Origin: Pseudomonadota bacterium
Lineage (GTDB): Bacteria; Bdellovibrionota; Bacteriovoracia; Bacteriovoracales; Bacteriovoracaceae
DNA: 64,000 nt
Assembly: GCA_027487685.1 (NCBI GenBank)
Contig: JAIYDC010000032.1
Location: forward strand, 1 to 64,000
Reading direction: 5' to 3'
Under the pieces are notes generated by a model. It ran no database searches. It saw only the letters and a list, made by a program, of their open reading frames with translations, and was not told where the DNA came from. Numbering within the stretch: the first letter of the stretch is position 1; the number at the start of each line of letters is the position of its first letter. This document shows positions 1 to 64,000 of the stretch, piece after piece. Both the position numbers and the translations under genes were made by a program.

Positions 1-108
1 AATCTCCATGCCAGCGACACTGTACTGGCAGTAAGCTAAGTCCGCATAGTGGCGGTTCAATACTCGTCTCACTTCTTTATTAGCTTCCATCCGACTGAGC
101 TTGCGCAT
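1..108 (-). CDS. Conserved-looking hypothetical protein, N-terminus only
   Basis: The first 36 codons of a leftward gene are visible; the rest lies outside the window. The start is an ATG at 108 preceded by an AAGGAG ribosome binding site four bases upstream, which makes the call credible despite its length. The visible part begins MRKLSRMEANKEVRRVLNRH and is basic and probably helical, with no signal peptide. I do not recognise the family. The upstream stretch (109-258) holds no other gene. Confidence 0.6.
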   Translation of the reverse strand, partial: MRKLSRMEANKEVRRVLNRHYADLAYCQYSVAGMEI

Positions 109-258
109 AATACTCCTTGGTCTGGAGCTATCTTATCGGAGTTTTAGGAAAGAGATGAAACTAAGAGGCGACGTAGTGATTCCAGATGGTTGTGGTCCGA
201 TAAAAAACGAAGTATTGATTTTATGGGTGCGCTTGGCAGGAATTTGTGGCAGGTCACG

Positions 259-288
259 GTGTTAGGGCCAAAGAAATGGCCCTAACAC
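259..288 (-). terminator. Perfect 12-bp hairpin downstream of speB
   Basis: Two 12-base arms (259-270 and 277-288) pair perfectly around the loop AAGAAA, 13 bases past the speB stop. It probably ends the speE-speB transcript. No T-run follows on the minus strand, so it may be a weak or Rho-assisted terminator, or an RNA-stabilising hairpin. Confidence 0.5.
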
Positions 289-300
289 GATAAAATGAAA

Positions 301-1200
301 TTACTCGTTCATAGCGAGGATAACTTCTCGCGTGATCTTAGAGGCGAAACAAGAGGAGTTATTGGATGAGTCGAGCATGGGAGCAAGCTCTACGATGTCG
401 GCCCCCACAAGATTTTTCCGGTTGAGGATCTTAAGGATCCTCATGAAGCCATGAAAGTCTTCTCCCCCGGCCTCAGGAGTCCCGGTGCCTGGGAAACAGC
501 CTGGGTCAAAGAAGTCCAGGTCTAGAGTGAGGTAAATAGGCCGATCTTCGGGGATCGCTTCAAGCCACTCGCAACACTCTTTGAGAGACGTCGCCAGGGT
601 CTTATGCTCTTTCATCCATTGGAATTCGCTCCGAGGCCCGGAGCGGATCCCGTACTGGATCAGGCGGTTCTTATCTGTGAAGTGATCGAGGACTCGACGG
701 ATAATCGAAGCGTGTGAATACTTCTCCTCAAGGTAGCCGTCCCTGAGGTCAGTGTGTGCGTCTAGGTGAAGGAGGACCAGATCCGGGTAGTTCTTCAGGT
801 AAGTGACGATAGGCCCGTAAGAGATTGAGTGTTCACCACCGAGAGTTAGAAACTTGATCTGGTCCCGCTTGAGGTCCAGGTCTTTGGTCATCTCCATAAA
901 GAAGTCGTTGGTGATGTGCCACTTCGACGGATAAACGGGCAGGTCACCCATCGTTATGATGTTGTAGTCCTGAGTGTCCTTATCGAGGTAAGGAGAGTAG
1001 TCCTCAAGCCCATAAGAGGCTTCGCGGATGGCGCCTGGAGCGAACCGGGCACCAGGACGAAACGAGGTCGTTCCGTCAAAGCAAAATCCGATGATGTGTG
1101 TAGAGTGGGAGAAGATCGCCTCGGCGTACTGAGTTCCGATAAACGCTCTGGCGTGCTCGAGGCCTTCGACTTCTTTGATGAGGCGTGGTTCAGTGTTCAT
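301..1200 (-). CDS. speB: Agmatinase / ureohydrolase family protein
   Basis: A manganese-dependent ureohydrolase, most likely agmatinase, which splits agmatine into putrescine and urea. The binuclear metal motifs are all present: GGEHS at residues 121-125, DAHTD at 147-151, and LDLDFFDP in the C-terminal third. The 299-aa length is normal. An in-frame ATG exists at 1215, but the ATG at 1200 has an AGGAG site four bases upstream, lying within the last codons of speE, so 1200 is preferred. It starts one base after the speE stop. Putrescine made here would feed the spermidine synthase encoded just upstream. Arginase or guanidinobutyrase activity cannot be excluded from motifs, but pairing with speE favours agmatinase. 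Confidence 0.88.
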   Translation of the reverse strand: MNTEPRLIKEVEGLEHARAFIGTQYAEAIFSHSTHIIGFCFDGTTSFRPGARFAPGAIREASYGLEDYSPYLDKDTQDYNIITMGDLPVYPSKWHITNDFFMEMTKDLDLKRDQIKFLTLGGEHSISYGPIVTYLKNYPDLVLLHLDAHTDLRDGYLEEKYSHASIIRRVLDHFTDKNRLIQYGIRSGPRSEFQWMKEHKTLATSLKECCEWLEAIPEDRPIYLTLDLDFFDPGCFPGTGTPEAGGEDFHGFMRILKILNRKNLVGADIVELAPMLDSSNNSSCFASKITREVILAMNE

Positions 1201-1201
1201 A

Positions 1202-2059
1202 CTACTCCTGTCCAATCATATGCTTGTGGAAGTTTGAAAGGGCGAAAGCACCTTTGTGCCAGTTCGTATTGTACCATTTGAGGCTTCGCTCAAGAGAGTT
1301 CATCTGGGTGAGCTTCATCGGGTTGAGGTCCGTTGGACGGTACTTCTTAGAGGAAAAACCGAAGGTCCAGAAGACTCCAGGGTAGATAAGCATGGGAGCG
1401 GTAAAGCTCTGGACGATGGGAAATACCTTCCGCATGTTCCCGTAAATGTTTTTGACGCCGAACTCATCGAGGAACGGGTTCTCGGTCTGGTTCATCATGA
1501 TGCCGTCTTCGGTTAGGGCAGAATAAACGTCGGAATAGAATTCATCGGTAAAGAGGCCTGAGGCGAAATCTACCGGATCCGTTGAGTCGACGACGATGAT
1601 GTCGTACTCGCCTTTGGCGCGCTTGATGAATGCAAATCCGTCCTCCGGAAGCACTCGAACTCTCGGGTCTGAGAGGCCCGAGGTGCAGTCGGGGAAATAG
1701 AGCTTAGAGACCTCGATCACGCGCTCGTCGATCTCGACCAGGTCAATTCGCTCGATGTCTGCATGCTTCACGAATTCCCGAACTACGCCGCCGTCACCGC
1801 CTCCGATGATCAGGACCTTCTTGCAATTCCGGGAGACCATGTAGGGGATATGAGAAACCACTTCGTGATAAACAAATTCGTCTTTATCAGACACCATCGT
1901 TTTTCCATCAAGAAGCAGGAGGCGGCCGACAGCGTCTGTGTCGTAGACATCGATCTGCTGAAACTTCGACTTCTCGGAATGGAGGTGGGCCTTCACCTTA
2001 AAACCGGTGGCAAAAGTGTTATAAAAAAATTCCTCGATCATCCAACCGTTGACGTTCAT
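1202..2059 (-). CDS. speE: Spermidine synthase (polyamine aminopropyltransferase)
   Basis: Transfers an aminopropyl group from decarboxylated S-adenosylmethionine to putrescine. The 285-aa protein has the nucleotide-binding GGGDGGVVRE stretch near residue 87, the acidic VEID strand end after it, and the family DSTDP motif near residue 160. An AGGGAG site lies before the ATG at 2059. It is the first gene of the leftward speE-speB unit, and the two stop/start codons are separated by one base, so they are almost certainly co-translated. No speD/adoMet decarboxylase lies in the window. Confidence 0.93.
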   Translation of the reverse strand: MNVNGWMIEEFFYNTFATGFKVKAHLHSEKSKFQQIDVYDTDAVGRLLLLDGKTMVSDKDEFVYHEVVSHIPYMVSRNCKKVLIIGGGDGGVVREFVKHADIERIDLVEIDERVIEVSKLYFPDCTSGLSDPRVRVLPEDGFAFIKRAKGEYDIIVVDSTDPVDFASGLFTDEFYSDVYSALTEDGIMMNQTENPFLDEFGVKNIYGNMRKVFPIVQSFTAPMLIYPGVFWTFGFSSKKYRPTDLNPMKLTQMNSLERSLKWYNTNWHKGAFALSNFHKHMIGQE

Positions 2060-2205
2060 AGTGCTCCCTGAAATGGTTGAGGATTTCTAACCCAAAACCG
2101 GGGGATTTCCAAGTTCTAATTGACACACAGCTGCCTTAATCAGTCGGGTGACGAACTTCGGCCTTCTGAGTATGATCAGGGGGTCAACTTCACCAAGGAA
2201 TTTCA

Positions 2206-3204
2206 ATGATTTTAGTGACCGGCGCCGCAGGCTTCATCGGGAGCGCTATCGTAAAGCAACTTAACGACCTTGGTGTCGAAGATATTCTCATATGCGATCA
2301 TTTTGAAAGTGGTGAGAAATGGAGAAATCTCCGTGGACTTAAGTTCTCCGAGCTTGTACCCGTCGGCGAACTTTTTGCGCATACATGCTGGAAAAAGCAA
2401 GGAGCGTTGAAGGCCATCTACCACATGGGCGCTTGCTCGGACACGACGGAACTCGACATGGACTTTCTTTACCGGAACAATACTGAGTACTCGAATCGCC
2501 TTTTAGCACTTGCCGCAGCTAAGAATGTTCCGATCGTTTACGCCTCAAGTGCAGCCACTTATGGGGCGGGTGAACAGGGTTATTCCGACGACCACGCCGG
2601 CGTCGCCGCCCTTTTGCCTCTCAACAAGTATGGCTACTCAAAGCAGCTTACCGACGAGTGGATTCTTCGGCAGAAGAGTAAACCCAAGGTCTGGTTTGGC
2701 GTCAAATTCTTCAACGTGTTTGGACCCAACGAGTACCACAAAGGCAAGATGAGCTCCGTTGTACTTCAGTCCTATAGGCAAATCTCTGAGGTCGGTGAGG
2801 TAAAACTCTTTCGGTCTCACCGACCTGACTTTAAAGATGGTGAACAGCTGCGAGACTTCGTCTACGTGAAGGATGTCGTCCGCGCCATGATCGAGCTCAT
2901 TGCCGCGGGCAAAAAGAAGCCTAGCATATCCGGGATTTATAACCTTGGAACCGGCGAGGCCCGCAGCTTTCACGATCTGGTCCAGGCGACCTTTCGGGCC
3001 ATGGACCGAAAACCAAAGATCCAGTTCATTGACATGCCTCTTGAACTCCGGAATCAGTACCAGTATTTTACTCAGGCCGAAATGCACAAGCTTCGCAAGG
3101 CCTTACCACGGTTTAAGTTCACCAAGCTCGAAGCCGCCGTGGCCGATTATGTCCGCGGGCATCTTGCTACGCCAGACCCCTACCTTCGGAGCTTGAATGA
3201 ATAA
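2206..3204 (+). CDS. hldD: ADP-L-glycero-D-manno-heptose 6-epimerase
   Basis: Epimerises ADP-D-glycero-D-manno-heptose to the L form used in the LPS inner core. It is an extended short-chain dehydrogenase: the NADP-binding GAAGFIGS is at residues 6-13, the family block GACSDTTE near residue 76, SSAATYG in the middle, and the catalytic YGYSK near residue 145. FKDGEQLRDFVYV is typical of HldD. The length of 332 aa fits the family. AAGGA precedes the ATG at 2206. The last eight bases overlap the next gene, so hldD, the FliG_C protein and the anchored protein form one coupled unit. Other heptose genes are not adjacent, apart from a GHMP kinase at 37.1 kb. Confidence 0.93.
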   Translation: MILVTGAAGFIGSAIVKQLNDLGVEDILICDHFESGEKWRNLRGLKFSELVPVGELFAHTCWKKQGALKAIYHMGACSDTTELDMDFLYRNNTEYSNRLLALAAAKNVPIVYASSAATYGAGEQGYSDDHAGVAALLPLNKYGYSKQLTDEWILRQKSKPKVWFGVKFFNVFGPNEYHKGKMSSVVLQSYRQISEVGEVKLFRSHRPDFKDGEQLRDFVYVKDVVRAMIELIAAGKKKPSISGIYNLGTGEARSFHDLVQATFRAMDRKPKIQFIDMPLELRNQYQYFTQAEMHKLRKALPRFKFTKLEAAVADYVRGHLATPDPYLRSLNE

Positions 3205-3628
3205 GAGGATCGACGGTTTTAAACAGGCCGTGGAGATGCTTCAGGGTCTGGACCTCGCGGCTCAAGAGTCCCTGATCGCTGAAATCGCACGCCGTGATCC
3301 GGACATGGCCGTCCGACTCAAGCAGCACGTTATGACTTTCGATGATCTTCAGTACATCACAGTAAGCATGATGAAGCGTCTTCTTCAGGACATTGATCTT
3401 CACATGCTAGGTCTGGCGCTTCGAGGGGCCAACCGCCAGACAGTTGATCACCTCTTGAGTATGTTCTCGACTAACATGAAGCGTGACATAGAGGATATCT
3501 TGAAGGGTAAACTTCGTTCTCTCACTGAAGTTCTCGAGGCCCAACGTAAGATCATGGAAGTGGTCATAAAGCTTAGAGATAAGGGTGAAATTGTTTTGTC
3601 TAAGGATAAATCGGAGCGGCTAGTTTGA
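3197..3628 (+). CDS. Stand-alone FliG C-terminal domain protein
   Basis: The 143-aa protein aligns by eye to the C-terminal torque-generating domain of FliG, the flagellar rotor switch protein. It has a DDL segment near residue 47, then LALRGAN, a helix with STNMKRDIEDIL, and the closing VLEAQRKIMEVVIKLRDKGE. FliG proper is about 330 aa; the N and middle domains are absent. It starts inside the hldD 3' end (8-base overlap) and ends overlapping the next gene by four bases. Membership of an LPS-gene operon rather than a flagellar one suggests a recruited role, but the function is unknown. The family call is by pattern only and should be confirmed by a profile search. Confidence 0.7.
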   Translation: MNKRIDGFKQAVEMLQGLDLAAQESLIAEIARRDPDMAVRLKQHVMTFDDLQYITVSMMKRLLQDIDLHMLGLALRGANRQTVDHLLSMFSTNMKRDIEDILKGKLRSLTEVLEAQRKIMEVVIKLRDKGEIVLSKDKSERLV

Positions 3629-4335
3629 AGTCTCTAGTTTGCGGGCTTGCGGGGGCGCTGCTAGGGTACCTAGTTTATCCCAGGCTCCATCCGCACTGGC
3701 TGGTGCAAGGCCCCTCCACAAAGGATCCGCAGCGATCATTGCTAGAACCTGTACCAGCAGCAGTGGCACAACCTTCGACTTCCCTTTTTGTAAAGCCGAC
3801 GTCCAGTGGGGATAGCGCGAAGCAAGAGACCCCTGAGCTTCCCGCACAGACCTTCAGGCCGTCTTCCTCTGAGGTCTCACCAGTGTCGCTGGATAAGAGC
3901 AAGATTTCTAAACTAAAGTCGGCACCTGAAACACTGGACGCCCGATGGATGACGTTTATGCAAAGGCCCTACCTGGAGAGCTTTTCAGGAAGGGACCGTC
4001 GCATCCTGGGACGCTTCGAGGGCACACTCACCCAAAACGACGGTCAGCTCGACTCCGTCATTTTAAGTTTTAACTTCCGGCAACGGGACCAGGTGCTGCA
4101 AGGTGGCTCTCATGTCTCATTGGTAGACTCCAATGGAAAAGAATACTCACGGCATTCGGACAGTGGTGGGAATCGGACGGTCAAGTCAGGCCCCGCTGAA
4201 AACTCCTACTACATAGAGGTGAGTCCTATATCCTACATGGTCCTTTCTTTTAAGCACTATCCCCAGCTTGCTGGAAGTTACTTCGAACGGGGAAGACCTG
4301 TCGGAAAAGTTGAACTCCGGAAGGTCGACCCCTAA
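3625..4335 (+). CDS. Membrane-anchored periplasmic protein of unknown function
   Basis: A 236-aa protein that starts at a TTG overlapping the preceding TGA stop (TTGA), with GGAG about nine bases upstream, so translation is probably coupled. Residues 1-20 form a single hydrophobic, Gly/Ala-rich anchor. Residues 25-110 are a low-complexity Pro/Ser/Thr linker. The C-terminal 120 residues look like a compact beta-rich domain (GRFEGTLTQ and LDSVILSFNF segments). I do not recognise this domain. Its position after hldD and a FliG_C gene suggests an envelope role, but that is inference from context only. Confidence 0.75.
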   Translation: MKSLVCGLAGALLGYLVYPRLHPHWLVQGPSTKDPQRSLLEPVPAAVAQPSTSLFVKPTSSGDSAKQETPELPAQTFRPSSSEVSPVSLDKSKISKLKSAPETLDARWMTFMQRPYLESFSGRDRRILGRFEGTLTQNDGQLDSVILSFNFRQRDQVLQGGSHVSLVDSNGKEYSRHSDSGGNRTVKSGPAENSYYIEVSPISYMVLSFKHYPQLAGSYFERGRPVGKVELRKVDP

Positions 4336-4347
4336 CGAAAATCCTAG

Positions 4348-4971
4348 CTATTTTTCCTCGACGACGAAGAAATCCCGCGTATAGAAAAGAACCTTTTTCT
4401 GGCGGATCTTATAATCCCTGACTGTACTCAGAGTCTTCACTTCGTAGAGAGCTTTTCTACTATCAAACGCCTTCTGGCGGGCGACGATAGTGAAACTGTC
4501 ACTCTCGGAATCCCCAAGGGCCGGCAGGTCTTTGAATTGAATCTTCATTTCGTCACGCATCCAAGAATCGGCAGTACCGTACTGAGCGCAGTAGGTCTCT
4601 GGAACCGGACAGGTGCGTTCGCGCTGGACGCGTTCGATCCGGTAGGTCTCTTCAAAGCGAAGACATTCGTTATTGTGAGGATTCGTGCGGGTGCAAACGC
4701 GGCCGGCCGGGACACGCCGTTCGAAAACATCGTAGCCGCAGTGAACTCCTGAAGTGCGCAAAACAACGCGGGTCTCTTGGCGCTCACAAACGGATATCTT
4801 AAGGGGAATGCTGAACGTGAGCTCCACAGTCCTAGGAGTTTTATTTGTTCGAAGGATCGTAGCGCGGTCCCCACGGATTTCCATCTTCTCGGCATTGAGT
4901 TCAACAGGCGCTGTTTGAGCGAAGGCCGTGAAAGAAAGAGCGAGGGTGGCGATAGTTACTAGACGATTCAT
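4348..4971 (-). CDS. Secreted cysteine-rich protein, unknown function
   Basis: A 207-aa exported protein. An AAAGGAGG site precedes the ATG at 4971. Residues 1-18 are a clear Sec signal peptide ending AFAQ. The mature middle carries six cysteines interspersed with Arg- and Glu-rich segments, probably forming disulphides in the periplasm; the C-terminus is a charged beta-rich tail. The layout (signal peptide, cysteines within Arg/Tyr-rich strands, then a longer beta domain) resembles the product at 59206-60093, and the two may be distant paralogues. It converges on the preceding gene with only 12 bases between them. No family recognised. Confidence 0.78.
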   Translation of the reverse strand: MNRLVTIATLALSFTAFAQTAPVELNAEKMEIRGDRATILRTNKTPRTVELTFSIPLKISVCERQETRVVLRTSGVHCGYDVFERRVPAGRVCTRTNPHNNECLRFEETYRIERVQRERTCPVPETYCAQYGTADSWMRDEMKIQFKDLPALGDSESDSFTIVARQKAFDSRKALYEVKTLSTVRDYKIRQKKVLFYTRDFFVVEEK

Positions 4972-5395
4972 GCGAAGCCTCCTTTGACTTGACTCAGCCT
5001 CTTATACCACTTCTTCGACTACGAATTTCATGACCTGTAGAACTTACACGCACTCTCAGCAAGGTCTTGCTGAAGAGTAGAGTAACTGGTGCTAAGGGTC
5101 TAAGTGACCCCGGACACGGAGCTATTTTGGCCATCGAGTCCGACTAAAATGCCCCCGCGATCTGGTAGGTCTTTTTGACCGTCGACGGTAACTTCCCGTT
5201 ATCCATCGATTCGTTTAGTTGGCATGGTTCCTGCTCAATGGGTTCCCAAGAGACGGGGGCACACTCAAGGATGAGTGGTCAGGAAACGGACTTTCACCCT
5301 TGTTCTCCAATGGACGCTAGGGAATGGCAATTCGGTTTAAAAAGGATTTTAGGCCGAATCACAATCAGGGATGACTACTTTTTAAGGAGAGCTTT
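4972..5395. other. Intergenic region, no gene supported
   Basis: These 424 bases separate two divergently placed genes. An open frame entering at 5175 starts with TTG, lacks a ribosome binding site and overlaps the DksA-like start out of frame, so it is not called. A short inverted repeat (ATTCGG near 5330 and CCGAAT near 5355) lies upstream of the DksA-like gene. I saw no tRNA-like fold and could not place a convincing promoter. Confidence 0.5.
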
Positions 5396-5872
5396 ATGGA
5401 AAAAGCAATGATCGAGCACTTTAAGAATCTTTTCCTAGAGATCCTATCTGAGGAAGAGGTCTTCGAAGGAAAGCTTTCACCAGAAACACTGGAGGGAGAT
5501 GAAGTGGACATCGTTTCGGTGGAGAAGGAAAATCAGATGGATTTCCGGCTCAAAGCAAGGAACGCCATTTATCTTAAGAAGGTGCGAAAGTCGCTACAGA
5601 AAATAGAGGATGGCAGCTTCGGAGAGTGCGAAGATTGCAGCATCGAAATATCTCATAATCGACTCCTGGCCAGACCCACCGCCGACCTTTGCATTCACTG
5701 CAAGGAAGTAGAAGAGAAGGAAGAGAACCAGACGGTCCACCGGAATCGGAACTCGGTTAAGAACGGCCGGGTTCTTCCGATCGAACACCTCGACCGGAGT
5801 TACAAGACCGACGAGAATGGGACTTCTAATTTCCAGGTCAGCCATATGGATTATCAGGACATCGTCAGCTAG
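5396..5872 (+). CDS. DksA/TraR family C4 zinc-finger protein
   Basis: A 158-aa DksA-like transcription factor, expected to bind in the secondary channel of RNA polymerase and modulate initiation. Residues 1-70 are acidic and helical, matching the coiled-coil arm. The zinc finger is C78-x2-C81 and C99-x2-C102, followed by a helix typical of the family. An unusual polar tail of about 50 residues follows the finger. AAGGAGAG precedes the ATG. A classic DksA carries an acidic coiled-coil tip I cannot locate with confidence, so this may be a DksA-related regulator rather than the orthologue. It is monocistronic and ends in a strong hairpin. Confidence 0.82.
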   Translation: MEKAMIEHFKNLFLEILSEEEVFEGKLSPETLEGDEVDIVSVEKENQMDFRLKARNAIYLKKVRKSLQKIEDGSFGECEDCSIEISHNRLLARPTADLCIHCKEVEEKEENQTVHRNRNSVKNGRVLPIEHLDRSYKTDENGTSNFQVSHMDYQDIVS

Positions 5873-5890
5873 GTCATTAACCTTAAGTTA

Positions 5891-5922
5891 TGATAGAGGC
5901 CCTCTTCCGAGGGCCTCTATCA
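5891..5922. terminator. Bidirectional hairpin between the DksA-like gene and htpG
   Basis: Arms 5891-5904 and 5909-5922 form a perfect 14-bp stem around TTCC. It lies between two convergent genes, 19 bases after one stop and directly beside the htpG stop, so it can serve both transcripts. Confidence 0.8.
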
Positions 5923-5924
5923 TC

Positions 5925-7802
5925 TCAAACGATAAACTGAGACAGTTCCTGAACCAGGGCCTGTGATCTGGCAACAAATCGCTCTTTCTCCTCTGAGGTG
6001 AGGCCTTCGGAAGACAGGGAGGCCAGGTCCTGAACGTGGTGACAGATCTTCTCTGCAAGATCTTTCTTTTCACCTTTTTCCCAAATCCGCATAGCGTTCT
6101 GAACCAGAGTATTGCGTGGGTTCACGATCAGCGTCTTCTTGAGAGGAGCGTTAAACGCCGACTGGCCCATGGACTTTGTCATCTGCTGGAAGCGCTTCAT
6201 GGTCTCGTCGACCTTAAAGTAGGCGCTAGATGATGAAGCCTTCAGGTTTTTTACCTCTACGTCAAGACGTTCCACGATGTCTTTGTCATCGCCCACAAGG
6301 ACTTGTTTGAAGAAGTCTTTGATGCGGACGTCGTCGGCAGTGGTATCTCCGGCCTCAAGGAGAGTTTCAGCTGCGGCGTCGATGGCCGTGAATTTGAAAC
6401 TGGTCTCACCTTGCTTCTTATACTCACAGTGCTGCATGAAGTGTGGGTCAATGTATTGATCTGTTTCTAAAACCTGGATCCCTTCGGCCTGGAGTTGTCT
6501 TCGGAGGGCCTCGTCTGAGAGATTTTTCTCAAAATAAACGTACTTATCCTTGAGCTTCTCTTTCGCCGACTCGGGAATTGAGGCTTGGTACTCTTCAAGT
6601 GTCACGAGTTTCCCCTCGCTGTTTTTAAAGAGGACGAATTTTCTCATCACTTCATCAAATTTCTCATCTTGCATGCACCCGTATTTTACGAAGAGACCGA
6701 TGTCCTCCCACGCCTTCTCAAAGCGCTCCCGGTCAGTGTTGAAGAGTTTTTTCAAGGACTCGGCAACCTTCTTGATAATGTAGTTTGAGATCTTCTTGAT
6801 GTTCGGGTCCCCCTGAAGGGCGGATCGCGAAACGTTGAGAGGGATATCGACGGAATCGATGGCGCCCTTCAAAAGTCCCAGGAAGTCTGGGACTACGTTC
6901 TTCACGTTATCTGAGACGAAGACTTGCTTGCAGTAAAGTTTGATTCCATTGTCCTGGACAGGCTTATTCGGGTTCAGTTTCGGAAAGAAGAGAATCCCTT
7001 GAAGAGTGAAGGGATGGTCGACATTCAAGTGAAGCCAGAAGAGCGGCTCTTGCTCCATTGGGAAAAGCTTCCGATAGAACGTTTTATAGTCCTCGTCTGT
7101 GAGTGACGTTGGGTCTTGTCTCCAGAGGGGCCGGGTTTCGTTTACGACCTCTTCCGTTGCATCCTTCTCGTTGGCGTCTAACAGGGTAATTGGATGGGGC
7201 ATAAAGTCGCAGTAGCGTGTCAGGGTCTCATGGAGTTTCCAACGGTCTAGGAATTCTTCCCCATCGGCACCGATTGAAAGCGTGATTTTCGTTCCGATCT
7301 CGCTCCTAGTCGAGCTGCCAAACTCGTAGTCCGTGTCGCCTTGGCATGTCCAAAGTGTGGGCGCAGCTCCTGGTGTCATAGAGAGGGACTCGACTTCTAC
7401 CTTCTCTGCCACCATAAATGCTGAATAAAACCCGAGACCGAATTTTCCGATAATCTCATCTTTTGTACCGGTATTTCCTACGTCCTTCATCTTCTGAACG
7501 AATTCTTCAGCACCGGAGAAGGCCAGCTGGGCAATGTATTTTTCGACCTCTGCTTCGGTCATGCCGATGCCATTGTCCTCGATGGTAATTGTCTTCTTTT
7601 CCTTGTTGACCTCCAGCTTCACTTTCCCCTCAGGGGTCTCATGACCCTGTGAGCGAGCAAGGGTGTGGCGCTTGGTGATAGCGTCCGAGGCATTCGATAC
7701 CAGTTCCCGGACGAAGATATCATGCTCTGAGTAAAGCCATTTTTTAATGATTGGGAAGATGTCATTTGTGTTTACAGAAATTGAACCTTTGCGGGTTGTC
7801 AT
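5925..7802 (-). CDS. htpG: Chaperone HtpG (Hsp90 family)
   Basis: An ATP-dependent cytosolic chaperone of normal length (625 aa). The GHKL ATPase domain shows ELVSNASDAITK near residue 35, DNGIGMT near 78 and GKFGLGFYSAF near 120. The middle and C-terminal dimerisation domains follow without interruption. GGAGG lies before the ATG at 7802. It diverges from the asparaginase-domain gene; the 100-base gap holds a minus-strand TTGACG (7882-7887) and TTATCT (7861-7866), but their 15-base spacing is short. A TAAGAA/TTCTTA inverted repeat (7864-7879) overlaps that region and could be an operator. No clear heat-shock sigma-32 site was seen. Confidence 0.95.
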   Translation of the reverse strand: MTTRKGSISVNTNDIFPIIKKWLYSEHDIFVRELVSNASDAITKRHTLARSQGHETPEGKVKLEVNKEKKTITIEDNGIGMTEAEVEKYIAQLAFSGAEEFVQKMKDVGNTGTKDEIIGKFGLGFYSAFMVAEKVEVESLSMTPGAAPTLWTCQGDTDYEFGSSTRSEIGTKITLSIGADGEEFLDRWKLHETLTRYCDFMPHPITLLDANEKDATEEVVNETRPLWRQDPTSLTDEDYKTFYRKLFPMEQEPLFWLHLNVDHPFTLQGILFFPKLNPNKPVQDNGIKLYCKQVFVSDNVKNVVPDFLGLLKGAIDSVDIPLNVSRSALQGDPNIKKISNYIIKKVAESLKKLFNTDRERFEKAWEDIGLFVKYGCMQDEKFDEVMRKFVLFKNSEGKLVTLEEYQASIPESAKEKLKDKYVYFEKNLSDEALRRQLQAEGIQVLETDQYIDPHFMQHCEYKKQGETSFKFTAIDAAAETLLEAGDTTADDVRIKDFFKQVLVGDDKDIVERLDVEVKNLKASSSSAYFKVDETMKRFQQMTKSMGQSAFNAPLKKTLIVNPRNTLVQNAMRIWEKGEKKDLAEKICHHVQDLASLSSEGLTSEEKERFVARSQALVQELSQFIV

Positions 7803-7902
7803 AGTTCCTCCATCGGGCCTTTATTGTCGTCTTGTCATTTAGCGTAATAATCCTTACAAAAGATAAGAACACTTTCTTAAACGTCAAGGGTAAGTCCAAC
7901 GT

Positions 7903-8424
7903 ATGGCCAACGAAATAGTTTCCCTCCTCGTCCTCGCCACCGGGGGCACGATCGAGAAAATCTACGACGAGTTCGAGGGGTCCCTCCACAACCGGGAGAC
8001 GATCGTGAAGAATAAGATCCTTCAGAAGCTTCGGCTTCCTTATACGGACATCACGGTTAAGCAGATCATGTCAAAAGACTCCCTCATGATGGATGACGCG
8101 GACCGCTTATTCATCCTGAGTTCGCTGAAGGCCCACGAGAGTGGGGTACAACCGATTGTTGTTCTGCACGGTACGGACACTATGGACCTTACATCGAAGT
8201 ACTGTTTCGATCACTACCCTAGCGTGTCGGTTCCGGTCGTTTTCACCGGTGCTATGAAACCGCTGGGGTTTGACGACTCGGACGCGGCCCAGAATGTGAT
8301 CGAGGCGATCTTTGCCGCCCGGATTTTGTCGCCGGGGTACTATGTGACGTTTCATGGAAAATTATTTAAGGTGCCCAATTTCCGCAAAAATAAAGAGCGT
8401 GCAACTTTTGAGGAGATCCAATGA
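7903..8424 (+). CDS. Single-domain asparaginase-like protein
   Basis: A 173-aa protein equivalent to the N-terminal domain of type I/II L-asparaginases. It has the first catalytic-Thr motif ATGGTIEK near residue 15 and the second, HGTDTMD, near residue 89, but lacks the C-terminal domain of the roughly 330-aa enzymes. It has no signal peptide, so it is cytoplasmic. Similar one-domain proteins exist in bacteria and are usually annotated as asparaginase-domain proteins; whether they hydrolyse asparagine is not certain. Its stop overlaps the next start (ATGA), tying it to a secreted nuclease. The ribosome binding site is weak (AAGGG 13 bases upstream). Confidence 0.82.
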   Translation: MANEIVSLLVLATGGTIEKIYDEFEGSLHNRETIVKNKILQKLRLPYTDITVKQIMSKDSLMMDDADRLFILSSLKAHESGVQPIVVLHGTDTMDLTSKYCFDHYPSVSVPVVFTGAMKPLGFDDSDAAQNVIEAIFAARILSPGYYVTFHGKLFKVPNFRKNKERATFEEIQ

Positions 8425-9254
8425 TGAAGTTCTTTGCCGTCCTATCCCTCCTTTTCTTCTCCGGCAAAACCATCGCCTGGGGACCGACGGGACATCGGGT
8501 TGTGGGCCTTATCGCTGAGAAAAGCTTAACCCCTGGCGTGCGCCAGAAAGTCGCGCGAATCCTTGGAGGCCACTCATTGTCGCGGGCCTCGAACTGGCCT
8601 GACGAGATAAAGTCTGAGCCCGGAACCTACGGACACACTTTCAATTGGCATTATACGGACTGGAAAGATCAGGATCAGGCCCACGACGAGGGGAACTCCT
8701 CCGGGCGTTTGATTGGGGCCATCAACGAGCAACTCGCGGTCCTGAAGGATGCTAAGAGTACCCAGGAAAAAAAGGCTTTTGCACTGAAGTTTTTGGTTCA
8801 CTTAGTTGGCGATCTCCATCAGCCCCTCCACGTAGGAAATGGTCTTGACCGCGGCGGAAATACCTGCAAGGTCCAGTTTCATGGGCAGCCCACCAACCTC
8901 CACGCTCTTTGGGACGAGGGCCTGATCGACTTTACGAAGCTTAGTTTCACAGAGCTGGCAGATTTCGTTTCCAGGGGCCATGCACCTGAAGACGTGGCAG
9001 CGTGGAAGAAGGGAGATCCCGTATCATGGGCCCGAGAGTCGAAGGAGCTTCGGTCCGAGGTCTATCCTTTGGATGTGATTCAAAGCAAGACACCCGGGGA
9101 GCGAAAATACTGTCTGGCGTCCGGAACCTTAGCATCAGACGATACTCCCAAACTGGCCTACGAATATAGCTATAAGTTTATGCCAGTTATTGAACGCCGG
9201 CTCTATCAGGCGGGCCTCCGACTCGGTGCTCTCCTGAATGAGACCGTTAAATAG
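8421..9254 (+). CDS. Secreted S1/P1 nuclease family protein
   Basis: A zinc-dependent single-strand nuclease of the S1/P1 family, 277 aa. Residues 1-19 are a signal peptide; cleavage leaves Trp20 as the mature N-terminus, as required because that Trp binds zinc in P1 nuclease. The following GPTGH supplies another ligand, and the HLVGDLHQPLHVGN block supplies the His/Asp ligands of the trinuclear site. GAGGAG precedes the ATG, which overlaps the previous stop. It would act in the periplasm or outside the cell, degrading RNA and DNA for salvage; tdk, hpt and a UPRT-like gene lie elsewhere in the window. A hairpin terminator follows. Confidence 0.9.
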   Translation: MMKFFAVLSLLFFSGKTIAWGPTGHRVVGLIAEKSLTPGVRQKVARILGGHSLSRASNWPDEIKSEPGTYGHTFNWHYTDWKDQDQAHDEGNSSGRLIGAINEQLAVLKDAKSTQEKKAFALKFLVHLVGDLHQPLHVGNGLDRGGNTCKVQFHGQPTNLHALWDEGLIDFTKLSFTELADFVSRGHAPEDVAAWKKGDPVSWARESKELRSEVYPLDVIQSKTPGERKYCLASGTLASDDTPKLAYEYSYKFMPVIERRLYQAGLRLGALLNETVK

Positions 9255-9305
9255 CCACGATCTCTGGGCAACATGTTTAGTCCAGTATAGGGACCAGTCT
9301 GCCTA

Positions 9306-9331
9306 ACCCCCCGACACCCGGGGGTCTTTAT
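9306..9331 (+). terminator. Probable terminator after the S1/P1 nuclease gene
   Basis: ACCCCC (9306-9311) pairs with GGGGGT (9320-9325) around an eight-base loop and is followed by TCTTTATATT. It lies about 50 bases past the nuclease stop. Confidence 0.55.
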
Positions 9332-9421
9332 ATTCCCCGATGACCAGAGCACCAATCCCGCAGATAATAATTTTAAGAATTTGAGGGAAATAGACCGATG
9401 GGTCTTTCGAGGTCCTGGACC

Positions 9422-11446
9422 ATGGATAATGCTACATTCGCGAAGAAACTTCTGAGCAAACTTCTGGTGACGGTGTTCGTCCTCACCAGCTGTACCCCTG
9501 CAGACATGCCATCCAGGACTAATCTCAGTGAAACTGGGAACATCGCTTGTCCGACTGGAACTAACTGCGCCGGAGGTGGAGAGAATACCACGATTGGTGG
9601 TGGGACTACACTTCCACCTAAGGTTGAGCTTCGGCATCTCATCGAACCAAATCTTTCAACGGACACGACTTATTCAACTGGGACAGGCCAGACCGCCTTC
9701 AACGGTGGGAGTTACGTCCGAAAGCTCACTATTCCCAAGAATTTCGCGGGCCGCCTCTATCTGGCAGGCATCAACATCGGCTCCCTCGCTTCTCGCCATG
9801 TACGCGTGCGTTTTAAGTTCGGTGTAGGTCGGGAATCGGTTACGATTCCCGCTACCGTTGCCCAGGCCCCGGGGATTACGCCACAGACTGAGATCAGCGT
9901 CCTCGTGATGGATCTTCGCTCTGAGCCCTTCCGCAAAATCCGGCTGCTCTATGACCTCTTTGACTACAATGATTACACTCTCGACAGTGATGGAACTTTC
10001 GCCACTAGCGTCGAACCGACTCAGGATAATCGCAACACGGGCCTCTACTGCCGAGGTCTTCGTGTAGAAGACGACTCGACTTTCGATGGCGTGGGGGCCT
10101 GTGACGGTGAACAAACTTCGGGCCCTGCGGAGGAATGTCTTTACGCCTATGCTAAGGTTCTCGATCAGGGCCTGGTTCAGCTCAACGGCACAGTAAAGGT
10201 TCCAATTACGCCTTCCTTTCCCCAGATCAAAAGCACCTCCGGGATTGGTTATTTCCAGGACGCTATGGCCCAAAAGCTGCGAAAGCCCCTTATGGATAAG
10301 ATTCCTTCCAGTAGCAATGTGATCTCGAGCGTGCGTTTTAGTGACGCCCGAACGACCGGTAGCAGCTCGGATACGATTCCCGTCATGTTCCAAACTACGG
10401 CTTCGACCAGTGTTTGGGATTCATTTGAGATCCTCCTCAAGCGCTACGTCTACCGGGGGCCGTATCGTCTCGTGAACCTCGCCAATTGGGAGTTTCAGTT
10501 CCGCTACGATCAGCTTCATGGGAGAAATCGGCTCTTCCGTGAAAATTCCTGGGTTTCTTACCCGAACTATCTGACGGACCCACTTGCCGACGATTCAACG
10601 ACAACGCCATTGCAGAACCGGCTTTACTATAATTCCTACCTCTTTCCTCTGGCGACAAAGCTCGACCTCACGGCCAACGTGTCTCACCTGGCATCGACTG
10701 ACGCCGACGGGACCCGGGGTGATCTGGCGCTCAGCGTGAGCGGGAAGACCCAGTGGATGGACGGGGCGAACGCTCGTGCCCAGAGTCGTAACTTTGACCT
10801 CGAGCACGTTGGCTCATGCAACGTTTCGGCCACTCTCGAGGTCATTGCTAAGGATGACAAGAATGTCGACTACGTCATCGCAACTTCAAAAGATGTAAAA
10901 CTCCAGCTTGTAAGACCCACCCAGTACAGAACAGATTCCGGAAATGAAGTCCTCTATAATAACTTTAAGAGTTGCACAACGAACGCCGGTTGTGGAGGCT
11001 CTGAGTGCTGCTTTAACAACCGTTGCTGGGATGAGAGCCTCGTTTCCCAGTGCTATGACTCTTCCAGCACCCAAGGGAACCGCATCATAGGGGAAAGCTG
11101 TGGTAGCGATCTTGAATGCACGAGCCTCTGCTGTAGCCGGACGAGCGGGCAGTGCGCGCCCCACAATACCATTCTTTCTCCGGCGGTCCTGTGCAGTAAG
11201 CCGATCGGAGATTTCTGCATCGCTAAGGAATGGTGTCAAAAAACCACGGTCGTTAAGTGCTACGTCATTCGTACTGGTACTGATACTCAAGGCAACACGA
11301 CCTGCCGTCAGCAGTGCTACAACGTCCAGGAGTTTGGTGACTGTAAGAACGGAGTCTGCGTTCCACCCCCTCAGGCAACGATTCCCACCTTTGATCCAAG
11401 CGATGCCAATGCCTGCAATAACGCTGTACCGGCCCCTAGCTTTTAG
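9422..11446 (+). CDS. Large lipoprotein with tandem Cys-rich C-terminal modules
   Basis: An exported lipoprotein of about 674 aa. The start at 9422 has GAGGT eight bases upstream; an in-frame ATG at 9398 would add eight residues. A Lys-containing n-region and hydrophobic core lead to the lipobox LTSC. The next 500 residues are a beta-rich, Ser/Thr-rich region with no family I recognise. The last 150 residues are dense in cysteine with at least two related modules: CTTNAGCGGSECCFNNRC and CGSDLECTSLCCSRTSGQC, each of the form C-x5/6-C-x3-CC-x3/5-C. These look like small disulphide knots, as in adhesins or secreted predation factors. No function can be assigned. It is followed closely by the epimerase gene. 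Confidence 0.85.
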   Translation: MDNATFAKKLLSKLLVTVFVLTSCTPADMPSRTNLSETGNIACPTGTNCAGGGENTTIGGGTTLPPKVELRHLIEPNLSTDTTYSTGTGQTAFNGGSYVRKLTIPKNFAGRLYLAGINIGSLASRHVRVRFKFGVGRESVTIPATVAQAPGITPQTEISVLVMDLRSEPFRKIRLLYDLFDYNDYTLDSDGTFATSVEPTQDNRNTGLYCRGLRVEDDSTFDGVGACDGEQTSGPAEECLYAYAKVLDQGLVQLNGTVKVPITPSFPQIKSTSGIGYFQDAMAQKLRKPLMDKIPSSSNVISSVRFSDARTTGSSSDTIPVMFQTTASTSVWDSFEILLKRYVYRGPYRLVNLANWEFQFRYDQLHGRNRLFRENSWVSYPNYLTDPLADDSTTTPLQNRLYYNSYLFPLATKLDLTANVSHLASTDADGTRGDLALSVSGKTQWMDGANARAQSRNFDLEHVGSCNVSATLEVIAKDDKNVDYVIATSKDVKLQLVRPTQYRTDSGNEVLYNNFKSCTTNAGCGGSECCFNNRCWDESLVSQCYDSSSTQGNRIIGESCGSDLECTSLCCSRTSGQCAPHNTILSPAVLCSKPIGDFCIAKEWCQKTTVVKCYVIRTGTDTQGNTTCRQQCYNVQEFGDCKNGVCVPPPQATIPTFDPSDANACNNAVPAPSF

Positions 11447-11503
11447 GCATTGATCCGTCTTCTCCTTCGAGGCATAATAGGTCTACCGAAAGGAGCCCCG
11501 TTC

Positions 11504-11944
11504 ATGTCCCTACCCGAGCTGAAGGATTGTGTCCTCGATCATATTGCTATAGCCGTGAAAAGTATTGCGGCCACGCGTAAGGTCTATGAAGACCTTGGCC
11601 TGCACTTTTCGCCCGATATTGAAGAGGTCGCCGATCAGAAAGTCCTGACCGCCTTCGCTCACGTTGATGTCAATGCCCACATCGAGCTTCTCGAGCCGAC
11701 TTCGGTGGAGAGCACGATCCACAAGTTCATCGAGTCTAGAGGGGAGGGCATCCATCATATTTGCTTTAAGGTCCCAGATGTAAAGGCCAAGACCCAGGAA
11801 TTGGTGCTGCGTGGTTATCGGTTTATCTACCCTGAGCCGCGCCTTGGCGCCGGAGGTTGCCTCGTGAATTTCATGCACCCGAAATCGACCGGCGGGGTAT
11901 TGATTGAGCTTTCCCAGCGCCCTGGAGTAGGGGGGAACCCATGA
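11504..11944 (+). CDS. mce: Methylmalonyl-CoA epimerase-like VOC protein
   Basis: A 146-aa vicinal-oxygen-chelate protein. Metal ligands expected for methylmalonyl-CoA epimerase are visible: His in DHIAIAVKS near residue 11, Glu in HIELLEP near 60, His in GIHHICFKVPD near 82 and Glu in VLIELSQ near 137. It would interconvert the (R) and (S) forms of methylmalonyl-CoA in propionate or odd-chain metabolism. AAGGAG precedes the ATG at 11504; the longer open frame from 11450 is not needed. Its stop overlaps the start of the rhomboid-like gene by four bases. The mutase is not in the window. Confidence 0.85.
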   Translation: MSLPELKDCVLDHIAIAVKSIAATRKVYEDLGLHFSPDIEEVADQKVLTAFAHVDVNAHIELLEPTSVESTIHKFIESRGEGIHHICFKVPDVKAKTQELVLRGYRFIYPEPRLGAGGCLVNFMHPKSTGGVLIELSQRPGVGGNP

Positions 11945-12666
11945 ATCAGTTTCAGGCACCTCCTTTAACGAAGCTTAATAAGGGTATTCTGATCGCTACC
12001 GGGGTATGCTTCCTGCTCGCCTCGATTCTGAAGGCGATCGGAGCTTTTTCACTCGTAGGCGTCCTTGGTCTCTCTGCCTCAGGCCTCTTTCATGGACTTG
12101 TTTATCAGCTTGTGACCTATCCCTTCGTAGAAGTTCAGCTCATGAGTGCGCTCTTTAATGGGCTCGTCGTATGGTTTATCGGATCGGAGCTTGAGGCCCA
12201 ATGGGGGACAAAGATTTATCTGAGGTTTCTCCTCCTCGTGGTGGTGGGGGTAGGTCTCATCTTTACCCTCGTGAACCTCGTCTTCTTTTTCGGGACACCC
12301 ATGTATTCGGGGTCTATTCATGGCCTTTCGGGTATTAACTTCGCTCTTTTGATCGCCTATTCTCTGCTTTTTCCTGACCGGCAGATGGCGTTCATGATGA
12401 TCTTCCCTGTCCGTGCACGGACTTTCTGTTGGCTCCTGGCCGGCATCGAGGCCTACCTTGCGATATTCTCGAGCTTTAGCACCTCCTGGGCTCACCTCCT
12501 CGCTATGGGAGTGAGCTTTCTCATTATTCATTTTCAAACCAATGCCTTAGTCAGGAATGTGCTTCATGCGAGCTGGCAACCCCGGTCAGGAAAGAAGTCC
12601 AGCGGGAAAAAGCATTTGTATGTGGTAAAGGACGATGACCAGAAGCCACCAAAATACTGGCAATAA
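11941..12666 (+). CDS. Rhomboid-like intramembrane protease, atypical
   Basis: A 241-aa protein with about six hydrophobic segments and a basic cytoplasmic tail. Rhomboid features: YQLVTYPF near residue 55, the loop-1 glutamate block ELEAQWGT near 83, the catalytic Ser130 in GLSG, and His185 in the sixth helix (AHLLAMG). The usual HxxxN oxyanion motif in helix 2 reads SALFN here, so the His is replaced by Ser while Asn is kept. It may be an active protease with altered oxyanion stabilisation or a pseudoprotease. It is translationally coupled (ATGA) to the epimerase gene; substrates are unknown. Confidence 0.75.
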   Translation: MNQFQAPPLTKLNKGILIATGVCFLLASILKAIGAFSLVGVLGLSASGLFHGLVYQLVTYPFVEVQLMSALFNGLVVWFIGSELEAQWGTKIYLRFLLLVVVGVGLIFTLVNLVFFFGTPMYSGSIHGLSGINFALLIAYSLLFPDRQMAFMMIFPVRARTFCWLLAGIEAYLAIFSSFSTSWAHLLAMGVSFLIIHFQTNALVRNVLHASWQPRSGKKSSGKKHLYVVKDDDQKPPKYWQ

Positions 12667-12743
12667 TTTTGACTGGTAGCGTTGGATCTTGCGGAAGCTT
12701 AAGCGCAGTGGTACAAAATCCTCTCGAATTAAAGTGAGGACTT

Positions 12744-12917
12744 ATGAAACTTAGACTGGCCCTTGAAGAAAAACAGATGGACCTTAGAGTACGTGACCGT
12801 CTCCTTGCCGAGGGTAAGATCACGAAAGAAGAGGTTAAAAAATTCCTCGATACGATGACTGATGATGGAAAAAACGCGATTCCTCTTGATCAAGACGAAG
12901 CGAAGACCATCCAGTAA
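12744..12917 (+). CDS. Small hypothetical protein, 57 aa
   Basis: A short gene with an ATG at 12744 and GAGGA five bases upstream; it stops at 12915-12917, two bases before the convergent FliL stop. The product starts MKLRLALEEKQMDLRV and is strongly charged and helical, with EGKITKEEVKKFLDTM in the middle and an acidic tail. It is soluble and has no signal peptide. The segment LLAEGKITKEEVKKFL resembles the short helix-turn-helix found in many small bacterial proteins, but I can name no family. Codon use matches its neighbours, and the clean ribosome binding site supports it being real. Confidence 0.65.
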   Translation: MKLRLALEEKQMDLRVRDRLLAEGKITKEEVKKFLDTMTDDGKNAIPLDQDEAKTIQ

Positions 12918-12918
12918 G

Positions 12919-13374
12919 CTACTGGACAACAAATCCTGAAAAATAAATCTGTTTCACGACGGGTGGATCGCCGAGTTTGGCGTTCACCCGTTTTTTAATT
13001 TCGTTCTCTAAGAGAAGTTTGCCCGTCAGAGAGTCAAGGTCTTCAGCGGCCTTGTGTGAGGCCACTTCAATCACAGTATCTTTAAATAAATGCTCGCTCG
13101 CTTTAATCAGCGGCTTCTGCTCTTCCGTGAAAGTGAGGACGTTGAGTTCCAGGTCCAGGTAGCGGAGGCGAGAGCTTCGTGAATGGAGATTGACCACGAA
13201 CTTTTTTATCGGTACCGGTTCCACCTGGGTCTGTTTGAGAGCATCGGACTTGAGGTTTTCGAGTTCTGCGGCCTGATCTGTGGCCGGAGGCTTGATCATG
13301 TTATGGGAATAGAACACTACCCCGGCGGCGGCCAGCACGACCACTAGGTTAACCATGATCAGTATCTTCTGCAT
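12919..13374 (-). CDS. fliL: FliL-like flagellar basal-body-associated protein
   Basis: A 151-aa protein with an N-terminal transmembrane helix (residues 5-22), a linker, and a periplasmic FliL domain. RYLDLELNVLTF and LFKDTVIEVASHKAAEDL followed by GKLLLENEIKKRVN match the family, as does the hydrophobic C-terminal strand IYFSGFVVQ. FliL forms rings around stator units and supports torque. It stands alone here rather than beside fliM/fliN, which is unusual. AGGA lies just before the ATG at 13374. It could be a FliL paralogue serving another motor or stator. Confidence 0.82.
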   Translation of the reverse strand: MQKILIMVNLVVVLAAAGVVFYSHNMIKPPATDQAAELENLKSDALKQTQVEPVPIKKFVVNLHSRSSRLRYLDLELNVLTFTEEQKPLIKASEHLFKDTVIEVASHKAAEDLDSLTGKLLLENEIKKRVNAKLGDPPVVKQIYFSGFVVQ

Positions 13375-13430
13375 TTTCCTAGAATAACATGGACTGAATT
13401 ATCCGCAAGGGTAAGGGAAGAAGGATAAAA

Positions 13431-13456
13431 AAACGGGGGCCCTAGGTCCCCCGTTT
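13431..13456 (-). terminator. Rho-independent terminator of ald
   Basis: Arms 13431-13439 and 13448-13456 (AAACGGGGG/CCCCCGTTT) flank an eight-base loop. On the minus strand the stem is followed by a T-run, directly after the ald stop. Confidence 0.85.
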
Positions 13457-13459
13457 AGC

Positions 13460-14578
13460 TTAAAGATACTTGTCGAGTTGGAGCGGAGTGAACGGAAGAT
13501 CTAGGTCCCGGGCGACCTGTTCGTAAACGAGTTTACCCTTGTAAATGTTAACTCCCAGTCTCAGAGGTTTATCCTTCATGATGGCACGGTCCACACCCTC
13601 ACGAGCGAGCATCCGGGCGTATTTTAAGGTGACGTTTGTGAGAGCGAAAGTTGACGTGCGAGCGACGGCGCCCGGCATATTGGCAACGCAGTAGTGAACG
13701 ACTCCGTCGACGACGAAGGTCGGGTTTTCGTGAGTTGTTGGCTTGCATGTTTCGATGCAACCACCTTGATCGACGGCGATATCGACGACGACGGACCCTT
13801 TTTGCATCCTCGAGATCATTTCCCGAGTAACGAGCTTAGGTGCTTTAGCTCCTGGAACCAGGACAGCGCCAATGACGAGATCGGAGTGAATGACGGTGTC
13901 TTCGATGTTTTGTGAGTTCGAAAAGATGGTGTGGACCTTATTCTCAAAGAGATGGTCGAGCTCGGCGAGGCGTTTCGTCGAAAGATCGATGAGAGTGACA
14001 TCTGCTCCCATGCCCACGGCCATCTGGGCAGCGTTCGTCCCGGCAATTCCGCAGCCAATGATGGTTACCTTCGCACGGCGAACACCCGGCACTCCCCCAA
14101 GAAGGATGCCCTTGCCGCCCTTGTCGAGCTGAAGGTATGAGGCGCCGACCTGAACCGACATCCTGCCCGCAACTTCCGACATTGGAACAAGTAGCGGAAG
14201 TGAGCCATCTTCGAGCTGTATTGTTTCGTAGGCGATGCAGGTCGCTCCAGACTTCATAAGTCCCTCAGTCTGAGGCTTATCAGCGGCGAGGTGAAGGTAG
14301 GTATAGAGGATATGATGTGGTTTAAGGAGCGCGATCTCGTTGGGCTGCGGCTCCTTGACCTTGATGATCATCTCACCAATGTTGAAAGCGTCTTCGAGCG
14401 TCGGAACGATTTTCGCACCGGCCTTTACGTATTCTTCGTCGGAGATTCCGATGCCCATACCAGCGTTATGCTGGACGAAAACTTCGTGTCCATCCTGGAC
14501 CAATTGGCGTGCTCCGCTTGGCGTCAGACCAACACGATTTTCATTGTTTTTAATTTCCTTAGGAACTGCAATTTTCAT
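13460..14578 (-). CDS. ald: Alanine dehydrogenase
   Basis: Catalyses NAD-dependent oxidative deamination of L-alanine to pyruvate and ammonia, linking peptide-derived amino acids to carbon metabolism. The 372-aa length is typical. The N-terminal [20 protein letters not shown] is the family signature, and the NAD-binding [17 protein letters not shown] lies near residue 175. The active-site His/Asp region around [17 protein letters not shown] is intact. AAAGGGAG precedes the ATG at 14578. It is monocistronic with its own terminator. For an organism living on protein, alanine deamination would be a main catabolic step (inference). Confidence 0.95.
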
Positions 14579-15087
14579 CAGGAACTCCCTTTATGTAGCG
14601 CTCGCGCGGATCAAAAATTTGACCCATCTTACACGGTTTTTAATCTCAAGAATAGAGGAACTGCTGGCGATAGCGGACGGGCGGGGTGTTTTATCACCAT
14701 GCAGCACAAACCATCCTCGTTACAAGTTTGAACGTATCGAGCAGAGGGATTCCGTCACCCAATATAGCGCGGTGTTGAAAGTCGCGACGGTTTGGAATCC
14801 AAAGGGTCTCTAGTCGTCCATTCCCTGGGTGTGATTGGCATGGTTATGTCACTACAAAGGCGTCTAGGATAGCAATACGAGAGTGCAGTAACTGAGTGCC
14901 CACGTCAGGCCTTTCGTCGACTAAATACCTTCTTCCCATTTGCGTTAGTGATCAAGGTAGAAGAGCGCTGGCGTCGATTTCTTAGATCGGTCGATTTGCA
15001 AACCGAACAGTTCCACCCTAAAATGGGTACTCCTGTCCTGGTTCCCGAACCTAAAATCGTGACTCTGTTCATGCTGAGGATGCTACA
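14579..15087. other. Long intergenic region without a supported gene
   Basis: These 509 bases separate the divergent ald and M16 genes and should hold both promoters. A frame stays open from about 14877 to the M16 start and would stop inside it, with only a GTG at 14948 as a plausible early start and no ribosome binding site. I do not call it. No tRNA-like or strongly structured element was seen. Confidence 0.45.
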
Positions 15088-16443
15088 ATGAAGTTTCTCC
15101 TTCCGCTACTCCTGACCCCGTTTCTCTTAAACGGTTGCGCCTCTCTTAAAAAAGAACAAAACCTAGCTGACAGCATAAAGTTGGACGTTGAGGAACTTAA
15201 ACTTGCCAATGGAATGACTGCGCTGATCGTGAACCAACCGAAGCTTCCCATCTTCTCCCTCTATTTCTTCTATAAAGTCGGTGGAAAGAACGAAACCCCT
15301 GGTATCACCGGTGCTTCGCACTTCCTTGAACACATGATGTTTAAAGGAGCGAAGAAGTTTGGAAAGAACAGCATCGATTTTATCATCGAGGGCTCTGGTG
15401 GTTCGACCAATGCCTATACGACCAATGATTCGACTGTCTACTACGAGAACCTTCCGGCCAAGGAACTCGGCATGATCCTGGATATCGAGGCCGACCGCAT
15501 GGAGAACCTGGGCCTTGACCCTGATGACTTCAACAAGGAGCGAGCCGTAGTCCTTGAAGAGCGGAAAATGCGCTATGAGAACTCGCCCCGGGGCCAGCTC
15601 TACCAGCTCCTCATGCAAAACCTCTTTGCTGGGACTCCGTATGGTCGCCCAGTCATTGGAGAAATTCCTGACCTAAAGTCGGTGACACGCGAACAGATCC
15701 ACACTTACTTCAAGCGCTTCTACGCTCCTAATAATGTTACCTTGGTTGTTGTCGGAGACGTCAATTCGACCGCAGCAAGAAAGATGATTGAGGAAAAGTT
15801 TGGACGTATCCCAGCTTCTCCTTCAGTCAACGAGGCCCATGCCTCCCTTAAGGACGCTGATTTCGCTGTCAGTTCGACGGTATCAAAGGTGGTTGCGCAG
15901 AAAGGTGAGTCGCCGAGCCCACTTTTTATGATGGCCTATCCCACCTATAAGGCCGGTCACCCCAAGGGCTACGCTCTAGATATTCTCTCGTCGATCCTCG
16001 GGGCCGGGAAGAGCTCCACACTTTTGAACGAGTACATCCTCATCCCTAAACCTATTGCTACATCGATGTACGCGGCCCATCAGCAGCTCGAGAAGGCGGG
16101 CTTTTTCTTTATTGGCGGTGAACTCGTCCGCGGTGTTGGCCTTGATGGCTTCCGTGCGGATGTTTCACGAAAGCTCACTGCATGGTGCGATTCGGAAGTC
16201 ACCCCACGGAATCTCCAGAAGATCAAAAACAACTACCTCGTCGACCTTTATGGTGGCCTTGATACAAACGCGGGACTGGCCCAGTTCTTGGGGGACAGAC
16301 AGATGCTCTTCGGGGATTGGCGGCACTATAAAAAAGAACTCGAACTCTACGAGAAGGTTACGGTGAAGGACGTGAAGGATCTTTGTCTAGAAACCTTTGC
16401 GAAAAATCCGACCTTCGTCTCAGTCTGGAACCAGCACAAGTGA
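15088..16443 (+). CDS. M16 family zinc metallopeptidase, catalytic subunit, lipoprotein
   Basis: A 451-aa pitrilysin/processing-peptidase-like protein. Residues 1-16 plus the lipobox LNGC (Cys17) mark it as a lipoprotein. The inverted zinc motif HFLEH is at residues 78-82, and the distal Glu lies in the ERAVVLEERKMR helix about 75 residues later. The C-terminal half is the usual M16 substrate-clamp domain. GAGGA is eight bases upstream. The next gene encodes a second M16 protein lacking the zinc site, so the pair should form a heterodimer of active and inactive halves. Likely role: degrading peptides in the periplasm or at the cell surface. Confidence 0.92.
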   Translation: MKFLLPLLLTPFLLNGCASLKKEQNLADSIKLDVEELKLANGMTALIVNQPKLPIFSLYFFYKVGGKNETPGITGASHFLEHMMFKGAKKFGKNSIDFIIEGSGGSTNAYTTNDSTVYYENLPAKELGMILDIEADRMENLGLDPDDFNKERAVVLEERKMRYENSPRGQLYQLLMQNLFAGTPYGRPVIGEIPDLKSVTREQIHTYFKRFYAPNNVTLVVVGDVNSTAARKMIEEKFGRIPASPSVNEAHASLKDADFAVSSTVSKVVAQKGESPSPLFMMAYPTYKAGHPKGYALDILSSILGAGKSSTLLNEYILIPKPIATSMYAAHQQLEKAGFFFIGGELVRGVGLDGFRADVSRKLTAWCDSEVTPRNLQKIKNNYLVDLYGGLDTNAGLAQFLGDRQMLFGDWRHYKKELELYEKVTVKDVKDLCLETFAKNPTFVSVWNQHK

Positions 16444-16451
16444 GAATAACC

Positions 16452-17813
16452 ATGATGCAATTGCTATTCTTAAGCCTCTTCGCCTTTGTTCCTGCCTTTG
16501 CAGGTACGAGTTTCCTAGACGCCGTTGAGCGGCAGAGCTGGGACCTTGGTAAAGAGAAACTCGAAGTAGTATGGATCGAGGATGATAAGTTCCCGAAGTT
16601 CACGGCTTCATTTTATTTCCAAGATGGGGCCCTGAATGACTCTGTCCCTGGATTAACCCAGTTTACTTTTGATCAACTAACTTCAGGCACAGGCCAGGAG
16701 ACCCAGAGAGAGCTCGCTGAGTTTTTTGACTTCTATGGTGCAAACCTACGCCATACGGTGACCCACGAGTACTCGGTTTTTACGGTTCAGGCCTTGACGA
16801 AAGATATTGCTCCTGTCATGGGAAAGGTCTGTCAGCTATTTAAAGATGCCCAGTATCCCCAGAACGAGCTCGACTCGCACACCAGTCGTGCTAAGAGTCA
16901 CCTGAAGAATCTTGTAACATCTCACGCGGCCCTCGCCGATAGGATTTTCCGTAAGGTTTCCCTCAGCGGCACCCCCTATGCGGAACCAGTAGAAGGAACT
17001 CTCGCAAGCTATGACAAAATTACCCGAAAGCTCCTTCGTGAGCGCCTGGGTGCTTTGAACCGCACGAAAAAGGTTCTTTATCTAGCAGGGCCCCGGGATG
17101 TGAAGGAGATGCAAAAAGTCCTCGCGGCAGAATGCGAATGGAACAACGAGGTTAAAGTTAACCCACCGGTGCTGCGGAAGCCGGAAGCCCAGTCTACTAT
17201 CTATCTTGTCCACGTGCCACAGGCCAATCAGGCCCAGATCAGGATCGGCCGTTACCTCATTAAGGATGAGTTCATTGGCAAATATGACCAGTACCAGTTC
17301 ATGTCAACTTTCCTCGGAGGTGGTTTCACCTCGAAGCTAGTTCAGGAACTCAGAGTGAAGCGAGGTCTTACTTATTCTGCAGGTGCCTACGTTTCGATGC
17401 AGCGAGATTATGGCCGCGCCGGGATTCTCACTTTTTCTAAGAATGAGACTGCTGCGGATGCAGTAGGGATAGTCCGGGACGTCTTTGCGGATGTGGCGTC
17501 GGGGAAATTTCTCGAGAAAGAGTTCGTCCATCAGAAGAACCACCAGATCGGTGCCTACGCTTTTGGCTTTGAGGAGACTGGCGCATTTTTAGGTCAACTC
17601 ATGCTCTACGATCATCAGAATCGCGACCTCGCTGAGCTAGTCCGCTTTCCGGAAACCATTGGGCGTCTTACAATGCCTGAGCTCGCTCGGGCAACGATGG
17701 AAACCTTCCCTTGGGAACGGCAGACGATCGTCATTGTGGGAGATCAGGAGCTCCAAAAAAGCCTCTCCCGCATCCGTCCGGTTCGGGTTGTAGGCTATGA
17801 GGACTTCCTATAA
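16452..17813 (+). CDS. M16 family non-catalytic partner, secreted
   Basis: A roughly 453-aa M16-fold protein whose zinc motif is lost: the expected HxxEH position reads QFTFDQ. It keeps the partner-domain signature GGGFTSKLVQELRVKRGLTYS, whose Arg and Tyr contribute to substrate binding in M16B enzymes. Residues 1-18 form a signal peptide (MMQLLFLSLFAFVPAFA). The start at 16452 lies eight bases after the previous stop; an earlier in-frame start within the upstream gene would spoil the signal peptide. It should complement the active subunit encoded immediately upstream. The ribosome binding site is weak (GAGA), consistent with translational coupling. Confidence 0.88.
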   Translation: MMQLLFLSLFAFVPAFAGTSFLDAVERQSWDLGKEKLEVVWIEDDKFPKFTASFYFQDGALNDSVPGLTQFTFDQLTSGTGQETQRELAEFFDFYGANLRHTVTHEYSVFTVQALTKDIAPVMGKVCQLFKDAQYPQNELDSHTSRAKSHLKNLVTSHAALADRIFRKVSLSGTPYAEPVEGTLASYDKITRKLLRERLGALNRTKKVLYLAGPRDVKEMQKVLAAECEWNNEVKVNPPVLRKPEAQSTIYLVHVPQANQAQIRIGRYLIKDEFIGKYDQYQFMSTFLGGGFTSKLVQELRVKRGLTYSAGAYVSMQRDYGRAGILTFSKNETAADAVGIVRDVFADVASGKFLEKEFVHQKNHQIGAYAFGFEETGAFLGQLMLYDHQNRDLAELVRFPETIGRLTMPELARATMETFPWERQTIVIVGDQELQKSLSRIRPVRVVGYEDFL

Positions 17814-17842
17814 TTCAACTATTTGATCTACGGGTCTCTGGA

Positions 17843-18196
17843 CTAGGTCGATTCCTGACAGTTTGCCTGCATCTCGACCACGGCACCGGGGTAGATGACG
17901 AGCCGATCTGAGCGGATGATGCCTTCAACCCGAGCACTCGAACGGATGGCGACGAGGCCTGAGCATTCGATTTCTCCCACGACGGTGCCAAAGACTTCGA
18001 GGTCCACAGCGCTGATCTTTCCAGTCACTACGCTTCCTCGCTCGAGCACCAACTTTCCCGTGCCTTGGACCACGATGCTGCCTTCAACGCAAGCGTTGAC
18101 GATACTGTCACCGGCCAAAAAAAGGTCTCCGAGGATCCGAGTTTTTGCACCAAGAACATTGTAATTGAATTCCTTGAAGTCCCGGTCGTCGATCAT
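17843..18196 (-). CDS. Bactofilin
   Basis: A 117-aa polymer-forming cytoskeletal protein (DUF583). The core is a run of short beta-helix turns: TRILGDLFLAGD, ACVEGSIVVQG, GSVVTGKISA, GTVVGEIE, ARVEGIIRSD, each ending in the G-x-I/V pattern of right-handed beta helices. It has short polar ends and no membrane segment. Bactofilins polymerise without nucleotide and recruit envelope-building enzymes. The start overlaps the stop of the upstream membrane protein (ATGA), and an L,D-transpeptidase heads the operon, so a role in local peptidoglycan modification is likely. Confidence 0.92.
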   Translation of the reverse strand: MIDDRDFKEFNYNVLGAKTRILGDLFLAGDSIVNACVEGSIVVQGTGKLVLERGSVVTGKISAVDLEVFGTVVGEIECSGLVAIRSSARVEGIIRSDRLVIYPGAVVEMQANCQEST

Positions 18197-18936
18197 GATT
18201 TTAGTCCAATGGAGTACGTCTCCGTCTCTTTAATAAGGAGAAGGTCACCCTCACGGCTGAAGATGTAGATCAGGAACCGAACGGACTCCCCGGATGGTTT
18301 CTGCGAAAACAATGCATTTGTCGGTCGGAGCCGAGAGACGGCGAAGGGTTCTCCCATAGAGTATTTGATGCCGGTTAAGGAGGCGGCGTTTGCTTCAGCA
18401 GGATAGGCGCTTACACCTGCATCAGAGATCATAAAGACGAGAACATGCCCACTAACTTTCGTCTCGGAATTTGAGCTGATAATCTGAAACTTCAAAAGTG
18501 CTGTCTTGGCATCAGGAACAAACTCGAACTGGTCCAGGGTGACTTTGTTTTGCGCTATCAGGTTTTGCATACCGTAGGGCTTTTTAATCAGGAGAAGATA
18601 AGGGTCTTCGGCCGCAGTGGTGGTAGGTGCCGAGGAGAGGCGTTCGGCCAACGCTTCATTTGTGGCCTTCAGCGACTCGATTTCAGTTTCCAGGGAACTC
18701 ATACGGTTTTCAGATTCCAAGATGACCTTGGGAAGAGTTGGAGAGGGAGTATCCTTAAGGCGACTTCCAAGGCCCCACAGAAAGAGCAGGAGCAAGAGAC
18801 TCATCAGAAGCAGAGGGACGACGACGAAAGTGCTCCGGATAAATCGCTTCGTTAAGCGAAAGTACTTGGGAGGAAGTGGAGCATCGTAAATGATGATTGC
18901 AATTTCTTCGGCGTTTCGCTGGATCAATTCTTTCAT
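18193..18936 (-). CDS. Single-pass membrane coiled-coil protein, bactofilin operon
   Basis: A 247-aa inner-membrane protein. Residues 1-35 are cytoplasmic, and residues 36-56 form a strong Leu-rich transmembrane helix. A short coiled coil follows (residues 75-105, LETEIESLKATNEALAERL). The periplasmic C-terminal domain of about 130 residues looks beta-rich. This topology resembles the M23 endopeptidases (LmdC type) often found beside bactofilins, but no zinc motif is present and I do not recognise the domain. It may be the membrane link between the bactofilin and the wall enzyme. It lies three bases after the L,D-transpeptidase stop. Confidence 0.8.
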   Translation of the reverse strand: MKELIQRNAEEIAIIIYDAPLPPKYFRLTKRFIRSTFVVVPLLLMSLLLLLFLWGLGSRLKDTPSPTLPKVILESENRMSSLETEIESLKATNEALAERLSSAPTTTAAEDPYLLLIKKPYGMQNLIAQNKVTLDQFEFVPDAKTALLKFQIISSNSETKVSGHVLVFMISDAGVSAYPAEANAASLTGIKYSMGEPFAVSRLRPTNALFSQKPSGESVRFLIYIFSREGDLLLIKETETYSIGLKS

Positions 18937-18939
18937 TCC

Positions 18940-19920
18940 CTATTCTCTGAAAAAGCGCTTCGAGGGCGAGAATGCGAGTTTACCATCCTCCACTTTTGAC
19001 CAAACCTCACCTACGATCTTCCAGTCGTAATTCCGGTCTTTTTCAAGGTAAAGAGTTTTCTTCCCGATGTCGTTGATCACCGTTGAGCGGTAGTCCTGTT
19101 GGAGGTTTACAACGGCGTAGCTATCTGTGGCGAAGATAGAGATAAAATCGAGCTTGATTTTTGGCCCATCGGGACGGGAGAAGACTGCTTTTTTATAGGT
19201 CTTGTAGCCACTAAAGTTCCCGTGTTTTTTGTCACGGAACTTACTTTGGTCATAGCTGGCGATGTAGTTGTCAAAGTCCTTCGACTGCCACGCTTTAGAC
19301 CAGGCCTGAATGGTGTCGTTGATGTCTTTACGATTCCGCTCCCAAGTTGACTTGGATAGGTAGAATACATCTTGAACGACGATGATGGGGGTGTGGTTGA
19401 GTTCGATGTATTCTGAGATGTCCCTTAGATCCTGGTTTTGGACGACAACGCAACCCCGGGAATCAAGCCCTTTGGAAATGCGGTTATCGTCGTCGGTCGA
19501 GTGAAGCCAGATGCCGCCCCCACTCTTGCCTTCGCGTTGGTCAATGAAATTCGGATAGTCCATCGGAAATGCGCCGGAGCCATAGATTTCAGCATACTTA
19601 CCGTGGCGCCTGAGGAGTTCTTGTTTTGAAAGAAATTCATAAATAGTGTAGATGCCCTCAGGAGTCTTATGGTCTCCGCTCGAAGATTTATCTCCCTTAA
19701 GCTTTCCCGTCGCAGTGTTAAAAGTCTTTACGAGGCGTGGGACAGTGTTAGTATTCTCGTAGAGATGGAGCTTGTGGGTGGCCTTCTCGACAAGGATCAC
19801 GTGATGTGAAAACTTTTGATCCATCATGAGGATGTTTGACGGAAGGTAATTGTCCTGAGCGCGGACAAGGCCGACGAAAATTGTCAGAAGTAGACAGCAG
19901 ATAAACCTAAAAGTTTTCAA
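18940..19920 (-). CDS. L,D-transpeptidase with NTF2-like C-terminal domain
   Basis: A 326-aa exported cell-wall enzyme of the Cds6-like group. The best start is the TTG at 19920, which has GGAGG four bases upstream and gives an N-terminus (KTFRFICCLLLTIFVG) that is a good signal peptide. The YkuD domain spans roughly residues 40-200 with the catalytic block SRGCVVV preceded by WLHS about 20 residues earlier (His and Cys present). The last 115 residues form a SnoaL/NTF2-like domain ending in YDWKIVGEVWSK. It would form 3-3 crosslinks or attach proteins to peptidoglycan. It is first in the operon with the membrane protein and bactofilin. Confidence 0.88.
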   Translation of the reverse strand: MKTFRFICCLLLTIFVGLVRAQDNYLPSNILMMDQKFSHHVILVEKATHKLHLYENTNTVPRLVKTFNTATGKLKGDKSSSGDHKTPEGIYTIYEFLSKQELLRRHGKYAEIYGSGAFPMDYPNFIDQREGKSGGGIWLHSTDDDNRISKGLDSRGCVVVQNQDLRDISEYIELNHTPIIVVQDVFYLSKSTWERNRKDINDTIQAWSKAWQSKDFDNYIASYDQSKFRDKKHGNFSGYKTYKKAVFSRPDGPKIKLDFISIFATDSYAVVNLQQDYRSTVINDIGKKTLYLEKDRNYDWKIVGEVWSKVEDGKLAFSPSKRFFRE

Positions 19921-20090
19921 ATATCCTCCGTGAGATTTCTCGATTGTATTATGAGGGCTTAAGGGAATCAATAAAGATATCCATCAGATGCCGATGAACT
20001 CACCTGAGTAAACCTGACAACCGTTTTTTTTCTTCATTCATTTCATCATTGTAACGACAAGACTTAAGAACATAATACCCGGACGTACGA

Positions 20091-21710
20091 ATGAAGACTA
20101 ACCAATCGGGCATTTCACCTCTTGGGGCCTTGAAAGACTCAGCTGTCAGTGGCCAGATGGATGAAGTGTTCCGGAGTGTAATCAAGGACAAAGCTATGTC
20201 GACAAAATCCGCCCAGATCCCAGCTAATCCTGGACACGGGGAAATTGCCCTCGAGGATGCCGGTGAACTCGACATCGGTCTTGTTGTTCCAGAAGTAACT
20301 TCTTCGGGAATGGCGATTGATCAAGGTATGGACCTTGCTGTCGTCTCCGGAAATGAACTCGATATCGGTGAACTGGACGAGGGGTTTAATGCGGATTCCC
20401 CCTCAGATGACCACTACGGGGACCTCTCTCTGGATGGGGCAGATGAAGCTGTTCTCGCAGATGATGAGGTTGATCCCGACGAGCGAACAGTGGTTAAATC
20501 CCTTGGTCAGTCTCTGAGGCCATCGGTTTCTTCGGATGGATCTTCTAATGAGCTAACTATGGGTGCGTTCAATCTCGTAGAAAATGATGCGGATACGGAT
20601 CTTGGAGAAGAGGGCGGGCCAATGGATCTTGGAGACACCGAGGCATCCCCAGAAATCGGGATCGAAAGTGATGATGGGCAGGATCTTGGTCTGGACCTAG
20701 ATCCAGTGGGCCCCCCTTCGGCCGAGCTGACCTTAGGCAGCATGAGTCTTGGCGATGACCTCTCCGACGAAGCCAAGAAAAAACTTGAAGAGATCGATGC
20801 GATCATGGATTTTGACGCCTCACAGGTAAACTTGTCACCTGAACCTGAACCTGAACTGCTTGAGCAGAGCTTTGAGAGCGACTTTAGTCTAGATATGGGA
20901 AGCGACCTAGATGAATCATTAGTTCCTTCGGACCTAGCAGTGGATTCCCTTAACTTCGAAACAGCACTTGAGAAAGGGCCAGAGGAAGTGGTCCCCTCGC
21001 CACCCCCGAAAGAGTCTCGTCAGAAAAAGATGCCTGAACATCGAGAGACTCGTGATCGGAATCTTGGTGAGGACCTGCGCGAACTCTCCGGCGCCTATTC
21101 GGGTGAGATGGAACGGATGCAGGCGACGATTTCGAATCTCAGGACTGATCGCGATGAGCTTCTGACCAGGATCAAGACACTCGAGGAAGAAAAGGTCCTC
21201 GAGAAGCGGCTTACCCTGACTTTGAGAGCGGAACTCGATGAGCGAAAGATCGAGCTAACGATAATTCGTAAGAAGCTCAACGAGGAGATTGGGGACCTGA
21301 AAGACAGACTTAAACTTTACGACGAGAAACGGCTGATCCTCGAGGAGCGCAATCGGGTCTTGCACGGGGAGCTTGATAAAGCGGCGCAAAAGACTAAAAT
21401 TGATGTTAAGAAGATCCAACTCCGGGAGCGGGAGCTCGAGCAGAAGCTCGAACTCCTTAAGTCCGACGCGGAGACTCAGATACGAAACCGAGACCTTAAG
21501 CTCCTTGAGCTTAAGCGCAAGATTGATTCAATGGAGTTTGACATGGAATCTATATCACAGCAGGAAAAGCGCTCGGTCGAGTCCCGATTCGAGCTTGAAG
21601 ATAAGTTGGAGAAAGCGGTCAAGACCCTTAGGTCGGCCATCACCGTGCTTGAGGAGGATACCGATCGGTCGGGCGTCCTGAGCGCGCTCAAGAAGAACAT
21701 AGACATGTAA
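20091..21710 (+). CDS. Acidic repeat and coiled-coil protein
   Basis: A 539-aa cytoplasmic protein in two parts. Residues 40-300 are highly acidic and disordered, with recurring short motifs: ELDIG twice, ELTMGAFNL and ELTLGSMSL, and several DLG units. Residues 330-535 are a nearly continuous coiled coil (DELLTRIKTLEEEKVLEKR onward). This resembles the layout of scaffold proteins in polarity and motility systems of Myxococcus-type bacteria, but no orthology is claimed. The start is uncertain: the ATG at 20091 has no clear ribosome binding site, while the ATG at 20196 has AAGGA seven bases upstream. Its stop overlaps the next ATG (TAATG), coupling it to a GGDEF protein. Confidence 0.78.
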   Translation: MKTNQSGISPLGALKDSAVSGQMDEVFRSVIKDKAMSTKSAQIPANPGHGEIALEDAGELDIGLVVPEVTSSGMAIDQGMDLAVVSGNELDIGELDEGFNADSPSDDHYGDLSLDGADEAVLADDEVDPDERTVVKSLGQSLRPSVSSDGSSNELTMGAFNLVENDADTDLGEEGGPMDLGDTEASPEIGIESDDGQDLGLDLDPVGPPSAELTLGSMSLGDDLSDEAKKKLEEIDAIMDFDASQVNLSPEPEPELLEQSFESDFSLDMGSDLDESLVPSDLAVDSLNFETALEKGPEEVVPSPPPKESRQKKMPEHRETRDRNLGEDLRELSGAYSGEMERMQATISNLRTDRDELLTRIKTLEEEKVLEKRLTLTLRAELDERKIELTIIRKKLNEEIGDLKDRLKLYDEKRLILEERNRVLHGELDKAAQKTKIDVKKIQLRERELEQKLELLKSDAETQIRNRDLKLLELKRKIDSMEFDMESISQQEKRSVESRFELEDKLEKAVKTLRSAITVLEEDTDRSGVLSALKKNIDM

Positions 21711-23047
21711 TGCAAAAGCTATCTGACGTTCTCGAACTTCTCGCTATCGGTCTCGACTCGTTCTCCATCGAGGCGATAAAGAAGTCGTTGCGTGAAAATA
21801 AGCTTAAGTACCGCATCAGTTTTCTTCAAGATATTTCTGACCTTGATGGTTTCAACAGGAAGACCGCCCAGGCCGTCTTTTTTTTCTCAAACCGGCAAAG
21901 CCAGAAGACGATAGACGACATCCGAAAGATCCACCAGTTAGTCCCTGGGGCAGGCATCACGCTCTTGTCGCCACGCTCAGAGCATCAGGGTATTATCGGC
22001 GCCTTTCGTGCAGGCCTTTTTGACTTCCTGACACTCCCGCTTGACCCGAGCGAAATTCGGACTGTTATTTATCGACTTAAAATTCACGGCGCGATTCAGA
22101 GTACTGACTGGAGTCCGGAACGAGCGGTGCTGCATCTCTTCTCCCGGCCTGAGAGCTTTGGCTCTATCAGTGATGTGGCGCGGGCGCTGAATCAATACCT
22201 CCTGAAATTTTTTAACATCGAGAAAGAAATCACCTTCCGTGATAGTGACCGCGCACTCATCTCAATGAGTAGGCGGCTCAGGCTATCCGAGCATCAACTG
22301 AAGCGTATCCGAAGATTCCTCGCAGATGAGACGGGACTGATTTTTGGCCTTCGATTCCTGCGTGGTCGCTTCTACTTCTTGATTAAGCGCGGAGATGGAA
22401 AGTTTTCTTACCTCGTGGCAAGAAACATATCTGACTACTCGATCAAAGATGTCCTCTCAAGCTATCTTTCGAATATCCTAAAAACGACTCTGACTATCCT
22501 TACGGAGTCGAAGACCCGTGAAGAGATGCGTCTTCTCTCACTTACCGATGAGGTCACAGGTCTTTATAATCAACGCAAACTGATTGAAGATCTTGAACTT
22601 TACACTGGCCGTTACGTTCACGACCAGGCCGGCTTCACCTTACTCTTTGTGGACATTGACTACTTTAAAAACGTCAACGATCAGTATGGTCATGTTGTCG
22701 GCTCACAGCTCTTGGTCGACATGGCAACGATCCTCAAAGGACAACTCCGGTCATCAGATCTCGTTTATCGTTACGGTGGCGACGAGTTTATCGTTCTCCT
22801 GCCACGTTCGAGCGTCGATGAGTCAAAGAGGATTGCCCTTCGAATCTCTGAAGCGGTAAAGACAACTGAGTTTAATGTTTTGGGATCTGACACCAAATAT
22901 CACCTTTCTTTGTCCATCGGTGTCGCACAGTTCCCCCTGGATGCCACGAGTGTGAAGGGCCTTATCGAGTTCGCAGATAGGATGATGTACATGTCGAAGA
23001 AATCGGGGCGTGGGAAAGTCTTTCACATCAATGAAGTCGTTGCCTAG
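21710..23047 (+). CDS. Diguanylate cyclase with pseudo-receiver domain
   Basis: A 445-aa protein predicted to make cyclic di-GMP. Residues 8-125 have the receiver fold, but the phosphoacceptor Asp position reads VFFFSN and the conserved Lys-Pro near strand 5 is LP (DFLTLPLDP), so it cannot be phosphorylated in the usual way. A middle region of about 150 residues is unassigned. The GGDEF domain (about 270-440) is intact: YGGDEF near residue 356, with the RSSD inhibitory I-site five residues before it, so product inhibition is expected. Stop/start coupling to the acidic coiled-coil gene suggests the two act together, perhaps with the scaffold positioning the cyclase. Confidence 0.9.
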   Translation: MQKLSDVLELLAIGLDSFSIEAIKKSLRENKLKYRISFLQDISDLDGFNRKTAQAVFFFSNRQSQKTIDDIRKIHQLVPGAGITLLSPRSEHQGIIGAFRAGLFDFLTLPLDPSEIRTVIYRLKIHGAIQSTDWSPERAVLHLFSRPESFGSISDVARALNQYLLKFFNIEKEITFRDSDRALISMSRRLRLSEHQLKRIRRFLADETGLIFGLRFLRGRFYFLIKRGDGKFSYLVARNISDYSIKDVLSSYLSNILKTTLTILTESKTREEMRLLSLTDEVTGLYNQRKLIEDLELYTGRYVHDQAGFTLLFVDIDYFKNVNDQYGHVVGSQLLVDMATILKGQLRSSDLVYRYGGDEFIVLLPRSSVDESKRIALRISEAVKTTEFNVLGSDTKYHLSLSIGVAQFPLDATSVKGLIEFADRMMYMSKKSGRGKVFHINEVVA

Positions 23048-23060
23048 TTAGCAAAAAAAG

Positions 23061-23078
23061 GCCCCTCGCGGGAGGGGC
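23061..23078 (-). terminator. Hairpin terminator between the GGDEF and histone-like genes
   Basis: GCCCCTC (23061-23067) pairs with GAGGGGC (23072-23078) around GCGG. On the minus strand it is followed by a run of Ts (the A-run at 23053-23059), typical of a Rho-independent terminator. On the plus strand it may also stop GGDEF transcription. Confidence 0.82.
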
Positions 23079-23087
23079 ATAGGTCTA

Positions 23088-23519
23088 CTATTTTTTTGTG
23101 GTGGCTTTTTTTGTTGCTCGAGGTTTTGCAGGCACCTTCTTTGTCGTTACCTTGGTGACCTTTTTTCGGGTCGCTGGGGTTTGGATTTTTGGGTCCTCAG
23201 CGTGACGCTTCTCTTTCAGCTTTGCCGTCGCCTTCACAAGAGTGTCGAGTTTCTCCTGAAGGGCCTTAAACTCTTTCTTCTGGGCCTTGAGGAACTTTCG
23301 TGCCTTCCCCTCTAAATCTTCTTTTTCTTTTTTTAGCCGCTTCCTGACCGCATCAACATCTTTATCTACGAGTCGGTTGAAGTCCTCCTGTGCGTCTTTC
23401 ACGAGAAGGTTGATGCTCGCCTTCAAATCTCCAACGTTAACGTCTGAGATGAAAGTCTCGATGTTCGCTTTGATTTTGTTGATCTTGCCGATAACCTTGT
23501 TTTTAGTTTCTTCGCTCAT
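23088..23519 (-). CDS. Lys-rich histone H1-like / coiled-coil protein
   Basis: A 143-aa basic protein. Residues 1-95 are charged helices, probably coiled coil (VRKRLKKEKEDLEGKARKFL). Residues 110-143 form a Lys/Thr/Pro/Ala tail (KKVTKVTTKKVPAKPRATKK) resembling histone H1 and bacterial AlgP/HC1-type tails. Such tails bind DNA non-specifically, so a nucleoid-compaction role is plausible but not shown. GGAGG precedes the ATG at 23519. It lies 14 bases downstream of the NAD synthetase stop on the same strand, and its own strong terminator follows. Confidence 0.78.
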   Translation of the reverse strand: MSEETKNKVIGKINKIKANIETFISDVNVGDLKASINLLVKDAQEDFNRLVDKDVDAVRKRLKKEKEDLEGKARKFLKAQKKEFKALQEKLDTLVKATAKLKEKRHAEDPKIQTPATRKKVTKVTTKKVPAKPRATKKATTKK

Positions 23520-23533
23520 AAATCCTCCCGACC

Positions 23534-25285
23534 TTAGGACTGCAGTTGATAGTTCATGTTTTTACTGATGGGAACCCGATATCCGAAACCAAAGCTCTTC
23601 GCCTTCACCTTGAGGATAGGGCAGAACTGAGCTCTCTTATACTCTGATTTGAGATAGAGATGAAGCACTTTCGTAACCTCCGCTTCTGGGAAGCCCAATC
23701 CTAACAATTCCTTCTTTCCTAGTCGGAAACTAAGGATCCCCTCGAGGATTGGGTCTAGTCTATCATAGGGTGGGAGTGAGTCCTGGTCTAGCTGATTATC
23801 CCGCAGTTCCGCCGAAGGGCCTCGGTCGAGAATTCCAGCAGGGATTGGATCTTTGAAGCGTAGGTTCACGTATTCCGCCAAGCGGTAAACTTCACTTTTA
23901 TAAAGGTCACCAAGGATTGAGAGAGCCCCAACAGAGTCTCCATAGAGCGTCGAGTAGCCCACGGCGAGCTCCGACTTGTTCGAGGTATTTAGCACCATTG
24001 CTCCGGTCTGGTTAGAGCGGGTGTAGAGAAGGGTTCCTCTAAGACGACTCTGAACGTTTTCATCGGTCAGACCTGTGAACGGTTCTGGAAAAGTCTGGGT
24101 GAAGGCATTACGGACGGCCGCATGGAGGAATTTGATTGGGAAATAAGAAAGGGGAATGCCAAGTCGGCGACACATCTCCTCTGACAGCTCGGTGCTGACC
24201 GGAGAAGAATATATACTTGGCATGTAGATCGCCTCCACCTCCTGACCTGGACGCAGTCCGAGACTCACGATCGCCAGGACCAGCGCCGAATCCATTCCCC
24301 CTGAGAGAGCAATCAGGAACTTCCTGAAACCTGACTTCGTTGCATATTCCTGGAAGCCGAAGGTGAGTGCCCTAAGGACTTCGTCGCATTCGTCGTCGCT
24401 CCAGCGCTGAAGCCGGGCCGGAACCGGCACCGGATCAATCCGCGGGCTAAAGAGGCCCTCCCAAGTATTCTCTTGGGCCTTAGGAGGTTCGCTGAGGTAA
24501 TTGCCGGTGAAGTCTTCGAGTGTCACGGCTCTGGTCTCAGCTTCAAAAGATCTTAGTTCTACCGCGAGAGTACTGCCGGCCATAACGAAGCTCGCACCGT
24601 CGAAGAGTATTTCATCCTCACCGCCCACTCGATTGACGTAAAAAAAGGGGCAGCCAAAGAGCAGAGAGATGGTTCGCGCACGCTCGAAGCGCTTCTTTCG
24701 TTTAGCGGCTTCAAAAGGCGAGGCGGACAAATTGATCAATCCGGCCAGCCGCAACCCTCGCTCACGGACTTCGATAAGAAGAAGCTCGCAAGGGTCAATT
24801 TCATGGAAGCTTGACGCCCACATATCTTCGCAAATCTGAAGGCCGAAAGTTTCCCCTCGGAACTCATAGAACCGATTCTCCGTACCCCGCGAAAAATATT
24901 TTTGCTCATCAAAGATGTCATAGTTTGGAAGAAGACGCTTAGTGTAAAGCTCTTGAAGTCCCTTGCCTGGTATAATTTCGTAGATGACGTTTCGTATCTT
25001 CTTAGGAATTCTATCGCGCTCAAACTCGTAGGCGAGCCCTCCGACCAGCGCACGCCATTCACCTCGTTGGGACCGGGCCCAGGTATCTATGTCATTCAGG
25101 TGGCCCTGATAGCTATCGATGAATGGCCGCTGGAGCACGAGATCCTGTAGCGGATAACCTGTGAGGTAAAGCTCCGGGAAAAGATGAAGTCCATCGCCAT
25201 TGAGAGTCTCAACGATGTTCTGAAAGATGGCGTCAAAGTCTGCTAGCGTATGATGGGTCTGGTGCAGGATGAGAGTTGCTTTCAT
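23534..25285 (-). CDS. nadE: Glutamine-dependent NAD+ synthetase
   Basis: Converts nicotinic acid adenine dinucleotide to NAD+ using glutamine. The N-terminal nitrilase-type glutaminase domain shows the Glu in FPELYLTGYP, the Lys in YTKRLLPNY and the nucleophilic Cys in LQICEDMW. The C-terminal synthetase domain has the ATP-binding SGGMDSALVLA. The length of about 583 aa fits the two-domain form. I prefer the ATG at 25285, which starts directly at the nitrilase fold; the frame extends to a TTG at 25309. It diverges from trmFO and is followed by the histone-like gene. Confidence 0.94.
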   Translation of the reverse strand: MKATLILHQTHHTLADFDAIFQNIVETLNGDGLHLFPELYLTGYPLQDLVLQRPFIDSYQGHLNDIDTWARSQRGEWRALVGGLAYEFERDRIPKKIRNVIYEIIPGKGLQELYTKRLLPNYDIFDEQKYFSRGTENRFYEFRGETFGLQICEDMWASSFHEIDPCELLLIEVRERGLRLAGLINLSASPFEAAKRKKRFERARTISLLFGCPFFYVNRVGGEDEILFDGASFVMAGSTLAVELRSFEAETRAVTLEDFTGNYLSEPPKAQENTWEGLFSPRIDPVPVPARLQRWSDDECDEVLRALTFGFQEYATKSGFRKFLIALSGGMDSALVLAIVSLGLRPGQEVEAIYMPSIYSSPVSTELSEEMCRRLGIPLSYFPIKFLHAAVRNAFTQTFPEPFTGLTDENVQSRLRGTLLYTRSNQTGAMVLNTSNKSELAVGYSTLYGDSVGALSILGDLYKSEVYRLAEYVNLRFKDPIPAGILDRGPSAELRDNQLDQDSLPPYDRLDPILEGILSFRLGKKELLGLGFPEAEVTKVLHLYLKSEYKRAQFCPILKVKAKSFGFGYRVPISKNMNYQLQS

Positions 25286-25376
25286 ATGGGTCCGTATCGC
25301 TTGACACAATGCCTAATAAAGGGATATCTGAGGACTCCCTGATTATACCGAAAAAGTCCTTAAAAAGAGAGTCCTC

Positions 25377-26732
25377 ATGCAGATTTCTGGTCGGCCACGT
25401 GTCCTTGTCATCGGCGCAGGCCTTGCGGGTTCAGATGCGGCCATGTACCTGGCCCGTAGAGACGTCGATGTTGTTCTCCTAGAATCAAAGACGGTAAAAC
25501 TCAATCCAGCCCAGAAGAACCCAGATTTCGGTGAACTCGTGTGTACTAATTCGCTCAAGTCCCTGGACCCGTACAGTGCCCATGGTCTCCTTAAGGCCGA
25601 AATGAAGGCCTTTGATTCATTTATCATTGAGGTCGCTGAGCGCAATGCGGTTCCGGCCGGAGATGCTCTGGCGGTAGATCGTGACAAGTTTTCTGCCGAG
25701 ATCACGGAGAAGCTCCGGACTCATCCTCGTATTACCGTCATCGATCGCGAGGCCGATGATCCTGAAGCGCTGCGGGCCGAGTACGGTTGCCAGTACGTCA
25801 TCGTCGCGACGGGGCCCCTGACGACTAAAAAGCTAGAAGAATGGATCTTGCGGGAGATCTCGAGCGATGACTTTTACTTCTACGACGCCATCGCCCCTGT
25901 GGTTGACGCCGATACTCTTGATCTTTCGAAAATGTATTTTAAAGACCGTCACAAGAACATGGAAGATGGTGGTGACTACCTGAACGCTCCGATGACTAAG
26001 GAGCAGTACTACGCCTTTGTCGACGAGCTCGCACGAGCAGAGAAGGTGGCTCCGAAGGCATTTGAAGACTGGAAGTTTTTTGAGTCCTGTCTTCCGATTG
26101 ACCTCATGGCAGAGCGAGGCCCGGACACCGCACGGTTCTCGTGCATGAAGCCTGTAGGTCTTGAACCTGACATTAATGGGAAATGGCCTTTTGCGGTGGT
26201 CCAGCTCCGGAAGGAAAATCTTTTGGGCTCTGCCTATAACCTCGTAGGCTTCCAGACCCGTCTGACTTACAAAGAGCAGGTGCGGGTGTTCCGCATGATC
26301 CCGGGACTCGAGGAGGCGAGCTTTATTCACCTTGGCTCCTGTCATCGGAACTCTTTTTTGAACGCTCGCAAGCTTCTTGAGTTTGACCTTCGCGCTAAGT
26401 CTTTTCCGGCCATTTATTTTGCAGGGCAGATCACCGGAGTCGAGGGTTACACTGAGTCGGCGTCTATGGGTCTCTATGTGGCATTCCAGGTCTTGCGCCG
26501 GATCCGTGGTGAGGAACCATTAAGGTTTCCAGTGGAGACGGCGTTTGGGGCCCTCGTGAATTACATCATGACGATCGAAAAGCCTTGTCCATCCAACATC
26601 AACTTTGGCCTTCTTCCCACAGTTCCCTTTACTCGGGAGCAAAAGCGCGCCGGCGGCAAAAAGTTGAAGAAAGAACTTGTGGCGAAGAGGGCACAAGAAG
26701 TTTTCCAAAGCTTCCAATCTTCGCTAAGATAG
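25377..26732 (+). CDS. trmFO: Folate-dependent tRNA (uracil-5)-methyltransferase TrmFO
   Basis: Methylates U54 in the tRNA T-loop using methylenetetrahydrofolate and FADH2. The 451-aa length matches TrmFO rather than the larger MnmG. The FAD-binding GAGLAGSDAAMYLARR begins near residue 12. ELVCTNSLKS near residue 56 and CLPIDLMAERG near 240 contain the two conserved cysteines. NINFGLLP near the C-terminus is characteristic. TrmFO occurs in Firmicutes and several delta-type lineages but not in enterobacteria, which helps narrow the organism. It starts a three-gene rightward run with the EamA exporter and a glycosyltransferase. Confidence 0.94.
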   Translation: MQISGRPRVLVIGAGLAGSDAAMYLARRDVDVVLLESKTVKLNPAQKNPDFGELVCTNSLKSLDPYSAHGLLKAEMKAFDSFIIEVAERNAVPAGDALAVDRDKFSAEITEKLRTHPRITVIDREADDPEALRAEYGCQYVIVATGPLTTKKLEEWILREISSDDFYFYDAIAPVVDADTLDLSKMYFKDRHKNMEDGGDYLNAPMTKEQYYAFVDELARAEKVAPKAFEDWKFFESCLPIDLMAERGPDTARFSCMKPVGLEPDINGKWPFAVVQLRKENLLGSAYNLVGFQTRLTYKEQVRVFRMIPGLEEASFIHLGSCHRNSFLNARKLLEFDLRAKSFPAIYFAGQITGVEGYTESASMGLYVAFQVLRRIRGEEPLRFPVETAFGALVNYIMTIEKPCPSNINFGLLPTVPFTREQKRAGGKKLKKELVAKRAQEVFQSFQSSLR

Positions 26733-26736
26733 CGCC

Positions 26737-27639
26737 ATGGTTGGAACCTTCTACATTATTTTTGCTTGTTTACTTTGGGGCATGGATACTCTCATCCGGT
26801 ATCCGTTGGTCGAAAGCGGCATTAATCCGGTGACGATTGTTTTTTATGAACACTGCATCTTGGGACTCATTTTTTCCGCAGGACTTTTGCCTAGCATCCG
26901 TCGGATCGGCGAACTTAGGCTAGCGGATATTTTTAGTTTCCTGGTGATCGGATGCCTGGGGTCGGCCGTCGCCACTGTTGCCTTCACTGAATCCTTCCAA
27001 TACTTGAACCCCTCCCTTGTGATTTTGCTGCAGAAACTCCAGCCAGTAGTTGCCATAGGCCTGGCCGCGGTTGTTTTGAAGGAAGAGCTTCAGAAGCAAT
27101 TCGTCGTTTGGGCCTGCGTTTGTCTTTTGGGAGGTCTCCTCGTGAGTTCTCCGGACATCGAGCGCTTCTATGGGCTTCTTGTTTCAAACTTCGGCGCAGT
27201 CACTTCGGACGTTGCCCTACGAGGCTATGCCCTCGTCGGCGTCTCGATAGTAGGTTGGGGGGCAACGACAGTTTTCGGAAAGCGTCTCTCTTTAGTAGGC
27301 TTTGAGACGCGCTCAATTATGGGTGGACGTTTTCTCATGGGTCTTGTGGCCCTCATCCCGTTCGTGCATTTCGACCGTGCCCTTATTCTCCCGAGGGGAG
27401 AAGACTACCTCCGCATTCTTATGATGGTGATCATATCCGGGGCCCTCGCCATGTGGCTCTATTACCAGGGCCTGCGGCGGCTCTCGGCCAAGACAACCGC
27501 TGTGGCCGAAATGTTTTTTCCATTCTTTGCCATCATCGTAAACTGGATCTTCCTTGGCAAAGAACTGACTCACCTGCAACTCATTGGGGGGGCCATCCTT
27601 ATCTTTGGCTCTTTTGTCATCCAGATCAAAAAGTACTAG
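26737..27639 (+). CDS. EamA/DMT family transporter
   Basis: A 300-aa integral membrane protein with about ten hydrophobic helices arranged as two EamA halves (residues 4-137 and 160-298). The first half ends in the typical LQPVVAIGLAAVVLKEEL block, and the second carries the matching FPFFAIIVNWIFLGKEL. Family members export amino acids, nucleosides or other metabolites; the substrate here cannot be predicted. It starts four bases after the trmFO stop with no obvious ribosome binding site, so translation is probably coupled. One base separates it from the next gene. Confidence 0.88.
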   Translation: MVGTFYIIFACLLWGMDTLIRYPLVESGINPVTIVFYEHCILGLIFSAGLLPSIRRIGELRLADIFSFLVIGCLGSAVATVAFTESFQYLNPSLVILLQKLQPVVAIGLAAVVLKEELQKQFVVWACVCLLGGLLVSSPDIERFYGLLVSNFGAVTSDVALRGYALVGVSIVGWGATTVFGKRLSLVGFETRSIMGGRFLMGLVALIPFVHFDRALILPRGEDYLRILMMVIISGALAMWLYYQGLRRLSAKTTAVAEMFFPFFAIIVNWIFLGKELTHLQLIGGAILIFGSFVIQIKKY

Positions 27640-27640
27640 C

Positions 27641-28690
27641 ATGAAGACTGCCATCGCCGTAGACAGCCTCCTCCTCCGCGACGAAGCCACTTTCATGGTG
27701 GAGCTAGTCCTGAATCTTTTCCCTAATTCTGAACTCTACACCATCGTTCATCGGCAAGGAGCGATTCTCGGAAGCATCGAACGAAGACCTATTGTTTCAT
27801 CGTTTCTCACTCATCGGTCAAAGGGGCCAGATCCACTCCGGAAGAGTCTTTGGCTGTTGCCATCGGCAGTGAAGGGAATTCCACTCCACCCCAGCATTGA
27901 GAAAGTGATCGTCATCTCCCGTGGCCATATTCACGGGCTCACCCTGCCTGCCCATGTTGAGCGCCTTCTCTACGTTCTTGAATGGGATCTGGTCAACCAA
28001 TCTGGCCTGGGACTTCAACGTTTGTTTTGCCCTTACGTCAATGACTGGCGTGAGCGGGGGCTTCAGAAATACCCGAAGATTGCCGTGAGTTCCGAGGCGC
28101 TGCGGACGCGGCTTGAACTTCCTAACGCTGAGGTGATTGTGCCAACTTACCGGACTGAAGAGTATCCGTTCATCCGAGATGAAGATCATAACTTTAGTTT
28201 TACGCACCATTTGATCCATACCCAGGGTCTTTCCGTGGCCGACTTCCAGACTCTTGCCGCTGTCCTGTTGTCAAAGAACGAAACGGTACGTGTCTTGGGC
28301 CCTGACTCGCACTTGGCCGCGGTCAAAGCGCAGTTCCCGGCCCTTGAATTTGGCGGTGATCACTGCGAGGCCACTAGCGCTCTCTACTCTCATCAGGCCA
28401 AGGCGATCTGGGATCTTTCGACAACTTTCTTTCCCGCCCGGGCCTTTGGAGCACTTGCCACTGGTCGACCCGCTGTTGTCCGCGACGTTCCTGTAAATCG
28501 CGAGCTTTTGACTGTGGGAGCTCATTTTTTGAAAGAATTATCCTCCTCGGCTATCGAAGAGATGCATCTGCGGATCGAGGAAAGCTACCTCTCGGAAGAT
28601 CGCAAGATTCTTCGCCGCGCCGGTCTCAAGTGGAACGAGCGGCTGTTTAAGTCCCGGATGAGTAAGTTTCTCGACGCTAGAAATTCCTAG
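27641..28690 (+). CDS. Glycosyltransferase, WbaZ-like GT4 type (tentative)
   Basis: A 349-aa cytoplasmic protein. The N-terminal half has the GT4-like pattern of this group: an early acidic-Leu start (AIAVDSLLL), then LFPNSELYTIVHRQG, and IVSSFLTH where WbaZ-like mannosyltransferases have a Ser-Phe-Leu segment. The C-terminal half has TTFFPARAFGALATGRPAVV, corresponding to the EPFGIVxLEAMAxGxPVI nucleotide-sugar motif, although the usual Glu of the ExFG element is not conserved. It probably acts in surface polysaccharide synthesis. The ATG at 27641 lies one base after the EamA stop. The family call is by eye and moderate. Confidence 0.6.
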   Translation: MKTAIAVDSLLLRDEATFMVELVLNLFPNSELYTIVHRQGAILGSIERRPIVSSFLTHRSKGPDPLRKSLWLLPSAVKGIPLHPSIEKVIVISRGHIHGLTLPAHVERLLYVLEWDLVNQSGLGLQRLFCPYVNDWRERGLQKYPKIAVSSEALRTRLELPNAEVIVPTYRTEEYPFIRDEDHNFSFTHHLIHTQGLSVADFQTLAAVLLSKNETVRVLGPDSHLAAVKAQFPALEFGGDHCEATSALYSHQAKAIWDLSTTFFPARAFGALATGRPAVVRDVPVNRELLTVGAHFLKELSSSAIEEMHLRIEESYLSEDRKILRRAGLKWNERLFKSRMSKFLDARNS

Positions 28691-28720
28691 GGTTCTTTAC
28701 AGGTGTGGATAGGGTAGAGC

Positions 28721-29731
28721 TTATTTTTCAACAGCTTCGAGGGTTAGGAGGACTTCCTCGACTTTCGCAATCGCTCGCCCAATAACGGCCTCTGTGTCTT
28801 CACTTGCGCCTCGAGTTAAGACCGTCGCCGCTGAATGGGAATGTCCTCCACCACCGAGGGCAACGGCAATGACGCCAACATCGTACTCACCAGACGAGCG
28901 CAGGCTCATCTTGATCTGCTCTCCGTCGTCACGGAACATGCAGGCCACCTTAATGTTATTGAGCACCAGAAGGTTATTGATGAAGGCATGGGTGTCTTCT
29001 ACGTCACCAGCGAAGCGGTCGATGTCGTCCTTCTTCATTTGCATCCAGGCGATGGTTTCCTCATGGTTCGTGGCCGCCGTATTGAGTATGCTCGCCAGGA
29101 GATGCATGTGGTGGACACGCTTGGTTCCATAGATTCCGTTATAAGCTTCGGGAGGATTGATTCCGGTATCCATAAGTCGCGCTACGAGTCTATGGGTGGC
29201 CCCAGAAACGGTCGGGTAACGGAACGAACTCGTGTCGATGATGATCGCGGTATAAATGGGCAGAGCGATTTCTTTCGTGAAGCGAATGCCGAGGTGTTCA
29301 ATCATTTCCCCGACGATTTGTCCTGTCGCTGCGGCCGTGACGTCGATGCAGTGATCAGAGAGGTCGCGTCCCCGGCAAGGATGATGGTCGATGTAGAGAG
29401 TCGGGACCGAGGGACTCAGAGCGGCGGTGAGGCTTGAGCCGATTCTCATTTTAGTATTAGTGTCGACGACGATAACCAGGTCTGGTCGCCAGTCAGGGAG
29501 CCGGGCCGTGAACTCTACCAGGCCAGAGACAACTTTCATAGGGTCGAGGTACTGGTAGCGATCAAGGAGGGGTTCTTCGTTAACACAGTAAGCGGTCTTA
29601 CCATACAGGCGTAGGGCCAGGCAGAGGGCGATCTCGGATCCGATCCCATCAGCGTCAGGGATCTCGTGAGTCGTGATCAAGATCCGCTCCGCTACTTGTA
29701 TTCTCGACTTAAAAGTATCTAAAATAGTCAT
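28721..29731 (-). CDS. DHH-DHHA1 phosphoesterase, NrnA-like
   Basis: A 336-aa cytoplasmic phosphoesterase. The DHH metal motifs are present: DADGIGSE near residue 26, VDTN near 90, IDHHP near 120, and a second Asp in IIIDTSSFR near 168. The DHHA1 domain ends with the substrate-binding GGGGHSHSAA near residue 298. NrnA-like enzymes degrade nano-oligonucleotides, pAp or linear dinucleotides such as pGpG/pApA. A diguanylate cyclase lies 6 kb away, but no link is shown. It diverges from the ABC cluster. Confidence 0.9.
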   Translation of the reverse strand: MTILDTFKSRIQVAERILITTHEIPDADGIGSEIALCLALRLYGKTAYCVNEEPLLDRYQYLDPMKVVSGLVEFTARLPDWRPDLVIVVDTNTKMRIGSSLTAALSPSVPTLYIDHHPCRGRDLSDHCIDVTAAATGQIVGEMIEHLGIRFTKEIALPIYTAIIIDTSSFRYPTVSGATHRLVARLMDTGINPPEAYNGIYGTKRVHHMHLLASILNTAATNHEETIAWMQMKKDDIDRFAGDVEDTHAFINNLLVLNNIKVACMFRDDGEQIKMSLRSSGEYDVGVIAVALGGGGHSHSAATVLTRGASEDTEAVIGRAIAKVEEVLLTLEAVEK

Positions 29732-29791
29732 AGTTTTATAAGAACCGTGTCGGAGTCTGACTTATTAACTGGAGAGTGTTCTAGTGATTGT

Positions 29792-30730
29792 ATGGTGAAT
29801 ATGGATAAAATACTAGTAGTTGATCGGATCACTAAAGAGTTTCCGGGGCGAACTGCCGTTGATGAGGTCTCTTTTGAAGTGGCGAAGGGGTCGATCCACG
29901 GGTTTCTCGGGCCCAACGGAGCAGGGAAGTCGACCACCATGAGAATGATTGCCGGGCTGATGGTGCCTACAGCGGGAACGATCACCCTTCTTGGTGAGCC
30001 GGTGGTCGCTGAAAAGCTCTACCACAAGAATCTTATCGGGCTTCTACCGGAGAATCCCCCGCTTTACCCAGAGATGAGAGTCGAGGCTTACCTTCGTTTC
30101 GTGGCAAGACTTCACCGAGTTCCTAAGATCTCTGAAGCGGTCGACAAAGTGCTTGAGGCCCTTGCGTTGACAGGGGTTCGGCACCGTTTGATAGGTAACC
30201 TTTCTAAGGGGTACCGCCAGAGAGTAGGCTTGGCCCAGGCCTTGGTGTTCGATCCTCCTTTTCTTATTCTGGACGAGCCAACTAATGGTCTTGATCCGCA
30301 GACTGTGGTCGAGCTGCGAGAGTTTATTAAAAAGCTTGCTGATCATAAGACGATTTTATTCTCGTCCCACGTGCTGCCGGAGGTCGAGCAACTCTGTGAT
30401 CACATAACGATCATTCACCATGGCCGTATCAGGGCCTCTGGCGATTTGCGCGAGATTCATCGCCGCTTCAGGCAAGGACTGGTGCTCAAGGTGGGGTTAT
30501 TAGAACATGAGACGCTACCCGATCTTTCAGTTCTCGGAAAGTATGAGGTCACCCATGATCACGTCGTGGGTCATGAGCGTCGCTACGGCGTAGTCTTTGA
30601 AGATGACCGAGACTGCCGCGCAGAACTCGGTCGTCTGATTTTTGACCGGGGCCTCCACCTCCTGACGATTCAGATCGAGTCGCCGGAGCTCGAGGACATT
30701 TTCCTGCATGCTACGGAGACTAAACAATGA
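29792..30730 (+). CDS. ABC transporter ATP-binding protein, GldA/NatA type
   Basis: A cytoplasmic ATPase of about 312 aa. Walker A GPNGAGKST lies near residue 40, the signature LSKGYRQRVGL near 138 and Walker B FLILDEPTNGLDP near 160; the C-terminal extension after residue 225 is typical of ABC-2 exporters. The start is uncertain: the frame opens at a GTG (29747), but ATG 29792 or 29801 places the usual short N-terminus before the first strand. It overlaps the permease gene by four bases. Together with the next two genes it matches the Gld A/F/G-type exporter arrangement. Confidence 0.92.
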   Translation: MVNMDKILVVDRITKEFPGRTAVDEVSFEVAKGSIHGFLGPNGAGKSTTMRMIAGLMVPTAGTITLLGEPVVAEKLYHKNLIGLLPENPPLYPEMRVEAYLRFVARLHRVPKISEAVDKVLEALALTGVRHRLIGNLSKGYRQRVGLAQALVFDPPFLILDEPTNGLDPQTVVELREFIKKLADHKTILFSSHVLPEVEQLCDHITIIHHGRIRASGDLREIHRRFRQGLVLKVGLLEHETLPDLSVLGKYEVTHDHVVGHERRYGVVFEDDRDCRAELGRLIFDRGLHLLTIQIESPELEDIFLHATETKQ

Positions 30731-31482
30731 TCTTGACCATCCTGAAGAAAGAACTTGATGCGTACTTCTCTTCGCCCCTCGCCTACGTACTGATCGGCCT
30801 CTTCTCCTTAATTACCGGGGTGATTTTTTTTAATCTCCTTGTAAGCTACACCGATGGGATTCAGGCGATTCCGCCAAACCTGGCCCAGGAAAAGTCATTC
30901 GTTGAAGAAGTCGTTCTCCCACTGTTTACAAATATAAATTTTCTCTTCTTGGTTTTCATTCCGCTCATCACGATGAAGCTCTTTTCCGAGGAGAAACGAC
31001 AAGAAACCATTGACCTCTATTGGCTCGCACCTGTAACCGAGACCCAGGTCGTGCTTGGGAAATTTCTAGCTGCTCTTGGCCTGATTCTAGCGATGCTCAT
31101 TATTACCGGTGTCTTGCCGCTCGTGATCTGGGGTGTGGGGATCCGTGACTTTTCTCTACTTGGGACTTCATACTTGGCCGTCCTCCTGAACGCGGGTTGC
31201 TACATCTCCCTAGGACTCTTCTGCTCTTCGATCTCGGGGAACCAAATCGTCGCGGCCCTTTTAGCGATCCTCGGAATTATGTTCCTCTGGATGGTGAGCT
31301 GGGGCGGACATTTGAATTCAAATTATGCCGTTGCAGAGATCTTTGTCTATGTCGGAATTACATCCCACTTTGAGCGCATTCTCCGTGGCCTTGTTGGTAC
31401 CCAAGACCTTATCTACTACGGGACGTTTATGTTGCTGCTGGGTTTTCTGACAGTTAAGTCTCTTGGCCGGAGGAACTGGTAA
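30727..31482 (+). CDS. ABC-2 type permease, GldF-like
   Basis: A 251-aa membrane protein with six hydrophobic helices. It starts with ILKKELDAYFSSPLAYVLIG, the hallmark of GldF/ABC-2 permeases, and has the MKLFSEEKRQETIDLYWLAP block after the second helix. The start codon overlaps the ATPase stop (ATGA), and its own stop overlaps the next start (TAATG). It should form the transmembrane channel with the ATPase. The cargo is unknown; in Flavobacterium these proteins are linked to gliding, but homologues occur in many non-gliding bacteria. Confidence 0.92.
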   Translation: MILTILKKELDAYFSSPLAYVLIGLFSLITGVIFFNLLVSYTDGIQAIPPNLAQEKSFVEEVVLPLFTNINFLFLVFIPLITMKLFSEEKRQETIDLYWLAPVTETQVVLGKFLAALGLILAMLIITGVLPLVIWGVGIRDFSLLGTSYLAVLLNAGCYISLGLFCSSISGNQIVAALLAILGIMFLWMVSWGGHLNSNYAVAEIFVYVGITSHFERILRGLVGTQDLIYYGTFMLLLGFLTVKSLGRRNW

Positions 31483-33008
31483 TGAAGGCTTGGATCTACC
31501 CTCTCTGGGTTATAATTGACGTCCTGATCCTTCTTGCTGCGGTCTCACTCTGGATCACTGCACCAGAGTTCACGACTCTGAACACTGGACTAACGGTCTT
31601 CGCCATGGCCCTTGGCTTTCTTCTTCTCATCTTACGTTTCGAGGAGATCAAACTCTTCGTCCGGACTCGCTACTTCGAGCGGATTCTTTTCCATGGCATT
31701 AATGTCATCCTAGTCTTTTCCATTATAGGCCTCGTGAATTACCTGGGAAATCGGAACTTCCGTGAGTTCGACCTCACTTGGGAAAAACGGAATAGTCTGA
31801 CGGACCAGACCCAAAAAGTCCTGGAGATGGTGAAGGAACCCCTTAAAATGACCGTCTTCGCTAAGCGTGAAGAATGGGCGCACATGCTTAATCTTCTCAA
31901 GCTTTATGAAGCCGCTAATCGAAAAATTTCGATCGAAGCGGTGGATACTGACTTAAGGCCTGATCTAGTTAAGGCCAATGGAATCACTCAGAATGGCACG
32001 GTTATCCTGACGTACCAAGGCAAGGACTCACCTTTCCCGATTATCGACGAGCTCTCTGTCACGAATGCCCTCCTTAAGATTTTGAGCTCAGAAAAGGTCA
32101 TCCTGTATTTCGTTACCGGTCACCAGGAGCTCTCTTGCGCCGAGGCGTCTGCGGAGGGAATATCTGTCCTTTGCGAGCGGCTCCGGGCCCAAAATTACGA
32201 GCTGCGCGAGCTTGACCTTACAAAAGCTGTTCGAGTCCCCGCTGATGCCACGGCGGTCTTTGTCTTGGGGCCTGTTTCCGGTTTTCTGAAAGCAGAGACT
32301 GAGCTTCTGAAGGACTATATCACCGCTGGCGGGAGCTTCTTTCTTGCCTTGGCGCCGGCCTTTAAGGCCGAGCTCTATGATGGCCTCACGGACCTCGTCA
32401 TGCCTTATGGGCTGGCACTTGGAAAGGACATCGTCATTGATCGAACATCCACGGTCCAGGGGGCCGAGGCAACGATTCCGATTATTGGTAACTATGAAGT
32501 TCATCACCCGATCACCGAAGGCTTTAAACCTCGGACCATTTTTCCCTTGAGCTCATCCGTGCGTGTTCTCGAAGGAAAAGATACGGCGCAGATTCTTGCG
32601 GCCACCTCCGCTTTCCCAGGGAGCTGGGCCGAAACAAACTTGAAGGGTGTAACTGAAGGCAAAGCTAAGTTTGATGAAAAAGAAGATACTAAAGGGCCCG
32701 TAGGTCTCTTGGGTGTGGCAGAGGGGACCGGAGTTTCCACAACGCGGATTGTTCTGCTGGGTTCCAGCTCTTTCCTCATCAACGCCAATCACTCTCAATC
32801 TGGAAACACGAACCTGTTCCTTAACGCTGTATCCTGGCTTGTTAATGATGAGGGGATCATTTCCCTTAATCGACCGGGCCTCGAGGAGTACCCAGTCATT
32901 CTTTCGGCGCAGCACCTGCAGCTTATTTTTGTAGTCTCTATTCTTGTCGTCCCAATTGCCTTCTTCGGAACCGCTATCTTCGTTTACCGCCGCAGAAGAC
33001 TCCTATGA
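31482..33008 (+). CDS. GldG-like ABC exporter auxiliary protein
   Basis: A 508-aa protein with N-terminal membrane helices (residues 8-25, 35-52, 70-90), a long periplasmic region and one C-terminal helix (about 480-500). The periplasmic part begins with WEKRNSLTDQTQKVLEMVKE, the family opening, and contains a Rossmann-like GldG domain (KVILYFVTGHQELS). This is the ABC_transp_aux family, which pairs with GldF. It overlaps its neighbours by one and four bases, so four genes are translated as one block. Confidence 0.88.
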   Translation: MKAWIYPLWVIIDVLILLAAVSLWITAPEFTTLNTGLTVFAMALGFLLLILRFEEIKLFVRTRYFERILFHGINVILVFSIIGLVNYLGNRNFREFDLTWEKRNSLTDQTQKVLEMVKEPLKMTVFAKREEWAHMLNLLKLYEAANRKISIEAVDTDLRPDLVKANGITQNGTVILTYQGKDSPFPIIDELSVTNALLKILSSEKVILYFVTGHQELSCAEASAEGISVLCERLRAQNYELRELDLTKAVRVPADATAVFVLGPVSGFLKAETELLKDYITAGGSFFLALAPAFKAELYDGLTDLVMPYGLALGKDIVIDRTSTVQGAEATIPIIGNYEVHHPITEGFKPRTIFPLSSSVRVLEGKDTAQILAATSAFPGSWAETNLKGVTEGKAKFDEKEDTKGPVGLLGVAEGTGVSTTRIVLLGSSSFLINANHSQSGNTNLFLNAVSWLVNDEGIISLNRPGLEEYPVILSAQHLQLIFVVSILVVPIAFFGTAIFVYRRRRLL

Positions 33009-34312
33009 AAAAAAATGCTTTTCTATTTGCCTTACTGGTCGCCCTTCTAGGAATGACTTATCTGTTCCAGGAAAAGCGCGTCGAAGAGGCACTCCTTCAA
33101 AAAATCAAACAGGATACACTCCTTACTGAAGAGATTCGGGAATTGAAGCTTCTTTCCGTTACGGCAGTTCGGCAAAACGGACAGTGGCGTTCAGGAGAGA
33201 AACTCCTCTCTCACAACATACTTCGTCAAATCGAAAAGCGCCTCTCCCAGCTTCGCAAGGTCCGGACGGTGAAGGGTGATTGGAAAAGCTTTTTCCCTAA
33301 TCCTTTCACTTTTGGCGTGAACGGCATGACCTGGACCCTCGGTACTCTGACGCTGGACAAGCAAGCTTTTTACGTTGCTCGTGGGAGCGAGGTCTTTCTT
33401 GCTGTTATTGACGGCGAGAGCACAGAGCTCTCGTCTCGTGGGGAGGACATCGAGGGAGCAAAGCTCGATGCTCTCGTTCGTCTTCTTTCGCTCCCTCTGG
33501 CAGACCTCGAGGAGAAGCAACTCTTCCGTTACTTCCCCAATCTTCCTATGGATCGGGTTATTGTTGATGTTGATGGAAGGCCACCATTTGAATTAAATTT
33601 CGGAGGTAATCTGACTCTCCCGCCACCGGTTTCTGGAGTCTCATCCCATAAAGACTTGCGGGGAAAGTTTCATTCGATGATGACACAGGTTGCACTTCGT
33701 GAGGAGGTTCCATTCTCCGAACACCGAAGCTTCAAGAAACTGGGAGAAATCCGTTTTTTAAATGCTAAGACTGAGCGGACCTGGGAGCTCTGGCTTCGGA
33801 GTGCCGCTACTGCCGATGCGCTTGTTATTGACCCCGTTGGCAAGCGCGCATTCCTCATGGTTGGCGGGACACTGAAGCTGTTCTTCATTGGGGTCCAGGA
33901 CTACTGGGATAAAAAAGTGATTCCGGCCGAGAACTTTGTTTCCTTCGCGCGCTTGGACGCTGACTTTATTCAAGGAACTCGGCGCTCGAGGGTCTCTATT
34001 GCAAACAAAGAACCTCTCGAGTTCTTGTCCAAGGGCCACACGGTCGACCGGCCAAAAATGGAGACTCTTGTGCAGCTTTTATTTAATCTAGGTCACCGCG
34101 ACCAGGCAGAGCGCGTTTCAAATCTTTCTGCCAGCGAGCGTAAGCAGCTTTTATCTAGGGACCTTCTTCGAATAGAGGTCATGGGCCAGGAACTCATCGT
34201 CGAGCGACGATCTCAGGAAGTTATAGTTGCCAACATCTCTCGGGGATTCAAGGCCCACTTCACGATGCTTGATGAAAACTTTCTCGGTACCTTCCAGGAT
34301 GTGCTAAAATGA
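33005..34312 (+). CDS. DUF4340-type periplasmic protein
   Basis: A 435-aa protein with an N-terminal membrane anchor (residues 3-20) and a long periplasmic part. The position after GldF/GldG genes, the repeated short domains with WRSGEKLLSHN and WTLGTLTLDKQAFYVAR segments, and the length fit the DUF4340 family that accompanies such exporters in many genomes. The function is not established. It overlaps gldG-like by four bases (ATGA). The assignment is mainly by context and overall pattern. Confidence 0.75.
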   Translation: MKKNAFLFALLVALLGMTYLFQEKRVEEALLQKIKQDTLLTEEIRELKLLSVTAVRQNGQWRSGEKLLSHNILRQIEKRLSQLRKVRTVKGDWKSFFPNPFTFGVNGMTWTLGTLTLDKQAFYVARGSEVFLAVIDGESTELSSRGEDIEGAKLDALVRLLSLPLADLEEKQLFRYFPNLPMDRVIVDVDGRPPFELNFGGNLTLPPPVSGVSSHKDLRGKFHSMMTQVALREEVPFSEHRSFKKLGEIRFLNAKTERTWELWLRSAATADALVIDPVGKRAFLMVGGTLKLFFIGVQDYWDKKVIPAENFVSFARLDADFIQGTRRSRVSIANKEPLEFLSKGHTVDRPKMETLVQLLFNLGHRDQAERVSNLSASERKQLLSRDLLRIEVMGQELIVERRSQEVIVANISRGFKAHFTMLDENFLGTFQDVLK

Positions 34313-34319
34313 ACGAAGC

Positions 34320-34970
34320 ATGAATGAGCTTTCGCGATTGATCGAGACCTATCTTATGGTACTGGTGCATCCCTTTCGGATTCACCAGCAATTCCGCTAT
34401 CAGCTTCCGATCCCGAACCATGACGGCCACCTTTACGGGCCTCTGACGCTCGCCGAAGCTCTTGGTATCTCCTGGATCTTCGCCATCCTCAGAGGGTTAT
34501 GCCGTGTCCTCATCCTGAACTTTTTTCTACAGGCCTTTCTCGGAATGCAGAATGAAGATTTTCCTTTTCTTCAGGAGCTGATCGAGAGTTCAGGCAGTTC
34601 GACCTATTACTTCTTATTGTTCTCAGCGGCCCTCGATATTATCTTTTTCCCTATTGGTGCCATCGTCATGACCGAGGTCTGGACATGGATCATCCGAAAG
34701 TACGCTCAGTTACTGAACGCTGAACTTCCGCGGGATGAAATTGCATCTCAGATCACGACCCATGCTCTGTCAGCGAATCTATTCTCCATTATTCCGTTCA
34801 TTGGTGATGTGGTTCAATTCTTCCTTTACTACTTCCTGCTCTATGCGGGGATTCGTTCCAACCTTGGTGCTTCTCGATCCCTAGCAGCTGTCATTTTAAT
34901 GACACCACTGGTCTTCACGGTCATGTTGGTTTCTTTGCTAGTTGTGATGTTATTTTGTTTATTCCTATAG
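34320..34970 (+). CDS. Yip1 family membrane protein
   Basis: A 216-aa integral membrane protein with about five hydrophobic segments. An N-terminal cytoplasmic stretch carries HPFRIHQQFRYQ, then helices with WIFAILRG and a region LNAELPRDEIASQITTHALSANL typical of bacterial Yip1-domain proteins. The role is unknown. It starts eight bases after the DUF4340 stop, so it belongs to the same transcript, but it is not a usual partner of Gld-type exporters. The ribosome binding site is weak. Confidence 0.72.
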   Translation: MNELSRLIETYLMVLVHPFRIHQQFRYQLPIPNHDGHLYGPLTLAEALGISWIFAILRGLCRVLILNFFLQAFLGMQNEDFPFLQELIESSGSSTYYFLLFSAALDIIFFPIGAIVMTEVWTWIIRKYAQLLNAELPRDEIASQITTHALSANLFSIIPFIGDVVQFFLYYFLLYAGIRSNLGASRSLAAVILMTPLVFTVMLVSLLVVMLFCLFL

Positions 34971-35110
34971 AAGAGACCCTTTTATTTTCTTACGGCCATG
35001 CAATATCAAATTGTTGAAATTGATACCAGATTGTCATCGTCTTGAATTTTTGGAAATATGCCCCCTCCACAAAGACTTTTAGTTTCACGCTTCTCGAGGA
35101 GATCTCCCGG

Positions 35111-35734
35111 ATGACCCATCAGTATTTTTACGGCTCTGTTGAGGTTATTTGCGGACCTATGTTTTCTGGTAAGACCTCCGAACTCATCCGCCGTGTGGAG
35201 CGGGCCCAGATTGCTAAGCAACGCGTGCAGATCTTTAAGCCCGCCATAGATGTCCGTTATGATAAAGAGGATGTTGTGTCTCACACATCCCGATCCCTTA
35301 AGGCCGAGCCAGTCGAAAGTGCTGTGGATATTCTCCTGAAGCTCAAGGACTCAACACGCGTCGTAGCGATCGATGAGGTTCAATTTTTCGATGACGCCAT
35401 TGTAACGATCGTTATGAAGCTGGCCGCTCGCGGCTACCGGATCATTTGCGCCGGCCTTGACCTAGATTACCGTGCTCGACCCTTCGGGCCGATACCGACA
35501 CTCCTGGCCCTTGCCGATGAGGTCGTTAAGATCCACGCCATTTGTACAGTTTGCGGGGCCCCAGCAACTCGCACTCAGAGGCTCTCGACCGTCAAGGCGC
35601 AGGTGCTTTTAGGTGAAACCGATGCCTATGAGGCCCGCTGCCGTGGACACTACCAGTACGATGAGGCCGAAGAGCAAGCCCTTCTTCCTCTACAGGAAGA
35701 GATTCAACCTCTGGCGGGACAGCTCTCGAATTAA
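35111..35734 (+). CDS. tdk: Thymidine kinase
   Basis: Phosphorylates thymidine to dTMP for salvage. The 207-aa type II (TK1-like) enzyme has the P-loop GPMFSGKTSEL near residue 15, the Walker B-like VVAIDEVQFFDD near 85 and the lasso/zinc segment CTVCGAPATRTQR near 145, with a further Cys in ARCRGHYQ near the C-terminus. The ATG at 35111 with GAGGAG nine bases upstream is preferred over the frame opening at 35042. It heads a run of salvage genes followed by a UPRT-like gene and hpt. Confidence 0.93.
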   Translation: MTHQYFYGSVEVICGPMFSGKTSELIRRVERAQIAKQRVQIFKPAIDVRYDKEDVVSHTSRSLKAEPVESAVDILLKLKDSTRVVAIDEVQFFDDAIVTIVMKLAARGYRIICAGLDLDYRARPFGPIPTLLALADEVVKIHAICTVCGAPATRTQRLSTVKAQVLLGETDAYEARCRGHYQYDEAEEQALLPLQEEIQPLAGQLSN

Positions 35735-35785
35735 GAGACTTTCTACTCTTCTCCGTGCTAAGCTGACCTCTCACGAGGACTGATT

Positions 35786-36604
35786 ATGGGCCCGGACGTA
35801 CAACACCAAAGCTTGACCTATACGCCGAGTGAAATCTCTCATCACTATGGCCCGCGAGTCCACCTTCTCTCGTCACCGCTGGGGCTCTCACTTTTAGCAA
35901 AACTTGGTCATCCATTGACGCGACAGCCGGAAGTGAGTCACCTGTTGAAAATGCTCTATGATCAGCTTTTTGACTGCGTGGTTGATACACTTTTTCCCCG
36001 GGCCTACTGCGAGGTTGAGACTCGCATGCGCCACTGGCATCCTGAGGGTGTTTATCACGGTGAGATCATCGACCCTGAGGTCAGTGCAGTGAGCATCGGG
36101 CTCGCTCGCGCTGGCACTTATCCCTCCCATATCTGCTTTGAGAAACTCAACTATCTTTTGAATCCAGACCGGGTCCGGCAGGATCATTTTTATATTGCCC
36201 GTACCTCTGACGAATCCGGACGAGTGACCGGAGTTACGGTCGCGGGCTCAAAGATCGGTGGTCCCGTTGATGGCGCCATAGTCCTTTTCCCAGATCCTAT
36301 GGGAGCAACCGGTGGGACTCTGGCCGAGGCGTACCGGCACTACACCGAGCGCGTTGGTGGAAAACCTCGGTGCCTTGTGGCCCTGCATTTGATTGTGACG
36401 CCCGAGTATCTCAAACACGTGCGCACCGAGTGTCCCGATCTGCATGTGTTTGCGCTTCGCCTCGACCGAGGTCTCTCGGCCCCTGAGGTTTTGCAGAGCT
36501 GTCCTGGACTTCTTTGGGACCGTGAGAAAGGATTAAATGAACACCAATATATTGTTCCCGGCGCAGGTGGCCTTGGAGAAATCTTGAACAACGCCTGGTG
36601 CTGA
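35786..36604 (+). CDS. Uracil phosphoribosyltransferase-like protein, N-terminally extended
   Basis: A 272-aa phosphoribosyltransferase. The PRPP-binding loop reads FPDPMGATGGTLAEAY near residue 172, and the C-terminal block YIVPGAGGLGEILNNAW corresponds to the uracil-binding YIVPGxGDxGDR region of UPRT, with the second Asp/Arg pair altered. It is about 60 residues longer than the typical 208-aa enzyme and has a distinctive N-terminus. It could salvage uracil or a related base. GAGGA lies six bases before the ATG. The change in the base-recognition loop means substrate specificity is uncertain. Confidence 0.78.
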   Translation: MGPDVQHQSLTYTPSEISHHYGPRVHLLSSPLGLSLLAKLGHPLTRQPEVSHLLKMLYDQLFDCVVDTLFPRAYCEVETRMRHWHPEGVYHGEIIDPEVSAVSIGLARAGTYPSHICFEKLNYLLNPDRVRQDHFYIARTSDESGRVTGVTVAGSKIGGPVDGAIVLFPDPMGATGGTLAEAYRHYTERVGGKPRCLVALHLIVTPEYLKHVRTECPDLHVFALRLDRGLSAPEVLQSCPGLLWDREKGLNEHQYIVPGAGGLGEILNNAWC

Positions 36605-36620
36605 CGAAAGAGAGGAAAGA

Positions 36621-37151
36621 ATGGAATTGTACACGCCTGAAGCATTAATTACCGAAGATGAGATCGCGCTCCGGATACATGCGCTCGGGAACGCTATCAC
36701 CCAAGACTTCGAGAACGAGGACCTGGTGGTTATCTGCGTCCTAAAGGGCGCCTTCATGTTCTGCTCGGATCTGATCAAGAAAATTAATCGGCCTCTGTCT
36801 TTGGAGTTCATCTCACTTTCGAGCTACGGGGACGCTACCCACAGTTCGGGCAGTGTGCGCCTGGAAATGGATATTACGGCCGACATTGAAGGCAAGAACG
36901 TGCTTATCGTAGAGGACATCGTTGATTCAGGACTTACGATTAAAACACTTATGGAACTCCTCGCTCTCAGGAATCCAAAGAGCGTGAAGCTCGCCTCCCT
37001 CTTGTTTAAGCCGTCTAAGCTCAAGCACAAGGTCTCGATTGACTACCTCGGCTTCGAGATTGAAGATAAGTTTGTCATCGGCTACGGCCTCGACTATGCC
37101 GGGCGCTACCGCGAACTCCCGTACATTGGAATATTGAATGCAGGTAACTAA
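36621..37151 (+). CDS. hpt: Hypoxanthine phosphoribosyltransferase
   Basis: Converts hypoxanthine or guanine plus PRPP to IMP or GMP. The 176-aa protein shows the cis-peptide PPi loop VCVLKGAFMF near residue 38, the flexible loop region SSYGD near 72, the PRPP motif LIVEDIVDSGLTIKTL near 100, and the base-binding FVIGYGLDYAGRYRELPYIG near 155. AGAGGAAAG precedes the ATG. Its last 14 bases overlap the GHMP kinase gene in another frame. It is the third consecutive salvage gene after tdk and the UPRT-like gene. Confidence 0.95.
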   Translation: MELYTPEALITEDEIALRIHALGNAITQDFENEDLVVICVLKGAFMFCSDLIKKINRPLSLEFISLSSYGDATHSSGSVRLEMDITADIEGKNVLIVEDIVDSGLTIKTLMELLALRNPKSVKLASLLFKPSKLKHKVSIDYLGFEIEDKFVIGYGLDYAGRYRELPYIGILNAGN

Positions 37152-38151
37152 TACCGGAAGTGTGCGGGTTGACCTCGTCGGAGGAACTCTCGACATCGAA
37201 CCCATTAATCTGATTATCAAAAACGTTGTGACCTTGAACGTTGCCACTGGCCTCAAGGCTTCAGTAAAGCTGTCAAAAACGGACTTCGACGGCGTCGAAA
37301 TTCACTCAGCTGATTACAAGCGCGATTACCGATATGAGGCGCACGAACTCACGGAAGACCGTGTCGTTTACTCTCGTAACTTTGGCGAGATGACGTTCGT
37401 CCTCCAGATTTTGCGCCTCTTCGGGATTAGTTCCGGCGTAAAACTGGAATTATCCAGCGGAGCTCCGGCCGGTTCCGGTCTTGGTGGATCCTCGGCCATG
37501 GGTGTGACTCTATACCGGGCACTCTGTAATTTCACAGGCCACAACTACGACCGCCACAGTGCTGTCCTTCGAGTGAAGGCGGTTGAAAGCCGAATCCTTA
37601 ACCAGGGTGTTGCGGGTTATCAGGACTATTTTCCCGCACTAACGGGTGGGGTTCTGGCCATCAGAGGTATTGAGGGTGAGATCAAGATCGAGCAGCTCTA
37701 CTCTGACGAACTCAAGGCCTTTCTAGAGCAGCACCTGACCCTCGTGTCCTCAGGACAATCGCGGCAGTCAGGGATCAATAATTGGGAGGTCTACAAGGCC
37801 TTTTTCGACAAACGGCCTGAAGTGGTTGAGGGTCTCACGAGGATCGCCGAGATTTCCCATGAAGCCTACGTCTCCCTCAAATCCCGTAACTGGGATAAGG
37901 TCTTAACCCTTATCGCTCTGGAAGGTCTTGAGCGCGAAAAGCTCTTTCCTGGAATCACGACGGAGAAAATCCGCGAGTTTACCTCTGAGCTCAGGAAAGA
38001 TGGAAATGTTCTTGGCATCAAAATGTGCGGCGCTGGCGGTGGCGGTTGCTTTATCCTGGTCCATAAGGGCATCGATCGAAGAGTGATCGAGGACCGAGTG
38101 AAGGCCCACGGGATGGAGATTCTACCGTTTCACGTCGAGGCACCTCTTTAG
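37138..38151 (+). CDS. GHMP kinase, HddA-like sugar kinase
   Basis: A 337-aa small-molecule kinase. It opens with a RVDLVGGTLDIEP segment like the sugar-kinase R-x-D-hxGGxxD motif, and has the ATP-binding GHMP motif PAGSGLGGSSAMGVTLYRAL near residue 112 and the C-terminal GAGGGGCFILV near 300. This layout matches D-glycero-D-manno-heptose 7-phosphate kinase (HddA) and related N-acetylhexosamine or fucose kinases. It may supply nucleotide-activated heptose or another sugar for the envelope. The start overlaps hpt by 14 bases; a later start would remove the first motif. An unknown gene follows nine bases later. Confidence 0.8.
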   Translation: MQVTNTGSVRVDLVGGTLDIEPINLIIKNVVTLNVATGLKASVKLSKTDFDGVEIHSADYKRDYRYEAHELTEDRVVYSRNFGEMTFVLQILRLFGISSGVKLELSSGAPAGSGLGGSSAMGVTLYRALCNFTGHNYDRHSAVLRVKAVESRILNQGVAGYQDYFPALTGGVLAIRGIEGEIKIEQLYSDELKAFLEQHLTLVSSGQSRQSGINNWEVYKAFFDKRPEVVEGLTRIAEISHEAYVSLKSRNWDKVLTLIALEGLEREKLFPGITTEKIREFTSELRKDGNVLGIKMCGAGGGGCFILVHKGIDRRVIEDRVKAHGMEILPFHVEAPL

Positions 38152-38160
38152 GAGAACCTT

Positions 38161-39126
38161 ATGGTTCAGGACATTCATAAAGTTGCAGGAATGAGCCTCG
38201 GAGGCGGGCGCAAGGAGAACTTCTTCTTCTGCCTCCTGGAGTATTTTCCAGATCGAAAGCGCTGGTTCCTTAAGTCCCTTCATCAGGTAAAAGATGAGGA
38301 AATTCGTGACCGGGATGAGATCATCACAAGTTGGGTGGAGACCTACGGTCTGACTCAGCTTGTGGTAGACTTTCCTCTCTCACGGCCCCCCTGTGAAGAG
38401 TCTTGCTTGAGTGAGTGCCGGGGAGCTAACGAGTGTCCACGAAGTTCCGTCGTGGCCGTCAGGGAGGAGATGTCCGAGCTCCTCGAAGAAGACGCCCGAT
38501 TCTATAAATCAAATCCGAAAAAATACGAACAAGACCGGGTAACATCGACAGAAATCGACTACTCAAAAAATCTTTTAAATAAGAATACCGATGAGCACAT
38601 GCTCTCACGGTCTTTTAAGCGCAAACTTCGGAAAGGTTTCACGCCGTACTGGCACCGTCCCGTGGACTTCTGGGTCTGGAAAAACTACTACGATCAACTC
38701 CTCGAGGTGTTTAAGATCTCCTACGAGTCCTTTGGGAATGTCTCGGTGATGCTTCTCGCGCGACTTAACTACCTCTTGCGCCATTTGCCTAAGTCACTCA
38801 CGATGTACGAGTCCAACACCCACATATGCCTCCTTGAACTCTACCGAGCTCGGGTGGTGAGTAAGTCGCTTCTTTTGCAACTCTTCGATCTTGAACTCGC
38901 AGCTGGTGCAAGAGAGCAGGTCGTGCATAGTATCGAGCGGCATGTTGGAATCTTTATCTATGCAAACGACTTAGACACTATTGTTAAGAACACTCAAGCT
39001 TTCGAGTCATTTCTACTGTCCGTGGCGGGCCAGCGCATGCTGATGAACAACTTACGAGAGATCCCAGCATGGGGCAACAGCGATGGCGGTAACTTTATCG
39101 TGCCGGTGTTTCACGTGCAGGGGTAG
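38161..39126 (+). CDS. Hypothetical protein with clustered cysteines
   Basis: A 321-aa soluble protein of unknown function. AGGAGA precedes the ATG. The N-terminal 75 residues (GMSLGGGRKENFFFCLLEYF, then LTQLVVDFPLS) suggest an alternating beta/alpha start reminiscent of RNase H-like folds, but this is speculative. A cysteine cluster C-x3-C-x3-C-x5-C follows at about residues 78-92 and could bind metal. The middle is Lys/Arg-rich (RSFKRKLRKGF), and the C-terminal half is helical. It is the last gene of the salvage/GHMP run, and its end overlaps the convergent membrane protein by 32 bases. Confidence 0.78.
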   Translation: MVQDIHKVAGMSLGGGRKENFFFCLLEYFPDRKRWFLKSLHQVKDEEIRDRDEIITSWVETYGLTQLVVDFPLSRPPCEESCLSECRGANECPRSSVVAVREEMSELLEEDARFYKSNPKKYEQDRVTSTEIDYSKNLLNKNTDEHMLSRSFKRKLRKGFTPYWHRPVDFWVWKNYYDQLLEVFKISYESFGNVSVMLLARLNYLLRHLPKSLTMYESNTHICLLELYRARVVSKSLLLQLFDLELAAGAREQVVHSIERHVGIFIYANDLDTIVKNTQAFESFLLSVAGQRMLMNNLREIPAWGNSDGGNFIVPVFHVQG

Positions 39127-39610
39127 GAGAGGTTGTCTCCTGCTTAAGTACTCTGACCCCTAAATAGAGGTAAGCGTAGATGAGGATCGTGGCAAGGTTG
39201 TAGCTAAACCAGGCAGCACCAAGAACCGGGCCCTCTACAAGGAAGAGCACAGCAAGGAGTGCGTTGGTTACGGTGTAGAAGAGGACGTAGCCCTGCGCCC
39301 AGAGCTTGCGCCTGAGATAGAACACGTAGAAGAAAAGATTGTTCAACAGGACGATGAAGAGGAAGAAGAAAAAACCGTTGTCGATCACCTTTGTGATCTC
39401 CTGAAGAGAGCCGGCCGAGAGCTCCTGGAAGTTAAGCCCCTGAGTCAAAGCTATGCGTTCCACATAAAGCCGGGATAGATCTTTGTGGACCCAGTAGAGC
39501 CGGAGGTAGTAGGAATTGGCGAGGTCCAGGACCAGCAGGAGCACCACGGTGCCGATGACGAACCTTCGTGGCCTGAGATTGAGGAAGTGGGGCTTAATTT
39601 TTTCCAGCAT
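39095..39610 (-). CDS. Small integral membrane protein, unknown function
   Basis: A 171-aa protein with about four transmembrane helices (near residues 15-33, 75-95, 105-120 and 130-150) and a short polar tail rich in Thr/Pro. I place the start at the ATG at 39610; the frame extends to 39724 but would then overlap the divergent DUF2252 gene. The 3' end overlaps the convergent gene by 32 bases. No recognisable family motif, and no clear ribosome binding site, so confidence is moderate. Confidence 0.65.
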   Translation of the reverse strand: MLEKIKPHFLNLRPRRFVIGTVVLLLVLDLANSYYLRLYWVHKDLSRLYVERIALTQGLNFQELSAGSLQEITKVIDNGFFFFLFIVLLNNLFFYVFYLRRKLWAQGYVLFYTVTNALLAVLFLVEGPVLGAAWFSYNLATILIYAYLYLGVRVLKQETTSPTPARETPAR

Positions 39611-39660
39611 ACTCGAAAATAGTATCCCAAGAATGCCTCGCTGTGAATTATAGTCATAGG

Positions 39661-40770
39661 ATGGAAGAATATTTTCGTCAGGGGCAAGTCTTTCAAAAAC
39701 GCTTAAGTATTCGGCCTCTGCCAAAGCGTGAGGCCCGCTACTTATTCTTTCGGATGGCGGGCCCCCTTATGCAGTCCCGGCTTCACCGTTTTCTTGATCT
39801 CGCTAGAGTCCCGGTCACCTTTTTGCACGGGAACCCACACCTCGATAACTACGTCCGGACCGCTCGCGGATCGGCCATGATGGATTTCGATCGGTCTCGG
39901 CTAGGTCCCTACTGCTGGGACTTGATCCGTTTCCTGAGCTCTCTTTCTTTACGGCGGCAGGAGAATGACGAGTTTCTCGACCGAAGAGTCGTAGAGTATT
40001 TCCTCGATGCCTACATTGTCCATTACTTAAACCCGGAAATTCCGGCGAAGCAGCTAAAGATTCTCAAGACCGTTATGCCCGAAAAATGGCAGTTCTCGAC
40101 TAAAGAATACCTCGCGGCTAATCGGCGCTGGGCCAAGAAGATGCGTGACTTCGCCGTGCCTCCGACCTCGAGTGAGGCCAAGGGGCCATTGCTTAAGTTT
40201 CTCGAGGCCCGCGGTGAGCTGGATCTTCTCCAGGAGTACCGTGTGAGCGAAGTGGGCCACACCCCCGGCAGCCTCGGAAAGAAGCACTTTATCTACGCCC
40301 TGGTTCCTAAGAATTTGGATTCGCACCTTGATGCTATTATGCTGGACATAAAAGAGGTGTACCAGGAGAAGGACACTGCCCACTTCTATTCGCCTTGTCC
40401 CCATCACGGCGATCGGATGATCCGGGCGAGTAAGCTCTTTGCTGATGGCATGGAAGAGCGGCTGGGTTTCTGCACCTACCATAACAAACAGTACTGGGGA
40501 CGTCAGATCCCTAGCTTTGCGGTTAAGGTAAAGAAGTTTCTCTCGAAAGATGATCAGTTCGACTTTGCCTATTCCGTTGGCTCGGAGCTCGGGAAGGGCC
40601 ACCGTAAAGGTCTTCGGGACCCACGGCACCCCGAGCTCATCGAGCGTGACCTCTTACAGAACTTTGATACGTACTATAAGCTGAGTAAGCTATTCACCAA
40701 TGAGCTCAACCTGGCCTTTGAAGCAACACTCCGCAAGCTCAAGCTCTATGAAGACTTTCGGAGCTGGTAA
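39661..40770 (+). CDS. DUF2252-like kinase-fold protein
   Basis: A roughly 369-aa cytoplasmic protein. The block HGNPHLDNYVRT followed by MMDFDRSRLGPYCWDL near residues 60-95 matches DUF2252, which has a phosphotransferase (APH/protein-kinase-like) fold: the His-Asn pair and DFD correspond to catalytic-loop and metal-binding elements. The substrate is unknown. The start is uncertain: GTG at 39643 and ATG at 39661 are both in frame, with no clear ribosome binding site at either. The stop overlaps the TSUP gene (TAATG). Confidence 0.78.
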   Translation: MEEYFRQGQVFQKRLSIRPLPKREARYLFFRMAGPLMQSRLHRFLDLARVPVTFLHGNPHLDNYVRTARGSAMMDFDRSRLGPYCWDLIRFLSSLSLRRQENDEFLDRRVVEYFLDAYIVHYLNPEIPAKQLKILKTVMPEKWQFSTKEYLAANRRWAKKMRDFAVPPTSSEAKGPLLKFLEARGELDLLQEYRVSEVGHTPGSLGKKHFIYALVPKNLDSHLDAIMLDIKEVYQEKDTAHFYSPCPHHGDRMIRASKLFADGMEERLGFCTYHNKQYWGRQIPSFAVKVKKFLSKDDQFDFAYSVGSELGKGHRKGLRDPRHPELIERDLLQNFDTYYKLSKLFTNELNLAFEATLRKLKLYEDFRSW

Positions 40771-41507
40771 TGCTCTCCCAGAGTCTTCTTTTTCTTCTGG
40801 TTCTCGTTGGCTCTCTACTCACGAGTCTCACGGGCCTCGGAGGGGGGACACTGATCCTTGCGGGACTTCTCCTTATTTACCCCCCAGAGCTGGCCCTTCC
40901 TCTCCATAGCTTTACTCAATTCTCGGCCAATGGACTTCGAACATTACTCTTTTTCCGCTCCGTTCGCTGGACCGTCGTCGCTGCCTACGCTTCTTTAATG
41001 CTTCCTGCTGCCTGGGCCGGGGCCCTCATCTTCGATCTGTTGAATCCGAGCGTGCTTAAAATTTTGGTTGGTGTTTTTATTCTCGCAAGCATCATACCCT
41101 GGAAGTTTAAACCTTACGGGGAGCCGAAGTTTAAGACCTTCGCGCTCATCGGTGCCCTCTCGGGTTTTCTTGGGGTCTTCGTCGGTGCTATTGGCCCGGC
41201 GGTAGTGCCATTTTTTAATCGGCTTAAGCTTCCTCGGGACGGTATTCTTTCAACTAAGAGCGCAGGCCAGATGGCGCTTCAGTTATCTAAAATTATCGCG
41301 TTCGGAGGAGGGGCGGGTGTTAACTTTATGGCCCTGAAGGAAAGCATCGCTCTACTTATCCTCGGAACCTTAGTGGGTGTAGGTCTTTCTATTCCGATAG
41401 GACGTAAAATTTCAGATGATCGGTTCAATAAGGTTATGAACGTTTTGTTAGTGATGATTTCACTTAAAGTGATCGTAGAGGGTATTCGGGAACTGGTTAG
41501 TGCATGA
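40770..41507 (+). CDS. TSUP/TauE-SafE family transporter
   Basis: A 245-aa integral membrane protein with about seven helices. It opens with VGSLLTSLTGLGGGTLILAG, the TauE/SafE first repeat, and the second repeat shows GALSGFLGVFVGAIGPAVVPF. Family members export sulfite, sulfonates or organic acids. The start overlaps the DUF2252 stop, suggesting co-expression. Its 3' end overlaps the convergent DUF2203 gene by 11 bases. Confidence 0.88.
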   Translation: MLSQSLLFLLVLVGSLLTSLTGLGGGTLILAGLLLIYPPELALPLHSFTQFSANGLRTLLFFRSVRWTVVAAYASLMLPAAWAGALIFDLLNPSVLKILVGVFILASIIPWKFKPYGEPKFKTFALIGALSGFLGVFVGAIGPAVVPFFNRLKLPRDGILSTKSAGQMALQLSKIIAFGGGAGVNFMALKESIALLILGTLVGVGLSIPIGRKISDDRFNKVMNVLLVMISLKVIVEGIRELVSA

Positions 41508-41835
41508 AGAGGCGGTTCTCAGGGTACTCCCACAGGTAGTGGCCCTCTTCGCCGGGAATTCGCACCTTACAAGGTGAAACGGGGATGGCGCCCAGTCGTC
41601 GCACTTTATCAGACCATGCCTGGAGACCCTGGTTGATTTTATCTTGAATGGCGATGGCCTTATCAGAGTTGGACTTAAAGAAAGTGAGTTGTGAATTTAA
41701 GACGTTGAGCTCTCGCTTGGTCTTGCCTGAAATAAGCATAAGAAGTGGAACGAGCTCCAGCGCCTCTTCGTGCGAGAAAGTTCTGCTTTTGTTCAAAGGA
41801 TAAATGTTCCGGATATTCTCTAAATCAGGACCCAT
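41497..41835 (-). CDS. DUF2203-like protein
   Basis: A 112-aa cytoplasmic protein. The N-terminal FSHEEALELVPLLMLI and C-terminal DKVRRLGAIPVSP followed by GHYLWEYPENRLF agree with the short DUF2203 family, found widely without known function. The ATG at 41835 shares its A with the smpB stop (TGATG), so translation is coupled to smpB. Confidence 0.72.
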   Translation of the reverse strand: MGPDLENIRNIYPLNKSRTFSHEEALELVPLLMLISGKTKRELNVLNSQLTFFKSNSDKAIAIQDKINQGLQAWSDKVRRLGAIPVSPCKVRIPGEEGHYLWEYPENRLFMH

Positions 41836-42284
41836 CAATCAAATTGCCCTTGTCGTAGTTTGCGTTCTACGTCTTTCTTAGCAGCAGTATCGCGCTTATC
41901 AAAGAGATTTTTCCCTTTCGCTAACGCAATTTCACACTTCACCATGCTGTCTTTAAAGTACAAGGCAAGAGGGATGACGGTGTAGCCCTTCGTCGCCATT
42001 TTCTTCCCCAGTTGAATGATTTCTTGCCGGTTTAACAAGAGCTTACGCTTCCGTGTCTCAGTATGATTGTTGATGTTTCCGAACTCGTAATGGGGAATGG
42101 TTGCGTTCTGAAGCCAGACTTCGCCGGAAGAATCGATGGTCACAAAAGCTTCGTTGATGATTCCCTTACCAAGTCGTAGGGATTTGACTTCAGTTCCGGC
42201 CAATGCGATGCCGCATTCGTACTTGTCTTCGAGAAAGTAGTCGTATCCGGCGCGTTGATTCTTGCAGATGATCTTAATCCCCAT
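41835..42284 (-). CDS. smpB: SsrA-binding protein SmpB
   Basis: Binds tmRNA and delivers it to stalled ribosomes. The 149-aa protein has the family start IKIICKNQRAGYDY, the RNA-binding GTEVKSLRLGKG near residue 30 and LALAKGKNLFDKRDTAAKKD near 115; the basic C-terminal tail is retained. No ribosome binding site is apparent before the ATG at 42284. The tmRNA gene is not in the window. smpB lies downstream of the phospholipase-type gene with 46 bases between. Confidence 0.95.
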   Translation of the reverse strand: MGIKIICKNQRAGYDYFLEDKYECGIALAGTEVKSLRLGKGIINEAFVTIDSSGEVWLQNATIPHYEFGNINNHTETRKRKLLLNRQEIIQLGKKMATKGYTVIPLALYFKDSMVKCEIALAKGKNLFDKRDTAAKKDVERKLRQGQFD

Positions 42285-42330
42285 AGGGGATTAGTCATAT
42301 CACCAGTCCCACCCTTTGGGCGACTAGAAA

Positions 42331-43707
42331 TCAGAGTTGGTTACGGATCAGAGGCAGCAGGATGTCGATGGTTCGGAGAATCGCCCGCTTTTTGAGCGGA
42401 ATCTTACTCGGATCTTCGATGACGACGGCCACTTTGTCCTTGCCGACGAGAGTCGAAATCGACCGAAAGTCCTCAATGATCTGCGTAAGCTCCCGCGCCA
42501 GACCCGTGTCAGCTGCGTCGTCAGCGAAAACCCCGATCTCTCGGTTGAGGAACGCCGAACGCGGATCGATATTGTAGGTACCGATGAGCACCAGCCGACC
42601 ATCGATCACTGCGGTCTTGGCGTGGATTGTATCTGGGCCGTTGAATTCGTAGAGCTCGACGCCGAGCTCGATCAGGGCCCGCTTCACGTCCCGGTAACCG
42701 GCCTGTGCAAGGAGATTATCAGTGGAGTTGAGCGAGTTGGTGATGATTCGGACCCGTACTCCTTTCGCGAGGAGTTCCGAGAAGATTACCATCAGGCCAT
42801 CAGTTGGAATGAGGTAGGGAGAAACGATGTTGACATCGTTTTTGGCCCCTGCGATGGCAGCGAGGAGGTCACGATTCAGTGTCGCCGTCTGCTTTGAGAC
42901 GAGTGTCGAGGGTTCGTGGGACTGGAAGCGAACATCGTCGACGGTATGGAATTGGGAGAACCAGTCGGTTTGAGAGTTTGAAATGACGAAATCGCCGTCT
43001 TGTGCCGTTTTAATGTCGTGGAGAATTGAGAGGATTCGCGCTTTCTCCGCTGCGAGCTCCGCTTTGGCCGTGCCCTTAAGCTCGGCACAATTATCGGTTT
43101 GGTCATCCGTGATCACTGGGCACGGAGCGGAGAGACGACTCGGATGGTAAGCACCGAGGCGCACTGCTTTTGCAATAGGAGCGGCCCAGACGGCGAAGAA
43201 GTTTTCCCGCGCGCTGACAGGGAGATTGCCGCGAGCGATGATGTCCAGGTCGATGAAGTTTCGCGTGCGACTTACTCCGAAATACATGTCGCCTACATTC
43301 CGGCCCCCGGTGATGATCTTTTCGCCATCGGCGATCAACATTTTTGCGTGGTTCCGGTGGGTCGCTCGGAAGAGGTTGAGTGAGAGGGGATTATAGACTT
43401 TAATCTCGAGGTTCTCGCCACCGAGCTCGAGGAGGGCCGCGAAAGTACGCTTTGGGACTGTGTTCGAGAGGGCGTCGACGATGACCTTGACCTTCACCCC
43501 CCGCCGGGCCGCGTCTACCAGGAGACCCATGCCGCCGATGGATTGGTCATCGTTCCAAACGGAGAAGTACTCGACCAATATCTCACTTCGGGCCTCTTGG
43601 ATCAAATCAACCCTCGCCTGAAGAGCGTCTCTATCGGCCCGCAGGAAGCGCAGGTCGTCGGCGTGTGCAACGGCGGAGATGAGGAGAGCGGTGAGGATAA
43701 ACTTCAT
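42331..43707 (-). CDS. Secreted phospholipase D / cardiolipin synthase-like protein
   Basis: A 458-aa exported PLD-superfamily protein. Residues 1-16 are a signal peptide ending AHA. Both HKD motifs are present: HAKMLIADGEKIITGGRN near residue 140 and HAKTAVIDGRLVLIGTYN near residue 375, the full pair needed for one active site. The length and exported location fit secreted phospholipase D or a periplasmic cardiolipin synthase-like enzyme. In a predatory organism such an enzyme could attack prey membranes (inference). AAGG lies before the ATG at 43707, and a palindrome lies in the leader region. Confidence 0.9.
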   Translation of the reverse strand: MKFILTALLISAVAHADDLRFLRADRDALQARVDLIQEARSEILVEYFSVWNDDQSIGGMGLLVDAARRGVKVKVIVDALSNTVPKRTFAALLELGGENLEIKVYNPLSLNLFRATHRNHAKMLIADGEKIITGGRNVGDMYFGVSRTRNFIDLDIIARGNLPVSARENFFAVWAAPIAKAVRLGAYHPSRLSAPCPVITDDQTDNCAELKGTAKAELAAEKARILSILHDIKTAQDGDFVISNSQTDWFSQFHTVDDVRFQSHEPSTLVSKQTATLNRDLLAAIAGAKNDVNIVSPYLIPTDGLMVIFSELLAKGVRVRIITNSLNSTDNLLAQAGYRDVKRALIELGVELYEFNGPDTIHAKTAVIDGRLVLIGTYNIDPRSAFLNREIGVFADDAADTGLARELTQIIEDFRSISTLVGKDKVAVVIEDPSKIPLKKRAILRTIDILLPLIRNQL

Positions 43708-43723
43708 GATAGTAACCTTTTAT

Positions 43724-43740
43724 AGGGATTCTAAATCCCT
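43724..43740. promoter_or_regulatory. Inverted repeat upstream of the PLD gene
   Basis: AGGGATT (43724-43730) and AATCCCT (43734-43740) form a perfect 7-bp inverted repeat with a 3-base centre, 16 bases before the PLD start. On the minus strand it overlaps a possible -10 (TAGAAT), with TTTAGA 17 bases further upstream. It may be an operator or a leader hairpin. Confidence 0.35.
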
Positions 43741-44083
43741 GTATCTTAGCTCTAAAGTCGAAGGGTGAAGCAAAGGAGGCAATATCTTATAGGGTGGGTG
43801 TTAGAGGATTAGACGAATAGCGAGAGTTCCTCAATCCACCTTCTTTAATCTCCTCCCCCGATTTATGAATATCCAATAGCTCTTGGGGAGCTCATTGAAC
43901 TTCTTAAGATTTACAGGGGATGCCCTTGATAAACTCTTTTTGATCCTGGCGATGTGATCTCTCCACAAGACCTTGTAGCTCTATTTCAATGGGAGGGAAT
44001 AAGAACGTGTCGAAAAACGACGCCTTCGCGACCTAAGGTCTGGTGTCGCCATCCTTTATGGCAAAGGCGTAGTCTGTTAGGTA
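43741..44083. other. Intergenic region with short open fragments, no gene called
   Basis: On the minus strand two overlapping frames stay open for about 40-50 codons. One ends in ELPKSYWIFINRGRRLKKVD and the other ends in HRQDQKEFIKGIPCKS. Neither has an ATG or a ribosome binding site. They could be remnants of a decayed gene or chance. Nothing else was seen here. Confidence 0.3.
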
Positions 44084-44605
44084 TTACTGTTTACGGTTAG
44101 AGGCAGGAATGTTCTTTGAGTAATAGCACATCAGCGTGCTGATGATAGAGATCTTCACCCTTGTGACGAGATGAGTAGCTGTTTCTCGTACTTTAACTGT
44201 GCCAAGATCATAGGCTTCAATCTCAAGTTCAGTACTGCTCGCAAGGTTTATCCGATTCGGCACGAAGGCCGGCCTCGTGTAAAAAAGCGCTCGATGTCCA
44301 GCGTTGTAATTCATGTTGTCGAAAATGTCCGTGCGATTTTCATTAAACCCTATGAGTGCTTCGAAACTCGCCAAACTTTCTCCGCTTAGTTGACGCATGA
44401 GGAGAGCACTTCCGATAGGCGAATCTGGATTTCCAGATCTGAAGCACCGGCCTGGATAAAAAGCGTTCATCAAAGAGATGTTGTCCGGCTTCGTTCCATT
44501 ACGGAAAAGATTCCTGAGATCGTCATAGGAGATCTCCGTTGCCTGTGCGATCGTTCCGGAGAAAATGGCGATCGCCATAAGAATAGTTTTAGCTGATAAG
44601 CTCAT
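44084..44605 (-). CDS. Secreted hypothetical protein
   Basis: A 173-aa exported protein. AAGGAG lies before the ATG at 44605. Residues 1-22 form a signal peptide (MAIAIFSGTIAQA core). The mature part is polar, with two cysteines (in YPGRCFRSG and LMCYY) that may form a disulphide. The beginning, SYDDLRNLFRNGTKPD, followed by FYPGRCF, resembles other short Bdellovibrio-type exported proteins, but I can name no family. A 53-aa candidate gene lies 59 bases upstream on the same strand. Confidence 0.72.
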   Translation of the reverse strand: MSLSAKTILMAIAIFSGTIAQATEISYDDLRNLFRNGTKPDNISLMNAFYPGRCFRSGNPDSPIGSALLMRQLSGESLASFEALIGFNENRTDIFDNMNYNAGHRALFYTRPAFVPNRINLASSTELEIEAYDLGTVKVRETATHLVTRVKISIISTLMCYYSKNIPASNRKQ

Positions 44606-44664
44606 TTAGAAACTCCTTGATCTTGTCCTACATTTAGAAAGTTCTTTGCCATTGAGTAGATTAT

Positions 44665-44826
44665 TCACTGGATTTTGATGGACTCAAAGAGGCACTGAAT
44701 GAATGACGTCGGAGTGTCGAAACTTTCGACAGCATAGAGATAACGGCTCAGAGAAGTGTTTGTGTACAAAGAGTTAACAATCTTTCCTAGGTTCGCGATA
44801 GCCTCTCTCTGCGAGATCCGATTCAT
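44665..44826 (-). CDS. Candidate small protein, 53 aa
   Basis: A short open frame from the ATG at 44826, with GGGGGA six bases upstream, to a TGA at 44665-44667. The product begins MNRISQREAIANLGKIVNSL and continues as a mixed amphipathic protein with one Cys near the end; it has no signal peptide. It sits between rsmA and the secreted protein, in the same direction as both. A 15-bp interrupted palindrome (44716-44730, GTCGAAA/TTTCGAC) lies inside it. It could instead be untranslated leader, so confidence is low. Confidence 0.35.
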   Translation of the reverse strand: MNRISQREAIANLGKIVNSLYTNTSLSRYLYAVESFDTPTSFIQCLFESIKIQ

Positions 44827-44882
44827 CGAGCTTCCCCCGATGAGGACTCCATTCTTTAACTCAACCCTTCACTGTCTTGGCC

Positions 44883-45692
44883 TCAGAAATTCTTCGAATC
44901 GGAATCATTCTTAGAGGCCTCGAAGAGACCAAGAACTTGCTCGAGAGTGAGGGCCTCTGCTCTCACCTGAGGATTGACCCCCGCGCTCGCTAGAATCCGC
45001 ATGGCCTTCTCTGCACCAACTTGAGATTTAAGAATACCGCCAAGCTGCTTTCTCCGTTGACCAAATACGGGTCTCAGAAACGCTTCAAAATCGTCGATGG
45101 ACTCGAGGGGGACAAGAGGATTCTCTTTTCGCTTGAGACCAAGAACTTGGGAGTCTACCTTCGGCGGTGGCACGAACGCCCCCGGTGGAGCATACACCAC
45201 ATGCTTAAGATCAAACTGAGAAAGGCACATGACGTGAAGGGAACCCATGGCATTACGTGGATCATTAGGGAGAATCTTCTGGGCAACCTCTTTCTGATAC
45301 ATGAGGGTCATGTGGGTGATCTCAGGGATCCGGAGAAAAGACAGCGTTAATGGAACGCTGACGTTATAGGGCAGGTTAGAGACGAGCCAAATGGAGCGGA
45401 AGCCGTGGCGCGCGAGGAAGTCACTCCAGCTAAACTCGAGGGCATCTTGCCGGTAGATCCTATCCCCTCCGACCACTGGAGCGAGGAGTTCTACGAAGCG
45501 CTCGTCCATCTCAATCACGAAGAGAGGTTTGCCGTAGGCAGCGAGATGAGGAGTCAGTACAGCAGGCCCAGGGCCAATCTCGACGATGGCGTCAATATCT
45601 GGCGGAAGAGGGGAGGTGATTTTTCCGATCACACTGGGACTATTCAGGAAGTGTTGACCAAAACTCTTGTTGGCCTCCGGGAAGCGACCCAT
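44883..45692 (-). CDS. rsmA: 16S rRNA dimethyladenosine transferase RsmA (KsgA)
   Basis: Dimethylates two adjacent adenosines near the 3' end of 16S rRNA in late 30S assembly. The 269-aa protein has the family start NKSFGQHFLNS, the AdoMet-binding EIGPGPAVLT near residue 38 and the catalytic NLPYNVSVPL near residue 110. The ATG shares its A with the tsaD stop (TAATG). It ends the pal-DUF4398-cpoB-tsaD-rsmA run. Confidence 0.95.
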   Translation of the reverse strand: MGRFPEANKSFGQHFLNSPSVIGKITSPLPPDIDAIVEIGPGPAVLTPHLAAYGKPLFVIEMDERFVELLAPVVGGDRIYRQDALEFSWSDFLARHGFRSIWLVSNLPYNVSVPLTLSFLRIPEITHMTLMYQKEVAQKILPNDPRNAMGSLHVMCLSQFDLKHVVYAPPGAFVPPPKVDSQVLGLKRKENPLVPLESIDDFEAFLRPVFGQRRKQLGGILKSQVGAEKAMRILASAGVNPQVRAEALTLEQVLGLFEASKNDSDSKNF

Positions 45693-46753
45693 TACTTCTT
45701 CTCCAGAAAGCGCGAGCGGGCATCAAGGCTAAGACAATTAGGGAACTCCATGCGGAGTTCGGGGACGCGTGCCGCCCAGTTGGCGATCATTCCGGCATTG
45801 TCAGTGCAATAGAGCGGACTCACGACGTGCACGCGCTTAAAGTGTTCTCGCATGATGACTCCAAGTCGTGAGTTGCAGGCGACACCACCCCCGATAACGA
45901 TGGGGGTCTCGAAGGTTTTCACGTTTTCCTTAAGTATCTTTTCGATGATTTCTTGTGCCTTAATCCTGAGAGTTTGAACGATCGCCTCTTGATAGCTGGC
46001 GCAGAGGTGGGAGAGCTCACTTTTAATCTCTTCAGGGGTCATCTTTTGCAGTCGGACCCGGAGAGAGGTCTTGAGGCCCGAATAGCTCATCTTGCCTGCC
46101 CTATCCCGAAGGTAGGATATGGGGAAGTCGTACTTCGACCGGTCACCGGCCTTCGCCAGTTCGTCGATGATTCTGCCGGCCGGGTAGCCCACGCCCATGA
46201 GCTTTCCGCCCTTATCGAAGGCCTCACCGGCGGCGTCGTCCAAGGTCGTGCCCAGGACATCCATCTGATTCGGTCCGGTGACCCATAAGAAAGCTGTGTG
46301 CCCACCGCTTACTAGAAGCCCGAGGTACGGATAAGGAACTTCCTCAGTAAGGTGGATGGCCTCGAGGTGAGCGTATAGATGATTCACTGGAGTCATGGGT
46401 AACTCGCGGACTAGGGCAAAGGTCTTTGCGAGGTTAATGCCGGTGAGAAGTGAGCCCACAAGCCCTGGGTGTGTTGTGACCGCAACCTCTGTCACATCTT
46501 CAGGAGAGATCCCTGCCTCACGGAACGTAACTTCCAGAAGAGGTGTCAGGGCCTTAACGTGGGAGCGGGCCGCGAGCTCAGGAACAACTCCACCCCACTT
46601 GGAGAGAAGGAAATCCTGGTTGTAGCTATTGAGTGCCAGAATCTTCGGAACTCCCGTAGCGTCTAGAAGGCAGAGGGACGTATCGTCACAGCTGGTTTCT
46701 ACGCCGAGGATGATCCGTCGTTTCCGTTGATCAGAGCTGTTTTCTGGCCTCAT
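45692..46753 (-). CDS. tsaD: tRNA N6-adenosine threonylcarbamoyltransferase TsaD
   Basis: Transfers the threonylcarbamoyl group to A37 of ANN-decoding tRNAs. The 353-aa ASKHA-fold protein has GVETSCDDTSLCLLD near residue 17, the metal-binding HLYAHLEA near 124 and VSGGHTAFL near 148, and the C-terminal CTDNAGMIAN near 320. The start overlaps the end of the cpoB-like gene by 23 bases, with GAGG close to the ATG. Its partners TsaB, TsaC and TsaE are not in the window. Confidence 0.95.
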   Translation of the reverse strand: MRPENSSDQRKRRIILGVETSCDDTSLCLLDATGVPKILALNSYNQDFLLSKWGGVVPELAARSHVKALTPLLEVTFREAGISPEDVTEVAVTTHPGLVGSLLTGINLAKTFALVRELPMTPVNHLYAHLEAIHLTEEVPYPYLGLLVSGGHTAFLWVTGPNQMDVLGTTLDDAAGEAFDKGGKLMGVGYPAGRIIDELAKAGDRSKYDFPISYLRDRAGKMSYSGLKTSLRVRLQKMTPEEIKSELSHLCASYQEAIVQTLRIKAQEIIEKILKENVKTFETPIVIGGGVACNSRLGVIMREHFKRVHVVSPLYCTDNAGMIANWAARVPELRMEFPNCLSLDARSRFLEKK

Positions 46754-47510
46754 TTGCCTCGTTCGTGTCTTTGTAGTCTTCTACGACTTTTTTAAAGGCC
46801 TGTGTCGCTTCGCTCTTCTTACCCATCTTCTCTAGGGACTTACCAATGAAGAGAAGGCTCGAAGGGGCCAGAGAGGCGCGGGGAAACTTGGTGAAAATTT
46901 TACTAAAATAAACCATCGCTTTATCCGGATTCCCCGAATAGAATTCGACTTTACCCAGGCCATGAAGGACTTTGTTCTTATCACCCGGTGTCAGATCCTT
47001 GTGGTCGATAAGTCCCTCAAGAAGTGATCTGGCATCAGCGTATTCATTTTTCTTGATCAGAGCGAGACCTTCTTCGAGGTCACCTTTGGCGCTTTTTTTT
47101 TTCTCTGCCCGCGACGCGCTCTTCGTCGTTTCCTTAACGGTAGAGAGACTTGCAGTCACCTTCTCAATGAATCCGCGCTGCTCTTTGAGTTCCGTTTGGA
47201 TCTGGGTCAGCTGAGCACTGTCAGCTTCCTGCTTGGTCTTCAGGTGATTAAGGGTTTCACCCATGCCGGCGAGGTTCTCAGGGTTTATCAGCTTCTGGCG
47301 GTGCTCAACTTCTTCAAGTCTCCCATTCATTCGGTCTAGCTGGGATTGCATGTCTTTCATCTGAGCGACGAGGTCTGCCATGAGTCCTTGGGCATCTCCC
47401 ATCTGCTGAGTCATGCTTTCGAAGCGCTTTTCGCGTTGGATCTGTTCCGCAGACTTGATACAGGCGGTAGTGAGAAGGGACAGGAGGAGAAAAGGGAGCA
47501 GTTTACTCAT
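46731..47510 (-). CDS. CpoB/YbgF-like TPR lipoprotein
   Basis: A lipoprotein of about 259 aa with the lipobox TTAC near residue 17. Residues 25-130 are a long coiled coil (DMQSQLDRMNGRLEEVEHRQ), then a Lys-rich linker, then three TPR-like repeats (residues 145-255, with FYSGNPDKAMVYFSKIFTKF typical of the Tol-Pal TPRs). This matches CpoB, which couples wall synthesis to outer-membrane constriction with Tol-Pal. The second ATG (47510) has GAGGT nine bases upstream and is preferred over the ATG at 47519. It follows pal and a DUF4398 gene, as expected for a Tol-Pal-associated unit. Confidence 0.82.
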   Translation of the reverse strand: MSKLLPFLLLSLLTTACIKSAEQIQREKRFESMTQQMGDAQGLMADLVAQMKDMQSQLDRMNGRLEEVEHRQKLINPENLAGMGETLNHLKTKQEADSAQLTQIQTELKEQRGFIEKVTASLSTVKETTKSASRAEKKKSAKGDLEEGLALIKKNEYADARSLLEGLIDHKDLTPGDKNKVLHGLGKVEFYSGNPDKAMVYFSKIFTKFPRASLAPSSLLFIGKSLEKMGKKSEATQAFKKVVEDYKDTNEANEARKQL

Positions 47511-47559
47511 AAAATCCATACCTCATTGTTATGATTCATGGATTCTACAAAACTTTTAT

Positions 47560-47862
47560 CTATTCGGCATTACCTTCAAGGGCCTTTTTTCTCTTGGACT
47601 GGTATTCGGCTTGTTCGGAGAGACTCTTTGATGCCATCGCGTACTCTTTGGCCTTGTTGAAGTATTTACGGCGGTAAGAGGATTTGGCCTTGAGGTAAAA
47701 ATCCTCGGCCTTGCGGTAGGTATTGGGAGCGTGAACGTCGGCACCTTCTTCCTTGGCGGCCATGAAAGCTGCCTGTGCCAGACTCATTTCAACTTTAGGG
47801 CGTGTGGTGGTTAAGCCACACGCTCCCAAAAAGCATAAGAAAAAAAGGAGAAATAATCTCAT
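47560..47862 (-). CDS. DUF4398-like lipoprotein
   Basis: A 100-aa lipoprotein: hydrophobic signal with lipobox LGAC near residue 15, then a helical domain with APNTYRKAEDFYLKAKSSY and YFNKAKEYAMASKSLSEQA, the characteristic pattern of DUF4398. AAGGT lies before the ATG. It lies six bases after the pal stop and 49 bases before the cpoB-like start. It probably interacts with Pal or the cell wall, by context only. Confidence 0.83.
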   Translation of the reverse strand: MRLFLLFFLCFLGACGLTTTRPKVEMSLAQAAFMAAKEEGADVHAPNTYRKAEDFYLKAKSSYRRKYFNKAKEYAMASKSLSEQAEYQSKRKKALEGNAE

Positions 47863-47868
47863 CTAACC

Positions 47869-48372
47869 TTATTTTGCAGTGACGACGAAGTTCGCACGGC
47901 GGTTCTGTGACCAAGAAGACTCGTCAGAGCCCTGAGCTTTCGGACGCTCAGAACCATAAGAGATAGTTGAGATGCGCTTGGACTCTACACCTAGAGCAAC
48001 AAGGTAATCACGGACAGCCTTGGCCCGGCGCTCGCCGAGAGCGAGGTTGTACTGACGACCGCCACGCTCATCGCAATGGCCTTCGACTTGAACGTCAACG
48101 TTAGCGTTAGCCTTGAGGAACTCAGCGTTGGTCCGGAGAGATTCTTGCGTATCAGATTCGAGGCTAGATGAGTCAAAACCGAAGTAAACAGTCTGAAGAC
48201 CGCCGGCCTTGCCGCCGTCGGAGTCACCGTTGAGCTCGAGAGTGAGACCAGTGTTTGAAGCGCCGTCAGCAACCTTCGCTGCGTCGTCTTGGCTATTTTT
48301 TGGCTTGTTTGAAGCGCAACCTACTGCGAGAAGAGCAACCATGAGAGTTGTGAAAAAACCGCGTGTGAACAT
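47869..48372 (-). CDS. pal: Peptidoglycan-associated lipoprotein Pal
   Basis: A 167-aa outer-membrane lipoprotein that anchors the outer membrane to peptidoglycan. The signal peptide ends in the lipobox AVGC (Cys19). A short polar linker precedes the OmpA-like domain, with YFGFDSSSLESD, the diaminopimelate-binding VEGHCDERGGRQYNLALGER near residue 100, and SYGSERPKA near 140. AAAGGAG lies before the ATG. It heads the leftward run; tolQ, tolR, tolA and tolB are not present in the window. Confidence 0.94.
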   Translation of the reverse strand: MFTRGFFTTLMVALLAVGCASNKPKNSQDDAAKVADGASNTGLTLELNGDSDGGKAGGLQTVYFGFDSSSLESDTQESLRTNAEFLKANANVDVQVEGHCDERGGRQYNLALGERRAKAVRDYLVALGVESKRISTISYGSERPKAQGSDESSWSQNRRANFVVTAK

Positions 48373-48426
48373 TTAACTTCTCCTTTGAAGTAATGAAAGA
48401 CTGATTCTTTAAAATTTATCGTCCGC

Positions 48427-48455
48427 ATTATGCTCGGAAAGGTATGTTTTTTAAA
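48427..48455 (-). promoter_or_regulatory. Predicted sigma-70 promoter of the pal operon
   Basis: On the minus strand TTTAAA (48450-48455) and CATAAT (48427-48432) are separated by 17 bases, 54 bases upstream of the pal start. The -10 matches five of six consensus bases and the -35 four. Confidence 0.42.
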
Positions 48456-48680
48456 GTGAAAACTGATAACAAAACTCGGTTGGAGTCGACACAAACCGTC
48501 ACTCCTCTGACGCTTAGAGGCGCTCTTTGTCATAGACTTGACTGTGATACAATGAGCGCTATGCGTCAAGTTCTCGGATTTGATATCACTACCTTTTGGC
48601 ATGGTACTTGCTAGTATTTTATTGTGTGTGTGCTGGAGTTAAGAAAAGGATTTTTTTAACTTCTGCCAATGTCTCTCGAA

Positions 48681-48713
48681 AAAAAGCCCATCTTCATTCA
48701 AGATGGGCTTTTT
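48681..48713. terminator. Strong bidirectional terminator beside the ureohydrolase gene
   Basis: Arms 48681-48694 and 48700-48713 pair over 14 bp around CATTC. T-runs lie on both sides. It ends the leftward ureohydrolase transcript; a rightward transcript through 48456-48680, where I see no gene, would also stop here. Confidence 0.88.
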
Positions 48714-48715
48714 TT

Positions 48716-49630
48716 TTAGAGCGTTCTGAAAACGAAGCTTCCCAGGGTTCGCATGCTTAGTGCAGCGAGCGTATCGTAAACCGGATTCAATTCATAAATT
48801 CCCATTAGCGGAGCATGCGCCAGTGGGAGTTGCCTGTACCGGTTCCATAGGTCCTCGAGATCCGGGGACCCCAGCCCGCCTGGATTGACTGCACTGACTC
48901 CTGGTACTTCCCAGCCCCTTAAGGCGTCGGCATCCAGGCTGAAAAGGACGGCAGTTTTCGAGTCCATCGTTGCGCGAATCGCATCAAATAGGCCGTTCAG
49001 CTTTTTTGGGGAGAAGTCACAGGCCCAAAGAACTTGATCTCCTTCATGACTATGGGGCATTGGACTGAGAGTCGAAAGAGAGTTTGCGAAGGGCTGAAGT
49101 CCGATTTGGTAGAGATGAAACTTCCCCTTGTAGCTAGTAGCGAACTGACGGAAGGGAGTTCCTGAGCTGGCTTCCTGGTCGGTTCTGGTATCAGCGTGGG
49201 CGTCGATGTTGATTACAGTAATGCTCTCGAACTTCTGGCCCAGGGCACAGAGCAAGGGATAGACGTGGTCATGGCCGCCGCCCAAGTGACACAGCCGCGG
49301 GTATTTTTCCTGCTCGAGGCAGGCCGCGATGCGCTCGGCTTCCTGGGCCTGAGCTTCAGTAAAGTTGCGGCGCTCCTCTTCCTGGTTTCCTACCTCCACC
49401 TCCAACATCTTATAACCCCTTAGCTCGGGCGTGAGAGTGAAGCGTTTAAAGGTTGAGAGAAAAGATTGGGGAGCGAAGCGGGCCCCGTTGCGGCCTCCAT
49501 TCCGGATGACTCCTGTGTCCGTCGAGCTTTTGAGAAAAAGCATGACCTCGCTTCCGCTCCCCCCAATGAATAGGGAGCCGACGGATTCATCGAAGCGCTT
49601 TTGTGATTGAGTCGCGGTGGCCTTCGTCAT
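48716..49630 (-). CDS. Ureohydrolase-fold protein (arginase/formimidoylglutamase-like)
   Basis: A 304-aa metal hydrolase of the arginase superfamily, clearly different from the agmatinase at the start of the window. Metal motifs: GGGHDHVYPLL near residue 117, INIDAHADTR near 143 and FSLDADAL near 233; the second motif keeps both Asp residues, and the third has DAD. The N-terminal block GVIRNGGRNGARFAP matches formimidoylglutamase (HutG)-like members. Substrate is undetermined. It is monocistronic with its own terminator and diverges from the GYF-domain gene. Confidence 0.85.
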   Translation of the reverse strand: MTKATATQSQKRFDESVGSLFIGGSGSEVMLFLKSSTDTGVIRNGGRNGARFAPQSFLSTFKRFTLTPELRGYKMLEVEVGNQEEERRNFTEAQAQEAERIAACLEQEKYPRLCHLGGGHDHVYPLLCALGQKFESITVINIDAHADTRTDQEASSGTPFRQFATSYKGKFHLYQIGLQPFANSLSTLSPMPHSHEGDQVLWACDFSPKKLNGLFDAIRATMDSKTAVLFSLDADALRGWEVPGVSAVNPGGLGSPDLEDLWNRYRQLPLAHAPLMGIYELNPVYDTLAALSMRTLGSFVFRTL

Positions 49631-49662
49631 AAGATCTTCTTATTTCCTAAGCTGGATTTTTA

Positions 49663-51063
49663 ATGACGTTGCCAAATCTCAACCGGACTGACAAGGACTC
49701 AATCAAGTGGTTTATTCTGCTGCCGTCTGGACATGAGGGCCCCTATTCTCTGAATCACCTCTCCAGGCTGAGGGATAAAAAGAAGCTCTCGCCCATGGTG
49801 CGGGTATGGTGCGAGGGACTTGCGAAAGCATTGTCATTAGAAGATGCGCTTAAGCTTGAGGTCCTCCCGTCCCTCACTACCACCGCGCAGGGTGTGCCTG
49901 GGCAAGAATATGAAGTTTCCTCCTTTGGAGACTTGCCACCACCAGTACCGCTCGAGGTCACTGAGAATGTCAGCTATGAATCTTCGAAGTCTCCTCTCCG
50001 GGAGACTGTAAGGAACTCTGCTCCGATTTCCCGGCTTGCAGTGGCCGTGGTAGCACTTGTCGGAGGTGTTGTGGTGGGAATGCTCCTTTACAGTAAAAGT
50101 CGTGAGGAATTTGCTTTTCGTCGATGGCCAAGAATGACCCCCGAACTGCATCAGCGTATTCTGCGCGAGCATCGATTTGACGGGTGGACAAAGCCTATCT
50201 TCTTCAAAGAATACTTGCCCCGGGACCATTCCCAGATCTGGCTTGTCACGAGTGGTTTCCAAGCTTGCGATGTGCAGGCAGTGTTCACATCGGTCCCGGA
50301 TCGGCTCCTGGCACTAAGTGATGAAAAGGTCTCATTCGTGGCCCGGGGTCAGCTAGCGGGCCATGTAGCAGAGCTGGCTGAATTTGACTTCCGTGATGGA
50401 ACCAAGCTTGTTCCTGGTCTCTACGAAATGGAAGTCAAAGCAACTCAGTGCAAATGGGACGGTGTTCTCCCGAAGATCATGAGTTTCTTTCAGGGGCCAC
50501 CTAGCGAGTATCTGGCCCGAACCAAGGTCGTCCTTTATTCTGGTGGCTCCTTGGCGTTCCACGAAACTCTGGCGAAACTCCTGAAGAAGAAGGAGGAGCG
50601 TATCATTCAAGAGAAAGGGCAAGCCGCTCTCTATTGGCAGGATCTTCAGCAGAAGTTTGAGACCCTGGAGGCGATCACGCTTCAGGTTGAGCAGCACTTT
50701 CTTGATTTCCTCGACGCTCCTCCGGGAACCCATAAGGCCCGGACCAAGGCCATGGTCGACGATTACACCCGCAAGTACGGTGCATTTTTAACTTCATTTG
50801 TGTTGGAACTTGAGAGGGGCCAACGCTCCCGACCCGGGACTGGTGCGGCCATGGAGGCCAATTATGAGCTCTTGATTCGGATGACGGCAAAGAAGATAGG
50901 TCTTGAGTCGATGAAGTTTATCGAAGAATTCCTTGGGACGAAAAGCGTACCATCACTGAAGCAACAAGCCCAGTTCCGTTCCCGCATCAGATCGTCCTAC
51001 GGACTCTTAAAAAAAGAGATCAATCAAAAATTAGTCCAGGTTTCGCTGGATCAAGTGAAGTAA
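49663..51063 (+). CDS. GYF-domain membrane protein
   Basis: A 466-aa protein. Residues 14-55 form a GYF_2-like domain (WFILLPSGHEGPYSL, then MVRVWCEGL), which in other proteins binds proline-rich peptides. A linker leads to a single transmembrane helix (about residues 125-145, VALVGGVVVGMLLYS). The remaining 320 residues are periplasmic: a mixed domain with two Cys (ACDVQ and TQCKWD), then a long helical part. The topology puts the GYF domain in the cytoplasm. Function unknown. Its last 44 bases overlap the convergent MBL gene. Confidence 0.78.
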   Translation: MTLPNLNRTDKDSIKWFILLPSGHEGPYSLNHLSRLRDKKKLSPMVRVWCEGLAKALSLEDALKLEVLPSLTTTAQGVPGQEYEVSSFGDLPPPVPLEVTENVSYESSKSPLRETVRNSAPISRLAVAVVALVGGVVVGMLLYSKSREEFAFRRWPRMTPELHQRILREHRFDGWTKPIFFKEYLPRDHSQIWLVTSGFQACDVQAVFTSVPDRLLALSDEKVSFVARGQLAGHVAELAEFDFRDGTKLVPGLYEMEVKATQCKWDGVLPKIMSFFQGPPSEYLARTKVVLYSGGSLAFHETLAKLLKKKEERIIQEKGQAALYWQDLQQKFETLEAITLQVEQHFLDFLDAPPGTHKARTKAMVDDYTRKYGAFLTSFVLELERGQRSRPGTGAAMEANYELLIRMTAKKIGLESMKFIEEFLGTKSVPSLKQQAQFRSRIRSSYGLLKKEINQKLVQVSLDQVK

Positions 51064-51910
51064 CCGGAAAGATCTCTCCCGCCTCATAATCGTTCTGAGA
51101 TTTCTTCACCAGTTTCGCGCCCCAGACTTTTAAATCGTGCTCAAAGATCATGGTCAGGTTCTCTTTGCAGATGAAATCGTAGAAACGTACTTTATCGCGA
51201 GTCGTTTGGCCTGGAGCAATATCGTAGGCCATGACCCAAGGCACAGGGATATGAGCACTTGTAGGTACCAGATCGGCCATGTAGATGAATTTTTCATCGT
51301 AAGGGTGAACGAGCCAAGGAGTGTGGCCATGGGAGCAGCTAAAGAGGATTTCATCGTTCCCGTCTACCAGAATGGTGCCCTTTTCTCCGTCGAGCCAATT
51401 GACCCTGCCCTCCTCGTTCGCCTTTTCAATAATGGGCCGGAAATATTGGGGATGAAATGACCCCGTGTCGCGCAACGTTGGTTTGAGTGCGTAGTCAAAG
51501 TGTTGACGGTGGAGGTGGAGGGTTGCCTTTGGAAAGACCGCACGGTGCTCAGCCTGGCCAGCACCGAGACCACCGACGTGGTCGAAGTGCAAGTGGGTGA
51601 CGATCAGGTCTGTGATATCTTCCGGCCTTAGATTGAAGCTGGTGCGAAGAGTTTCGAGCAGAGGATTTTTTGGTCCTATGACGCCGAAGCGGTCGTCAAA
51701 TTTTTCACCATGATAGTCGCCGATTCCCGTATCCACCAAGATGTTCCTGGAGTTTGTCCTGATCAGCATGACACGAAGGCTCAATTGGATCCGGTTCAGC
51801 TCGTCCGCAGGGATCAGCTTTGACCAGAGTGGTTTGGGAATAATTCCGAACATGGCCCCGCCGTCTAGCTTGAAGACTGCCGGGTGAAGAACAGCATATC
51901 GCTTAGACAT
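51020..51910 (-). CDS. MBL-fold metallo-hydrolase
   Basis: A 296-aa protein with the metallo-beta-lactamase fold. The zinc motif HLHFDHVGG lies near residue 105, a further His in SCSHGHTPWL near 205 and the final His in FEHDLKVWG near 265. Family members include lactonases and other hydrolases; the length and lack of a signal peptide suggest a cytoplasmic quorum-lactonase-like or general esterase-like enzyme, substrate unknown. I prefer the ATG at 51910 (GAGGTG just upstream); the frame extends to 51931. It converges on the GYF gene and diverges from sucC. Confidence 0.87.
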   Translation of the reverse strand: MSKRYAVLHPAVFKLDGGAMFGIIPKPLWSKLIPADELNRIQLSLRVMLIRTNSRNILVDTGIGDYHGEKFDDRFGVIGPKNPLLETLRTSFNLRPEDITDLIVTHLHFDHVGGLGAGQAEHRAVFPKATLHLHRQHFDYALKPTLRDTGSFHPQYFRPIIEKANEEGRVNWLDGEKGTILVDGNDEILFSCSHGHTPWLVHPYDEKFIYMADLVPTSAHIPVPWVMAYDIAPGQTTRDKVRFYDFICKENLTMIFEHDLKVWGAKLVKKSQNDYEAGEIFPVTSLDPAKPGLIFD

Positions 51911-51966
51911 AACACCTCGCGCCTCCATCATGCCTCTTCAATTCCGTGTTTTTCAAGACCTTTTCA

Positions 51967-51994
51967 TTGTCTGACTTTAGAAAATGCCTATAAT
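51967..51994 (+). promoter_or_regulatory. Predicted promoter of sucC-sucD-ndk
   Basis: TTGTCT (51967-51972) and a perfect TATAAT (51989-51994) are separated by 16 bases and lie 35 bases before the sucC start, with no other gene between. Confidence 0.65.
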
Positions 51995-52028
51995 GTGACC
52001 TATTCAAATGTAGTTTTAAGGAGAGCCT

Positions 52029-53198
52029 ATGAATGTTCATGAGTACCAGGCCAAAGACCTGATGCGACAGTTTAACATCGCGGTCTTAAAAGGCGGCGTG
52101 GCCAACACTCCCGCTCAAGCGGTTGAAGTGGCAAAGCAACTGGGTGGAAGCATCTGGGTTGTGAAAGCACAGATCCACGCTGGTGGCCGCGGTAAGGGCG
52201 GAGGAGTAAAGCTCGCCCGCACGCTTGAGGAAGTGGAGAAGCACGCGAAGGACATCCTCGGCATGCAGCTGGTCACTCATCAGACTGGCCCGGAAGGGAA
52301 GAAGGTTCTCAAGGTCCTCGTTGAACAGGGGTGTGACATCGATCACGAGTATTACTGTGGTATCGTTCTCGATCGTACCGTGGGCAAAGTGGCTATGATG
52401 GTTTCCACCGAAGGCGGTATGGAAATTGAGAAAGTAGCTCACGATTCACCTGAAAAGATTATTAAGTGCCACATCGACCCAGCAACTGGTCTCACTCCCG
52501 CCCACGGTCGGAAACTCGGGTACGCTCTTGGCCTCAAAGGGGAGCCGCTCAAGAAGGCCATGGCTTTCTTTGACGGGCTCTACCGGCTTTATGTCGAAAA
52601 AGACTGCTCTATCGCCGAGATTAACCCGCTCGTAACCACGAAGCAGGGTGAGGTCATCGCTCTCGATGGGAAGCTTAACTTTGATGACAATGCCCTTTTC
52701 CGTCACCCGGAAATCGAAGTCATGCGCGACGTGACTGAGGAATCGGCACAGGAACTCGAAGCCGGGAAATATGGTCTTTCTTATATCTCCCTTGATGGAA
52801 ATATCGGCTGTCTTGTGAATGGAGCAGGTCTTGCGATGGCGACTCTCGACATCTTGAAGCTCCATGGTGGAACACCGGCCAACTTCCTCGACGTGGGCGG
52901 TGGCGCAACCAAGGAAACAGTTCAGAAGGCTTTTGCGATTATCCTTCAAGATCAGAGTGTGAAGGCCATCCTAGTCAATATTTTCGGTGGAATTATGAAG
53001 TGCGACATCATCGCCAACGGTGTTGTTGACGCGGCCAAGGAGCTTGGGGTGAAGGTCCCACTCGTTGTGCGCCTCGAAGGAACTAACGTCGCTCTCGGTA
53101 AAAAAATTCTCGCGGAGTCGGGGCTTAAGATTACTCCTGCCAACGACCTCGCGGACGCTGCCAAGAAAGCAGTCGAAGCAGCTAAGGGAGGAAAGTAA
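52029..53198 (+). CDS. sucC: Succinyl-CoA synthetase beta subunit
   Basis: Nucleotide-binding subunit of the TCA-cycle ligase that interconverts succinyl-CoA and succinate with ATP or GTP formation. The 389-aa length is normal. The ATP-grasp domain opens with [14 protein letters not shown] and has [17 protein letters not shown] near residue 45 and EINPLV near 198; the C-terminal ligase domain has [13 protein letters not shown] and [10 protein letters not shown] near 315. TAAGGAG precedes the ATG. It is followed by sucD one base later. Confidence 0.97.
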
Positions 53199-53199
53199 T

Positions 53200-54072
53200 A
53201 TGGCCATTCTCATCAATAGGAACACTCGTCTTATCACTATCGGTATTACTGGTAAGCAGGGGACATTTCATACCCTCCAGTCTCGCGACTACGGAACGAA
53301 CGTTGTCGGTGGGGTCACTCCCGGTAAAGGCGGTACTGTCCATGAAGGCATCCCTGTCTTCAACACCACCTACGAAGCAGTCCAGGAAACCCAGGCCAAT
53401 GCGGCGATGATTTTCGTACCTCCTCCGGCGGCGGCCGACTCAATTATTGAGTGTATTGACGCTGAGCTCCCTCTAATCATCTGTATCACCGAAGGCATTC
53501 CAGTCGGCGACATGATCAAAGTCAAGGCCGCACTTCGTGGCTCAAAGTCCCGCCTCATTGGTCCTAACTGCCCGGGAGTCATTACTCCTGGAGAGTGCAA
53601 GATTGGCATCATGCCAGGTCACATCCACATGCCTGGAAACGTTGGCGTCATCTCTCGTTCTGGAACTCTCACCTACGAAGCCGTCTATCAGCTCACGCAG
53701 CGTGAGATTGGTCAGTCAACTTGCGTCGGGATCGGTGGAGATCCAGTCAACGGAACCAACTTCATTGATTGCCTCGAAATGTTTCAAAATGATCCGGATA
53801 CAAAGGCCGTCATCATGATCGGTGAGATCGGAGGCACAGCGGAAACAGAAGCTGCGCGGTGGATCAAAGCGAATATGACAAAACCGGTTGTGAGTTTCAT
53901 TGCTGGCGCCGCGGCACCAAAAGGGAAACGTATGGGTCACGCCGGAGCGATAATCTCTGGTGAAGATGACTCCGCTGAGTCGAAATTCAAGGTTCTTCAG
54001 GAATGTGGTATTACTATCGCGAGATCCCCGGCCGAGCTTGGACAAAAGGTCGCGGAAGTATTAAAGAAGTAA
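53200..54072 (+). CDS. sucD: Succinyl-CoA synthetase alpha subunit
   Basis: CoA-binding and phosphohistidine subunit. The 290-aa protein starts at the ATG at 53200 with AAGGGAGGAA upstream, one base after the sucC stop. The CoA-binding [10 protein letters not shown] is near residue 16, [18 protein letters not shown] near 124, and the active-site histidine in GHAGAIISG near 247. The longer open frame from 53065 is a sucC shadow. Confidence 0.97.
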
Positions 54073-54098
54073 GATCGAAAAAATTATAAGGAGCTACC

Positions 54099-54527
54099 AT
54101 GGCCATCGAAAAAACGTTTTCTATCATTAAGCCGAACTCGACTCTCGACAGCAATATCGGCAACATCATCGCGCACTTTGAAAAAAACGGTCTTCGGATC
54201 GCTGCTGCCAGATTCACTCGTCTTTCTAAAGAGAAGGCCGAAGGCTTTTACATTGAACATAAAGAACGTCCTTTCTTCGGGGAGCTTGTAAACTTTATGA
54301 CTTCTGGTCCGGTTATGCTCATGGTGCTAGAAGGCGAAAACGCTGTCACGAGAAACCGCGAGCTCATGGGTGCCACGAACCCTGCGAACGCAGCTGAAGG
54401 GACTATTCGTAAGCTCTACGCAAAGTCAGTTGGCGAGAACTCGGTTCACGGCTCAGATTCTGCCGCTGCAGCTGAGAGAGAGATCGCGTACTTTTTCGAA
54501 AAACATGAGGTTGTTAACCGTTTCTAA
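54099..54527 (+). CDS. ndk: Nucleoside diphosphate kinase
   Basis: Equalises NTP and dNTP pools. The 142-aa protein opens with [11 protein letters not shown], has the ring-stacking and Arg motifs [16 protein letters not shown] and RELMGATNP, and the catalytic His in NSVHGSDS near residue 118. AAGGAG precedes the ATG. It lies 26 bases after sucD, so NTP made by succinyl-CoA synthetase could be redistributed directly; this pairing occurs in many bacteria. A strong terminator follows. Confidence 0.97.
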
Positions 54528-54551
54528 GATCTTCCACTCAAGATTTTCTCT

Positions 54552-54582
54552 AAGGCCCTACTTTATGTAGGGCCTTTTTTTT
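54552..54582 (+). terminator. Rho-independent terminator of sucC-sucD-ndk
   Basis: AAGGCCCTAC (54552-54561) pairs with GTAGGGCCTT (54567-54576) around TTTAT, followed by a T-run to 54582. Confidence 0.92.
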
Positions 54583-54589
54583 GCCTCTC

Positions 54590-54711
54590 AGCAAGGGAGA
54601 TGTATTCATCTCCCCACCTTACTGCTTCAACATCCTGAATACCCACTCCCAGGCCGTGGCCGACCGGCGCTCGGTGGAAGCGTCGCACCCCGTGTCTGAA
54701 GGTATCTCCAT
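54590..54711 (-). other. GC-rich structured intergenic island, possible ncRNA or small ORF
   Basis: A stretch much richer in G+C than its flanks. It holds a perfect 8-bp hairpin (GGGAGATG/CATCTCCC near 54596-54615) and short GC stems such as CCGA/TCGG and GGCC/GGCC. On the minus strand a 30-codon frame runs from an ATG at 54711 to a TAA at 54619-54621 (starting MEIPSDTGCDASTERRSA), without a ribosome binding site; another frame stays open longer without an ATG. I cannot match it to SRP RNA, 6S RNA, tmRNA, RNase P or 5S rRNA. It may be a structured RNA, a leader element or a gene remnant. Confidence 0.3.
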
Positions 54712-54740
54712 TTAACTTCAATCTATCAGGTTGCTATATT
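54712..54740 (+). promoter_or_regulatory. Predicted promoter of the outer-membrane protein gene
   Basis: TTAACT (54712-54717) and TATATT (54735-54740) with a 17-base spacer, 70 bases upstream of the start at 54811. Confidence 0.45.
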
Positions 54741-54810
54741 TTTTCATGAGAAAAGGACTTCGAGACTTTTTTAGTTAAGCGGATAGAAGAAACCACAAAA
54801 GGGGAATGTT

Positions 54811-55461
54811 ATGAAGACGATTCTAGTTTTAGTAGCAGCACTCTCCCTCGGATCGGCCTATGGGCAAACGGGTACCGGGGGGGGGACTGCTTATCGAAGC
54901 AAGTCAGGCCTAATCAACATCGCAAGCCAGAACCAGGAGGCAAGGGAGGGCCAGCGCCACATGGTCGAGTTCAACAGTTTGAACATTCCGAGTTTCATCT
55001 TCGCTCTCCAGAAGTCTAAGACCAAGGGGACTGAATCGGACAACGACACGTCATCAGCACTGAACCTTAATTACGCCTACACGATTCACCCTAATGTGCA
55101 GGTGGGGGGCAGATTTAACTACTACAACGGAATCTTTGCTAATAACGATATTGAGCGAATGGATGTGCAGGTAGGGGGATGGTTTAATAGTAAAGCGGGA
55201 GACCTTAAGAACTCGGCGTACGTATCCGCCCATTTCGGGACCGGTTTCGCACAGACCTTCGGAGACCGGGGTGGCCGTGATGACCTCTGGCTTCTTACGG
55301 CCGCGGTTGGTAAGCGTACATCCCTAGAAAGCTGGGGTGTAAACCACGTCTCCTGGACACCGGAGGTGGCACTGGTCCAGACGAACTCGACGAGTAACAA
55401 CTCGTTTGATTACCGGCAGGCCGTCGAGTTCCGATTAGTACAGTTCTCGGTTCTCTGGTAG
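54811..55461 (+). CDS. Outer-membrane beta-barrel protein, unknown function
   Basis: A 216-aa exported protein. AAAGGGG precedes the ATG. Residues 1-18 are a signal peptide ending SAYG. The mature part alternates hydrophobic and polar residues in strands, such as LNLNYAYTIHPNVQVGGRFNYY and YVSAHFGTGFAQTF, with Gly and aromatic residues at strand ends, and finishes in the aromatic-terminated strand FRLVQFSVLW, as outer-membrane barrels do. About eight strands are suggested. Monocistronic, with its own terminator. No specific family recognised. Confidence 0.8.
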   Translation: MKTILVLVAALSLGSAYGQTGTGGGTAYRSKSGLINIASQNQEAREGQRHMVEFNSLNIPSFIFALQKSKTKGTESDNDTSSALNLNYAYTIHPNVQVGGRFNYYNGIFANNDIERMDVQVGGWFNSKAGDLKNSAYVSAHFGTGFAQTFGDRGGRDDLWLLTAAVGKRTSLESWGVNHVSWTPEVALVQTNSTSNNSFDYRQAVEFRLVQFSVLW

Positions 55462-55482
55462 GCGCTAGGATCTAAATTTTTC

Positions 55483-55512
55483 ATAAGGAAGCCCCGTTCG
55501 GGGCTTTCTTAT
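55483..55512 (+). terminator. Hairpin terminator after the barrel gene
   Basis: Arms 55483-55495 and 55500-55512 form a 13-bp stem with one G-U pair around GTTC, core AAGCCCC/GGGGCTT, followed by ACCTG. Its position 21 bases after the stop supports termination. Confidence 0.78.
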
Positions 55513-55647
55513 ACCTGTAAATATTTCAAATTGATGCCTGATAAAGTCTCTAAGTAATTGATTACCATGTAAAAAATTCAAATCCGTGGAGCTCAAAGCC
55601 TAGGTGCGTTATAACAACATGGAATATTCTTTTGAAGGAGAGTTCCC

Positions 55648-56121
55648 ATGTTTAATCTCGGCGACCACGTTGTATGTCCCGGCCACGGTGTTGGCCAGAT
55701 TTGCAGCGTCGAGACGAAGGAATTAAACGGGGAGATGAAGAGCTTCTACATCATCAAAGTGGTGTCCAATGGCATGAAGGTCATGATCCCTGTGGATTCG
55801 AAGGAAGGAGTGCGGGCCCTCATTCCTACGACTGAGATCAATGGGGTCTTCGAACTTCTTCAAAATCAGAATGTGAAAGTCGATATGTCGACCTGGAATC
55901 GCCGGCACCGGGAATACGCTCTCAAGGTAAAAACTGGCTCTCTCCTCGAGATAGCTGACGTGCTTCGGCAGCTCCTGCTTCTTAAAATGACAAAGAAGCT
56001 CTCCTTCGGTGAGCGTCGGATGCTCGACCAGTGCAAGGAGCTTATCGTAAAGGAAATTGCCCTCTCGAGCGGCGCACCTGAAGGTCGCATCTCGGATAAA
56101 ATCGACTCTCTCTACCCTTAA
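55648..56121 (+). CDS. CarD family transcriptional regulator
   Basis: A 157-aa protein. The N-terminal RNA polymerase-interacting (RID) domain reads FNLGDHVVCPGHGVGQI with a beta-barrel continuing to about residue 65; the C-terminal helical DNA-binding domain contains WNRRHREYALKVKTGSLLEIADVL and LSFGERRMLDQCKELI. CarD/CdnL proteins stabilise open promoter complexes. GAAGGAGAG precedes the ATG. CarD is common in Myxococcus, Bdellovibrio-type bacteria, Actinobacteria and Firmicutes, but absent from enterobacteria. Confidence 0.93.
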   Translation: MFNLGDHVVCPGHGVGQICSVETKELNGEMKSFYIIKVVSNGMKVMIPVDSKEGVRALIPTTEINGVFELLQNQNVKVDMSTWNRRHREYALKVKTGSLLEIADVLRQLLLLKMTKKLSFGERRMLDQCKELIVKEIALSSGAPEGRISDKIDSLYP

Positions 56122-56186
56122 GTCCATTCTCAAAAAGTCCCTCCCCATGTATCCTATTCCTCATCCATTGGCACTGAGGAGTACCC

Positions 56187-57647
56187 ATGACGTCTGTCCG
56201 CGACCCTTCCGTTCGAGTCCGGTTTGCCCCGTCTCCCACCGGCTACCTGCACATCGGTGGCGCCCGCACGGCCCTCTATAATTACCTTTACGCCAAGGCC
56301 ACCGGCGGTACTTTTGTCCTCCGGATTGAGGACACAGACCTTGAGCGCTCCAACTCTGAATACGAGAAACTTCAGATTGATGACCTTCGTTGGCTAGGAA
56401 TTTCTCACGACGAGGGACCTGATAGGCCAAATCCCAAGTATGGTCCTTACCGACAGTCCGAGCGCACTGAGATCTATCAACGATACGCCCGAGAACTTGT
56501 TGAAAAGGGTTTAGCTTACTACGACTTCTGCACTGAAGAAGAATTAGAGGCAATGAAGGAAAAGGCCGCCTTAGAGGGGCGCGACCCCATTTATGAGGGG
56601 CGGTGGAAGGACCCTGCCTCACATAAAGAGGCCCTCGACCGAATCTCTCAAGGGGAGAAACCTGCTATCCGCTTCAGGGCCCCCAAAAAATCTTATACCC
56701 TAGAGGATAAAGTTAAGGGCCGCGTTGTCTACCCAGAGAATATGGTTGGTGACTTTGTCATCGTGCGCTCCAACGGTCTTCCGGTCTATAATTTCTGCTG
56801 CGTCATTGACGATCACCTGATGGAGATCACCCACGTGATTCGTGGCGAAGATCACCTTAACAATACCGTCCGGCAGCTGATGATCTATGAGGCCCTTGGG
56901 GCCCGTTTACCACAGTTCGCTCACGTTTCTCTCCTGATCGGACATGACCGTCAGAAGCTCTCCAAGCGCCACGGTGCTACCTCAGTGAACCTGTACCGGA
57001 ATGAGCACTATCTGCCGGAGGCGATGTGCAATTACCTATGCCTCCTAGGCTGGTCCCATCCTGCCGAGAGAGATATTTTTGAGAAGCAAGACATCGTTGA
57101 GGTATTTACCCTCGAGCGATTTTCGGCCTCGGCCGCCATGTATGACCTTGAGAAGTTCAAGTGGGTGAACTCGGAACATATCAAGAAAATGCCAACGGCT
57201 GAGCTCATTGAACTCATTGAACGTGGGCCGGAGGTTGCCTTCTTCCAAGGACAGACACTCGAGTGGAAGCATGCTTGTGTTGAACTCTTGAAGAAGTACG
57301 TCCAGTTTACAACGGACTTCCCCCGTCTGGTTAACGAGCTGATCCTTAATGAGCATCCTGAGAAGACAGATGCCCTGCGGGAGATCCTCTCATGGGAGTC
57401 GACTCCGAAGATCCTCGACTTCATCTCCGGTGCCGTTTCTTCGGTTTCAACGGATTTCGTGAGCGAGGCTGAGCTCAATGGCTGGACCGAGCACGTCAAG
57501 AAGACTCTCGGCATCAAGGGGAAGCCACTCTTTCAGGGAGTGCGGGCGGCCTTGACTGGCCATGACCATGGCCCCGATTTAAAGTTCTTGATTCCGCTCA
57601 CGCCGGTGACTGTTTTAAAAAATCGCATCGCGCACTTAACGAAGTAG
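56187..57647 (+). CDS. gltX: Glutamyl-tRNA synthetase
   Basis: A class I synthetase of 486 aa that charges tRNA-Glu. VRFAPSPTGYLHIGGARTAL near residue 10 is the HIGH-motif region, RIEDTDLERS near 48 is the family sugar-binding loop, and KLSKRHGA near 257 is the KMSKS equivalent. The C-terminal anticodon-binding helical domain is complete. GAGGAG precedes the ATG. cysS follows six bases later, so the two synthetases are co-transcribed. Whether it is discriminating or also charges tRNA-Gln cannot be seen. Confidence 0.97.
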   Translation: MTSVRDPSVRVRFAPSPTGYLHIGGARTALYNYLYAKATGGTFVLRIEDTDLERSNSEYEKLQIDDLRWLGISHDEGPDRPNPKYGPYRQSERTEIYQRYARELVEKGLAYYDFCTEEELEAMKEKAALEGRDPIYEGRWKDPASHKEALDRISQGEKPAIRFRAPKKSYTLEDKVKGRVVYPENMVGDFVIVRSNGLPVYNFCCVIDDHLMEITHVIRGEDHLNNTVRQLMIYEALGARLPQFAHVSLLIGHDRQKLSKRHGATSVNLYRNEHYLPEAMCNYLCLLGWSHPAERDIFEKQDIVEVFTLERFSASAAMYDLEKFKWVNSEHIKKMPTAELIELIERGPEVAFFQGQTLEWKHACVELLKKYVQFTTDFPRLVNELILNEHPEKTDALREILSWESTPKILDFISGAVSSVSTDFVSEAELNGWTEHVKKTLGIKGKPLFQGVRAALTGHDHGPDLKFLIPLTPVTVLKNRIAHLTK

Positions 57648-57653
57648 GGGATT

Positions 57654-59087
57654 ATGACTCGAGAATTTCGCATCCACAATAACCTGACTCGGAAGAAGGA
57701 AGTCTTCTCTCCCATTGATGCCGGGAAGGTTAAGTTTTATTCCTGTGGTCCCACAACCTATGACTTCCTTCACATCGGGAATGCCCGTGCCCTGATTGTG
57801 GGCGATCTTTTTAATCGAGTGCTGAAATCTTTTGGTTACGACGTAACCTTCGTTCGAAATTACACCGATGTCGACGATAAGATTATTGATCGGGCCAGGG
57901 AACTGGGTCGCGACGCTATTGAGCACGCCGCACTGTTCGTAAAGGAATGTGAGACGGACATGAATTCTCTCGGAATGTTGCCGGCCACGCATACCCCCAA
58001 GGTCTCCGAAACCATGCCGGAGATCATCGAGATGATTCAGGAGATCATCGCCAACGGTAAGGCCTACGTCGTCGCGGGGGAAGTGTTCTTCAGTGTTCCT
58101 TCCTTTCCGGGCTACGGCAAACTTTCTAAAAAAGACCTCGAATCGCTCCAGCACGGAATTCGGGTCGAGGTTGATGGACGTAAGCAGCATCCATCTGACT
58201 TTGTTCTGTGGAAGCCGGCCAAGACAGGAGAGCCCGCTTGGGATTCGCCCTGGGGTAAGGGAAGGCCGGGTTGGCACATCGAGTGCTCAGCGATGGCAAA
58301 GAAATTTCTCGGTAAGACTCTTGACCTCCACCACGGTGGCATGGATCTTATGTTCCCGCATCACGAGAATGAGATTGCTCAGTCAGAGGCAGCAAACAAC
58401 AGTCCTTTCTGTAATAACTGGGCCCACAACGAATTTTTAAATTTCGGCTCCGAAAAGATGAGTAAGTCTTTAGGGAACGTGATCGTCATTCGGGACTTCG
58501 TCACAAAGTACGGGGGACAGGTCCTTCGACACCTTCTCCTTTCGGTTCATTACCGCGCCAGACTCGAGTGGACCGATGAGGTCCTTAGCCGGGCGCTGGA
58601 CGAGGTCAAGAGGATCCACGAGTTTGCCCTGGAGCTCAATCGTCTTGAGGCCAGAGGAAGCTACAACGGGGAAGAGATCTCCGGTTGTATCGAGAAAATG
58701 AAAGAAGAACTCGCCAACGACTTTAACTCTGCTGGGGCGATGGGACACTTCTTCACTTTCCTTCGTTCCGTGAAGGCCCATCGTGATGAGCTTTCCGCAG
58801 AGGCCCTGGCCGAATCCCACAAGGTTATCCGTTTTGTTGAAGATTCCTTAGGGCTGGTCGCCTTGAATCCTGGAAAGGTCCTTGACGAGCTTAAGCGGCA
58901 CGAACAAGACACCAGTAGTACCGGTGTGGACTCCGTGTGGATCGAGAGACTCATCGCTGAGCGAAAGGTGGCCAAGGATACGAAGAATTGGGCACGGGCA
59001 GACGAGATCAGAAAAGAGATCGCCAGTAAAAATATTGTGCTCAAGGATAATCCTGACGGATCAACGACATGGAGTGTTGTGAACTAG
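57654..59087 (+). CDS. cysS: Cysteinyl-tRNA synthetase
   Basis: A class I synthetase of 477 aa. CGPTTYDFLHIGNARA near residue 26 holds the first zinc Cys and the HIGN motif, WHIECSAMA near 205 the second zinc Cys, HHENEIAQSEA near 232 the His and Glu ligands, and KMSKSLGN near 268 the KMSKS loop. The anticodon-binding DALR-like domain follows. It lies directly downstream of gltX. Confidence 0.97.
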   Translation: MTREFRIHNNLTRKKEVFSPIDAGKVKFYSCGPTTYDFLHIGNARALIVGDLFNRVLKSFGYDVTFVRNYTDVDDKIIDRARELGRDAIEHAALFVKECETDMNSLGMLPATHTPKVSETMPEIIEMIQEIIANGKAYVVAGEVFFSVPSFPGYGKLSKKDLESLQHGIRVEVDGRKQHPSDFVLWKPAKTGEPAWDSPWGKGRPGWHIECSAMAKKFLGKTLDLHHGGMDLMFPHHENEIAQSEAANNSPFCNNWAHNEFLNFGSEKMSKSLGNVIVIRDFVTKYGGQVLRHLLLSVHYRARLEWTDEVLSRALDEVKRIHEFALELNRLEARGSYNGEEISGCIEKMKEELANDFNSAGAMGHFFTFLRSVKAHRDELSAEALAESHKVIRFVEDSLGLVALNPGKVLDELKRHEQDTSSTGVDSVWIERLIAERKVAKDTKNWARADEIRKEIASKNIVLKDNPDGSTTWSVVN

Positions 59088-59205
59088 GGCCGACCTGGCA
59101 CCAGTCGCTAGAAAAACTTCTACATTGTCTAACAGCGCCTGCCCATTGAAAGGTCTCTATGGTAAATCCAATTGAATTTACTTTGATCTTACCTTAGGAG
59201 TTCTT

Positions 59206-60093
59206 ATGAAATTATTCTCTGCTTTCGCAGTTTTTCTCTTTGCCCTCGTTTCTCAGGCGAGCTCTGAGACAAAAACTTTTTACTTCGATGGAACTCAGGA
59301 TTCAGTTCAGCTTTCTCTACAGGCCGAAGAAACCCATACAGAGTATAGGTATGAGCAGCGGCGAACGATTTGCTACCGGACAGAAGTCTTCTATGAAACC
59401 GTCTGTACGGGCCATCCTCGACCGTCATGCTACACTAGACCTGTTACCCGCACGGTGGCCTACGCATGTATTCAAACAATCCGCATTCCTTATCAGGTTA
59501 AGGACTATGACGTCGAGGCCAGTGTTGATCTTGAGATCGCAGCTCTCCCTGGTGTCCTACCCGGTGAAACTTTCAAGGTCACTCTCGACGGTGATCGCCT
59601 CTCTCTTACCGCAATGAGTTCCGGCCGCAGAAATTTTGTCCTTTTGAAGAAGGAAGAGATCGCTTCAAGTATTAGTGGTTCGATGAAGTTTTTGACGGCT
59701 TCCTTCCGCGCATCAGTGATGGATGCCCGGCCTGTCCTGGCGGCGTTGTCGATCTCTGAGATTGGCATCCGTAACCCTGTGCTAAATTTTAACTTCGGGC
59801 CCATCGCTGATCGGGAGATGCTCGGCTTCCAGCTCACGGTTAAAAAGTCCCCTGTTGTTGGCGGACATACGGTACTCTTTGACCGCGAATTGTCCGCCAC
59901 AGATATTTCGCTCATGACTGAAGGGGGTAATACCCGCGCCGAGGTTAATGTCGAGAGACTTGGTGTGGAACTCATAAATGGTCGCTACTCTCTAACGGCC
60001 AAGGTCTTTTTTAAACTTCAAGACTCGCTCTTGAACCGCTCCCAGTTCGAGAGAACAGAGGCTTCCCGAACCCTCCTCTTCAAAGTCCGCTAA
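59206..60093 (+). CDS. Secreted cysteine-containing protein, unknown function
   Basis: A 295-aa exported protein. Residues 1-19 form a signal peptide (FAVFLFALVSQASS). The first mature third carries four cysteines in Arg/Tyr/Thr-rich strands (RRTICYRTEVFYETVC, PSCYTR, VAYACIQT), probably two disulphides; the remaining 190 residues look like one or two beta-sandwich domains. It resembles the layout of the protein at 4348-4971. TTAGGAG precedes the ATG. Monocistronic with its own terminator. No family recognised. Confidence 0.8.
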   Translation: MKLFSAFAVFLFALVSQASSETKTFYFDGTQDSVQLSLQAEETHTEYRYEQRRTICYRTEVFYETVCTGHPRPSCYTRPVTRTVAYACIQTIRIPYQVKDYDVEASVDLEIAALPGVLPGETFKVTLDGDRLSLTAMSSGRRNFVLLKKEEIASSISGSMKFLTASFRASVMDARPVLAALSISEIGIRNPVLNFNFGPIADREMLGFQLTVKKSPVVGGHTVLFDRELSATDISLMTEGGNTRAEVNVERLGVELINGRYSLTAKVFFKLQDSLLNRSQFERTEASRTLLFKVR

Positions 60094-60099
60094 TCTTTC

Positions 60100-60126
60100 T
60101 GTCCGTGGGCCCCTGGCCCACGGACA
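60100..60126 (+). terminator. Hairpin terminator after the secreted protein gene
   Basis: TGTCCGTGGGC (60100-60110) pairs perfectly with GCCCACGGACA (60116-60126) around CCCTG, followed by TCTTTTACT. Confidence 0.88.
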
Positions 60127-60259
60127 TCTTTTACTCAATTGAAAGTCATGGCACTTAACATTGGACTCAATTACTCAGGAACTGGACGAAAAGGCCTTTT
60201 CTGCCTTAGCCTCGCATCATCGCTCCATTTTGCTATGATAAGGTTGGGAGACTGTGCAC

Positions 60260-61186
60260 ATGAATCTCGTCATCCAAATCCTGATCCTTTTCATAGCGAC
60301 CTCATGTCTTCTTAAAGACGAGTCACCTATTGAGACTACGAGTACCAGTTTAGACTTGATCAAGTCTGGCGATATCATCGTCTCTAACCTTGGAAATGAT
60401 TCTATCGTTCTCCTGGACGAAGATGGCAGCTTTAAGGAGGTCCTAGTTGATTCCCCGACCGATGGGACTCTGATCTTCAACGGACTTACTTATGACTCAT
60501 ATACGGGTTCGGTCTTGTTCCTTAATGATTCAACGACTGGAACCTTGGATGCTGTGAGATCGATTGCTTTGACCGATGGGAGCGTCTCTACTTACCTCAC
60601 CAACAGTAACTTAAATGGAGTTCTTCCTGGATTCGCCCGGCTTTCGGGTGGCGATCTTGTTATCATCGAGGGAACTACGGCCGCAGAAATGTTTAACTCT
60701 GATAAAATTCGGCAGGGGGCCCCGTTCATCAGCACGCTCACTACTGCGGCTGCCGACATCCAGGCCTTGCAGAGTGGAGGTTTCGTCGTCTGCTCCTCTG
60801 CCACTGCAAATACAGTTCGAACCTACAACGCTGCCGGAGTTGTCCAGGCGACCGCCACTTCAGCTTCTCCGACTCCCTCCCTCGGTGCCCTGGCCGCTAC
60901 CGCTTGCATCCAGGACTCTAGTGGCCGGATCATTGTCGCCTACTCGGGGGCGACCGACGCCGTTCGTGTCTACACTTCTAGCACCATGGCCACGGTGGCT
61001 TGGACCTTTACAGACACTAACGTTCTTACGACTCCCGGCAAGCTTGCGATCAGACCTAACGGGAATATCCTGGTGGTAGATCAAGCCTTGAACCACATCG
61101 TCGAACTCACACCCGATGGTGCCTTCGTGGATCTCTTAGGAGGAGCTGTTCTGGCCACACCCTTGAACCTCATCGTTGTGCCATGA
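60260..61186 (+). CDS. Lipoprotein with beta-propeller-like repeats
   Basis: A 308-aa lipoprotein with lipobox ATSC near residue 16. The rest is composed of four-stranded-blade-like repeats typical of NHL/SMP-30-type propellers: GDIIVSNLGNDSIVLLDEDG, GGDLVIIEGTT, GGFVVCSSATANTVRTYNAAG, GRIIVAYSGATDAVRVYT, GNILVVDQALNHIVELTPDG. Such proteins bind ligands or act as extracellular scaffolds. The ATG at 60260 has GGGAG nine bases upstream; a GTG two codons earlier is possible. Its stop overlaps the next start (ATGA). Confidence 0.82.
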   Translation: MNLVIQILILFIATSCLLKDESPIETTSTSLDLIKSGDIIVSNLGNDSIVLLDEDGSFKEVLVDSPTDGTLIFNGLTYDSYTGSVLFLNDSTTGTLDAVRSIALTDGSVSTYLTNSNLNGVLPGFARLSGGDLVIIEGTTAAEMFNSDKIRQGAPFISTLTTAAADIQALQSGGFVVCSSATANTVRTYNAAGVVQATATSASPTPSLGALAATACIQDSSGRIIVAYSGATDAVRVYTSSTMATVAWTFTDTNVLTTPGKLAIRPNGNILVVDQALNHIVELTPDGAFVDLLGGAVLATPLNLIVVP

Positions 61187-61773
61187 GGACGACTTTCCTC
61201 GTTGTCTTCTTCTCCATAGTCCTCTCTGCACCCGCTTTCGCGGTGGTCTACATCGGTGGAAACTACGGTCTCTCGGCCTATTCTGCTCAACCCCTGGAGA
61301 AATACCGAATTCATCCAAAAGGCACCAGTTACGGTGGATTTTTAGGAGTCGGGAAGGATTTCGTGGGATTCGAAGGATTTTATCAGTCATTTCCAACGAA
61401 AGGTGAGATCAAGCATGACGGTGCCTCCCACGACATTACCACAAACGCTACCGCTATCGGTGGGGCACTTCGATTTGGCTTTCAATCCTTCTATCTCCGA
61501 TTAGGAGTGGCGAACTTTGACTTGAGGCAGTCTCTTTCTATCAGCGATGAAGCGAGTCGAGAGGCAGCGGATAAGATTTACGAGATTAAAGAAAAGGCCC
61601 GCAAAAACGGAGTCCTCTTTGGGGGAGGGATTCATGGCAAGCTCAGTGAAAACTTCCGCTATATCGTAGACTACTCCCGCTACCAGATCACTGGAGTTGG
61701 GGAGTACGACACAATCTCTATAGGCCTTTCGTTTAACCTGCCCGAACGTTTTCTCGCCTTAGGGAAATTTTAA
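61183..61773 (+). CDS. Outer-membrane beta-barrel protein
   Basis: A 196-aa exported protein. Residues 1-20 are a signal peptide ending PAFA. The mature part has the alternating strands of a small eight-stranded barrel (VVYIGGNYGLSAYS, ALRFGFQSFYLRLGVANFDL, GVLFGGGIHGKLS, YDTISIGLSFNL). It is translationally coupled (ATGA) to the beta-propeller lipoprotein, suggesting a joint surface complex. The stop overlaps the convergent lysA stop by four bases. Confidence 0.83.
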   Translation: MRTTFLVVFFSIVLSAPAFAVVYIGGNYGLSAYSAQPLEKYRIHPKGTSYGGFLGVGKDFVGFEGFYQSFPTKGEIKHDGASHDITTNATAIGGALRFGFQSFYLRLGVANFDLRQSLSISDEASREAADKIYEIKEKARKNGVLFGGGIHGKLSENFRYIVDYSRYQITGVGEYDTISIGLSFNLPERFLALGKF

Positions 61774-63035
61774 AGCAGCTCTTCGTACGGTTGGGCCTGA
61801 TTCACGATGCGAAGTTTCTTCTTCCTATTCATCAGAATTTCTTTTGGTCTTCCGCGCAGATTGTAATTCGATCCCATGCTATAACCATAGGCCCCTGTAT
61901 CGCACAAGACGATGAGGTCACCGCTTTTCATCGCCGGTAGTTGCCGGTCTGATCCGAAGCAGTCCGAGGTTTCACAGATCGGGCCAACGACGTGGCAAGT
62001 TCGGTCCGCTTTGGCCTGCTTAACAGGAAGGAGCGCATGGTAGGCGCCGTAGAGAGAGGGGCGCATAAAGTCGTTCATTCCCCCGTCGACGATGACAAAA
62101 TGGTTATCCTCGGAGACCTTATTCCGAAGGACCTTCATGACGAGAATACCTGCGCGAGCGACGATGCGACGGCCAGGCTCGAAGACAATCCTGGGTCTAT
62201 AGAGTGAGCGTGAGTTGAAGTGCTTTTCGACCGTGGCAGCGACCAAGGCCATGTAGTCTGCAACGGCCGGTAGCTTTTGAGAATCCTCAGGATCATAGTC
62301 GACACCAAGGCCTCCACCTACGTCGAGAAACTCGAGCTGGATATTCGTCTTAAGAGCAACTTCACAGAGGCGGGCGATCCCCCGGCGGGTTGCACCAAGG
62401 TCGAGCAGCTGACTTCCGATGTGGACGGAGAGACCTACGAGTTGGCTGTTGGTCCAGAAACGAGGGGATCTCACCGCAGTAAGGATGTCGGCTTCGAGGA
62501 GGCCGAACTTGTGGGTCTTGTTACCGGTAGAAATGAACTTATGGGTCTTTGGCTTAACCACCGGATTAAGCCTGAAACAGATCCGGGCCCTCTTCCGAAG
62601 CCTGCGCGCGCAGGAATTAATGAGATCGAGCTCTTCGATGGATTCAACATTAAAGGAGAAGATTCCTTTCTTTGCTGCCTTGAGTGCAAAGAGGATCTCT
62701 TCCTCAGTTTTTCCCACTCCGGAAAAGACGATTTTCTCTGGTGGGATTCCTGCCTCGAGAGCACGGCGGAGTTCACCGCCAGAGACGATGTCGGCCCCCG
62801 ACCCCTGGGCCGCGAGGGTACGGAGAAGCTCACGGTTAGGATTGGACTTCAGAGCAAAACAGACGAGTGGATCGATAAGTCCTGCGGCCTGCGCTCCTTT
62901 AGCAAACTCCTGGTAATTTCCAACCAGCGTTTCTTCACTGTACAGAAAGAACGGTGTTCGGTGCTTCTTTGCAATCGTTGCAAGGTCGGCACCGTTGAAC
63001 TGGAGTGATTTATTCTTGTAGCTTAGGTGCTTCAT
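61770..63035 (-). CDS. lysA: Diaminopimelate decarboxylase
   Basis: A PLP enzyme of 421 aa making L-lysine from meso-diaminopimelate. The PLP-binding Lys lies in CFALKSNPNRELL near residue 63, the phosphate-binding glycines in FLDVGGGLGVDYD near 237, and the substrate/active-site CETSDCFGSD near 357 with CDTGAYGYSMGSNYN near 380. The start overlaps the pyrE stop by four bases (ATGA). It is the third gene of a pyrF-pyrE-lysA leftward run, which mixes lysine and pyrimidine synthesis. Confidence 0.95.
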   Translation of the reverse strand: MKHLSYKNKSLQFNGADLATIAKKHRTPFFLYSEETLVGNYQEFAKGAQAAGLIDPLVCFALKSNPNRELLRTLAAQGSGADIVSGGELRRALEAGIPPEKIVFSGVGKTEEEILFALKAAKKGIFSFNVESIEELDLINSCARRLRKRARICFRLNPVVKPKTHKFISTGNKTHKFGLLEADILTAVRSPRFWTNSQLVGLSVHIGSQLLDLGATRRGIARLCEVALKTNIQLEFLDVGGGLGVDYDPEDSQKLPAVADYMALVAATVEKHFNSRSLYRPRIVFEPGRRIVARAGILVMKVLRNKVSEDNHFVIVDGGMNDFMRPSLYGAYHALLPVKQAKADRTCHVVGPICETSDCFGSDRQLPAMKSGDLIVLCDTGAYGYSMGSNYNLRGRPKEILMNRKKKLRIVNQAQPYEELL

Positions 63036-63649
63036 GGAAACCGCACACTTTCTCTCCAGGCCAGGACCTGGGATAAGCTTGTGGCGTCGAGGAGCTTTTC
63101 TTCGAATGCTACCTGAGCGAGAACTTCAAAGGTTGAAAGAGAGGCAGCTTCAAATCCCGCTTGACCGAAAATGGCGCGCGCCTGAGGGAAGTCATAGGTA
63201 AAAATACTCATAATGACAGGGACTATGATGCCGGCTTCCCGGAGTTTTTCTCCTGCGGCAATAGAGCTTTTGCCGGTAGAGATGAGGTCCTCAATCAGTA
63301 CCGCTTTCTGACCCGGGACAATGGCGCCTTCGACGGCATTCTTTCGTCCATGGTCTTTGCTGGAAGACCGGACGTACACGAGGGGGAGCTTAAGCTCCTG
63401 AGCAATCCAGGCCGCCCAGGGTATCCCAGCAGTCGCAGTCCCAGCTATGACGTCCACATCCAGTGGGCGAATCGCTTCGGTAAAGGCGGCGATGATACGC
63501 TCTCGGGCAGGGACTGCAGAAATCAAGAGTCTGTTATCGCAGTAGACTGGGGACTTAATCCCGGAGGTCCAGGTGAAGGGCTCTTGAGGCCTCAGGAAAA
63601 CGGCTTTTTCCTGAAGCAGTGTTTGGGCGACAGCACGGGAGACGGACAT
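63032..63649 (-). CDS. pyrE: Orotate phosphoribosyltransferase
   Basis: Adds ribose-5-phosphate from PRPP to orotate. The 205-aa protein has FTWTSGIKSPVYCDNR near residue 25, the flexible-loop lysines in SSKDHGRKNAVEG near 101 and the PRPP motif VLIEDLISTGKSS near 116. It lies two bases after the pyrF stop and overlaps lysA by four bases. Together with pyrF it makes UMP from orotate. Confidence 0.96.
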   Translation of the reverse strand: MSVSRAVAQTLLQEKAVFLRPQEPFTWTSGIKSPVYCDNRLLISAVPARERIIAAFTEAIRPLDVDVIAGTATAGIPWAAWIAQELKLPLVYVRSSSKDHGRKNAVEGAIVPGQKAVLIEDLISTGKSSIAAGEKLREAGIIVPVIMSIFTYDFPQARAIFGQAGFEAASLSTFEVLAQVAFEEKLLDATSLSQVLAWRESVRFP

Positions 63650-63651
63650 TG

Positions 63652-64000
63652 TTAGTTTCCTTTGAGAATGGCTTCGAGGGCATGGCGCGGATCGGGCGCC
63701 TGGGTGATAGGTCTCCCGATCACCATAAAATCTGTTCCGAGGCGTATGGCCTCTGTAGGGGTCGTAAGGCGTTTCTGATCCTGAGAGTCGGCGTTGGACG
63801 GGCGGATTCCTGGGGTCACTGTGAGAAATCTATCACCACAAGCGAGTTTAATCCCTGGAACCTCGAGGGGGGAGGAGACGACGCCGTTACACCCTGCCGC
63901 CTGAGCGAGTGCTGCATAGTGAGTCACGGATTCCAGAACATCTCCTAGTATCCGCTGCTCACGATTCATTTGCTCGGTAGTCGTACTGGTAAGCTGGGTT
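63652..64000 (-). CDS. pyrF: Orotidine 5'-phosphate decarboxylase, C-terminal part
   Basis: The frame is open from the stop at 63652 to the window edge, giving the C-terminal 115 residues of OMP decarboxylase; the N-terminus lies beyond 64000. The visible part has LTSTTTEQMN (the VTVLTS-type strand), VTPGIRP near the middle, and RLGTDFMVIGRPIT followed by ALEAILKGN, the standard phosphate-binding end of the barrel. It is the upstream gene of the pyrF-pyrE-lysA run. An internal ATG at 63969 is not the true start, since the homology continues before it. Confidence 0.93.
   Translation of the reverse strand, partial: TQLTSTTTEQMNREQRILGDVLESVTHYAALAQAAGCNGVVSSPLEVPGIKLACGDRFLTVTPGIRPSNADSQDQKRLTTPTEAIRLGTDFMVIGRPITQAPDPRHALEAILKGN

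Follow-up and report, generated by a model that had tools for sequence, protein, structure and literature searches.

Two overlapping genes in the window, as we term the whole 64,000-nucleotide stretch of DNA that was analyzed, probably encode a two-gene module (probability of about 0.6) in which a Bd0739-family polar scaffold would gather a cotranslated Hypr GGDEF synthase at the cell pole, where the synthase would make mostly cGAMP. The first gene (20091..21710; this and all following coordinates are on the + strand unless stated otherwise) was identified from the ORF list and a family profile and encodes the 539-residue scaffold, composed of an acidic N-terminal part and a coiled coil. The second gene (21710..23047) encodes a 445-residue GGDEF protein with the Hypr signature, as judged from the ORF list, Pfam, AlphaFold2, signature residues, and tree. 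The two genes share a single base in a TAATG overlap (21708..21712), with the stop codon TAA at 21708-21710 and the start codon ATG at 21710-21712, as an earlier note on this DNA had described.

The acidic character of the scaffold is pronounced. By composition count, residues 1 to 321 contain 24% Asp plus Glu (77 residues) and 6% Lys plus Arg (19 residues). The coiled-coil core spans residues ∼333 to 525 (21087..21665; heptad score and profile) and is the portion of the scaffold that is kept phylum-wide. The coiled coil was judged by heptad score against 300 shuffles and by proline absence, without a dedicated coiled-coil predictor; the heptad order of residues 333 to 525 scored above all 300 shuffles, and the segment contains no proline. 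The composition, shuffle, and heptad tests thus agree with the acidic part, repeats, and coiled coil that the earlier note had assigned to the first protein. The named relatives that match the scaffold best come from assemblies of Bacteriovoracaceae (phylum Bdellovibrionota), the family to which the window belongs, and the nearest is 95% identical over the coil.

The acidic part carries two copies of ELDIG (residues 59 to 63, 20265..20279, and residues 89 to 93, 20355..20369) and two matches to ELT-x-G-x-x-x-L, ELTMGAFNL (residues 154 to 162, 20550..20576) and ELTLGSMSL (residues 212 to 220, 20724..20750), all of which belong to a looser acidic-leucine repeat type. The loose pattern [DE][LIMF][SDTNEA][LIFVM][GDESN] occurs 8 times in the window scaffold compared to 0.85 (maximum 5) in shuffles, and 189 times in 24 N-terminal regions from the genus compared to 34 (maximum 50). 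Because these counts top the shuffled maxima, the repeats exceed chance. Exact ELDIG, however, was present in only 2 of the 24 genus N-regions, those of the window and its nearest relative. The ELDIG and ELT motifs are therefore poor candidates for the docking role once suggested for them, as they are not conserved. The motifs that recur in relatives are instead QMDEVF (residues 22 to 27, 20154..20171), DESLVPSD (residues 274 to 281, 20910..20933), and KLEEIDAIM (residues 231 to 239, 20781..20807), the commonest conserved motif of the acidic part; indeed, KLxEIDxIM is the commonest recurring motif type of the acidic N-regions. In a related scaffold (locus L089), the N-terminal part carries near-tandem ALDLGSDDS repeats, which indicates fast turnover of the acidic part.

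A phosphothreonine motif, D/E-K/R-T-x-x-hydrophobic, was considered for the window scaffold and rejected, since it occurs in 0 of 24 members of the genus and the DERTVVK of the window protein does not fit it. In the scaffolds of other families, this motif occurs 27 times compared to 0.9 in shuffles. It is present in 19 of 68 proteins and is associated with linkage to DgcB (12 of 28 compared to 4 of 33; Fisher p 0.009, uncorrected for kinship). Scaffold peptides from families with a linked DgcB, such as EDKTVSI and the ADKTVAV of strain HD100, resemble the EKTSIV around Thr14 of DgcB (for example, L210:8625-9971). This resemblance points to a possible role of the scaffold as an FHA ligand in families with a linked FHA-type DgcB.

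In the cyclase, Pfam identified GGDEF alone (residues 278 to 435, 22541..23014), and no Response_reg match was found by Pfam in the 445 residues. The AlphaFold2 model (19-row alignment; mean pLDDT of 84.8, pTM of 0.56) nevertheless shows a (beta-alpha)5 receiver fold at residues 7 to 126 (21728..22087), and profile comparison relates this segment to the true receivers of orthologous cyclases (97.9%, E of 6e-13) and to the DgcA receiver (87.5%). In the alignment, Ser60 stands at the position of the phosphoacceptor Asp, Gly14-Leu15 at the acidic pair, and Leu109 at the Lys. The catalytic residues are replaced, not displaced, and the segment is thus best described, from alignment and model, as a predicted pseudo-receiver that would be nonphosphorylatable. 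The AlphaFold2 model shows an alpha/beta fold at residues ∼136 to 240, within a middle domain delimited as residues 129 to 250 (22094..22459), and a long helix at residues 251 to 277 (22460..22540), preceding the catalytic domain. The middle domain, which is kept in genera that have no pseudo-receiver, had no Pfam family match and received no assignment from the solved-fold comparison. Both the I-site, RSSD at residues 347 to 350 (Arg347 and Asp350; 22748..22759), and the GGDEF motif at residues 356 to 360 (Asp358; 22775..22789) are intact. The earlier note's description of a receiver lacking the Asp and Lys joined to an intact GGDEF domain and I-site holds, and no displacement of the receiver residues was seen in the alignment. 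The closest solved fold is 6d9m, a Geobacter GGDEF domain that we take to be that of GacA (Z of 26.3, rmsd of 1.9 Å over 169 aligned residues, 37% identity); it shares the top rank with several others, as the top rows lie within 1 in Z.

The Hypr signature comprises a Ser or Thr where PleD has Asp344, a residue other than Arg at the cross-dimer position, and a GGD motif (PMC9140294, PMC6456294). The window cyclase has all three: Ser332 (22703..22705) aligns with PleD Asp344 and Bd0367 Ser214 (PMC9140294), Gln288 (22571..22573) occupies the cross-dimer position that is Arg in canonical diguanylate cyclases and Tyr304 in GacA (PMC6456294), and the motif is GGDEF, not GGEEF. Hypr enzymes, which are put at 0.17% of GGDEF domains (PMC9140294), are reported to make predominantly cGAMP when Tyr, Ser, Ala, or Gln is at the cross-dimer position (PMC6456294), and are described as promiscuous, making cyclic di-GMP too (PMC9140294). 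Judged by these residues, the window cyclase probably makes cGAMP alongside cyclic di-GMP or in excess of it. The signature extends to the cyclases that adjoin scaffold genes elsewhere: among 72 of these linked cyclases, the specificity position is Ser or Thr in 67, Gly in 2, Asn in 2, and Asp in 1; the cross-dimer position is Gln in 50 and Arg or Lys in none; and all 72 have the GGD motif. By comparison, 35 DgcB-like cyclases have Asp at the specificity position (35 of 35; Ser or Thr in 0 of 35) and Lys or Arg at the cross-dimer position (35 of 35). The window genome encodes two GGDEF proteins, although its assembly is fragmented (149 contigs) and a third gene could be missing; the second, on contig C9, is FHA-GGDEF by Pfam, with a GGEEF motif, and is the DgcB counterpart. 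Eight Bacteriovoracaceae genomes (four genera) have two full GGDEF genes each, three of them with an extra weak or partial match. The c-di-GMP-I riboswitch (RF01051) was found in 0 of 18 genomes of the genus, and the 2 positives among 29 searched genomes both belong to other families.

The scaffold family proved to be widespread. The coil profile matched in 329 of 368 genomes of Bdellovibrionota and in 223 of the 234 that are at least 90% complete, and the whole first protein as query gave matches in 47 of 58 sampled genomes. The Bd0739-family scaffold is thus found across the phylum, in contrast to the published description of Bd0739 as restricted to a few species (PMC11025332). We assembled 107 scaffold loci (47 + 20 + 40), picked by scaffold match and not by cyclase, which with the window make 108. 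A GGDEF cyclase lies directly downstream of the scaffold in 72 of these, always on the same strand, with overlapping genes in 35 and a spacing within 60 nt in 37. Of the 36 genomes from the window's own family, one of which is split over two contigs, 35 have the cyclase directly downstream, as do 37 of the 71 loci from other families, so that the pair, as the synteny analysis proposed in the earlier note now shows, is linked in relatives. A second, named set of 80 loci, which overlaps the first in species, has the cyclase in all 75 cases where the contig continues, the 5 others ending within 1 kb; 74 of those 75 cyclases have Ser or Thr at the specificity position. The coupling of scaffold and cyclase is real and old. 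The remaining 36 of the 108 loci (3 with <1.5 kb of contig left), including all those of Bdellovibrio and its family, have no adjacent cyclase, and the scaffold can therefore work without it. The adjoining region (15088-19971) has two M16 peptidase genes that face those for a bactofilin, a small coil protein of the membrane, and an L,D-transpeptidase carrying a Cds6_C domain, a block kept in nearly all family loci, and a Lys-rich, histone-tail-like small protein, also kept in the family, is encoded convergently with the cyclase (23088-23519, − strand).

Phylogenetic analyses placed the linked cyclases together. A first tree of 112 GGDEF domains groups all 72 linked cyclases in a single clade (97/93), the sister of which is DgcA (Bd0367), alone on a long branch. 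A second tree adds 22 DgcA-type rows, two of which, with Asp, fall outside the DgcA clade; in it, the linked clade (thinned to 39 rows) is supported at 100/97, DgcA proper (21 rows including Bd0367) at 100/99, and the two are weakly sisters (87/58). Two genomes (G217 and G240) carry both linked and DgcA-type cyclases, which are therefore paralogues. By these trees, the linked cyclases appear to be a second Hypr family, in its own clade beside Bd0367 and not present in HD100. Orthology of the window cyclase to DgcA was rejected because it lies outside the DgcA clade in the second tree, and orthology to DgcB was rejected because Pfam identified no FHA domain in it. CdgA, considered because in it a receiver-like N-terminal part precedes a degenerate GGDEF, was also rejected: its N-terminal part showed no profile similarity to the window pseudo-receiver, and the window GGDEF is intact. 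By eye, the N terminus of HD100 CdgA (L262) is pseudo-receiver-like, without the Asp or Lys. In one Bdellovibrio species (L290, genome G169), the DgcA gene matches over residues 7 to 107 only, with a stop inside.

The HD100 genome (G154) contains a single match to the scaffold profile (2e-27), and its GGDEF complement of five proteins (one receiver-GGDEF, one FHA-GGEEF, one GVNEF, and two others) fits the published HD100 set (PMC3271064). The gene order is scaffold, calcineurin-type phosphoesterase, PGI, and FHA-GGEEF DgcB, the last three being Bd0740, Bd0741, and Bd0742 (PMC6733907, PMC8354745); counting back from these, the scaffold is Bd0739. Bd0739 was a top match of RomR proximity labeling and a direct RomR partner in a POLAR assay, and it is reported to form foci at the invasive pole of attack-phase cells and foci that colocalize with RomR when progeny exit prey (PMC11025332). 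The polar localization guessed at in the earlier note is thus borne out for the HD100 orthologue. Transposon mutants of Bd0739 are described as defective in prey attachment, killing, and rounding (PMC6561027). No receiver match was obtained in the three HD100 stretches where romR was expected. The complete order of scaffold, cyclase, phosphoesterase, PGI, and DgcB occurs at 11 loci of other families, and 9 loci have the same order minus the cyclase alone. The five-gene order indicates that the pair belongs to the ancestral dgcB operon; in the window's genus, the window included, the pair is not followed by phosphoesterase, PGI, or DgcB.

Most scaffolds of the genus start with a receiver-fold domain (pLDDT of 89.6), the solved-structure matches of which are receivers. 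Such an N-terminal pseudo-receiver is present in 40 of 103 full-length scaffold family members (model-building rows included), and both the window scaffold and Bd0739 lack it. The N-domains of the genus share a His and a Tyr ten residues apart, and His92 and Tyr102 of FrzS are reported to be essential in FrzS (PMC1974792). The N-domain had no profile match to the FrzS receiver; FrzS ranks 12 to 13 among many receivers by fold, and a PDB profile search with the N-domain returned only chance-level rows.

The history of the cyclase receiver bears on how the enzyme may be controlled. In orthologous cyclases of other families (f3, f8, and others), the receiver retains the Lys and, in most cases, the Asp; in the window's genus, it has decayed; and several other genera of Bacteriovoracaceae have no receiver domain, with the scaffold still adjacent. 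Phosphorylation-independent control fits this passage from intact to decayed to absent. The residues kept in the other families might suggest that the window receiver is still a phosphorylation switch acting through displaced residues, but we consider this highly improbable, given that neither the window nor the rest of its genus retains the Asp, the acidic pair, or the Lys, other residues having taken their places, and that other genera do without the domain. Most likely, contact of the scaffold with the N-terminal part of the cyclase, not phosphate, sets activity. The same contact would gather the cyclase at the pole; because many genera lack the pseudo-receiver, it would probably be made via the middle domain. 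The polar cyclase would then generate a local pool, mostly of cGAMP, cyclic di-GMP at the I-site would limit the enzyme, and the FHA-GGEEF protein would make cyclic di-GMP separately. Control by protein contact is plausible but unproven. Of the earlier proposal that such contact, and not phosphorylation, governs cyclic di-GMP synthesis, the independence from phosphorylation stands as fitting the receiver history, while the product is corrected to mainly cGAMP.

Several findings count against a polar cGAMP module: the scaffolds without a cyclase at 36 of 108 loci, the 5 of 72 linked cyclases without Ser or Thr, the absence of RF01051 in the genus, and the missing genus-typical N-domain of the window scaffold. 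It is possible, though we think it doubtful, that the operon is shared for expression only, with the scaffold serving RomR, pili, and DgcB and the cyclase having its own diffusible role. In Bdellovibrio and its family, the scaffold persists with no linked cyclase, and a metabolic gene, PGI, sits in the same operon; yet the adjacency outlasts changes in other neighbors and in the cyclase N-terminal domain. We judge it unlikely that the scaffold holds an ordinary cyclic di-GMP synthase at the pole and that Ser/Thr is a neutral family trait. The linked cyclases without Ser or Thr, and the cyclic di-GMP that Hypr enzymes also make (PMC9140294), would be expected of such an enzyme, but the two positions depart together, with GGD, in a phylum-spanning clade, and the tested Hypr enzymes that have Gln as the cross-dimer residue made mostly cGAMP (PMC6456294). 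Returning to the polar cGAMP module, a broader and tentative extension is that the ancestor of Bdellovibrionota already had, at its prey-facing pole, a cGAMP synthase gated by the scaffold and independent of phosphorylation. The invasion operon would then have made both messengers, cGAMP through the Hypr enzyme and cyclic di-GMP through DgcB; Bdellovibrio would have dropped the Hypr enzyme and kept its paralogue DgcA, and Bacteriovoracaceae would have kept it.

Across the phylum, the operon connects this putative second Hypr family with a RomR partner that is required for attachment to prey, and the linked cyclase would give Bd0739 an ancestral partner. The cyclic-dinucleotide economy of Bacteriovoracaceae seems to consist of two enzymes, one per messenger, so that the role of each in predation should be separable by deletion. 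Judged from listings of the open-licence literature, we found no report of a linked scaffold–cyclase Hypr enzyme, and the only studied Hypr enzyme of predatory bacteria that we found was Bd0367.

Comparison with known systems places the pair among several relatives. FrzS and AglZ of Myxococcus share with the window's relatives the arrangement of pseudo-receiver, linker, and coiled coil, and the His92/Tyr102 spacing of FrzS is like that of the relatives' His-Tyr pair, but the window scaffold differs in having lost the N-terminal pseudo-receiver. GacA of Geobacter, a Hypr enzyme (6d9m), has the GHxVGSQ motif of the window cyclase in alignment and is among its top solved folds, whereas its N-terminal domains differ (receiver plus GAF by PDB name); we know of no comparable scaffold for GacA. 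DgcA (Bd0367) of B. bacteriovorus resembles the window cyclase in its Hypr Ser, non-Arg cross-dimer residue, GGDEF, intact I-site, and N-terminal receiver-type domain, but it forms a separate clade, has a canonical receiver by Pfam, and does not adjoin the scaffold. DgcB (Bd0742), the invasion cyclase, differs in its FHA domain, Asp at the specificity position, and GGEEF, and comes from the same ancestral operon as the window cyclase. Finally, Bd0739 is shorter and less acidic than the window scaffold, and HD100 has no Hypr gene between Bd0739 and bd0740, unlike the linked pair of the window; the two scaffolds nonetheless belong to the same coiled-coil family by profile and to the same operon family.
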